This document shows positions 1 to 29,701 of a stretch of DNA of 29,701 nucleotides, one piece after another; positions within the stretch are counted from its first letter, which is position 1, and each line of letters starts with the position of its first letter. The notes under the pieces are model-generated. The model was not told where the DNA came from, did not search any database, and worked only from the letters and a program-made list of their open reading frames with translations. Source of the DNA: a virus; IMG/VR virus record IMGVR_UViG_3300048592_001278, positions 1 to 29,701 of that record. The stretch is one strand, 5' to 3'. The position numbers and the translations under genes were made by a program.

Positions 1-1
1 C

Positions 2-1279
2 TTCCGCTTCCTCGCCGGGGTCCGGGACGACGCCGATGGAACCCCGGCATCCCCCGCCGCCCCGCCGATCGCCATCGAGGTGCCGACCGACCGGCCGAGC
101 CTCGCCGTCCTGCCGTTCCGCTACCTCGCCGACGATCCCGCCCACCGCTTCCTCCTCGCCGGCCTGCAGGACGAGGTGACCGCCGGGCTCGGCCGGGTGA
201 GAAGCTACCTCGTCGTCAACAGCGGCTCCGCCGCCTCCGCCGCCGCCACGACCGACGACCTCCGCGCCATCGGCGCCGGGCTCGGCGTGCGCTACCTCGT
301 CACCGGCAGCCTCCGGGCCGGCGCCGGGCGGCTGCGCGTCACCGCCCATCTGGTCGAGGCGGCGAGCGGCATCGAGGTCTGGTCCGGCCGCTTCGAGAGC
401 GAGGCCGGCGACACGTTCGAGCTGCAGGACGCCATCACCGAGGCCCTGATCGGCGCCCTCTCGCCGGCCCTCTACACCGCCGAGGCCGACCGCCTGAAGC
501 GCCAGCGGCCGGCCTCGCTCGCGGCCTACGACCGCGTGCTGAAGGCCATTCCCGACTGCTGGGCCGTGGAGCGCACCGCCAGCCGCCGTGCCATGGCGGA
601 GTTGCAGGCAGCAATCGCCGCCGACCCCGACTATGGCCTCGCCCATGCGCTCCTCTCCTGGTGCCACGGCCAGCAGGTCGTCTACAACTGGACCTCCCGC
701 CCCGCCGAGCACCGCGCCCGGGCACTGACCCTGGCCCTGCGCGGCTACGCCCTCGACCCCGCCGATTCCATGGTTCTCACACTTCTCGCGACGGCCGAAT
801 CCGCCGCGGGCGAGGTCCTGGCCGCCCGCCGCCATCTCGACCGCGGCCTCGAGATCGACCCCAACTGCTGCTGGGCCTGGAACCGCTCGGGCTATCTCCA
901 CTGCTACACCGGCGATCCCGAATCCGGCATGGCCGACTTCGAGCGCTCGCTCCGCCTCAGCCCCCTCGACCCGCTCTGCCACCTGAGCTTCGTCGGCATG
1001 GGCCTCGCCCGTTTCGTCGCTGCCGACTACCCGTCCGCCCTCGGGTGGATCGACCGCGCCCTCGCCGACCGGCCGGGCATCCTCTGGGTCAACCGCCTGG
1101 TCGCCGCCTGTGCCGCCCTCGCCGGCGACATGGAGCGCGCCGCCCGCGCCGTCGCCATCGTCCAGGGCTACGCGCCCGGCATCCGCGCCGACGACATCGT
1201 CCGGGCCATCCCGCACCAGGTCGAGGCGACCCGCGAGCGCTACCGCCGGGCCCTCGTCCTCGCCGGCTTTCGCCCCTGA
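2..1279 (+). CDS. Partial host regulator with TolB-like N-terminal and TPR C-terminal region
   Basis: The reading frame is already open at the left edge, so the 5' end is missing; an internal GTG at 80 would give 399 aa, but translation continues upstream without a stop. The first visible residues (FRFLAGVRDD) resemble the last strand of an OmpR/CadC-type winged-helix domain, so the full protein is probably a DNA-binding regulator or a cyclase-associated protein. From about residue 8 (numbered from base 80), SLAVLPFRYLADDP and the following 100 residues match the TolB-like domain that often sits between such a head and TPRs. Residues about 170-350 show helical TPR-like repeats (PDYGLAHALLSWCH, DPNCCWAWNRSGYLH, SPLDPLCHLSFVGMG). 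It is a host gene and lies upstream of the tRNA on the same strand. The domain assignment is fairly sure; the ligand and targets are unknown. Confidence 0.75.
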   Translation, partial: FRFLAGVRDDADGTPASPAAPPIAIEVPTDRPSLAVLPFRYLADDPAHRFLLAGLQDEVTAGLGRVRSYLVVNSGSAASAAATTDDLRAIGAGLGVRYLVTGSLRAGAGRLRVTAHLVEAASGIEVWSGRFESEAGDTFELQDAITEALIGALSPALYTAEADRLKRQRPASLAAYDRVLKAIPDCWAVERTASRRAMAELQAAIAADPDYGLAHALLSWCHGQQVVYNWTSRPAEHRARALTLALRGYALDPADSMVLTLLATAESAAGEVLAARRHLDRGLEIDPNCCWAWNRSGYLHCYTGDPESGMADFERSLRLSPLDPLCHLSFVGMGLARFVAADYPSALGWIDRALADRPGILWVNRLVAACAALAGDMERAARAVAIVQGYAPGIRADDIVRAIPHQVEATRERYRRALVLAGFRP

Positions 1280-1287
1280 CGCACGGC

Positions 1288-1316
1288 TGGACAGGCCACG
1301 ACCGACCCCTTATATC
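1288..1316 (+). promoter_or_regulatory. Candidate promoter of tRNA-Phe
   Basis: TGGACA (1288-1293) and TATATC (1311-1316) are separated by exactly 17 bp. They match the sigma-70 consensus at 5 of 6 and 4 of 6 positions. The mature tRNA begins 10 bases after the -10 box, which fits a very short leader. Confidence 0.55.
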
Positions 1317-1325
1317 CGCGCCTGC

Positions 1326-1401
<76 letters not shown>

Positions 1402-1493
1402 TTTATTTCAATGACTTAACTGATTTCCCCGATAATGTTTGGCACCGTTTTGGCACCAAAGACGTTAACGGCGATCTGGTGCAACGCTAGCTG

Positions 1494-1625
1494 AGTGTCA
1501 GACGACACTTAGTCGTTCTGAGGTAGATGGGTTCATTGATCCGGGATATCGTGGCGGTTTCAACAGGTTAACCGAGTTCCAGAAAAAATTGGAAGTGTCG
1601 CGGCCGGGGGTGAAACGCGACACTT
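1494..1625. repeat. Two inverted repeats sharing the AGTGTC core
   Basis: AGTGTC (1494-1499) and GACACT (1504-1509) form a 6-bp inverted repeat with a 4-base loop. AAGTGTCGCG (1593-1602) and CGCGACACTT (1616-1625) form a perfect 10-bp inverted repeat with a 13-base spacer. The two share the same core and lie about 100 bp apart. They could be a decayed transposon end, a regulator site or an RNA hairpin; none has a T-run that would make a standard terminator. Confidence 0.5.
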
Positions 1626-1779
1626 AACCGCCCGGGGCCGATTCCAGGCCCGTCAGCAGCCCGCCGCAAATCCATCGTTGAAGACGCCTCGAAGCCGCGT
1701 GAACGCTGGCTCGAAAGGGCGTTAGGAATGTGGTCGATAGTCTCGATTCGCGACCAAGTGATGATTATAAGTGCGGCCG

Positions 1780-1880
1780 CATGATTACAATGTGATCGCC
1801 GCCATGGCCGCGCGCTCGTTGGGTTTGGCAGGCCGCGACAGAAGTCATGATTACATTGTGATGATCGCATTGTAATCATG
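1780..1880. repeat. Cluster of three 18-bp ATGATTACAATG-type sites
   Basis: CATGATTACAATGTGATC lies at 1780-1797 on the plus strand. CATGATTACATTGTGATG lies at 1846-1863 (16 of 18 identical). CATGATTACAATGCGATC lies on the minus strand at 1863-1880 (17 of 18 identical to the first). The second and third sites touch head to head and make a 35-bp near-palindrome. Such an array is typical of a DNA-binding protein site cluster. Given the position left of a Mu-like repressor, transposase end-binding sites or an operator are the main options. Confidence 0.6.
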
Positions 1881-2048
1881 GTCGCCGTCAGATAGGACAA
1901 CGATCACGTCCGGCCGGCTGGGCTCTGAGTATCGTAAATGCGTCACCGCCCGGGCGTCCGTCAGCCCGCGCGATTCTTTGTGATGTCCGGAGGATCGCCT
2001 TACGCTAGAATTTGATCTTCGATCTGCAACCAGGGGGGGTGCCTGCCC

Positions 2049-2513
2049 ATGGCGACAACGGGTTTTCGAATGGAAGCCACGATCGACGACGCCGAGGTGC
2101 GGCGGGTGCTCGGGGAACTGGCCAGCCGTGGCAGCGATCTCTCGGAGCCCATGGATACGATTGCCGGCTATCTCGAGGACGAGACCAGAACGCGATTCCT
2201 GGTGTACCAGACGAGCCCGGACGGGGTGCCGTGGAAGCCGTCTCGGCGGGCGCTGCGGACCGCGGGCGGCAAGACGCTTGTCGATACCGAGGTTCTGCTC
2301 GATTCGCTGACCTCCACCAGCTCGGCGGACGAGGCCGTGGTCGGTGTCGCCTCACCTTACGCCTTCATCCATCAGGTCGGCGGCAATGCCGGGCGCGGCG
2401 GCAAGAGCCCGATCCCGGCGCGTCCCTATCTCGGGGTTTCGGCCGAGGACGAGCGCCAGATCTACGCCATCATCGAAGACTACATCGCCGACGTGCCCGG
2501 CGTAACTCGCTAG
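2049..2513 (+). CDS. Orphan phage virion morphogenesis protein (Mu G-like), second copy
   Basis: This 154-aa protein is clearly homologous along its whole length to the product of 27837-28307. Shared blocks include EATIDDA, DLSEPMD, GGKTLVD, LTSTSS, EAVVGVA, ARPYLG and SAEDER; I estimate roughly 60% identity by eye. The family is the Mu G/phage virion morphogenesis (tail completion) family. ATG 2049 is chosen because a G-rich Shine-Dalgarno (AGGGGGGG) lies about 10 bases upstream. It stands alone, left of the repressor and away from any other structural gene, which is unusual for a Mu-like map. It could be a relic of an older related prophage, a duplicated gene carried at the left end, or a lysogenically expressed gene. 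Family assignment is firm, role here unknown. Confidence 0.8.
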   Translation: MATTGFRMEATIDDAEVRRVLGELASRGSDLSEPMDTIAGYLEDETRTRFLVYQTSPDGVPWKPSRRALRTAGGKTLVDTEVLLDSLTSTSSADEAVVGVASPYAFIHQVGGNAGRGGKSPIPARPYLGVSAEDERQIYAIIEDYIADVPGVTR

Positions 2514-2575
2514 AATCTCCGGCAGCACGGTACTTCGTGCACGCCCCCATGTAAGAAGCGTGGCCGGGGCGGCGG

Positions 2576-3115
2576 TCAGCCGCCCTTCCGGCTGTGCCGG
2601 TCGTGAATGTCCTTCATGAGCCGGGCAATCTCGGCCGTGGCGGGCGGCGGCTCGCCATCCTGCTCGCGATCCCAGACGAGCGAGGAGACGGCGAGCACCA
2701 TCTCGGCGAGCTCGGCGCCGCCGAGGCGCCAGCCGGACATGTCGACCAGCGCTTCGACCGTCCCGACAATCCTGGCGAACTCGTCCTGGATGGAAGCGGG
2801 ATGATCGGGCGGGCTGTCCTCGCCTTCCCGCATCGGCCCGACGCCGGTCGCAAGCCACTCGAGGCGAACCGCACATACTTGAGCGATGTATGAAATAGTG
2901 CCTAGTCGTGGGTTGGCGGGCGCTCCAGCCAGCCATTTTTTTACCTGTGAATGAGATACGTTTATCCGCTTGGCAAACGCCTCCTGCGATTCTCCTGGCT
3001 CCATTAGCGCCTTGAGGCGATCGGAAAATCCATTCGGTCGAAGTGATATCCCTTCTTCTCGCGCAGTGGGCGAACTAATATCGATCTTTGTACCTTTGTC
3101 GGTTGACATGGACAT
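2576..3115 (-). CDS. Mu-like phage repressor, XRE/Cro-CI helix-turn-helix
   Basis: This 179-aa protein is on the minus strand and divergent from Ner. Residues about 30-90 form an XRE-type helix-turn-helix (FSDRLKALM, QEAFAKRINVSHSQVKKWLAG, ISYIAQVCAVRLEWLATG). The C-terminal half is helical and has no recognisable LexA/S24 autoprotease motif, so SOS cleavage is not indicated. ATG 3115 is preceded by an AGGGG Shine-Dalgarno read on the minus strand; a second in-frame ATG lies at 3109. Position and orientation match the lysogenic repressor (c) of Mu-like phages. Function is inferred from domain and context. Confidence 0.82.
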   Translation of the reverse strand: MSMSTDKGTKIDISSPTAREEGISLRPNGFSDRLKALMEPGESQEAFAKRINVSHSQVKKWLAGAPANPRLGTISYIAQVCAVRLEWLATGVGPMREGEDSPPDHPASIQDEFARIVGTVEALVDMSGWRLGGAELAEMVLAVSSLVWDREQDGEPPPATAEIARLMKDIHDRHSRKGG

Positions 3116-3157
3116 TATTCTACCCCTAAGAGGCTTAACGAAGGTCTAAGTAGGGGT
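3103..3157 (+). promoter_or_regulatory. Divergent early control region: candidate early promoter and operator
   Basis: TTGACA (3103-3108) is a perfect -35 box; 17 bases later CTAAGA (3126-3131) is a weak -10 reading toward ner. ACCCCTA (3122-3128) and TAGGGGT (3151-3157) are a perfect 7-bp inverted repeat. Each half also contains the Shine-Dalgarno of one of the two divergent genes, so the symmetry may partly reflect ribosome-binding sites rather than an operator. Confidence 0.4.
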
Positions 3158-3160
3158 CGC

Positions 3161-3487
3161 ATGATGGTGGAGCAGCCGGATGGTTGGCATCTCGAGGACA
3201 TCAAGGCGGCGGTTCGGAAGAAGGGGATCACGCTGAAAGCCCTCGCAATTGCACACGGATTGGAGCCGACGGCCACGAAACAGGCCCTCAGGCGCCCGCA
3301 TACCAAGGGAGAGCGCGCCATCGCCGCCGTGCTCGGCGTGGCGCCGCAGCTCATCTGGCCCGACCGGTACGAGGAAGACGGCAGGCCGAAGCGAGGGCGC
3401 ACCGTTCAGCGTAAGGCGCGGCGCCGCACAGCGCAGCAGAAATCTACACCTGCGGTTCCGCCGGCCGAGCGCGGAGAAGACGCATGA
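3161..3487 (+). CDS. ner: Ner-like early DNA-binding regulator
   Basis: The protein is 108 aa. Residues 6-75 match the Ner/Nlp winged DNA-binding family: WHLEDIKAAVRKKGITLKAL, an HTH with PTATKQALRRP, then GERAIAAVLGVAPQLIWPDRY. The C-terminus is a basic tail rich in K and R. It is the first gene of the rightward operon, divergent from the repressor, as ner is in Mu, where it turns down early and repressor transcription. ATG 3161 is followed immediately by ATG 3164; TAGGGG upstream can serve either. The stop overlaps the next start by 4 bases. Confidence 0.85.
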   Translation: MMVEQPDGWHLEDIKAAVRKKGITLKALAIAHGLEPTATKQALRRPHTKGERAIAAVLGVAPQLIWPDRYEEDGRPKRGRTVQRKARRRTAQQKSTPAVPPAERGEDA

Positions 3488-4035
3488 ACTCGGAGAAGCT
3501 GGCGCCGCTGAAGAAGCGCCTGCGGCTCGCCGTGGAGATGGCGGGCGGCCTCGAGGAGATCTGCCGGAAGACGGGAAGATCGATGGGCACCGTCGAGGAC
3601 CATCTGACCTGCCCGTGGCGGCATGTGCCGATCTACTACGTCCGGGATTACGCGCAGGCCGCCGGTGTCAGCGAGCTCTGGCTGCTGCACGGCGAGGTCG
3701 AGGCGCCGGCCAATCTGCCCTCTCAGCCCAATCCGACCCCTCAGCAAGGAACCGACATGCAGAAGAGCGAGCGGCCTTCCGGCTGCCCCGATCTCGCCGT
3801 GCTGCTCGAGCTCGACGCGCCCGCGCGCCGGGCGATCCTCGATCAGATCGGCTTCAATGGCGAGCTGCGTCATGCGACGCGGTCGCTCAGGCACCTGCTG
3901 ATGGTGGCCGTGCACCGCCTCGACCAGCTCGAGGAGCGGGTCGCCGGGCTCGGCGGCGCCGGGGAGCGGCCGGTCGTCGTCTTCATGGAGCCGAAGCGGG
4001 CCGAGGACATGCGGCTCGGGGCGGTGCGGGCATGA
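3484..4035 (+). CDS. Phage early protein with possible Cro-like N-terminal domain
   Basis: This 183-aa protein has a helical N-terminal 75 residues (LKKRLRLAVEMAGGLEEICR, then MGTVEDHLTCPWRHVPIYYV and AGVSELWLLHGE) that look like a small helix-turn-helix used in phage early regulators. A proline-rich linker follows (PANLPSQPNPTPQQ), then a helical segment with HLLMVAVHRLDQLEERVAGL that may be a short coiled coil. Its start overlaps ner by 4 bases and its stop overlaps the next ATG, so it is translationally coupled in the early operon. I do not recognise a named family. Confidence 0.7.
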   Translation: MNSEKLAPLKKRLRLAVEMAGGLEEICRKTGRSMGTVEDHLTCPWRHVPIYYVRDYAQAAGVSELWLLHGEVEAPANLPSQPNPTPQQGTDMQKSERPSGCPDLAVLLELDAPARRAILDQIGFNGELRHATRSLRHLLMVAVHRLDQLEERVAGLGGAGERPVVVFMEPKRAEDMRLGAVRA

Positions 4036-4457
4036 CGACGCAGATCAAGGCGGCGCTCGGCAGGCGCCGCGCCGATATCTGCCACCGCGTTCTGGCGGCC
4101 GTGGAGGCGGGCGAGCGGCCGGTTGTCGCCTGTCGGCGCATCGCCGCCCAGATGGAAGTGGCCGTGTCGTCGATCGAGCTCTGGTTCAGCCGGATCGAGG
4201 GGCTCGACGAGGCGGAATGGGCGGCGGCGCTGACCACGACCTCCGGCCAGCGGGCTAGGCCGGTCCCCGAGCTGCAATGGAGCACGATGGTCGAGCGGCT
4301 GGTGGCCGGCGATTCGGCGGCGGTGGCGGCCGAGACGGCGATCAGGGTCTGCAAGAAGGCCGGCATCCGCCCGGTGAGCCGCTCCTCGGTCTTCCGCCGG
4401 CTGATCCATCTGGCGCAACGCGAGGCGGATGCGCGAATCCAGGGAGAACGTACATGA
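4032..4457 (+). CDS. Hypothetical early phage protein with helix-turn-helix character
   Basis: The protein is 141 aa, starting at the ATG that overlaps the preceding TGA (ATGA). Two helical blocks resemble DNA-binding regions: CRRIAAQMEVAVSSIELWFS near residues 36-55, and VCKKAGIRPVSRSSVFRRLI near residues 108-128. Its place between Ner and the transposase is that of small regulatory or accessory early genes. No specific family is recognised. It overlaps the next gene by 4 bases. Confidence 0.65.
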   Translation: MTTQIKAALGRRRADICHRVLAAVEAGERPVVACRRIAAQMEVAVSSIELWFSRIEGLDEAEWAAALTTTSGQRARPVPELQWSTMVERLVAGDSAAVAAETAIRVCKKAGIRPVSRSSVFRRLIHLAQREADARIQGERT

Positions 4458-4678
4458 ACGCGGCCGACCCTGTGGCCATGCCCTTCCTCGCGGCGCTCGA
4501 CGAGGCGCGCGGCGCCGCGGAACTGCCGGAGGAGGCCGGCTGGCGGCGCCAGGCGCTGCGGCATCTCGACGACGACGCGGTGCTGGCGAGCCTCCGGGCC
4601 GATGCCGCGCGCTTCGGCTTCGCCGACGTGCTGGCCTTCCTGACGCCGGCAGCGCCGGCAGCGGGGGGGCAGGGATGA
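4454..4678 (+). CDS. Small hypothetical early phage protein
   Basis: This 74-aa, mostly helical, acidic protein (LAALDEARGAAELPEEAGWR, HLDDDAVLASLRADAARFGF) is coupled to both neighbours by 4-base ATGA overlaps. It has no membrane segment or cysteine motif. The 3' end contains a run of seven G. Function unknown; coding status is supported by the chained overlaps. Confidence 0.6.
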   Translation: MNAADPVAMPFLAALDEARGAAELPEEAGWRRQALRHLDDDAVLASLRADAARFGFADVLAFLTPAAPAAGGQG

Positions 4679-4833
4679 GCGAGGCCGAGATCACCAGCCT
4701 GCTCTGGTGGGGCCTCTCCGGGCTCTTCATCCTGCTGCCGCTGCTGTTCTGCGGCCCGCTGCTCGATCGGGCGGGCGATCCGCCGGGCTTCAGCAAGGAA
4801 GAGCGGGTCGACGGTAGGGACGGGCATGCTTAG
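4675..4833 (+). CDS. Small single-pass membrane protein
   Basis: This 52-aa protein has one strong hydrophobic segment at residues about 7-29 (TSLLWWGLSGLFILLPLLFC) followed by a charged tail. The ATG overlaps the preceding stop, and GGCAGGG upstream is a usable Shine-Dalgarno. It lies in the early region, so it is not an obvious holin; a membrane-associated accessory function is possible but unproven. Confidence 0.55.
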   Translation: MSEAEITSLLWWGLSGLFILLPLLFCGPLLDRAGDPPGFSKEERVDGRDGHA

Positions 4834-4921
4834 CTTTTACCGTCGCCTTTTCGCCGCCGTCTTCCGGGTCGACCTGACGCAGCTTGCCGGCGGGCGCACT
4901 GCCCCCCGCTGGCTGCGCTAG
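4826..4921 (+). CDS. Very small hypothetical peptide upstream of transposase
   Basis: This 31-aa frame (begins MLSFYRRLFAAVF) starts 8 bases before the preceding stop and ends 20 bases before the transposase ATG. It is amphipathic and basic. Tiny phage peptides of this kind are often real but cannot be proven from one sequence; it could instead be untranslated leader. Confidence 0.35.
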   Translation: MLSFYRRLFAAVFRVDLTQLAGGRTAPRWLR

Positions 4922-4941
4922 CAGGGCCGTGGGGGGGGGGG

Positions 4942-7005
4942 ATGTCGGGCGGGGCTGAATCGGCTGGGGCTTCCTTGGGCGAGACCGAACGGCCGACACC
5001 ACCGCTAATTCAGGCCGGCGGACTGATCACGGCGTACGAGCTGCAACGGCTCGGCTTGCCGGGGCTTCCGAAGTGGCAGTCGAACATCAACCGCAAGGCG
5101 GTGATCGAGGGAATCCCCCGGTATCCACACCCGGGTCGCCGCGGCGCCTACGCCTATCTGATCCAGGACCTTCCGCAGGTCGCCCGAGACGCATTCAGGT
5201 CTGCCTTTCCAGATGCCTTCGAAGGCCGTTCACAGCCGGGCGAAAGCGGGGTCGCGGCTGTCGCCCCGGCTGTGGCTCCGCAGGCACCGGCCGTGTCGAT
5301 TTCTCCGCCCTCCCGGGAGGTCGAGAAAATCGACATGCCGGCCGCTCCGGCGGTGTCTCGAGGGGCGGCGCAACCAAATCCGAAAAACGAGCCGATTGCG
5401 CAACCGGACGCTGCCAGCGCCGAGCGGTCGCGCCGGCGCAAGCGGGGCTCGGCGATCGAGCGGGACGAGGCGCTGAAGGGCTACGTGGTCGGGCTGCTCG
5501 GCCACAAGCCGCACATCAAGGCGTCGCACATGGCGCAGGCGATCGCCGTGGACCAGGGGCGCCAGATCGACCTCCGGACGGTGCAGCGCTTCCTCAAGCG
5601 GTGGAAGGCGGAGAACGCGGTGCTCTACGCCTACCTGGAGGACCCGGACCGGGCGAAGGGCAAGTACCAGCCGGCGCAGGGCTCGCAGACGGCGCACATC
5701 GGGGCGGTGAACGAGCTGTGGGAGCTCGACACGACGCCGGCCGACGTGATGCTGAAGGACGGCCGGCACCACGTCATCGGCTGCATCGACCTCTACAGCC
5801 GGCGGATGCGGCTCCTGGTGGTGCCCATCTCCTCGGCGGAGGGCGTGGTGCTGGCGCTGCGCGACGCGATCGAGGACTGGGGCGTCCCCAAGGCGATCCG
5901 CACCGACAACGGCCGCGACTACAAGTCGACCTGGATGAACCGGGTCTGCGCGTCGCTCGGCATCGAGCGGGACTTCGGCCGGCCGTACAGGCCGGAGGAC
6001 AAATCGACGATCGAGCGGGCGCTCGGCATCTTCAGCCACGACATCGTCGAGCTGCTGCCCGGCTACATCGGCCACAACGTCGCCCAGCGCGAGGCGATCC
6101 GCAATCGCCGGAGCTTCGCGCAGCGGCTGGCGCGGAAGGGCGACGTGGTCGACCTGGAGATGGACGCCGAAGGGTTCCAGGACGCCTGCGACAAGTGGCT
6201 CGCCATCTACAACGGCCGGCCGCACTCGAATTTCAAGGGCAAGCTCAAGGGGCTCTCGCCGCAGCGCGCGGCGCTGGCCTCGCCCGGGGCGGTGAAGCGG
6301 GTCGAGAGCACCCACCACCTCGACCTCCTCCTGGCCCCGGCGCCGGACAACAACGGCAGGCGCCGGGTCGGCAAGGAGGGGATCAAGGTCGCCGGCCGGC
6401 AGTACATCGCCAAGGAGCTCGCCGCCCATCAAGGCGAGACGGTCAATGTCCGCTACCACCCGCAGCGGCTCGGCGCCGTCGCCGTCTGGGACGTCCATTG
6501 CGAGCGGCTCATCTGCTACGCCGAGAACGCGGAGCTGATGGAGCACGCGCGCCGCGCCGAGATCGCGATCGAGGCCAAGGCGGTGCATCGCGAGAAGGTC
6601 AGGGACGGGCTGGCGCCGATCAGGGCCGCCGGCAAGGCGCACGACTTCGACGGTGTGGGTCTGCGCATGCTCGACGCGGGCAGCGCGGAAGCAAGCAACG
6701 TCGTGGGCATCCCGAGGCGCTCGCTCAAGCATCAGACGCGGGAGCTGGAAGCGCTGGAGCAGGCCGCCAGGGCCGCCGAGCCGCCGCCCATGCGCTACGA
6801 GCCGGACGGCCGGCCGATCACCGACGACCCGGCCACCTGGGCGACCTGGGCGCTGGCGAACCGCGACAAGCTGAGCGAACGCGACCTGCGGACGCTGGCC
6901 GGCGATTTCGCGAGGAAGAGCTTCCGGGTGCGGATGGAAATGGAGACGCCCGACTGGCTGCGGCCTTTGGTCGACCAGATCGAAAAAGAAAGGGCGGCGT
7001 CATGA
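4942..7005 (+). CDS. Mu-type DDE transposase (MuA homologue)
   Basis: The protein is 687 aa, close to the 663 aa of MuA. It catalyses strand cleavage and transfer in integration and replicative transposition. Residues about 22-95 form an N-terminal DNA-binding region; a proline/alanine-rich linker spans about 96-165; residues 170-235 form a second helical DNA-binding region. The integrase-core fold is clear: D263 in NELWELDTTPADV, D322 in AIRTDNGRDY and E358 in DKSTIERALG, with 35 residues between the last two (D,D-35-E). The C-terminal part has the barrel region (VRYHPQRLGAVAVWD) and a basic tail that would contact MuB. ATG 4942 directly follows an 11-base G run (4931-4941), which is the only Shine-Dalgarno-like sequence. 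The stop overlaps an 18-codon frame, and the MuB-like gene follows. Confidence 0.95.
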   Translation: MSGGAESAGASLGETERPTPPLIQAGGLITAYELQRLGLPGLPKWQSNINRKAVIEGIPRYPHPGRRGAYAYLIQDLPQVARDAFRSAFPDAFEGRSQPGESGVAAVAPAVAPQAPAVSISPPSREVEKIDMPAAPAVSRGAAQPNPKNEPIAQPDAASAERSRRRKRGSAIERDEALKGYVVGLLGHKPHIKASHMAQAIAVDQGRQIDLRTVQRFLKRWKAENAVLYAYLEDPDRAKGKYQPAQGSQTAHIGAVNELWELDTTPADVMLKDGRHHVIGCIDLYSRRMRLLVVPISSAEGVVLALRDAIEDWGVPKAIRTDNGRDYKSTWMNRVCASLGIERDFGRPYRPEDKSTIERALGIFSHDIVELLPGYIGHNVAQREAIRNRRSFAQRLARKGDVVDLEMDAEGFQDACDKWLAIYNGRPHSNFKGKLKGLSPQRAALASPGAVKRVESTHHLDLLLAPAPDNNGRRRVGKEGIKVAGRQYIAKELAAHQGETVNVRYHPQRLGAVAVWDVHCERLICYAENAELMEHARRAEIAIEAKAVHREKVRDGLAPIRAAGKAHDFDGVGLRMLDAGSAEASNVVGIPRRSLKHQTRELEALEQAARAAEPPPMRYEPDGRPITDDPATWATWALANRDKLSERDLRTLAGDFARKSFRVRMEMETPDWLRPLVDQIEKERAAS

Positions 7006-7058
7006 CAACGCCGCCCCGCAAGTCGGTTCATCAACTGTTCCGCAAACGTCGGAGATGA
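7002..7058 (+). CDS. Possible 18-aa basic leader peptide between transposase and MuB-like gene
   Basis: ATG 7002 overlaps the transposase TGA, and the frame MTTPPRKSVHQLFRKRRR ends 1 base before the next ATG. The spacing is exactly that of a coupled cistron and the peptide is very basic. It may simply be a bridge for translational coupling. Coding is uncertain. Confidence 0.25.
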   Translation: MTTPPRKSVHQLFRKRRR

Positions 7059-7059
7059 C

Positions 7060-7857
7060 ATGTATTCAAAGTTCGTTGTCACGTCAAACGTTCGCCGCTT
7101 CCGCGCGGCCCATGACAACCAGGACCTGCGCGGGGCGCCGGAATCGTCCTGGACGCTGGTCACCGGCGATGCCGGGCACGGGAAGACCCGCGCGGCGACG
7201 CATTGGGGGCTCGACGAGCATGCGGCCATCGTGCGCATCCCGGCCGGCGCCACGCCGCACTGGATCATGGCCGAGCTGGTGCGCGAGCTGGACGGCCGGG
7301 TGCCCGAGCGAAGCTGCGAGGGCTGCACGAGGCAGGCGACGCGGGCGCTGCAGGCCAACCCGCGACCCATCGTGCTGGACGAGGTGGAGAACGCGCTCCG
7401 GGGCGGCATCCAGTGCCTCGAGGTGATCCGCAACCTCTCGGACCTGCTCGAGGTGCCGGTGGTGATCACCGGGCGGGAATGGGTGGCGTCGCGGCTGATG
7501 AGCGAGCGGCAGATCTGGTCCAGGATCTCGGGCATCGCCGAGTTCAAGCCGCTGGACCTCGACGACATGCGTCTCCTGCGCGAGCAGCTGCTGGAGTGCC
7601 GGGCCGACCCGGCGGTCGACCCGATCCTGCTGGAGCGGACCGGCGGCTACATCCGCGAGGCGGTGAACGCCCTGGCGGTGGTGGACAGCCTGGGCGCGCG
7701 GCTGGATCGGCCCGTCACCCCTGACGACATCCGCGGGCGGACGCTGGTGCACGAGCACGTCTTCCGGGCGTCGCCGCCGACGCGCAGCCGGGCGGCGAGG
7801 GCCAAGGCCGAGAGCGGCAAGGTGGTGTCGCTGAAGCCGGCGCCGGAGGGTGCCTGA
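7060..7857 (+). CDS. MuB-like AAA+ ATPase, transposition target-DNA activator
   Basis: The protein is 265 aa. Walker A is GDAGHGKT at residues 36-43, and Walker B is IVLDEVENA with D107 and E108. ITGREW (about residue 135) resembles a sensor-1 strand, and the C-terminal part contains RTGGYIREAVNAL, typical of the helical lid. The family binds DNA in an ATP-dependent way, delivers target DNA and stimulates the transposase. It is a shorter form than Mu B (312 aa), lacking much of the N-terminal HTH domain, as in B3/D3112-type phages. GGAGATGAC lies just upstream of ATG 7060. It directly follows the transposase, as in all Mu-like maps. Confidence 0.9.
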   Translation: MYSKFVVTSNVRRFRAAHDNQDLRGAPESSWTLVTGDAGHGKTRAATHWGLDEHAAIVRIPAGATPHWIMAELVRELDGRVPERSCEGCTRQATRALQANPRPIVLDEVENALRGGIQCLEVIRNLSDLLEVPVVITGREWVASRLMSERQIWSRISGIAEFKPLDLDDMRLLREQLLECRADPAVDPILLERTGGYIREAVNALAVVDSLGARLDRPVTPDDIRGRTLVHEHVFRASPPTRSRAARAKAESGKVVSLKPAPEGA

Positions 7858-7858
7858 G

Positions 7859-8416
7859 ATGCAGGAGCAGATCATCGGACTCCTGGCCCGGCTGCCGGCG
7901 CCGGCGACCATGGCGGAGCTGAGGGCGGCGACCGGCCGGGACGGGCGGAACATCGCGACCGGCGTGGTCCGGCTGGTGCGCCGCCGCCTGGTCGAGCGGG
8001 TGGCGGACGGGATCTATCGATTGACCGACGAGGGGCTGGCGATGGCGCGGGGCGGGGCGGCGATCAGGTCGGGGCCGAAGGGCAACCATGCGGGTCCACG
8101 CGACCAGCATTTGTCCACTTCCCGCGCGAAGATCTGGCGCACGCTGCGGACGCTGCGCAAGGCCTCGACCGCCGAGCTGGCGGCGGCCGCCGGGACCAGC
8201 ACCAGCAACGTCCAGAAGTATCTGCGGCTGCTGCGGTCGGCGGGCTACGTGGCGCGGCTGCAGCGCCGGGCGCCGGGCGGCCATCTGCGCTGGGCGATGT
8301 GCGACGACACGGGGCCGCTCTCTCCGGTCTTCCGGCCGCGCCAGGGCGTGGTGCTCGACCGCAACAGCGGCGAGGAGCGGCCGATCGTGGCCGAGGCGGC
8401 GGAGCCGTGGCGGTGA
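7859..8416 (+). CDS. Early phage protein with two winged-helix segments
   Basis: The protein is 185 aa from ATG 7859, preceded by CGGAGGG at an 8-base distance; the GTG at 7850 lies inside that ribosome-binding site, so it is not used here as the start. Two similar winged-helix-like units are visible: residues about 1-60 (IIGLLARLPAPATMAELRAA, LVRRRLVERVADGIYRLT) and about 85-145 (KASTAELAAAAGTSTSNVQK, LLRSAGYVARL, GGHLRWAM). The tandem arrangement suggests a DNA-binding regulator. The specific role is unknown. It overlaps the next gene by 4 bases. Confidence 0.7.
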   Translation: MQEQIIGLLARLPAPATMAELRAATGRDGRNIATGVVRLVRRRLVERVADGIYRLTDEGLAMARGGAAIRSGPKGNHAGPRDQHLSTSRAKIWRTLRTLRKASTAELAAAAGTSTSNVQKYLRLLRSAGYVARLQRRAPGGHLRWAMCDDTGPLSPVFRPRQGVVLDRNSGEERPIVAEAAEPWR

Positions 8417-8766
8417 GCGGCGACTGGCGCGAGGTGCTGCAGCAGGCCTGCCGCGAGCGGACGCAGGTGCGGGTGGCGAAGGCCCTGGGCTACTCGCCGG
8501 CGACGGTGAGCCAGGTGCTGAAAGGCTCCTATCGGGGTGACATGGCGGCGATCGAGAGCGCGGTCAAGGGGGCGCTGATGGGCGGCGTGGTCTTCTGCCC
8601 GGCCTTTCACGACGAGATCCCGCAGCAGCGCTGCCAGTCCTACCAGCGGCGGCCGTTCTCCTACACGAACGCCGCCTTCAACCGGATCTGGCGGGCCTGC
8701 CGCAACGGCTGCCCGCATTCCAGGCTGACACGCGATGACGCGGAGGTGGGCGATGTTGTCGAATGA
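8413..8766 (+). CDS. XRE/LacI-like small transcriptional regulator of Mu-like phages
   Basis: The protein is 117 aa. GTG 8413 (GTGA overlap) is preferred over GTG 8407 because GGAG at 8401-8404 is then 8 bases upstream. An HTH occupies about residues 15-40 (RVAKALGYSPATVSQVLKG). The second half has VFCPAFHDEIPQQRC, RRPF and RACRNGCPHS, a conserved cysteine-bearing module I know from small regulators in the early region of Mu-like phages. Four cysteines (in VFC, QRC, RAC and GCP) could bind a metal. Family recognition is good, target unknown. Confidence 0.75.
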   Translation: MSGDWREVLQQACRERTQVRVAKALGYSPATVSQVLKGSYRGDMAAIESAVKGALMGGVVFCPAFHDEIPQQRCQSYQRRPFSYTNAAFNRIWRACRNGCPHSRLTRDDAEVGDVVE

Positions 8767-9031
8767 CCTGAGGACGCTGGTCGACCAGCTGGCCGGGATG
8801 CGCCTGGCGGGCGAGGCCTTGGAGACGCGCGACCTGGCGCAGCTCGAGCGCTGCCTCGAGGAGATGGCGGAGCGCGCCGCCTCGATCGAGGCGCTGGCCG
8901 TCGCCGACGAGGGGCGGCTGCAGACGGCGGCCGAGGACGCCGTGATCCTGGCGCTCAGGCGGCAGGCGATCGCCGCCTTCCTGCGCCAGAGCCACGACGG
9001 CGCCATCGGCACGCGGCGGGGCGGGTCATGA
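8753..9031 (+). CDS. Hypothetical early phage protein, helical
   Basis: This 92-aa protein starts at ATG 8753 with CGGAGGTG 5-10 bases upstream, overlapping the previous gene by 14 bases. It is strongly helical with acidic heptad-like repeats (LRTLVDQLAGMRLAGEALET, AQLERCLEEMAERAASIEAL), so dimerisation or a partner-binding role is likely. No family is recognised. The stop overlaps the next ATG. Confidence 0.65.
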   Translation: MLSNDLRTLVDQLAGMRLAGEALETRDLAQLERCLEEMAERAASIEALAVADEGRLQTAAEDAVILALRRQAIAAFLRQSHDGAIGTRRGGS

Positions 9032-10353
9032 GGGCGCGGCTGGCGCCGGCCGGGCGGCCGGTGCGCGGGCGCGAGCCGATGGCGCTCGCCCGCCACCAGG
9101 AGACGGCGGAGCTGCTGCGGCAGCTCGACCGGACGATCGGCCGGGCGGCCGCCGCGGTGGTCCAGCTCGATTCGACGATCGAGCGGGCGCTGCCGGCGAT
9201 GCTGGCGGTCAGGGAGCAGCTGGGCGAGGCGCTGGAGGCGGCGATCGCCATTGGACTGGACAAGCGGAAGCAGGAGAGCGGGCATGGCGAAGGCGAGGCA
9301 GGCGAGGGCGAAGGTCGAGGCGGCGATGCAGGTGCCGCAGAGCCGGGACGAGGCGACGCGGATGGTCGCCGAGATCGGCGAGCTGCAGCGCGCCAGGGCG
9401 GTGATCCAGGCGCAGATGAACGACGAGCTGGCGGCGATCAGGGCGGGCTACGAGGCGGAGGCGCTGCCGCTCGGCGAGCGGCTGAGTCGGCTGACGCAGG
9501 GGGTGCAGATCTGGGCGGCGGCCAACCGGGAGGAGCTGACCCGGGGCGGCCGGGTGAAGACGGCCCAGCTGCCGTCCGGCGAGATCGCCTGGCGGGTGCG
9601 GCCGCCGAAGGTGGCGATCCGGGGGGTGGAGGCGGTGATCGACGCGCTCCGGCGGCTCGGGCTCGACCGCTTCGTCAGGACGAAGGCGGAGATCTCGAAG
9701 GAGGCGATCCTGGCCGAGCCGGAGGCGGTGGCGATGATCGCCGGCATCTCGATCAGCCAGGGCGAGGACTTCGTGATCAAGCCCTTCGAGACGGCGCTGG
9801 AGGAGGTGGCCTGACGCCGCTGAAGGCGTCGGGCGAGGGCGCGAAGAAGGCGACCATCCTGCGACTGGTCGCCGATGCCGGCGAGGCCGGGCTGACCAGC
9901 GTCGAGCTGACCCGGATGACGGGCGCCGAGGACAGCAACAGCGTCTCGTCCTATCTCTCCACCCTTGTCGACGAGGGAGCGTTGCGCAAGGCCGGCAAGC
10001 GGCAGGGCATCGCGCGGCCGGTCGATGTCTACGTCGCGACCGGCGAGGCGCCGGTGCCGCGGGCGAAGGTGCCTGGCCACGCCACCGACCGGCCGGCGGG
10101 GCGGGCACCGGCGCATCGCGTGCCGGCGGCGCGGCTCTCGCCCGCCAGGGCGCTGCCCGAGGAGAGCTGGCCGGCCCGCATCGAGGTGGCGGTGCGGGCG
10201 CTGCGGCGGGACGACTGGGTGGTCTATCCGCTCGGCGGCGACCGCTGGGCGTGCGGGCATCTCCAGCTCACCGAGGCCGAGCTGCTCGCCAAGGCCGAGA
10301 AGGTGCGCGAGCGGCGGGCCGAGAAGGCCCGTCTGCAGGGAGCGGGAGCATGA
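9028..10353 (+). CDS. Unbroken 441-codon frame spanning an early gene, gam (another frame) and a wHTH gene
   Basis: ATG 9028 overlaps the preceding TGA and begins a helical protein (residues 1-85, including RHQETAELLRQLDRTIGRAA and MLAVREQLGEALEAAIAIGL). This head looks like a real early gene. The frame has no stop where one is expected near 9290 and runs through the gam region as a low-complexity Gly/Arg/Asp-rich shadow, then continues in phase into the winged-helix gene at 9811. Either the head gene lost its stop, a sequencing error hides one, or a readthrough fusion is made. I consider the head (9028 to about 9290) and tail (9811-10353) as two proteins the more natural reading; the middle is probably not meaningful protein. 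Confidence 0.35.
   Translation: MRARLAPAGRPVRGREPMALARHQETAELLRQLDRTIGRAAAAVVQLDSTIERALPAMLAVREQLGEALEAAIAIGLDKRKQESGHGEGEAGEGEGRGGDAGAAEPGRGDADGRRDRRAAARQGGDPGADERRAGGDQGGLRGGGAAARRAAESADAGGADLGGGQPGGADPGRPGEDGPAAVRRDRLAGAAAEGGDPGGGGGDRRAPAARARPLRQDEGGDLEGGDPGRAGGGGDDRRHLDQPGRGLRDQALRDGAGGGGLTPLKASGEGAKKATILRLVADAGEAGLTSVELTRMTGAEDSNSVSSYLSTLVDEGALRKAGKRQGIARPVDVYVATGEAPVPRAKVPGHATDRPAGRAPAHRVPAARLSPARALPEESWPARIEVAVRALRRDDWVVYPLGGDRWACGHLQLTEAELLAKAEKVRERRAEKARLQGAGA
9284..9814 (+). CDS. gam: Host-nuclease inhibitor Gam (Mu Gam family)
   Basis: The protein is 176 aa from ATG 9284, with CAGGAGAG 6-13 bases upstream. It matches the Mu Gam family along its length: an N-terminal helical coiled-coil region (residues about 10-70, SRDEATRMVAEIGELQRARA and AQMNDELAAIRAGYEAEALP), then GVQIWAAANREELTRGGR, GEIAWRVRPPKV and a C-terminal FVIKPFE. 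The family binds double-stranded DNA ends and blocks host exonucleases, and is related to Ku. Position after the transposase and MuB-like genes fits Mu. It lies in a different frame from the long open frame 9028-10353. The stop (CTGA) overlaps a probable CTG start of the next gene. Confidence 0.9.
   Translation: MAKARQARAKVEAAMQVPQSRDEATRMVAEIGELQRARAVIQAQMNDELAAIRAGYEAEALPLGERLSRLTQGVQIWAAANREELTRGGRVKTAQLPSGEIAWRVRPPKVAIRGVEAVIDALRRLGLDRFVRTKAEISKEAILAEPEAVAMIAGISISQGEDFVIKPFETALEEVA
9811..10353 (+). CDS. Winged-helix early protein, probable CTG start
   Basis: The meaningful protein begins right after gam (residues TPLKASGEGAKKATILRLVA). The only start-like codon in frame near the front is CTG 9811, which overlaps gam's TGA as CTGA and has a perfect AGGAGG at 9801-9806; the first ATG falls inside the helix-turn-helix. 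Residues about 14-65 form a winged helix (LTSVELTRMTGAEDSNSVSS, LSTLVDEGALRKAG). A basic linker follows, then a C-terminal block (ARIEVAVRALRRDDWVVYPL). A DNA-binding early function is likely, but no family is named. The same frame is open back to 9028. Confidence 0.55.
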   Translation: MTPLKASGEGAKKATILRLVADAGEAGLTSVELTRMTGAEDSNSVSSYLSTLVDEGALRKAGKRQGIARPVDVYVATGEAPVPRAKVPGHATDRPAGRAPAHRVPAARLSPARALPEESWPARIEVAVRALRRDDWVVYPLGGDRWACGHLQLTEAELLAKAEKVRERRAEKARLQGAGA

Positions 10354-10559
10354 ACGAGCAGACCTTCACCCTCGACGAGCAGATCGGGACGGTGGCGGAC
10401 GAGATCGGGCGGCGGGAGTACGTGCTGCGCGACCGGGTGCGGCTGCGCCGGATGTTGCCCGAGATCGCCGAGCGCGAGATCGCGCTGATGAAGGCGGTGC
10501 GGCAGACGCTGGTCGAGCTGCGGGAGCGCGCGGTGGCGCAGCCGGGAGGCGGGTCGTGA
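10350..10559 (+). CDS. Small helical early phage protein
   Basis: This 69-aa protein starts at ATG 10350, which overlaps the preceding TGA; GGGAGCGGGA lies upstream. It is highly charged and helical (LDEQIGTVADEIGRREYVLR, MLPEIAEREIALMKAVRQTL), consistent with a short coiled coil. Small proteins of this kind are common in Mu-like early operons. Function unknown. Confidence 0.65.
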   Translation: MNEQTFTLDEQIGTVADEIGRREYVLRDRVRLRRMLPEIAEREIALMKAVRQTLVELRERAVAQPGGGS

Positions 10560-10861
10560 GGGCGCCCAGCGAAAGGGAATGGAACGCCGAGATCGTGGAG
10601 CAGGGGATAGCCCTGGGCGATCTGGTCTTCGCTCTCGTCCGCGCCGAATGCGAGAGCAAGGCGCTCGGCGCCGATATCGGTCTCTTTGCCCTGGCGCACA
10701 CCATGGCGGCGATGTGCGCGGGGGTGGAGCTCTCCGGCTCGGTGGTGTCCGGCGAGGCGACATTGCGGATGTACGCGAAGCTCGCCGAGGCTGGAGTCGG
10801 CAGTATGCTCGAGGCGGCGCGCGCGAATGCCGCGCGGCCGGGCGCCGGAGGGCTGCACTGA
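10556..10861 (+). CDS. Hypothetical early phage protein
   Basis: This 101-aa protein starts at GTG 10556 (GTGA overlap) with GGGAGGCGG upstream. It is an alpha-helical globular protein with a hydrophobic middle (LGDLVFALVRAECESKALGA, IGLFALAHTMAAMCAGVELS). Base 10861 is both its last stop base and the first base of the next ATG. No known family is recognised. Confidence 0.6.
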   Translation: MRAPSEREWNAEIVEQGIALGDLVFALVRAECESKALGADIGLFALAHTMAAMCAGVELSGSVVSGEATLRMYAKLAEAGVGSMLEAARANAARPGAGGLH

Positions 10862-11136
10862 TGGCCGCCCGGGTGATGCGGCAGACCTCGGCCGAGGCGC
10901 GGGGCGCCATCCTGGCCGGGCTGCCGCGGCTGCGGCGGCAGGTGCTGAAGGCCATCGCCGCCGCCGGCCGGGTCGGCCTCACCGCCGACGAGGCGGCCGA
11001 GCTGGAAGGGATCTCGCCGCTCTCGACCCGGCCACGCTGCACCGAGCTCGCCGAGGCGGGGCTGATCCGCGACACCGGCGAGCGGCGGCGCAATGCCAGC
11101 GGCCGCAACGCCGTGGTCTGGGAGGCGGTCTGGTGA
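10861..11136 (+). CDS. Small winged-helix early protein
   Basis: This 91-aa protein carries a winged-helix domain over most of its length: LPRLRRQVLKAIAAAGRVGL, TADEAAELEGISPLSTRPRC, TELAEAGLIRDTGERRRNAS and AVVWEAVW. The last block resembles the beta wing of MarR/ArsR-like folds. The start overlaps the preceding stop by 1 base and the end overlaps the next start by 4. Probably an early DNA-binding protein; target unknown. Confidence 0.68.
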   Translation: MAARVMRQTSAEARGAILAGLPRLRRQVLKAIAAAGRVGLTADEAAELEGISPLSTRPRCTELAEAGLIRDTGERRRNASGRNAVVWEAVW

Positions 11137-11429
11137 CGCGCGTGCAAGCCGCCGAACGGGCGGTCTGCAGCCGATCGGCGATCGCCGATCCGTGCGCCGC
11201 CTTCATCGACCGGGCGGGCTTCGCCTTGCTCGGCGAGACGCTCGATGACCTGGGCTTCGATTTGGACGCGGCGCTCGCCAGCGGTGCGGTGGTCTGTGTC
11301 GTCCAGAAGCGCTCCGGGTCGAAGGACCTCCGGATTTCCGGCTCGCGCTACATCCCGGCCGCCTGGCTGCCGGGGCGGCCTGCGGGGGGGGGGGGATCAT
11401 GGCTGAGGGGGCTGCTCGATGAGCGATGA
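11133..11429 (+). CDS. Hypothetical early phage protein with a 12-G tract near its 3' end
   Basis: This 98-aa protein starts at GTG 11133 (GTGA overlap) preceded by GGGAGGCGG. It contains GFALLGETLDDLGFDLDAAL and SRYIPAAWLPGR. Bases 11384-11395 are twelve consecutive G, encoding the Gly run before SWLRGLLDER. A one-base slip there would change the C-terminus and could uncouple or couple it with the next gene, which it overlaps by 11 bases. Function unknown. Confidence 0.6.
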   Translation: MTRVQAAERAVCSRSAIADPCAAFIDRAGFALLGETLDDLGFDLDAALASGAVVCVVQKRSGSKDLRISGSRYIPAAWLPGRPAGGGGSWLRGLLDER

Positions 11430-11916
11430 ACCCTTCGACCGCTTCTGGCGGACCTATCCGGCGCGGCGGCCGAACCCGAAGGCCGAGGCGCGCAAGATCT
11501 TCGAGCGGCTCGTGAAGAAGGGCGTCGATCCGGAGGACCTGGTGCGCGGTGCGCTCGGCTATGCCGTCGAGGTGCGGCGGCTGAAGATCGACGAGCCCTT
11601 CGTCTGCCAGGCGAAGACGTTCCTGCGGCAGGAGCGCTGGACCGACTACCAGGAGGTCGAGACCGAGGCGCAGGCGCTGGCCGCCATGCCGCACCGCGAG
11701 CTGTTCGCGCCGTTCGTCGAGCGCGGCGTGCTGAAGGAGTCCGCCCTCGCCACCTGGCTGGCGCCGCTGCACTTCGAGAAGCTGCCGGGGGCGGCGATCT
11801 GCATCGTCACGGCGCCGACCGTCTTCCATCGGGACTGGGTCAGGGCGAATTTCAGCGAGGTCCTCCAGGCCGCGTTGAAGACCCGTGAAATCCGCTTCGA
11901 GGTGGGGCGGAAGTGA
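11419..11916 (+). CDS. Phage replication-type protein with DnaA N-terminal-like domain
   Basis: The protein is 165 aa from ATG 11419 with GAGGGG 8 bases upstream. The N-terminal part (FDRFWRTYPARRPNPKAEAR, FVCQAKTFLRQERW) resembles the linker/helical module of phage replication proteins that pair with helicase loaders. Residues about 105-160 (LKESALATWLAPLHFEKLPG, APTVFHRDWVRANFSEVLQA) match the DnaA domain I pattern, where W-L-x-P and a final FxxDWV helix are typical. Domain I of DnaA contacts the helicase DnaB. I infer a role in recruiting host replication factors during transposition. There is no ATPase domain, so it is not a full DnaA. Confidence 0.7.
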   Translation: MSDEPFDRFWRTYPARRPNPKAEARKIFERLVKKGVDPEDLVRGALGYAVEVRRLKIDEPFVCQAKTFLRQERWTDYQEVETEAQALAAMPHRELFAPFVERGVLKESALATWLAPLHFEKLPGAAICIVTAPTVFHRDWVRANFSEVLQAALKTREIRFEVGRK

Positions 11917-12365
11917 CCTCGCCTCGAGACCGGGCGCCGGCGGCTTCCCTCACGCCGAAGCAGGCGGCGCTGCGCGCCCGGCGGATCAAGCTGATCCACA
12001 CGGCCAAGCGCGAGCTCGGGCTCGACGACGACGCCTATCGCGACCTGCTCGCCCGCGAGACCGGCCAACGCAGCGCGAAGGACCTCGATCTCGACCAGCT
12101 CGGGGCGGTGGTCGAGGCGCTGCGCCGGGCCGGCTTTCGGGCGAAGCCCAGGGGGCAGGCCCTGAAGGAGCCGCAGCACCGGCTGATCGCCGCCCTCTGG
12201 GGCGAGCTGCACGCGGCCGGGGCGGTCGCCGACGGCTCGGCCAGGGCGCTCGCCGCCTTCGTCCGGCGGCAGACCGGGATCGAGCGGCTCGAATGGCTGC
12301 CCTCGGCCGAGGCGGCCAAGGTGGCCGAGGCGCTGAAGGCGTGGCGCGCGCGCAGCCGGCGATGA
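11913..12365 (+). CDS. gemA: GemA-like regulatory protein (Mu gp16 family)
   Basis: The protein is 150 aa from GTG 11913 (GTGA overlap). It matches the GemA family: RIKLIHTAKRELGLDDDAYR, LLARETGQRSAKDLDLDQL, and a C-terminal half with GELHAAGAVADGSARALAAF, RQTGIERLEWLPS and AEALKAW. In Mu, GemA modulates host gene expression and DNA topology during early growth. Its position directly before the Mor-family gene is the standard Mu order, which supports both calls. Confidence 0.88.
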   Translation: MTSPRDRAPAASLTPKQAALRARRIKLIHTAKRELGLDDDAYRDLLARETGQRSAKDLDLDQLGAVVEALRRAGFRAKPRGQALKEPQHRLIAALWGELHAAGAVADGSARALAAFVRRQTGIERLEWLPSAEAAKVAEALKAWRARSRR

Positions 12366-12730
12366 AGGCGGGCAAGGCGCTCTGCGAGATCATCGCGGTT
12401 GTCGGCGTCGCGGCCGCGGCGGCGCTGGTCGAGCGCTATGGCGGGCGGGAGATCCGCGTGCCGGCGCCGGAGCATCTCGAGCCCGGCCATCACCTGGCGC
12501 AGACGCTCGGCCTCGATCTCGCCAGGGCCTTCGCCGCCCGCTTCGAGGGGCCGCGCTTTTTGGTGCCGACCGGCGCCGGCTGGGGCAGCGGCCTGCCGCA
12601 CGATGCGGCGGCGCTGATCCGCGACCTGATCGAGCGTGGCGCCAGCACCGCCGCCATCGTCCAGCGCGCGCGCTGTCATGCGCGCACCGTCGAGCGCTAC
12701 CGGCAGCGGCGCCGGAGCCGGGCCGGCTGA
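12362..12730 (+). CDS. Mor/C-family transcription activator (middle/late regulator)
   Basis: The protein is 122 aa. Residues 21-34 (ALVERYGGREIRVP) are the recognisable Mor-domain segment, in which the Mor dimer binds DNA next to RNA polymerase. The C-terminal part (residues about 86-117, IRDLIERGASTAAIVQRARC, then ARTVERYRQRR) is the helix-turn-helix. In Mu, Mor activates the middle promoter and C the late promoters; only one such gene is visible here, so it may drive the late promoters directly. The ATG overlaps gemA's stop. The first copy of the CACCTGTCGGGGTTCC motif follows 22 bases after the stop. Confidence 0.8.
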   Translation: MKAGKALCEIIAVVGVAAAAALVERYGGREIRVPAPEHLEPGHHLAQTLGLDLARAFAARFEGPRFLVPTGAGWGSGLPHDAAALIRDLIERGASTAAIVQRARCHARTVERYRQRRRSRAG

Positions 12731-12752
12731 GCCCGCCCCGATCCCGGCGGCG

Positions 12753-12794
12753 CACCTGTCGGGGTTCCCGGCGGGCGGCGGCGGGTGCTCTTTT
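12753..12794 (+). promoter_or_regulatory. Candidate late promoter 1 (lysis operon)
   Basis: CACCTGTCGGGGTTCC at 12753-12768 is identical at two other places (20505, 27337), each ahead of a late block. A weak TCTTTT lies 20 bases downstream, where the other two copies have -10-like boxes. The first late gene starts at 12908. The motif is the likely activator site of a Mu C/Mor-type promoter. Confidence 0.6.
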
Positions 12795-12907
12795 CGCGGC
12801 GCCTCCACTCGCCCGGAGTCCGGCATGCGTCGCCCCATCCCGTCCCGCCGCCAGACGGGTCGCCCTTTCGCGGGCGACGCGGGGTGGCGCATGCCGGTGC
12901 CCTGACG

Positions 12908-13645
12908 ATGGACCGCCAGCTGCCGCTCGGGGCGCGGCTTCACAACCCCGGCAATATCGAGCGGGTCGCGGGCGTGATCTGGCAGGGCCAGCACGAGATC
13001 CAGCCGCATCCCCGCTTCGTCCGCTTCACCGCCGCGGAATGGGGCATCCGCGCCATCTGCCGGGTGCTGATCACCTATCAGGACAAGCGCCAGGCGGCGG
13101 ACGGCTCGGCCATCGACACGGTGCGCGAGATCGTCGAGCGCTGGGCGCCGCCGGGCGAGAACGACGTCGACGCCTATGTCGCCTCGGCCGGGCAGCGCCT
13201 GAGCCGGTTCATCGAGCACGAGGCCGGGCAGCAGATCGACGTCACCGACTACGCCACCATGCGCGGCATGGTCGAGGCGATCATCCATCACGAGGCCGGC
13301 TTCGTCCCCTATGACGAGGCGACCATCGTCAAGGGCATCGTGCTGGCCGGGATCGAGCCGCCCGACCGCACGGTCTACGAGGTGCTGAAGCCGGCGCCCC
13401 GGCCACTGGCGAAGAGCGGCACGATGCAGATGGGGGCCACGGCCGTGATCGGCGCCGGCGGGATGATGGCGATCACCGTCTTCGACCGCTTCATGGGCTT
13501 CGTCGAGAAGTCGAACGGCTGGCAGCTCGTCTTCGCCGGGGTCGTCGTCGTGGCGGTGGCCGGCGTCATGTGGCGCTATGTCGACGACCGGCGAAAGGGG
13601 CTGCGCGATGTCGATGTTGATCGGCTCGCTGATCGGCCGCTTTAG
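12908..13645 (+). CDS. Endolysin-like P5-type protein with C-terminal membrane segments
   Basis: The protein is 245 aa. The N-terminal 130 residues follow the phage structural protein P5/endolysin-like pattern (LHNPGNIERVAGVIWQGQHE, FVRFTAAEWGIRAICRVLIT, TVREIVERWAPPGENDVDAY). The C-terminus adds two hydrophobic segments, about residues 176-195 and 206-222, then a short basic tail. There is no signal peptide, so the membrane segments may anchor the enzyme or release it on holin triggering. ATG 12908 is chosen because the homology begins there; the frame is open further upstream to 12785 but that stretch is promoter region. It overlaps the spanin gene by 38 bases. It would degrade peptidoglycan at lysis. 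Confidence 0.75.
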   Translation: MDRQLPLGARLHNPGNIERVAGVIWQGQHEIQPHPRFVRFTAAEWGIRAICRVLITYQDKRQAADGSAIDTVREIVERWAPPGENDVDAYVASAGQRLSRFIEHEAGQQIDVTDYATMRGMVEAIIHHEAGFVPYDEATIVKGIVLAGIEPPDRTVYEVLKPAPRPLAKSGTMQMGATAVIGAGGMMAITVFDRFMGFVEKSNGWQLVFAGVVVVAVAGVMWRYVDDRRKGLRDVDVDRLADRPL

Positions 13646-14309
13646 CCGGCGATGGCTGTGGCTCGCCCCGACACTGGCGCTGATCCTGGTGCTCGCCGGG
13701 CTCGGCTGGCACGTCGCCGGCCGGCTCGACCGGCAGGCCGTCGAGCTCGCCGAGCTGCGCCTCGCCTTGGCGCTGGCCGAGCGTGGCCGGGCGGCGGCGA
13801 CGCAGGCGGTGCGGGCATGCGAGGCGAGCGCCGCCCTGGCCGCCGGCGAGCTGGCGCGCACCGAATCCGAGACGTCCAGGGTCGCCGCCGAGGTGGCGCG
13901 GATCCGGGGCGCGCTGCATGCCAGGGTCGCGGCGGATGAGGCGCCCGCCGAATCGCGGGGCGGCTGCCGGCTCGACGAGGGGCAGCGGCGCGCCTGGGCG
14001 GAGATGGACCGGGCGATCTCGGGGCTCTGCGATCGCGAGCCTGGCGCTTGCCCTCTCGAGCGGCTGCGCAGCCCCGGCGCCGGCACCGCCAGCGGAGATT
14101 CGGGTGGTTCGGCCGCTGGTGCCCCAATCGCTCCGCCACTGCCCCGACCACCCCGCGGCCGAGCCGCCCTCGACGGTCGACGAGGCGCTCGACCGCTATG
14201 CCGAGGTGGCGCTCGCCGGCGACGTCTGCCGCCGTCGCCTGCGGGCGGTGGACGCCATCCTGACCCACAGCGAGGCCCAGGCGGGGCCGCACGGAGAGAC
14301 GCGCGATGA
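13608..14309 (+). CDS. Inner-membrane spanin-like protein (Rz-like)
   Basis: The 233-aa frame starts at ATG 13608 (or 13614) after AAAGGGG. Residues about 16-34 form one membrane segment (LWLAPTLALILVLAGLGWHV), followed by a helical, charged periplasmic part (LDRQAVELAELRLALALAER and beyond) typical of i-spanins. From about residue 150 the composition turns into a Pro/Arg/Gly-rich shadow, because another gene (the o-spanin) is encoded in the +1 frame over the same bases. The frame stays open to 14309, so the true functional end may be the full length or an unrecognised shorter product. It acts with the o-spanin to fuse the membranes at lysis. Confidence 0.65.
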   Translation: MSMLIGSLIGRFSRRWLWLAPTLALILVLAGLGWHVAGRLDRQAVELAELRLALALAERGRAAATQAVRACEASAALAAGELARTESETSRVAAEVARIRGALHARVAADEAPAESRGGCRLDEGQRRAWAEMDRAISGLCDREPGACPLERLRSPGAGTASGDSGGSAAGAPIAPPLPRPPRGRAALDGRRGARPLCRGGARRRRLPPSPAGGGRHPDPQRGPGGAARRDAR

Positions 14310-14313
14310 GTGA
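13936..14313 (+). CDS. Outer-membrane lipoprotein spanin (Rz1-like), nested in i-spanin gene
   Basis: This 125-aa frame lies +1 inside the i-spanin gene. A lipoprotein signal is visible: a basic n-region, then SAIASLALALSSGC with a lipobox LSSGC, followed by a proline/alanine-rich stretch (AAPAPAPPAEIRVVRPLVPQ), as in o-spanins. The mature part contains DEALDRYAEVALAGDVCRRR. ATG 13936 is the only good start, which makes the n-region unusually long (about 30 residues); a rarer start closer to the signal cannot be excluded. The nested Rz/Rz1 layout is classical. It overlaps the next ATG by 8 bases. Confidence 0.7.
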   Translation: MRRPPNRGAAAGSTRGSGAPGRRWTGRSRGSAIASLALALSSGCAAPAPAPPAEIRVVRPLVPQSLRHCPDHPAAEPPSTVDEALDRYAEVALAGDVCRRRLRAVDAILTHSEAQAGPHGETRDE

Positions 14314-14491
14314 CCCCCTGAAAGACGCCCTGGCGCGTGGCGACGATTTCCGCCGGGCGGCGGTCGGCAAGGTCGACGACAAGGTGAGCGGAATCAGCGA
14401 GAAGCTCGGCTGGCCGCGCAGGCTCGGCTATGCCGCCCTGACGGCAGCCCTGCTGCTCGTCCTCTGGCTCGTCTCGCTGATGGCCGGGTGA
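14306..14491 (+). CDS. Small single-pass membrane protein, holin-like
   Basis: The protein is 61 aa with a charged N-terminus and one C-terminal hydrophobic segment at about residues 41-60 (GYAALTAALLLVLWLVSLMA). The size, topology and position within the lysis cluster make a holin or pinholin likely. The ATG overlaps the i-spanin stop. No sequence family is recognised, so the role is inferred from context. Confidence 0.6.
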   Translation: MSDPLKDALARGDDFRRAAVGKVDDKVSGISEKLGWPRRLGYAALTAALLLVLWLVSLMAG

Positions 14492-14492
14492 T

Positions 14493-14846
14493 GTGTTGGA
14501 CGCCGTTCTCAACTACCTGCCGTTCGCCCTGCTCCTCTTCAATGTCGCGATCGCCTGGGGGCTCTGGGCGATCCGCCACGCGGTGCACGAGCAGATCGCG
14601 GAAGGCTTCGCCAAGCATGTCGATCGCATCGCGAGCAACGACCATCGGCTGACGACGATCGAGGCCGAGCTGCGGCACGCCCCGACGCATGGCGACATGG
14701 CGTTCATCCGCACCGAGCTCGCCAAGCTCGGCGGCGAGATCAAGACCCAGTCGGCGGTCCTGGGCGGCGTATCCGAGACCCAGAAGGCGCTCGGCGGATC
14801 GGTCTCGATCATGAACCAGTACCTCCTGGAGAGGGCGCGCCCATGA
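14493..14846 (+). CDS. DUF2730-like membrane-anchored phage protein (Mu gp25-like)
   Basis: The protein is 117 aa from GTG 14493, immediately followed by an alternative TTG. An N-terminal membrane segment (residues about 8-25, LPFALLLFNVAIAWGLWAI) is followed by a long helical region (HRLTTIEAELRHAPTHGDMA, AKLGGEIKTQSAVLGGV) that may be a coiled coil. The pattern and position match the DUF2730/gp25 family of Mu-like phages. It has been considered a lysis-region accessory; the function is not established. Confidence 0.7.
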   Translation: MLDAVLNYLPFALLLFNVAIAWGLWAIRHAVHEQIAEGFAKHVDRIASNDHRLTTIEAELRHAPTHGDMAFIRTELAKLGGEIKTQSAVLGGVSETQKALGGSVSIMNQYLLERARP

Positions 14847-15136
14847 GTTTCTCCGGCTTTCTCCAGGAGCACCGCCGCCTCGCCGTGCTCAAGGTGCTGG
14901 CGGAGGGCGGCTACAGCGCCAACGAATCGCTCATCACCGACGTCGTCCGGTCCTACGGGGTCGCCGCGACCCGCGACCAGGTGCGCGGCGAGCTGGGCTG
15001 GCTCGCCGAGCAGGATCTCGTCACCACCGCCGAGGTGGCGCACCTGCTCATCGCCACCATCACCCAGCGCGGCCTCGACGTCGCCGACGGCCGCGCCGTC
15101 TATCCGGGCGTCAAGCGGCCCGGGCCCGGGGCCTGA
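14843..15136 (+). CDS. Mu gp26-like phage protein (VpaChn25_0724 family)
   Basis: The protein is 97 aa. It matches the small phage family typified by FLQEHRRLAVLKVLAEGGYS, NESLITDV, RDQVRGELGWLAEQDLV, ITQRGLDVADGRAVYPGVKR. It is a winged-helix-like fold. ATG 14843 overlaps the previous stop by 4 bases. In Mu-like maps it lies directly before the gp27 gene, as here. Exact function is unknown. Confidence 0.85.
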   Translation: MSFSGFLQEHRRLAVLKVLAEGGYSANESLITDVVRSYGVAATRDQVRGELGWLAEQDLVTTAEVAHLLIATITQRGLDVADGRAVYPGVKRPGPGA

Positions 15137-15141
15137 CGGCC

Positions 15142-15678
15142 GTGGGCCAGAAGAGCACCGTGCGCCGCCTGCCGGCCGAGCTGCGCGACCAGATCGACGC
15201 CATGATCCGCGACGGGCGGGCGACCATCGACGAGCTGGTCGACCATCTCGAGGAGCGGGGCGCGGAGATCAGCCGCTCGGCCATGGGCCGCTACAAGCAG
15301 TCGATGGAGGCCTCGCTCAAGCGCTACCGCGAGGCGCAGGAGGTGGCGGCCGGCTGGGTGACGAAGCTCGGCGAGGACCAGCGGGGCGATGTCGGCCGGC
15401 TGATCGCCGAGATGCTGAAAACCGTGGCCTTCCAGACGCTCGCCGGGATGGGCGACGAGGACGCCGCCGCCAGGCCGATGGACATCATGCTGCTGGCGAA
15501 GGCGATCAAGGATCTCGAGGGCTCGGGCAAGCTCAGCCTCGAGCGCGAGATCCGCATCCGCCAGGAGACGGCGAAACGGGCGGTGGCCGAGGTCGAGAAG
15601 GTGGCCAAGGGGGCGGGGCTCAGCGCCGAGACGATCGAGCATTTCCGCGCCGGCATCCTCGGCGTGGCGAAGACGTGA
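15142..15678 (+). CDS. DUF3486 protein (Mu gp27-like, probable small terminase)
   Basis: The protein is 178 aa from GTG 15142. It matches DUF3486: STVRRLPAELRDQIDAMIRD, ATIDELVDHL, ISRSAMGRYKQSMEASLKRY near the N-terminus (an HTH-like DNA-binding region), then a helical C-terminal half (IMLLAKAIKDLEGSGKLSLE, IRIRQETAKRAVAEVEKVAK). The family lies immediately upstream of the large terminase and is thought to be the small subunit that recognises phage DNA. It overlaps the large subunit by 4 bases. Confidence 0.88.
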   Translation: MGQKSTVRRLPAELRDQIDAMIRDGRATIDELVDHLEERGAEISRSAMGRYKQSMEASLKRYREAQEVAAGWVTKLGEDQRGDVGRLIAEMLKTVAFQTLAGMGDEDAAARPMDIMLLAKAIKDLEGSGKLSLEREIRIRQETAKRAVAEVEKVAKGAGLSAETIEHFRAGILGVAKT

Positions 15679-17267
15679 CGGGGGCGCCGGATTCCCTGCC
15701 GCCCGTCCTCCTGCCCTACCAGCAGGCGCTGGTGGCGGCCACAGACCAGGTGATCGTCTACGAGAAGTCGCGCCGCATCGGCGCCTCCTGGGGGGCTGCC
15801 TGCCTCGCCGCCATGACGGCCGCGGCGGATCCGTCGGCCGGCGGCGACGACGTGCTCTATCTCGGCTACAACCGGGAGATGGGCGAGGAGTTCATGGCCG
15901 ATTGCGGCTTCTGGGCGAAGCACCTGGCGCATTTCGCCGGGGCCGTGCCAAAGGTCGAGGAGTTCGTCTTCGAGGACGAGAGCGACGACGGCCGGCGCTC
16001 GATCCAGGCCTTCCGCATCCGCTTCGCCTCCGGCTTCAAGATCGCCGCCCTGTCGTCCAGGCCGCGCTCGCTGCGCGGCCGCCAGGGTGTGGTGATCATC
16101 GACGAGGCGGCCTTCCACGAGGGGTTGGCCGAGCTCCTCAAGGCCGCCCTGGCGCTGCTCATGTGGGGTGGGCGGGTGCTCGTGATCTCGACCCATGACG
16201 GCGCCGACAACCCCTTCGCCGAGCTGATCGAGGACTGCCGCGCCGGGCGGCGGCCCTATCGGGTGATGCGCACGACCTTCGACGAGGCGCTCGCCCAGGG
16301 GCTCTACAAGCGGATCTGCCTCGCCCGCGGCACGGCCTGGTCGGCCGAGGCGGAGGTCGAATGGGCCGCATCGATGCGCGCCTTCTACGGCGACGACGCG
16401 GCCGAGGAGCTGGACGTCGTGCCGAGCCAGGGCAGCGGCGTCTGGCTGACCCGCGCCCTCATCGACGCCTGCGCCAACCCGGCTTCGAAGGTCGTTCACT
16501 GGGCCGCCCAAGACGGCTTCGAGCTGGAGCCCGACCATGTGCGCCGGGCGGCGGCCGAGGCCTGGCTCGAGGCCGAGCTGCTGCCGCTGCTGCCCGCCCT
16601 CGACCCCGAGGCGCTCTCCTTCCTCGGCGGCGACTTCGCCCGCAGCGGCGACCTCACCGTGCTCTGGCCGGGCCAGCTCCGGCGGGGCTCCGAGGTGCTG
16701 CGCGTGCCGTTCGCCGTCGAGCTTCGGAACGTCCCCTTCGAGGAGCAGCGCTACATCCTCTTCTGGCTGCTCGAGCGGCTGCCGCGCTTCCTGCGCGCCG
16801 CCCTCGACGCCCGCGGCCTCGGCGCCATGCTGGCCGAGCTCGCCATGCAGCGCTTCGGCGCCAGCCGGGTGGAGCAGGTGAAGGCGACGCGCGAGTGGTA
16901 TCGGCTGAGCTTCCCGCCCTTGAAGGCGCGCTTCGAGGACCGGACGATCGAGATACCGCGCGACGCCGACATCATCCAGGACCTGCGCGCCGTGCGGGTC
17001 GACAAGGGCGTGCCGATGCTGCCCGAGGGGCTGCGCATCCGCTCGGCCAGGGGCGGCACGCGGCACGGCGACGCCGCGATCGCCGCGGTGCTGCTCGAGG
17101 CGGCGGCGGGCGCCCGCGCCGCCCCGATCAGCTTCGAGGCCGCCGGGCGCCCGACCGCCGGCAGCCACGGCTTCGCCGAGCCGGCAGCGCAGGGCTTCAT
17201 GGCCGGCATGCGCGACCACGGCCGGCGGGTCGTTGCCGGCATCGGCCGCGCCATGGGAGGATTCTGA
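15675..17267 (+). CDS. Terminase large subunit (Mu gp28-like)
   Basis: The protein is 530 aa, the normal size. It powers DNA packaging and cuts the genome. The ATPase part has a deviant Walker A (EKSRRIGASWG, residues 30-40) that is typical of this family, and Walker B VVIIDEAAFHE with D143 and E144. ISTHDG (171-176) fits motif III. The nuclease part begins with FLGGDFARSGDLTVLW, where D320 and D326 are the expected first metal ligands of the RNase H fold. GTG 15675 overlaps gp27 (GTGA). Confidence 0.95.
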   Translation: MTGAPDSLPPVLLPYQQALVAATDQVIVYEKSRRIGASWGAACLAAMTAAADPSAGGDDVLYLGYNREMGEEFMADCGFWAKHLAHFAGAVPKVEEFVFEDESDDGRRSIQAFRIRFASGFKIAALSSRPRSLRGRQGVVIIDEAAFHEGLAELLKAALALLMWGGRVLVISTHDGADNPFAELIEDCRAGRRPYRVMRTTFDEALAQGLYKRICLARGTAWSAEAEVEWAASMRAFYGDDAAEELDVVPSQGSGVWLTRALIDACANPASKVVHWAAQDGFELEPDHVRRAAAEAWLEAELLPLLPALDPEALSFLGGDFARSGDLTVLWPGQLRRGSEVLRVPFAVELRNVPFEEQRYILFWLLERLPRFLRAALDARGLGAMLAELAMQRFGASRVEQVKATREWYRLSFPPLKARFEDRTIEIPRDADIIQDLRAVRVDKGVPMLPEGLRIRSARGGTRHGDAAIAAVLLEAAAGARAAPISFEAAGRPTAGSHGFAEPAAQGFMAGMRDHGRRVVAGIGRAMGGF

Positions 17268-17268
17268 C

Positions 17269-18756
17269 ATGCCACGCTCCGCACCCAAGGGCGAGCTGGC
17301 CCGCGCGGCCGGCAGCCGCGACATCACCACCGGCTTCACCGAGCCTTTGATCCTGCAGCCGCACGACCCGATCCTTCGGGCCCGCGGCTTCGACCTTCGG
17401 GTCTACGAGGAGCTCTTGCGCGACGACCAGGTGCAGTCGTGCTTCCAGCAGCGGCGGCTCGCAACCGTCAGCCGCGAATGGGTGGTCGAGGCCGGCGGCA
17501 CAAAGCGGGCGGACCGGAAGGCGGCCGAGTTCCTCGAGGAGCAGCTCGAGCGGCTGCGCTTCGACGACCTGACCTCGAAGATGCTCTACGGGCTCTTCTA
17601 CGGCTGGTCGGTGGCCGAGTGCCTGTGGGCCCGCGACGGTGCCATGATCGTGCCCGAGGACATCAAGGTCCGCCGCCGCGAGCGGTTCCGCTGGGACCGG
17701 GACGGGGCGCTGCGCCTCTTGCTGCCGGGCGAGCCCCAGGGCGAGATCATGCCCGATCGCAAGTTCTGGACCTTCTCGGCAGGCGGCTCGACCGACGACG
17801 AACCCTATGGCCTGGGGCTCGGGCATTTCCTCTACTGGCCCGTCTTCTTCAAGCGCAACGACCTCAAGGCCTGGCTGATCTTCCTCGAGAAGTTCGGCGC
17901 GCCCACCACCATCGGCCGGCACCCGCCCGGCGCCTCGGACGACGAGAAATCGAGCCTGCTCGCCGCCGCCGCCGCCGTCGCCACCGATGCCGCCGTCACG
18001 ATCCCCGAGACCATGGCGCTCGAGCTGCTGGAGGCCAGCCGGGGTGGCACCGCCACCTACCAGGCGATGCTCGACGCCATGGACGGGGCGATCGCCAAGG
18101 TGATCCTGTCGCAGACCATGACCACCGACGACGGCTCGTCGCTGAGCCAGGCGAAGGTGCACGAGGACGTGCGCGACGAGGTGGTCCAGGCCGACGCCGA
18201 TCTCGTCTGCTCGAGCTTCACCCGCCAGGTGGCGACCTGGCTCACGGAATGGAACTTCGCCGGCGCCGTCGTGCCCCGGGTCTGGCGGCGGATGGAGGAC
18301 GAGCCCGACCTCAAGGATCTCGCCGAGCGCGACGAGCTGCTCGCCAGGATCGGCTGGCGGCCGTCCGAGCAGCGCATGCGCGAGACCTATGGCGAGGGCT
18401 ACGAGCGGCTGGCGCCACCGGAGCCGCCGCCGGAGACGCCGCCGCCGGCCGGCCCGCCCGCAGCCGAGGATCGGGCGCCCGGGAATCCGGCTCCCGCCGC
18501 GACTCTGGCCGAGGGCGAGCGGGACAGCCTGGACGAGCTGGCCGATGCGCTGGCCGACGAGTGGGAGCCGGTCATCGAGCCGGCCTTCGACGCGCTGCGC
18601 CAGGGGCTGGACGAGGCGCCGAGCCTCGATGCGTTCCGCGACCGCCTGCCGGAGATCCTGGCCGGGCTCGATCTCGACGCCCTTGCCCAGCGGCTGGCGC
18701 GCGGCCGCTTCGCCGCCCGGCTCGCCGGGGACGCCGACGCCCCGATCCGGGACTGA
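17269..18756 (+). CDS. Portal protein, DUF935 family (Mu gp29-like)
   Basis: The protein is 495 aa from ATG 17269 with GGAGG 9 bases upstream. Diagnostic blocks are RVYEELLRDDQVQSCFQQRR, DLTSKMLYGLFYGWSVAECL, RFRWDRDGALRLLLPGE, FLEKFGAPTTIGRHPPG, and KVILSQTMTTDDGSSLSQAK. A Pro-rich linker (residues about 383-405) leads to an acidic helical C-terminus. The portal forms the ring through which DNA enters the head. It sits between terminase and the F-like gene, the Mu order. Confidence 0.94.
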   Translation: MPRSAPKGELARAAGSRDITTGFTEPLILQPHDPILRARGFDLRVYEELLRDDQVQSCFQQRRLATVSREWVVEAGGTKRADRKAAEFLEEQLERLRFDDLTSKMLYGLFYGWSVAECLWARDGAMIVPEDIKVRRRERFRWDRDGALRLLLPGEPQGEIMPDRKFWTFSAGGSTDDEPYGLGLGHFLYWPVFFKRNDLKAWLIFLEKFGAPTTIGRHPPGASDDEKSSLLAAAAAVATDAAVTIPETMALELLEASRGGTATYQAMLDAMDGAIAKVILSQTMTTDDGSSLSQAKVHEDVRDEVVQADADLVCSSFTRQVATWLTEWNFAGAVVPRVWRRMEDEPDLKDLAERDELLARIGWRPSEQRMRETYGEGYERLAPPEPPPETPPPAGPPAAEDRAPGNPAPAATLAEGERDSLDELADALADEWEPVIEPAFDALRQGLDEAPSLDAFRDRLPEILAGLDLDALAQRLARGRFAARLAGDADAPIRD

Positions 18757-18762
18757 CCGGCC

Positions 18763-19962
18763 ATGGCGCGGGTCGTCCTCGAGGCGCTGCCGGCGGCGGA
18801 GGCCGTCGCCTTCTTCCAGGCGAAGCACGACCTGCCCAGCTTCGACTGGCAGGACCTCTGGCAGCGCGAGCACGCCGCGGCCTTCACCGTGGCGAAGTCG
18901 GTCGGCCTCGACATCCTGGGCGACATCAGGGCGGCCGTCGACGAGGCGCTCGAGGGCGGGCTCACCGTGCGGGACTTCAGGAAGCGGCTCGAGCCGATCC
19001 TCGCCGAGAAGGGCTGGTGGGGCCGGCGCGAGGTGACCGACCCGCTGACCGGCGAGGTGAAGGCCGCGACGCTCGGCACGCCGCGCCGGCTCGAGACCAT
19101 CTATCGGACCAATCTCCGCACGGCGCACGCGGCCGGCCAGTGGGGGCGGATCCAGCGGCGCAAGGCACGGCGGCCCTGGCTCGAATACCTGACCGTCGGC
19201 GACGAGCGGGTGCGCGAGAGCCACGCCCGCTGGCACGGCCTGGTGCTGCCGGTCGACGACCCCTTCTGGCGGACGCATGCCGTGCCAAACGGGTGGGGCT
19301 GCAGGTGCGTCATGGTGCAGCGCTCGGACCGCGACCTCGAGCGGCTCGGGCTGAGGCCCGGCAAGGCGCCGCCGGTCGAGACCCGGGCCTGGAAGAACCG
19401 GCGCACCGGCAGGGTCGAGCGGGTGCCGGTCGGCATCGACCCGGGCTGGGCCTACAACCCGGGTGCGGTGCGCGGCGAGCAGCTCGGCCGGGTGCTGGCC
19501 GACAAGATCGAGGCGATGCCGGAGGACCTGGCGCGGGGTGCCCTGCGCGGCATGCTGCGCGGGCCGGGGGCGCGGTGGCTCATGGCGGGCCGGACGGACG
19601 CGGTGCCGCTGCCGGTGGCGGTGCTGCCGCCGGCGATCGGCGCGGCGCTCGGGGCGGGGCGGCGCGTGCCGATGCTCAGCGCGACGACGGCGGCGAAGCA
19701 GCTGACCAGGCATCCGGACGTCCTGGTGGCCGACTACGCGCTGGTCCAGTGGCTGCTCGACAACGGGGAAGCGCGGCTCGAGAGCGGCACCCATGTCGTG
19801 GTGATGGCGCGGATCGACGGTGAGATCTGGCAGGCCGTGATCAAGCGGACCCGCGACGGGCGCGAGCTGTACCTCGTCTCGCTGCATCGGGCGCGCCCCA
19901 GGAACCTGCGGAGCTTCCGCGAGCGCGGTGAGCTGGTGAGAGATGCGCCCGGGGGGCCGTAA
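18763..19962 (+). CDS. Mu F-like head morphogenesis protein with C-terminal PBECR-type nuclease-like domain
   Basis: The protein is 399 aa. Residues about 1-190 are the Mu F/SPP1 gp7-type minor head protein (PSFDWQDLWQREHAAAFTVA, RRLETIYRTNLRTAHAAGQW, PWLEYLTVGDERVRESHARW, THAVPNGWGCRCVMVQRS). Residues about 280-395 form a separate compact unit: RRVPMLSATTAAKQLTRHPD, VLVADYALVQWLLDNGEARL, HVVVMARIDGEIWQAVIKRT, LYLVSLHRARPRNLRSFRER. This resembles the phage barnase/EndoU/ColicinE5/RelE-like (PBECR) domains often fused to F-like proteins. I assign that second domain by pattern only; catalytic residues are not proven. If correct, it may be injected with DNA. Confidence 0.85.
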   Translation: MARVVLEALPAAEAVAFFQAKHDLPSFDWQDLWQREHAAAFTVAKSVGLDILGDIRAAVDEALEGGLTVRDFRKRLEPILAEKGWWGRREVTDPLTGEVKAATLGTPRRLETIYRTNLRTAHAAGQWGRIQRRKARRPWLEYLTVGDERVRESHARWHGLVLPVDDPFWRTHAVPNGWGCRCVMVQRSDRDLERLGLRPGKAPPVETRAWKNRRTGRVERVPVGIDPGWAYNPGAVRGEQLGRVLADKIEAMPEDLARGALRGMLRGPGARWLMAGRTDAVPLPVAVLPPAIGAALGAGRRVPMLSATTAAKQLTRHPDVLVADYALVQWLLDNGEARLESGTHVVVMARIDGEIWQAVIKRTRDGRELYLVSLHRARPRNLRSFRERGELVRDAPGGP

Positions 19963-20028
19963 GCACCCCCGCTGGCCCGCAGGCCAGGGATACGGATATG
20001 GCTCGGGCGCAACGCGCAGGATACACGC

Positions 20029-20256
20029 ATGACCGCCCGCCCTCAAGCGCGCATCGCCACCGGCGCCGATCGGCCGTGCTGCCTCTGCCGGCACCTGCGG
20101 ACGGGCGGGCAGGAGCGCTGCGCCCGGCACGGCCTGCCGGCGGTGCTGGCCCGGCTCAGGGGCGCCTGCGGCCCGGCCGGCGTCGACTTCGAGCCCGGCG
20201 GCGAATCTTTGAAGAACGGGAAAAGCCGTTCAATCCAGCCGTTTAGCTCGCTCTGA
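20029..20256 (+). CDS. Small cysteine-rich putative zinc-binding protein
   Basis: This 75-aa frame contains RPCCLCRHLRTGGQERCARH and ACGPAGVDFEPGG. Three cysteines and two histidines in C-x2-C-x-H...C-x2-H spacing, plus a later C, are a plausible metal site seen in small phage proteins. It lies alone between the head gene and the protease operon. The last codons overlap a GAACGG/CCGTTC hairpin, so the real end region may be RNA-structured. Moderate confidence that it is translated. Confidence 0.5.
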   Translation: MTARPQARIATGADRPCCLCRHLRTGGQERCARHGLPAVLARLRGACGPAGVDFEPGGESLKNGKSRSIQPFSSL

Positions 20257-20400
20257 AGGGGCTTCGAAAGGGCCTCGAGGCAAGCCGGGTCGGAAACCCG
20301 GGAATCCAAAACCGCCATAAATCGCCGTAGACGGGCGATTTCGACCGGGGACCGATCAACCTCCGGGAAATCTTTCAAAGTCGGAATTGAAGCGCCCTGG
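20210..20400. other. Hairpin-rich, lower-GC stretch ahead of the protease operon
   Basis: Three stem-loops occur in a row: GAACGG/CCGTTC (20214-20219 with 20226-20231), CCGGGT/ACCCGG (20285-20290 with 20296-20301), and AAATCGCC/GGCGATTT (20319-20326 with 20334-20341). None has a T tract. A minus-strand frame over the same bases reads as fairly protein-like but has none of the GC-rich third positions of the phage genes. A structured RNA, a leader, a terminator cluster or an antisense gene are the options. Confidence 0.4.
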
Positions 20401-20504
20401 ACCCCGTGGCGGCGCTCTTCGGGGCAGGTGCCGGGGGCGGATTGCGCCCTGGCGGCGCGAGGTCGGGCGCGGTGCCCGATCTCCGTCTCGGCGACAGGGG
20501 CCGC

Positions 20505-20546
20505 CACCTGTCGGGGTTCCGGGCCTCGCGCGCGCGCTCCTAATAG
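20505..20546 (+). promoter_or_regulatory. Candidate late promoter 2 (protease/capsid operon)
   Basis: CACCTGTCGGGGTTCC lies at 20505-20520 and TAATAG at 20541-20546, a spacing of 20 bases. Transcription would start near 20552-20554, at or within the ATG of the protease gene. The motif is identical to those at 12753 and 27337. Confidence 0.65.
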
Positions 20547-20551
20547 GCCGC

Positions 20552-21568
20552 ATGCTGGAAATCGAGGTGCTGCGGGCCGGCAGCTTCACGGCCATGGGGG
20601 GCGACCCGGTGGAGATCACCGCGGCCGACCTCGACGCCCTGGCCGCCGGCTACGAGCCCGCGCTGCACGAGGCGCCGGTCGTCGTCGGCCACCCCGCCGC
20701 CGACGCGCCGGCCTATGGCTGGGTCCGCGGGCTGCGCGTCAGGGACGACCGGCTGGTCGCCGACATCGACCAGCTCGACCCGGCCTTCGGTGAGCTGGTC
20801 CGCGCCGGCCGCTACAAGAAGGTCTCGGCCTCGCTCTACCGGCCGGGCTCCTCGAGCCCGAAGCCGGGCGCCTGGTACCTGCGCCATGTCGGCTTCCTCG
20901 GCGCCCAGCCGCCGGCGGTGAAGGGCCTGAAATCGATCGCCTTGGGCGACGACGGCGAGGGGGTGGTCACCGTCGCCCTCGGCGAGCCGGCGCCCCTGTC
21001 GCCCGGGCCGGGAGCCGGCGCCGGCGACGACGCGAAACCCCCGTGCGCCGAACCCCCACGCAGAGAGACTGGAGACCCCATGCCGGATCCCATCACGGCA
21101 CCGCCCGAGGCGGCCGCCGAGCTGGCCGAGCGCGAGGCGGCGATCGCCGCGCGCGACGTCGAGCTGGCCGAGCGCCAGGCCGCCATCGCTGCCCGCGAGG
21201 CCGCCATGCGGCGCCGCGAGCTGGAGGCGGAGGCCGAGGGCTTCATCGCCGAGGGCCGCGTGCTGCCGGCCGAGCGCGCCGCCGTCGTCGGCCTGATGGC
21301 CGCCCTCGACGGCGAGGCCACGGTCGAGCTCGGCGAAGGCGAGGCCGAGCCGGCCGGCGCCGTGCTGCGCCGCTTCCTCGCCGCGCTGCCGGCCCGGGTC
21401 GCGTTCGGCGAGAAGGCGAAGGACGAGCGGGCCGACCAGGTCGACCCCGCCGACGCCGTCAGGCTCGCCGAGGCCGCCAACGCCCTGATCGCCGCCGAGG
21501 CGGCCAAGGGCATCGCCCTCGACATCGCCACCGCGGTCCGCCGCGTCGCCAAGGGAGCCACGCCATGA
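20552..21568 (+). CDS. Prohead protease-scaffold protein (Mu I-like)
   Basis: The protein is 338 aa. The N-terminal 150 residues are Mu I-like: ADLDALAAGYEPALHEAPVV, VGHPAADAPAYGWVRGLRVR, KVSASLYRPG, YLRHVGFLGAQPPAVKGL. H in VGHP and S in KVSASLY are the expected catalytic residues of this serine-protease family. A Pro/Gly linker follows, then an alpha-helical scaffold region (ELAEREAAIAARDVELAERQ and on). The protease processes the scaffold during head maturation. ATG 20552 is chosen by homology; no Shine-Dalgarno precedes it, and the candidate late promoter would start a leaderless mRNA here. An internal ATG at 21080 could give the scaffold alone. Confidence 0.9.
   Translation: MLEIEVLRAGSFTAMGGDPVEITAADLDALAAGYEPALHEAPVVVGHPAADAPAYGWVRGLRVRDDRLVADIDQLDPAFGELVRAGRYKKVSASLYRPGSSSPKPGAWYLRHVGFLGAQPPAVKGLKSIALGDDGEGVVTVALGEPAPLSPGPGAGAGDDAKPPCAEPPRRETGDPMPDPITAPPEAAAELAEREAAIAARDVELAERQAAIAAREAAMRRRELEAEAEGFIAEGRVLPAERAAVVGLMAALDGEATVELGEGEAEPAGAVLRRFLAALPARVAFGEKAKDERADQVDPADAVRLAEAANALIAAEAAKGIALDIATAVRRVAKGATP
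21080..21568 (+). CDS. Internally started scaffold protein (Mu Z-like)
   Basis: ATG 21080 lies inside the protease gene in the same frame and has its own Shine-Dalgarno (CTGGAGACCCC). It would give 162 residues consisting of just the helical scaffold (AELAEREAAIAARDVELAER, MRRRELEAEAEGFIAEGRVL). Mu makes its scaffold Z from within gene I in this manner. The start signal is visible; production of the protein is inferred. Confidence 0.6.
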   Translation: MPDPITAPPEAAAELAEREAAIAARDVELAERQAAIAAREAAMRRRELEAEAEGFIAEGRVLPAERAAVVGLMAALDGEATVELGEGEAEPAGAVLRRFLAALPARVAFGEKAKDERADQVDPADAVRLAEAANALIAAEAAKGIALDIATAVRRVAKGATP

Positions 21569-21948
21569 GCGGGCCGAACCCGACCCTGACCAAGGGTCTC
21601 ACCGCCGGGGGGGCGATCACCAAGCATCGCATCCTCATGTTCGATTCGGCCGATGGCGCGGTGGTCCACGCCACCGCCGCCACCGACCTCGGGGTCGGGG
21701 TCGCGGCCGAGATCGGCGCCGCCTCGGGCGACCCGATCGACGTCCACATGGCCGGCATCGTCCTGGTCGAGGCGGGCGGCACCATCGCCCGCGGCGCCAA
21801 GGTCACCAGCGGCGCCGCCGGCGTGGCGGTCGCCGCGGCGCCGGCCCAGGGCGTCAACAACCAGATCGTCGGCATCGCCATGGTGACCATGGCTTCGGGG
21901 GACATCGCGCCGATGCTGCTCGCCCCCAGCACCATGCAGGGAGCCTGA
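21565..21948 (+). CDS. DUF2190-like capsid cement/decoration protein
   Basis: The protein is 127 aa from ATG 21565, overlapping the scaffold stop by 4. It is a beta-rich protein with ITKHRILMFDSADGAVVHAT, DLGVGVAAEIGAASGDPIDV, and GTIARGAKVTSGAAGVAVAA, a pattern shared by DUF2190/HDPD-like decoration proteins that bind the capsid surface. It lies between scaffold and major capsid genes. Family match is good; the structural role is inferred. Confidence 0.75.
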   Translation: MSGPNPTLTKGLTAGGAITKHRILMFDSADGAVVHATAATDLGVGVAAEIGAASGDPIDVHMAGIVLVEAGGTIARGAKVTSGAAGVAVAAAPAQGVNNQIVGIAMVTMASGDIAPMLLAPSTMQGA

Positions 21949-21951
21949 TCG

Positions 21952-22884
21952 ATGCCCGTCACCGTCGCCCCTTTCCCGACCGAGCCGCAGCTCACCGCGA
22001 TCGCCATCGGCTACCGCAACCAGAGCTACATCGCGGACGCCGTGCTGCCGCGGGTCTCGGTCGGCCGCCAGGAGTTCAAGTGGTGGCTCTATCCGGAGGA
22101 CGAGACCTTCGCCGCCCCGGACAGCCGCGTCGGCCGCCGCTCGAAGCCCAACGAGGTCGACCTCACCGCCACCGAGAGCACGTCCAAGACCGAGGATTTC
22201 GGCCTCGACGACCCGATCCCCTGGGCCGACATCGAGAACGCGCCGGCCGGGCGCGACCCGCGCGACCAGGCGGTGATGCAGCTCACCGACTACATCATGC
22301 TCTCGCGCGAGAAGCGCTGCGCCGACCTGGTCTTCGCCGCCGGCAGCTACCCGACCGGCTACAAGGCGACGCTCAGCTCCTCCGGCCAGTGGAGCCACGC
22401 CGACTCGACGCCGGTGACGGCGATCAACAACGCCCTCGACACGCCCCTGATGCGGCCCAACGTCATGGTGATCGGCCGCCAGGCCTGGACCATCCTCGCC
22501 ACCCACCCGCACATCATCAAGGCGGTCCAGGGCAATAGCGGCGATCGCGGCATCGCGTCCCGCCAGCAGGTGGCCGAGCTGTTCGAGCTCGAGGAGATCC
22601 TGGTCGGCGCGTCGCGGCTCAACACGGCGAAGAAGGGCCAGGCGGCGACGCTCGCCCGGGTCTGGGGCAAGCACTGCGCCCTGATCCACAGGAACCGCCT
22701 GGCGGACACGCGCGGCGGCCTGACGTTCGGCTACACGGCCGAATGGGGCGGCCGGGTCGCCGGGGCGATGGAGGACAGGAACATCGGCCTCCGCGGCGGC
22801 GAGGTGGTCCGGGTCGGCGAGAGCGTCAAGGAGCTGATCGTCGCCAACAAGGCCGGCTACCTCTTCACGGATGCCGTGGCCTGA
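21952..22884 (+). CDS. Major capsid protein (Mu T-like, HK97 fold)
   Basis: The protein is 310 aa, the usual size. Typical blocks: IAIGYRNQSYIADAVLPRVS, FKWWLYPEDETFAAPDSRVG, SREKRCADLVFAAGSYPTGY, RPNVMVIGRQAWTILATHPH, LFELEEILVGASRLNTAKKG. It follows the cement-like gene by 3 bases. It builds the prohead shell. The ATG lies after a GGGAGCC Shine-Dalgarno. Confidence 0.93.
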   Translation: MPVTVAPFPTEPQLTAIAIGYRNQSYIADAVLPRVSVGRQEFKWWLYPEDETFAAPDSRVGRRSKPNEVDLTATESTSKTEDFGLDDPIPWADIENAPAGRDPRDQAVMQLTDYIMLSREKRCADLVFAAGSYPTGYKATLSSSGQWSHADSTPVTAINNALDTPLMRPNVMVIGRQAWTILATHPHIIKAVQGNSGDRGIASRQQVAELFELEEILVGASRLNTAKKGQAATLARVWGKHCALIHRNRLADTRGGLTFGYTAEWGGRVAGAMEDRNIGLRGGEVVRVGESVKELIVANKAGYLFTDAVA

Positions 22885-23168
22885 TGCCGCTCTTCCGGGC
22901 CCGCTGGGACATCGACATGGGCGCTTCCCGGGTCACCCCCGGCGAGAGCGTCGAGCTCGACCAGGACGACCCGGCGCTGCCGGCGCTGCTGGCCGCCGGC
23001 GTGCTCGAGCTGCTGCCGGAGCCGAAGCAGCGGCAAGCGCCCGGGGCACCCGCCACCGCCGCCACCGAGAAACCCGACGCAAAGGCCCCCACCCCGGCTC
23101 CGGCCGAGGGGGGGGCGCCGGCGCGGGCGAAGGCCAGGCCCGGACGCACGGGCAAGGGCGAGGGGTGA
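22884..23168 (+). CDS. Small head-region protein with low-complexity tail
   Basis: This 94-aa protein starts at an ATG that shares its first base with the capsid stop. The N-terminal 45 residues look folded (RARWDIDMGASRVTPGESVE, LPALLAAGVLELLPEP); the rest is Ala/Pro/Lys rich. Position matches Mu gp35-like proteins that follow the capsid gene. The function is not known. Confidence 0.65.
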   Translation: MPLFRARWDIDMGASRVTPGESVELDQDDPALPALLAAGVLELLPEPKQRQAPGAPATAATEKPDAKAPTPAPAEGGAPARAKARPGRTGKGEG

Positions 23169-23316
23169 TGCGCCATGGCGGGGGGGTCTGCTCGCGTTCG
23201 GGCGGCAGGCGCTGCTCGAGTGGCCTCGCCGGGGCGGCATCTACGCCCGCCAGATCGACGGCGCCATCGTCCAGATCGCGGCCTGGCCGCACCCCGTCAC
23301 ATTCGAGGATGACGCC
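23168..23316 (+). other. Probable short coding stretch interrupted by a frameshift in a G7 tract
   Basis: ATG 23168 overlaps the preceding stop, but its frame becomes nonsensical after a run of seven G at 23180-23186. One base fewer there would continue in a meaningful frame (LLAFGRQALLEWPRRGGIYA, QIDGAIVQIAAWPHPVTFED) that runs without a stop straight into the gene at 23317. It may be a sequencing error, a slippage site, or a genuine decayed gene. Confidence 0.45.
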
Positions 23317-23664
23317 ATGTCGGCTCGCTACCCGGCCCCCGGCACAACGGTTCCCCAATGGTCGGCTTCCGCCCTGCCGGTCATCCCGCTCGACGACGCC
23401 AACGGCCAGCGGATCACGCTCACCGGCTCGTCGCAGGCAGCGGGTCCTCTGCCGGAGGGCTGCGACCTGGCGCTGGTGGCCAACCTCGGCGTCAATGTCG
23501 CCCATGTCTCGACGGACGGCACGACGACCGCGACGACTGCCATGACGCCGATAGTGTCCGGGCCTGGCCGGGATGTGGTCGTGACCGCCACCGACCGGAT
23601 CATCCGGCTGATCGGCACGGCCGCCGACGTCGTGGTGATCGTCCCCTACAAGCCGGCCGGCTGA
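23317..23664 (+). CDS. Hypothetical beta-rich phage protein
   Basis: This 115-aa protein starts at ATG 23317 after a GAGG Shine-Dalgarno. It looks beta-rich (GQRITLTGSSQAAGPLPEGC, VVTATDRIIRLIGTAADVVV) and could be a virion decoration or base-of-spike protein. The same frame is open upstream back to about 23187, so a longer form is possible. The stop overlaps the next start. No family is recognised. Confidence 0.6.
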   Translation: MSARYPAPGTTVPQWSASALPVIPLDDANGQRITLTGSSQAAGPLPEGCDLALVANLGVNVAHVSTDGTTTATTAMTPIVSGPGRDVVVTATDRIIRLIGTAADVVVIVPYKPAG

Positions 23665-23999
23665 TGCCGGGGCTGCAGACGGGGCTGGGGCTGGGGCTGA
23701 CGCGGGACGACGGCGGCGTGCTCGGCCCATGGGCCCTCTCCGTCTCGGACGGCTCCATCGTCCTCGCCTATGAGGCGGCCGAGGCGGCCTATCGTGCCGC
23801 GGCAGGCGGGAATTGGGTCATCCCGGTGGCTGGCGGCTCGTTCGTCGTGGCCCATGAAATCTATGGCTATGACTATCACCTGGCCGCGACGGCGTTGGGC
23901 ATCGGCGGGCCTCACGCGATCTTGGGCGCGGATGGCCATGTGACGTTCACCAACAATCCAGCAGAGGCGGCCTATCGGGCCGCGTGCGGGGGCGCATAA
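23664..23999 (+). CDS. Hypothetical protein upstream of DGR target, with an internal repeat
   Basis: This 111-aa protein begins MPGLQTGLGLGLTRDDGG, a start I associate with small virion-surface proteins, though not with a specific family. It carries two copies of an EAAYRAAxGG segment (about residues 41-51 and 100-110). It is co-oriented and overlaps the DGR variable gene by one base, so it is probably co-expressed, perhaps as an assembly partner of the variable protein. Function unknown. Confidence 0.6.
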   Translation: MPGLQTGLGLGLTRDDGGVLGPWALSVSDGSIVLAYEAAEAAYRAAAGGNWVIPVAGGSFVVAHEIYGYDYHLAATALGIGGPHAILGADGHVTFTNNPAEAAYRAACGGA

Positions 24000-25156
24000 T
24001 GTCCGACGTCCTGACGACCGATCCGCAGCGCATCGAGCGCCGCCCGTATCTTGCATACACCGAGCGTCGCTCGCCCGGGATCCATCGGGCGTACTGCGAC
24101 GACTCGTCGATGCTGACGCCATGGGAAATTCCGACGCGATCGGGACTCCGGGTGCTCTGCCATGAGCCTGAAGAGCAGCCCTACAGGCGGGCCGCCTACT
24201 CTCTCGGCATCCCGGTGGGCGTGCAGGACGTCGGCTGGAGCGAGGCCAATCGCCTTTCCGGCAGGTGGTTCGTCCCGCAGAACCTGGCCACATCGATCGT
24301 CTCTGGCGCCGCGCAATGCGATCTGGGCATGGACCCTTACACGGGCATCAATTTCGATACCGCGCAGGCGGCCTGTCGGGCCATGGGCGCCAATTGGTCG
24401 CTCATGTCGCAGGCGCAGTGGCACGCCCTCATGGTGATCTCGCAGAGCTACTGGATGGGACAAGGCAAGAACAACCCGACCGGCAACAGCCAGCATGGGC
24501 GGTCCGACCAGGTCACGAGCGAGGTCGGCATCAGGTCTGACCTCCTGGAGGTCGACGGGACCAACAAGGGCGCCTACGGCCGGACATTGAGCGGAATGAA
24601 AGCCGGCGGCGGCCTGCATCTGGCCTGGTCGCACGACGGCACGGCGCTCGGGGTTTTCGATCTGGTCGGCAATGTCTGGGAATGGGCGGAGGCCGCTCGA
24701 GTCAACAACGGGCGGATCGAGGTCATCCCCGCGTCGGCTGGCATCCACGCGGATCATGGCGCCAGCTCGACGGCGTGGAGGGCGGTCCGGCCTGACGGGA
24801 CACTCGTGGCCATCGGTGCCGGCGGCGACATGCTGCACTACGATGCCACTACGTCACTGATCTTCATCGCGACATCGCGGGGGACGATCGGCAATCAGAG
24901 CGCAATGTTCTACCAGCTCGGCGCCGGCTCGATCGCGCCCGTCCCGCCCGTATTGATCGCGATGGGGCTTTTCCCATGGTCGGCGTCGGTGCCGACGGTC
25001 GGGCGCTTCTACGTCGATACTAATGGCGAGCGCCTGCCGGTCCGGGGCGGGCACTGGAGCAGCGGGTCGTACGCGGGCGTCGCTGCCCTGAACCTGAACT
25101 ACGCCCGGGGCAGCGCGGGCACGAGCCTCGGCTTCCGTCCCGCTTTCGCCATCTGA
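23999..25156 (+). CDS. DGR variable protein, C-type-lectin/FGE-like fold
   Basis: The protein is 385 aa from ATG 23999 (TAATG overlap). The second half shows the formylglycine-generating-enzyme-like/C-lectin fold used by DGR target proteins: FDTAQAACRAMGANWSLMSQ, GVFDLVGNVWEWAEA, and the C-terminal LPVRGGHWSSG, AALNLNYARG, LGFRPAFAI. The last 38 residues (346-382 in particular) are encoded by VR. Residues diversified relative to TR are V348, H352, S354, S355, Y358, Y368, S372, G374, S376 and L377; N365 and N367 are also adenine-coded in TR but unchanged. In other DGR phages this protein is a receptor-binding tip. Its place here next to head genes is unusual. The protein's location in the virion is unproven. 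Confidence 0.9.
   Translation: MSDVLTTDPQRIERRPYLAYTERRSPGIHRAYCDDSSMLTPWEIPTRSGLRVLCHEPEEQPYRRAAYSLGIPVGVQDVGWSEANRLSGRWFVPQNLATSIVSGAAQCDLGMDPYTGINFDTAQAACRAMGANWSLMSQAQWHALMVISQSYWMGQGKNNPTGNSQHGRSDQVTSEVGIRSDLLEVDGTNKGAYGRTLSGMKAGGGLHLAWSHDGTALGVFDLVGNVWEWAEAARVNNGRIEVIPASAGIHADHGASSTAWRAVRPDGTLVAIGAGGDMLHYDATTSLIFIATSRGTIGNQSAMFYQLGAGSIAPVPPVLIAMGLFPWSASVPTVGRFYVDTNGERLPVRGGHWSSGSYAGVAALNLNYARGSAGTSLGFRPAFAI
25028..25144 (+). repeat. DGR variable repeat (VR)
   Basis: This 117-bp copy at the 3' end of the variable gene aligns without gaps to TR (25555-25671, offset 527). There are 12 mismatches and all 12 are at TR adenines (g, c or t in VR). The last 16 bases (CGGCTTCCGTCCCGCT region) are identical and would hold the site where mutagenic transfer begins. 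Beyond 25144 non-adenine differences start. Confidence 0.95.
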
Positions 25157-25199
25157 TGATCTGCAGCGTGGTCATCTGCCAAGTGAGCGATAGCGAACG

Positions 25200-25763
25200 G
25201 TGCCTGAAGATCTCAAGATCAAGACCAAGGTCGAGGACTGCCTCGCCTGGAGCTATGTGGCGCTGCGTCAATTCCCCAAGCACGAGCGGCACGTCCTGGC
25301 GGCGGAGATCCGCACCTCGCTCTGGCGGCTGCTCCGCCTGGTCGTCACCTGCAATCGTCGGCACTACAAGAAGACGACGTTGCAGGACCTCGACGTCGAG
25401 CTCGACCTGCTCCGCTCACAGGTCCGCCTGGCGCACGCGCTGCGCTACATCGATATCGCCAAGTACGAGACGTGGTCGCGCCAGCTCGACGAGATCGGCC
25501 GCATGGTCGGCGGCTGGCTGCGATCGCAAAGAGGGGGTGCCGGCATGCCGGCTGAAGCGCCTGCCGATCCGGGGCGGGAACTGGAACAACGGGTCGAACG
25601 CGGGCGTCGCTGCCCTGAACCTGAACAACGCCCGGGGCAACGCGAACACGAACATCGGCTTCCGTCCCGCTCTCGGGGACCGTCAGAAGGCGCCGGCTCA
25701 CGGGCCGGCGTCCAGCACACCCTCGAAAGGGCCGGCGCTCCACGGCCAAGCGCCGAAACATGA
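25200..25763 (+). CDS. avd: Avd, DGR accessory protein (four-helix bundle)
   Basis: GTG 25200 gives 187 aa. Residues about 1-108 match Avd: KTKVEDCLAWSYVALRQFPK, HERHVLAAEIRTSLWRLLRL, TTLQDLDVELDLLRSQVRLA, YIDIAKYETWSRQLDEIGRM. It is basic and helical and would form the pentameric barrel that binds the RT and template RNA. After about residue 110 the frame does not stop: it crosses the whole TR and ends at 25763, giving an Arg/Glu/Pro-rich tail. Whether this tail is functional or merely open by composition is unknown. It lies 43 bases after the variable gene and precedes TR, as is usual. Confidence 0.85.
   Translation: MPEDLKIKTKVEDCLAWSYVALRQFPKHERHVLAAEIRTSLWRLLRLVVTCNRRHYKKTTLQDLDVELDLLRSQVRLAHALRYIDIAKYETWSRQLDEIGRMVGGWLRSQRGGAGMPAEAPADPGRELEQRVERGRRCPEPEQRPGQREHEHRLPSRSRGPSEGAGSRAGVQHTLERAGAPRPSAET
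25555..25671 (+). repeat. DGR template repeat (TR)
   Basis: This is the 117-bp invariant donor of VR. It has 25 adenines, many as AAC codons in the VR frame (GGNWNNGSNAG, LNLNNARGNANTN), of which 12 differ in VR. AAC is the safe hypermutable codon because changes at A cannot create a stop. It lies between the Avd core and the RT gene and would be transcribed as part of the template RNA. A perfect 7-bp hairpin CGCCGGC/GCCGGCG (25691-25697 with 25704-25710) follows in the spacer. Confidence 0.95.
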
Positions 25764-25823
25764 AGAGGCCGGGCCGGGCCAGTACCTTCGGGGGACCTTC
25801 CGGCCCGACCGCCTCATGAGCCC

Positions 25824-26963
25824 GTGAAGAGCTTCGCGGGCATCTTCAGCCGGATCACGCCGTTCGCGTCGCTGCATGCCGCCTGGCTGCGGGCGCGGAA
25901 GGGCAAGCGCAGCAATGGCGACATGCTCGCCTTCGAGGCCGATCTCGAGCCGAACCTCTTCGCGATCCAGGAAAGCCTGCTGCAGCGCAGCTATCGCACC
26001 GGCCCCTATCGCCTCTTCGAGATCTTCGAGCCCAAGCGTCGCGTGGTCGCGGCGTTGCCGATCAAGGATCGCATCGTCCAGCACGCGCTCGTTGCGCAGA
26101 TCGAACCGATCTGGGAGGCGCGCTTCGACCGGCACAGCTATGCCTGTCGGGTCGGCAAGGGCACGCATGCCGGGGCCGACCAGGCGCAGGCGATGATGCG
26201 CCAGGTGCTCCGGCAGAATGGGCGGGTCGCGGCACTGAAGGGCGACATCGCGCGCTGCTTTCCGTCGATCTGCCACGATGTGCTGAAGCGCCTGATTCGC
26301 AGCCACGTGGCGTGCCGCGACACCCTCTGGCTGATCGACGAGATCATCGACAGCGCGGCCGAGCCTGGAGCGCTGCTGCCCCGCGGGATCCCGATCGGCA
26401 ATCTGTCGAGCCAGCTCTTCGCCAACATCTGTCTCGATCGGCTGGACCGATTCGTCCGCCAGGAGCTGCACTGGCGGCACTATGTTCGCTACATGGACGA
26501 TTTCATGCTGCTGGGCTCCGACAAGGCAGCCCTGCACGAGGCGCGTCGCTCGATCGAGGGCTTCCTGCATGCCGAGCTCGGATTACGGGTCAACGCGAAG
26601 ACCCAGGTCTTTCCGATCGGCGGCCCGCGCGGCCGCTGTCTCGACTTTCTCGGTTATCGCATCTGGCCGACGCATCGCCGGCTGCGTGAAGGCTGTGTGA
26701 AGCGCATCCGGCGGCGCTTCAAATCGCTGGCGCGGCGCTACCACGAAGGCCGGGTCTCGCTCGAGGAGATCGAGGCCGTGGTGGCGTCCTGGCTCGGTCA
26801 TGCCCGGCATGCCGACGCCGGGCGGCTGGTGGACATGGTGCTGGCCGAGCTGGTGCTCGTGCCGCAAAGGAGGAGAGAGACGTGCTGGATATCATCATCG
26901 AGCGAGGTGGAGGGCCGGCCGAGGGTGGCGGGTCGGACGCGCGGCCAGCCGTCGAGGTCGTGA
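25824..26963 (+). CDS. DGR reverse transcriptase
   Basis: The protein is 379 aa. RT motifs in order: AALKGDIARCFPSI (D141), GIPIGNLSSQLFANI with the DGR hallmark G-x3-SQ (G192-Q197), VRYMDDFMLLG (YMDD 223-226; D225 and D226 catalytic), then GLRVNAKTQVFPIGG and LDFLGYRIW. It lacks the domains of group II intron maturases, which supports a DGR enzyme. It copies the TR RNA with errors at adenines and the cDNA replaces VR. GTG 25824 is the start chosen by homology. The end overlaps the next gene by 82 bases, and the last 35 residues or so look like shadow. Confidence 0.95.
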   Translation: MKSFAGIFSRITPFASLHAAWLRARKGKRSNGDMLAFEADLEPNLFAIQESLLQRSYRTGPYRLFEIFEPKRRVVAALPIKDRIVQHALVAQIEPIWEARFDRHSYACRVGKGTHAGADQAQAMMRQVLRQNGRVAALKGDIARCFPSICHDVLKRLIRSHVACRDTLWLIDEIIDSAAEPGALLPRGIPIGNLSSQLFANICLDRLDRFVRQELHWRHYVRYMDDFMLLGSDKAALHEARRSIEGFLHAELGLRVNAKTQVFPIGGPRGRCLDFLGYRIWPTHRRLREGCVKRIRRRFKSLARRYHEGRVSLEEIEAVVASWLGHARHADAGRLVDMVLAELVLVPQRRRETCWISSSSEVEGRPRVAGRTRGQPSRS

Positions 26964-27334
26964 CGAAGGAACGGGTGACGGCGGCCGAGTTGGCCAAGGC
27001 GCGTGCCGTGGACGCCTATTGGGGCGGCGTGCGGGCGGCCGCGCTCCGACTGCAGATCCGGCAGCTGCGCGACGGCCGGGTGCTCGGCCCGCCCGATCCG
27101 GTGCGGGCGGCGATCGCGGCCGCGGAGGCCGAGCTTGTCGATGCCGATGCACTCGCGCGTGCAGCGGCGCCCGAGGAGATCGCCGCCGCGCGGGCGTCGA
27201 CCAAGGGCGGTCAGCGCATGGCCGGGCTCGGCGAGTGGCTGCGGGGCGCGGCCCTGGTCGAGATGGTCGGCGAGGACAAGGTCGAGGTGGTGATGCGGGG
27301 CGGCGACGCGGCGCGGGCGCCAAGGGCGGTCTGA
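26882..27334 (+). CDS. Unknown protein at the 3' end of the DGR cassette
   Basis: This 150-aa protein starts at GTG 26882 with a strong AGGAGGAGAG Shine-Dalgarno, inside the 3' end of the RT gene. It is acidic/helical (TAAELAKARAVDAYWGGVRA, DPVRAAIAAAEAELVDADAL, MAGLGEWLRGAALVEMVGED). It is co-directional with and coupled to the RT and ends 2 bases before late motif 3. I do not recognise a family. It could be a DGR accessory factor or a structural gene of the capsid block cut off from it by DGR insertion. Confidence 0.6.
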   Translation: MLDIIIERGGGPAEGGGSDARPAVEVVTKERVTAAELAKARAVDAYWGGVRAAALRLQIRQLRDGRVLGPPDPVRAAIAAAEAELVDADALARAAAPEEIAAARASTKGGQRMAGLGEWLRGAALVEMVGEDKVEVVMRGGDAARAPRAV

Positions 27335-27336
27335 GC

Positions 27337-27378
27337 CACCTGTCGGGGTTCCTGCGGCTTCGGCGCGGGTGGCATGGT
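27337..27378 (+). promoter_or_regulatory. Candidate late promoter 3 (neck/tail operon)
   Basis: CACCTGTCGGGGTTCC lies at 27337-27352, identical to copies 1 and 2, with CATGGT 20 bases downstream (27373-27378), aligning with the TAATAG of copy 2. The first gene of the block starts at 27404. Confidence 0.62.
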
Positions 27379-27403
27379 CCGGCCGTGCCAGCGGGCGATC
27401 CTC

Positions 27404-27820
27404 ATGAGCTATTGCACGTCAGACCAGCTGGTCGCGCGCTTCGGCCTCGACCAGCTCCTCGCGATCGCCGACCACTCGGGCGACGACGCGCTCGACGTGA
27501 CCAGCGTCGACGCCGCGATCGCCGATGCGGCGGCCGAGATCGAGAGCTACCTGCGCCGGCGCTACGCCCTGCCGCTGGTCTCGGTCGACCCCGCCCTCGC
27601 CGCCATCGCCTGCGACATCGCCTTCTACCGCCTGCACCCGGCCGACCAGCCGGACGACGTGCGGCGCCGCTACGAGGACGCCCGGCGCTGGCTCGGCGAG
27701 CTCGCCGCCGGGCGGATCGAGATCGACACCGGGGCGCCCGCCGGCACCGGCGGCAGCGGCGAGGCCCGGGTCTCGGCCCCGGCCCGGGTCTTCACCCGCG
27801 ACACGCTTTCGGGCTTCTGA
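27404..27820 (+). CDS. DUF1320 protein (Mu gp36-like head-tail connector)
   Basis: The protein is 138 aa from ATG 27404 (another in-frame ATG lies at 27374). It matches DUF1320: YCTSDQLVARFGLDQLLAIA, VDAAIADAAAEIESYLRRRY, CDIAFYRLHPADQPDDVRRR, and RYEDARRWLGELAAGRIEI. In Mu-like phages this gene is J/gp36, an adaptor at the head-tail joint. The C-terminus is a Gly/Ala-rich tail. Confidence 0.88.
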   Translation: MSYCTSDQLVARFGLDQLLAIADHSGDDALDVTSVDAAIADAAAEIESYLRRRYALPLVSVDPALAAIACDIAFYRLHPADQPDDVRRRYEDARRWLGELAAGRIEIDTGAPAGTGGSGEARVSAPARVFTRDTLSGF

Positions 27821-27836
27821 TCATGGCCGGCTCCCG

Positions 27837-28307
27837 GTGACGACGACCGGCGTCCGCCTCGAGGCCACGATCGACGACGCGGCGGTGCGCGCGGCGCTCG
27901 CCGATCTCGCCCGGCGCGGCGCCGATCTGTCCGAGCCCATGGACGACATCGCCGCCTACCTCGAGGCCTCGACCACGGACCGCTTCCTCAGCGGCCAGGT
28001 CGGGCCGGACGGCAGGCCCTGGCCGCCCTCCGACCGGGCCCGCCGCGAGGGCGGCAAGACCCTCGTCGACAAGGGCGCCCAGGGCGGGCTGCTCGGCTCG
28101 CTCACCTCCACGAGCTCCGCGCTCGAGGCCGTGGTCGGCGTCGCCAAGCCCTATGCCGCCATCCACCAGCTCGGCGGCCGGGCCGGCCGCGGCGGCCAGA
28201 CCGAGATCCTGGCGCGCCCCTATCTCGGCCTCTCGGCCGAGGACGAGCGCGAGGTCACCTCGATTCTCGAAGACTGGCTCGGCCAGGTGCCCGGGGTGTC
28301 GGCATGA
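27837..28307 (+). CDS. Phage virion morphogenesis protein (Mu G-like)
   Basis: The protein is 156 aa from GTG 27837. Key blocks: LEATIDDAAVRAALADLARR, DLSEPMDDIAAYLEAS, EGGKTLVDKG, LTSTSSALEAVVGVAKPYA, IHQLGGRAGRGGQ, ARPYLGLSAEDEREV. It is the same family as the orphan at 2049-2513. It is a tail completion/joining protein and sits in the usual place between the gp36- and gp37-like genes. An ATG at 27823 opens only a five-codon frame that ends in the GTG. Confidence 0.87.
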   Translation: MTTTGVRLEATIDDAAVRAALADLARRGADLSEPMDDIAAYLEASTTDRFLSGQVGPDGRPWPPSDRARREGGKTLVDKGAQGGLLGSLTSTSSALEAVVGVAKPYAAIHQLGGRAGRGGQTEILARPYLGLSAEDEREVTSILEDWLGQVPGVSA

Positions 28308-28723
28308 TCCCGGCGATCGCCGCCCGGCTCGGGGCCCAGGTGGCGGCGCTCGCCACGGTCCGCACCTCGGCCGACCTGGCGTCGCTGACCATGGGCCGCC
28401 ACCGCCACCAGCTGCCGGCCGCCTTCGTTCACCCGCGCGGCGACCGGGCCTCGGCCAATGCCCTGGTCAACGCCGTCGGCCAGACGGTGCGGCGCGAGAT
28501 CGGCGTGCTCCTGGTCGTCGCCGCCAGCGGCGCCGATCGGGGTGCCGGCGCCCCCGATTTGATCGACGAGCTGCTCGCCCCGATCCGTGCCGCGCTGGCG
28601 GGCTTCGAGCCTGCCGGATGCGAGCCCTTGACGCTGGCGGGGGGCGACATCCTGAAAGTCGGGGACGGCCAGGCACTCTGGCTCGACCGCTACGTCACCG
28701 CTTTCTTCCTCAGGAGCACCTGA
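28304..28723 (+). CDS. DUF1834/gp37-like protein
   Basis: The protein is 139 aa from ATG 28304 (4-base overlap). It matches the Mu gp37 family: LPAAFVHPRGDRASANALVN, VRREIGVLLVVAASG, LIDELLAPIRAALAGFEPAG, GDGQALWLDRYVTAFFLRST. This is an adaptor-type tail protein; its gene always follows the G-like gene in Mu-like maps. Confidence 0.86.
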   Translation: MIPAIAARLGAQVAALATVRTSADLASLTMGRHRHQLPAAFVHPRGDRASANALVNAVGQTVRREIGVLLVVAASGADRGAGAPDLIDELLAPIRAALAGFEPAGCEPLTLAGGDILKVGDGQALWLDRYVTAFFLRST

Positions 28724-28890
28724 TGCCCGAGCCGACGCCCGCCGCACCGCTGCGGCAAGCCCCGCTGCCGCGCTCCGGCGGCTCGTGGATCCGCCGGCCG
28801 GACGGCGGGCTCGAGCCCGCCCCGGCGCCCGGCGAGGCGCCTCCGCCCCCGATCGAAGAAACCGTGCCGCCCACGAGAAAGGGACGCTGA
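28723..28890 (+). CDS. Small proline-rich protein (gp38 position, DUF2635-like)
   Basis: The protein is 55 aa from ATG 28723, which shares a base with the preceding stop; CAGGAG lies upstream. It is rich in Pro with LPRSGGSWIRRPDGGLEP, similar to the core of small DUF2635 proteins that sit before the tail protein genes. Function unknown. Confidence 0.6.
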   Translation: MPEPTPAAPLRQAPLPRSGGSWIRRPDGGLEPAPAPGEAPPPPIEETVPPTRKGR

Positions 28891-29701
28891 TGGCCCGCGT
28901 CTATCGCCGCCGCGCCTTGCTGCTCAAGCTCGAGAGCAGCTATGGCACCGACCCGACGCCGACCGGCGCCGCCAATGCCATGCTCTGCAGCGAGCTGACG
29001 TTCGGCATCCCGCATCGCCCGCTCGACCGGGCGCTGATCAAGCCGACCTTGGGCAATCTCGGCAAGCCCGTCGCCGGCCGCCACTGCACCGCGGGCTTCA
29101 AGGTGGAGCTCGCCTCCTCGGGTGCCGCCGGCACCGCCCCGGCCTGGGGGGCGGCGCTGCGCGCCTGCGGCTGGGCCGAGACCGTCAACGCCTCCGCCTC
29201 GGTCGTCTACAACCCGATCAGCGACGCGGCCGAGAGCTGCACCATGTACTGGCACGCGGACGGCACGCTGCACAAGCTGACGGGGGCCAGGGGCTCGGTG
29301 GCGATCGAGATCACCGCCGAGGAGATCCCCTATCTCACCTTCGCCTTCGTCGGGCTCTACAACAATCCCTCGGCGGCAGCCATGCCGACCTCGGACTTCT
29401 CGGGCTTCATCGCACCCCGGGCGGTCGGCAAGGTCGAGACGCCGACGGGCTCGCTCCATTCGGTCGCCTCGATCATCCGCTCGCTCTCCATCGACCAGAA
29501 CGGCAAGACCCCGTTCCGCGACCTGATCGGCGCCGCCGAGGTCTCCTACGTCGATCGCGACATCATGGGCCAGATCAGCCTGGGTGCGCCCGCCTTCGCC
29601 ACCAAGGACTGGCACGCCGCCGCCCGCGCCGAGACGCTGGGCGCGCTCTCGCTGATCCACGGCACCACGGCCGGCCGGATCATCGAGCTCGCCGCCCCCG
29701 C
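28890..29701 (+). CDS. Tail tube-like major tail protein, cut by window end
   Basis: The frame starts at ATG 28890 (TGATG overlap) and is open for 270 codons to the right edge. It has a beta-rich pattern typical of the tail tube family of Mu-like siphoviruses: RRALLLKLESSYGTDPTPTG, CSELTFGIPHRPLDRALIKP, CTAGFKVELASSGAAGTAPA, GSVAIEITAEEIPYLTFAFV, FRDLIGAAEVSYVDRDIMG. No contractile sheath gene comes before it, so the phage likely has a flexible non-contractile tail. The family call is by pattern and position. Confidence 0.72.
   Translation, partial: MARVYRRRALLLKLESSYGTDPTPTGAANAMLCSELTFGIPHRPLDRALIKPTLGNLGKPVAGRHCTAGFKVELASSGAAGTAPAWGAALRACGWAETVNASASVVYNPISDAAESCTMYWHADGTLHKLTGARGSVAIEITAEEIPYLTFAFVGLYNNPSAAAMPTSDFSGFIAPRAVGKVETPTGSLHSVASIIRSLSIDQNGKTPFRDLIGAAEVSYVDRDIMGQISLGAPAFATKDWHAAARAETLGALSLIHGTTAGRIIELAAP

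Follow-up and report, generated by a model that had tools for sequence, protein, structure and literature searches.

A diversity-generating retroelement between the head and neck genes of a Mu-like phage, and the possible display of its target protein away from the tail tip

A complete diversity-generating retroelement (DGR) was found between the genes for the major head protein and the gp36 head-tail adaptor of a Mu-like transposable phage. The preliminary description of this DNA had placed it there and had called it complete, and on both points it was right: the target gene, variable repeat (VR), accessory gene avd, template repeat (TR) and reverse transcriptase (RT) gene were all intact and in order. 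The same slot is occupied in L002, a separate 6.6-kb record from metagenome 3300023199 whose RT is 76% identical. The mechanism is known; what is new is the head/neck slot, used in two phages with different head families, and the altered attachment segment of the target. Judged from gene order and this changed N-terminus, the chance of a head or neck location for the product appears about even. The window, that is the whole stretch of DNA analysed, is a single linear viral record of 29,701 bases whose last gene encodes the tail tube.

The phage was confirmed to be a Mu-like transposable phage. A MuA-type transposase (rve and Mu-transpos_C matches) and a MuB-type ATPase (AAA/TniB match) were present in the window, and the Mu head genes occurred in Mu order, with gp27, Portal_Mu, Phage_Mu_F and gp36 matches; the Mu-like label given earlier agreed with the MuA, gp27, Portal_Mu and Phage_Mu_F matches. 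A tRNA-Phe gene was located at 1326–1401, at the left end, and this left-end DNA is probably host DNA. Near the same end, beside a repressor-like ORF, a second PF05069 gene (virion morphogenesis, gpG-type) was observed at 2049–2513, and its protein was closely similar in sequence to that of the PF05069 gene at 27840–28307.

All features of the head/neck slot were on the plus strand. The major head protein gene of the Mu-like head block (21952–22884; phrog_1005, E 8e-99) was followed by a gene for a small protein at the gp35 position (22884–23168), which gave a weak match to the connector family phrog_2322 (E 0.004); a short ORF resembling it occupied the same place in DGR-less relatives. Two ORFs of unassigned function came next. 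For the one at 23317–23664, no match was found in Pfam, PHROG or phage records, and its predicted model was unusable (pLDDT 34). For the one at 23664–23999, relatives were searched in phage records and families and none was found. These coupled short ORFs are candidate anchor or adaptor proteins, and the second was stop/start coupled (ATAATG) to the target gene at 23999–25156, for which an in-frame GTG at 23984 is a possible alternative start. The DGR then continued with the VR (25029–25144), a hairpin, avd (25200–25763), the TR (25556–25671) and the RT gene (25824–26963; phrog_1423, E 1e-130; RVT_1, E 2e-18). The ORF of unassigned function between RT and gp36 (26882–27334) had been included when the element was first delimited as 23999–27334. 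It showed no recognisable link to the DGR and is probably outside the element; its counterpart in L002 was barely similar, and the sharing was not convincing. The neck genes followed, with Mu gp36 at 27374–27820 (PF07030, E 3.5e-33; connector family phrog_195, E 2e-43) and a phage virion morphogenesis protein at the Mu gpG position (27840–28307; PF05069, E 9e-28), to the right of which lay the tail terminator and then the tail tube.

The placement claimed to be unusual proved to be so. Fifty records with related RTs were surveyed for position, 15 of them with gp36; the RT lay 7–17 kb downstream of gp36 in 14 of these 15, and upstream only in L002, as in the window. Likewise, the target was 3.6–9.4 kb downstream of the neck markers in 17/17 other loci having both, and only in the window and L002 was it upstream. 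The target gene of the window is not beside tail-fibre genes; it lies between head protein/gp35 and gp36. The order in L002 was head protein, gp35, target, Avd, TR, RT, an ORF, gp36 and a gpG-type protein; its head protein belongs to phrog_371 and that of the window to phrog_1005, with the cassette in the same slot, and in both records the target was stop/start coupled to the preceding gene. Phages with heads most like that of the window had either no DGR that could be seen or a DGR at the extreme right end, the latter including three phages whose head protein was 54–60% identical. In DGR-less head relatives, the gap between head protein and gp36 was at most about 1.2 kb and held mostly one gp35-type ORF.

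No further head-slot case was found among 332 loci in two extra scans, the target protein as a query in a scan of viral contigs gave no match, and a search for DGRs beside head genes found no precedent within the literature library searched. The P2-like phages L017, L048 and L205 were considered as head-slot cases and ruled out, because their internal DGRs sit behind P2-type baseplate/fibre genes, as named from reading the sequences. The head-slot cases are two contigs only, both ending before the tail-fibre genes; in the window, the tail-fibre end is outside view because the linear fragment stops in the tail-tube gene. As a separate observation, the podophage-like L209 carried a DGR with two tandem avd copies with identical beginnings (10001–10336 and 10558–10893), and its target gene directly followed one for an SU10-type adaptor, within a head/connector block.

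The VR and TR aligned over 116 nt without gaps and with 11 mismatches, all of which (11/11) fell at TR adenines and none at other positions. With 24 adenines in the TR, the chance of such a pattern with random mismatches was about 3e-9. The differences altered ten residues of the target between 348 and 377, and the VR ended 9 nt before the target stop codon. One TR and one VR were present; a second VR was sought across the whole window and was not found. The RT motifs reported from the first reading, YMDD (RYMDD) and G-x3-SQ (IPIGNLSSQ), were intact in the alignment. Avd was identified by the bAvd family PF22296 (E 1.8e-29) and by phrog_3206 (E 1.5e-39). Its conserved core extended to about 25529, after which the ORF read through the TR. 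This was seen in both records: the avd frame had no stop before the TR and crossed it in the window (25530–25763) and in L002 (3689–3922), giving a 187-aa ORF. Between the two records, dN/dS was 0.22 for the Avd core vs 0.96 for the extension crossing the TR, an extension without protein-level constraint.

A GRNA-loop hairpin after the VR is needed for efficient homing in BPP-1 (PMC3240598). In the window, a candidate hairpin (GTGAGC-GATA-GCGAAC, 25183–25198) with a GATA loop was found at the usual distance after the VR, and its stem consisted of 2 Watson–Crick pairs, a tandem G.A step and 2 more pairs. Loss or decay of the hairpin in both head-slot elements was considered and dropped, as a loop-centred survey found that the tandem G.A variant recurs, including in other intact DGRs. 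The form ..GAGC-GATA-GCGA.. was observed in the window, L034, L095/L099, L029/L031/L067/L105, L070, L056 and L112; among distinct hairpins with both stem positions 3–4 unpaired, 7/7 carried the tandem G.A mismatch there, and no other double mismatch at these positions occurred in the survey. The recurrence suggests that the tandem G.A step is a kept, non-Watson–Crick variant of the hairpin.

In an RT tree of 111 rows, the window and L002 RTs formed one clade (100/100) nested among alphaproteobacterial Mu-like DGRs, and the members of the surrounding clade with readable position were at the tail end. Since the two head-slot RTs group together within tail-end DGRs, the simplest reading is that the cassette was probably relocated once. 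G+C was 66.8% in the DGR vs 73–74% around it. RT and Avd were under purifying selection, with dN/dS of 0.28 for the RT between window and L002 and the low value of the Avd core given above. The TRs of the two records differed at six positions, and at each of them the local VR had the base of its own TR, so homing continued after the two lineages split. This concerted TR/VR evolution and the dN/dS of the RT argue for a cassette in continued use; concerted change records past homing only, and we infer that mutagenic homing goes on today.

The target protein combined a familiar core with an unfamiliar N-terminus. Its match to phrog_2889 (E 7e-63) covered profile positions 134–414 only, and in a Foldseek comparison the core matched TaqVP (E 9e-30, TM 0.73), a C-lectin fold of the FGE type. 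A search of the PDB with the target-family profile gave 5vf4 as the sole match, and many of the viral structure matches were annotated as tail fibres. By family searches, nothing matched the N-terminal 95 residues, no Ig-like or known capsid-binding domain was found in the target, and neither the new N-terminus nor the neighbouring ORFs matched any head or neck family. The AlphaFold model of the N-terminus was unreliable (block pLDDT about 32–53). For the N-terminal module (LRxSVEAASGGxxTVLY...EIFIG), a profile was built from 26 tail-type targets and applied to 186 full-length targets of the close family, 183 of which reached 36 bits or more. This is not a count of independent cases, because near-copies are among the 183, and a longer Firmicutes-type group with another N-terminus was excluded by a core-score cut-off. 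Of the three exceptions, the window gave no match and L002 reached 23.7 bits; the third was L209. The changed N-terminus is compatible with a different anchoring of the protein.

Absence of a phrog_8734 partner gene was also considered as a telling sign and was dropped, since this gene is present in only 79/183 relatives and absent from the sister clade. A small gene of this type was observed directly before the target in L007 (7885–8196), L205 (8439–8774) and L048 (7778–8110), and it may serve the target as a tail adaptor.

In its parts and their order, in adenine mutagenesis and in having a C-lectin target, the element agrees with that of Bordetella phage BPP-1 (mtd-avd-TR-brt), whose RT is about 38% identical to that of the window, and the candidate hairpin after the VR would correspond to the GRNA-loop hairpin of BPP-1. 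The BPP-1 target, however, forms the tip of the tail fibre and has an N-terminus that trimerises (PMC6328139), whereas the present cassette lies in a Mu-like head/neck block. TaqVP, from the DGR of a Thermus aquaticus prophage (PDB 5vf4, PMC6328139), shares the target family and core fold but has the standard N-terminal module (LRQAVEAASGG..TVMYT). Among alphaproteobacterial Mu-like phages, tail-end DGRs such as those of L007 (in Rhodobacter aestuarii) and L003 (in Devosia) agree in phage type, in Avd/TR/RT order and in an RT 59–60% identical, and differ in that gp36 lies about 15 kb upstream of the RT. Hankyphage of Bacteroides is a transposable phage with an active DGR, but its target is a tail fibre (PMC12135933). 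Faecalibacterium phage Mushu (PMC5883640, PMC11792537) is likewise transposable and Mu-like, with a Hoc-like target proposed to decorate the capsid; its cassette, in contrast, lies at the right end, beyond the tail genes, and its Ig-domain target is encoded after the RT. Because of Mushu, the capsid idea is not wholly new, and the suggestion of a new use of DGR diversity in a transposable phage was overstated, both DGRs in Mu-like phages and a capsid-decorating target having already been described. A global survey in 2021 reported that viral targets of three DGR clades are mostly tail structures, and recast Ig-linked targets as tail fibres (PMC8144416).

Three other explanations were weighed. 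The most serious is that the target is still a receptor-binding protein of the tail tip or tail side, the cassette having moved and the N-terminus having changed as the tail of this phage differs. The core, being of the phrog_2889/TaqVP type, resembles tail-linked targets; the target of the siphophage relative L007 lies in the block behind the central tail fibre J gene, that of the P2-like relatives follows baseplate/fibre genes, and the DGRs of Hankyphage and BPP-1 diversify tail fibres (PMC12135933, PMC3240598). Set against this are the retention of one head/neck slot in two phages with differing head-protein families and the lack, in both head-slot targets, of an intact N-terminal module, which is retained in nearly all relatives. 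We regard this explanation as a real contender, with roughly a one-in-three standing in our judgement.

It is improbable that the cassette is tolerated cargo between head and neck genes, decaying and without structural role. Its G+C is below that of the surroundings and its hairpin stem deviates from Watson–Crick pairing, which would suit such cargo; yet all parts are intact, RT and Avd core show the low dN/dS values above, the VR tracks the TR in both lineages, and hairpins with the same tandem G.A step recur in other intact DGRs. An assembly chimera, in which a DGR fragment was joined to an unrelated Mu-like phage, could be suspected from a single viral record with a DGR of unlike G+C. This explanation is close to refuted by the same gene order in the separate record L002, and stop/start coupling was seen among the genes surrounding the cassette.

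The preferred account is one of display on the head or head-tail junction, and we give it as a whole a probability of roughly 0.5. By an ordinary BPP-1-type mechanism, RT and Avd would copy the RNA of the TR inaccurately at adenines, and the resulting cDNA would replace the VR at the end of the C-lectin target gene. The DGR would descend from tail-fibre-end DGRs of alphaproteobacterial Mu-like phages and would have made a single move into the slot between major head protein/gp35 and gp36, where the target gene would have joined the late head operon and the N-terminal segment by which its product attaches would have changed. The product would then be a hypervariable lectin displayed away from the tail tip and used, for example, to make first contact with glycans that vary on cell surfaces or in the environment; we infer both its ligand and its benefit. 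Against such display count the following points: the place of a gene does not settle where its product sits in the virion, the core fold is that of tail-linked DGR proteins, many viral structure matches are annotated as tail fibres, the searches gave no head or neck family for the new N-terminus or the neighbouring ORFs, the model of the N-terminus is unreliable, and the head-slot contigs are only two and truncated.

It may be, at odds a little short of even, that this Mu-like lineage shows a DGR-hypermutated C-lectin on its head or junction, the cassette having moved, the attachment segment having been replaced and hypervariable binding being no longer tied to the tail tip. Capsid decoration by Hoc-like targets of the Mushu type is still a proposal, and the pair formed by the window and L002 offers a clean test, in which cassette and core are the same while genomic slot and attachment segment have changed. 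Should the product indeed belong to the head or neck, DGR diversity would have a use beyond the choice of receptor by the tail tip, for example in first contact with varying surfaces.
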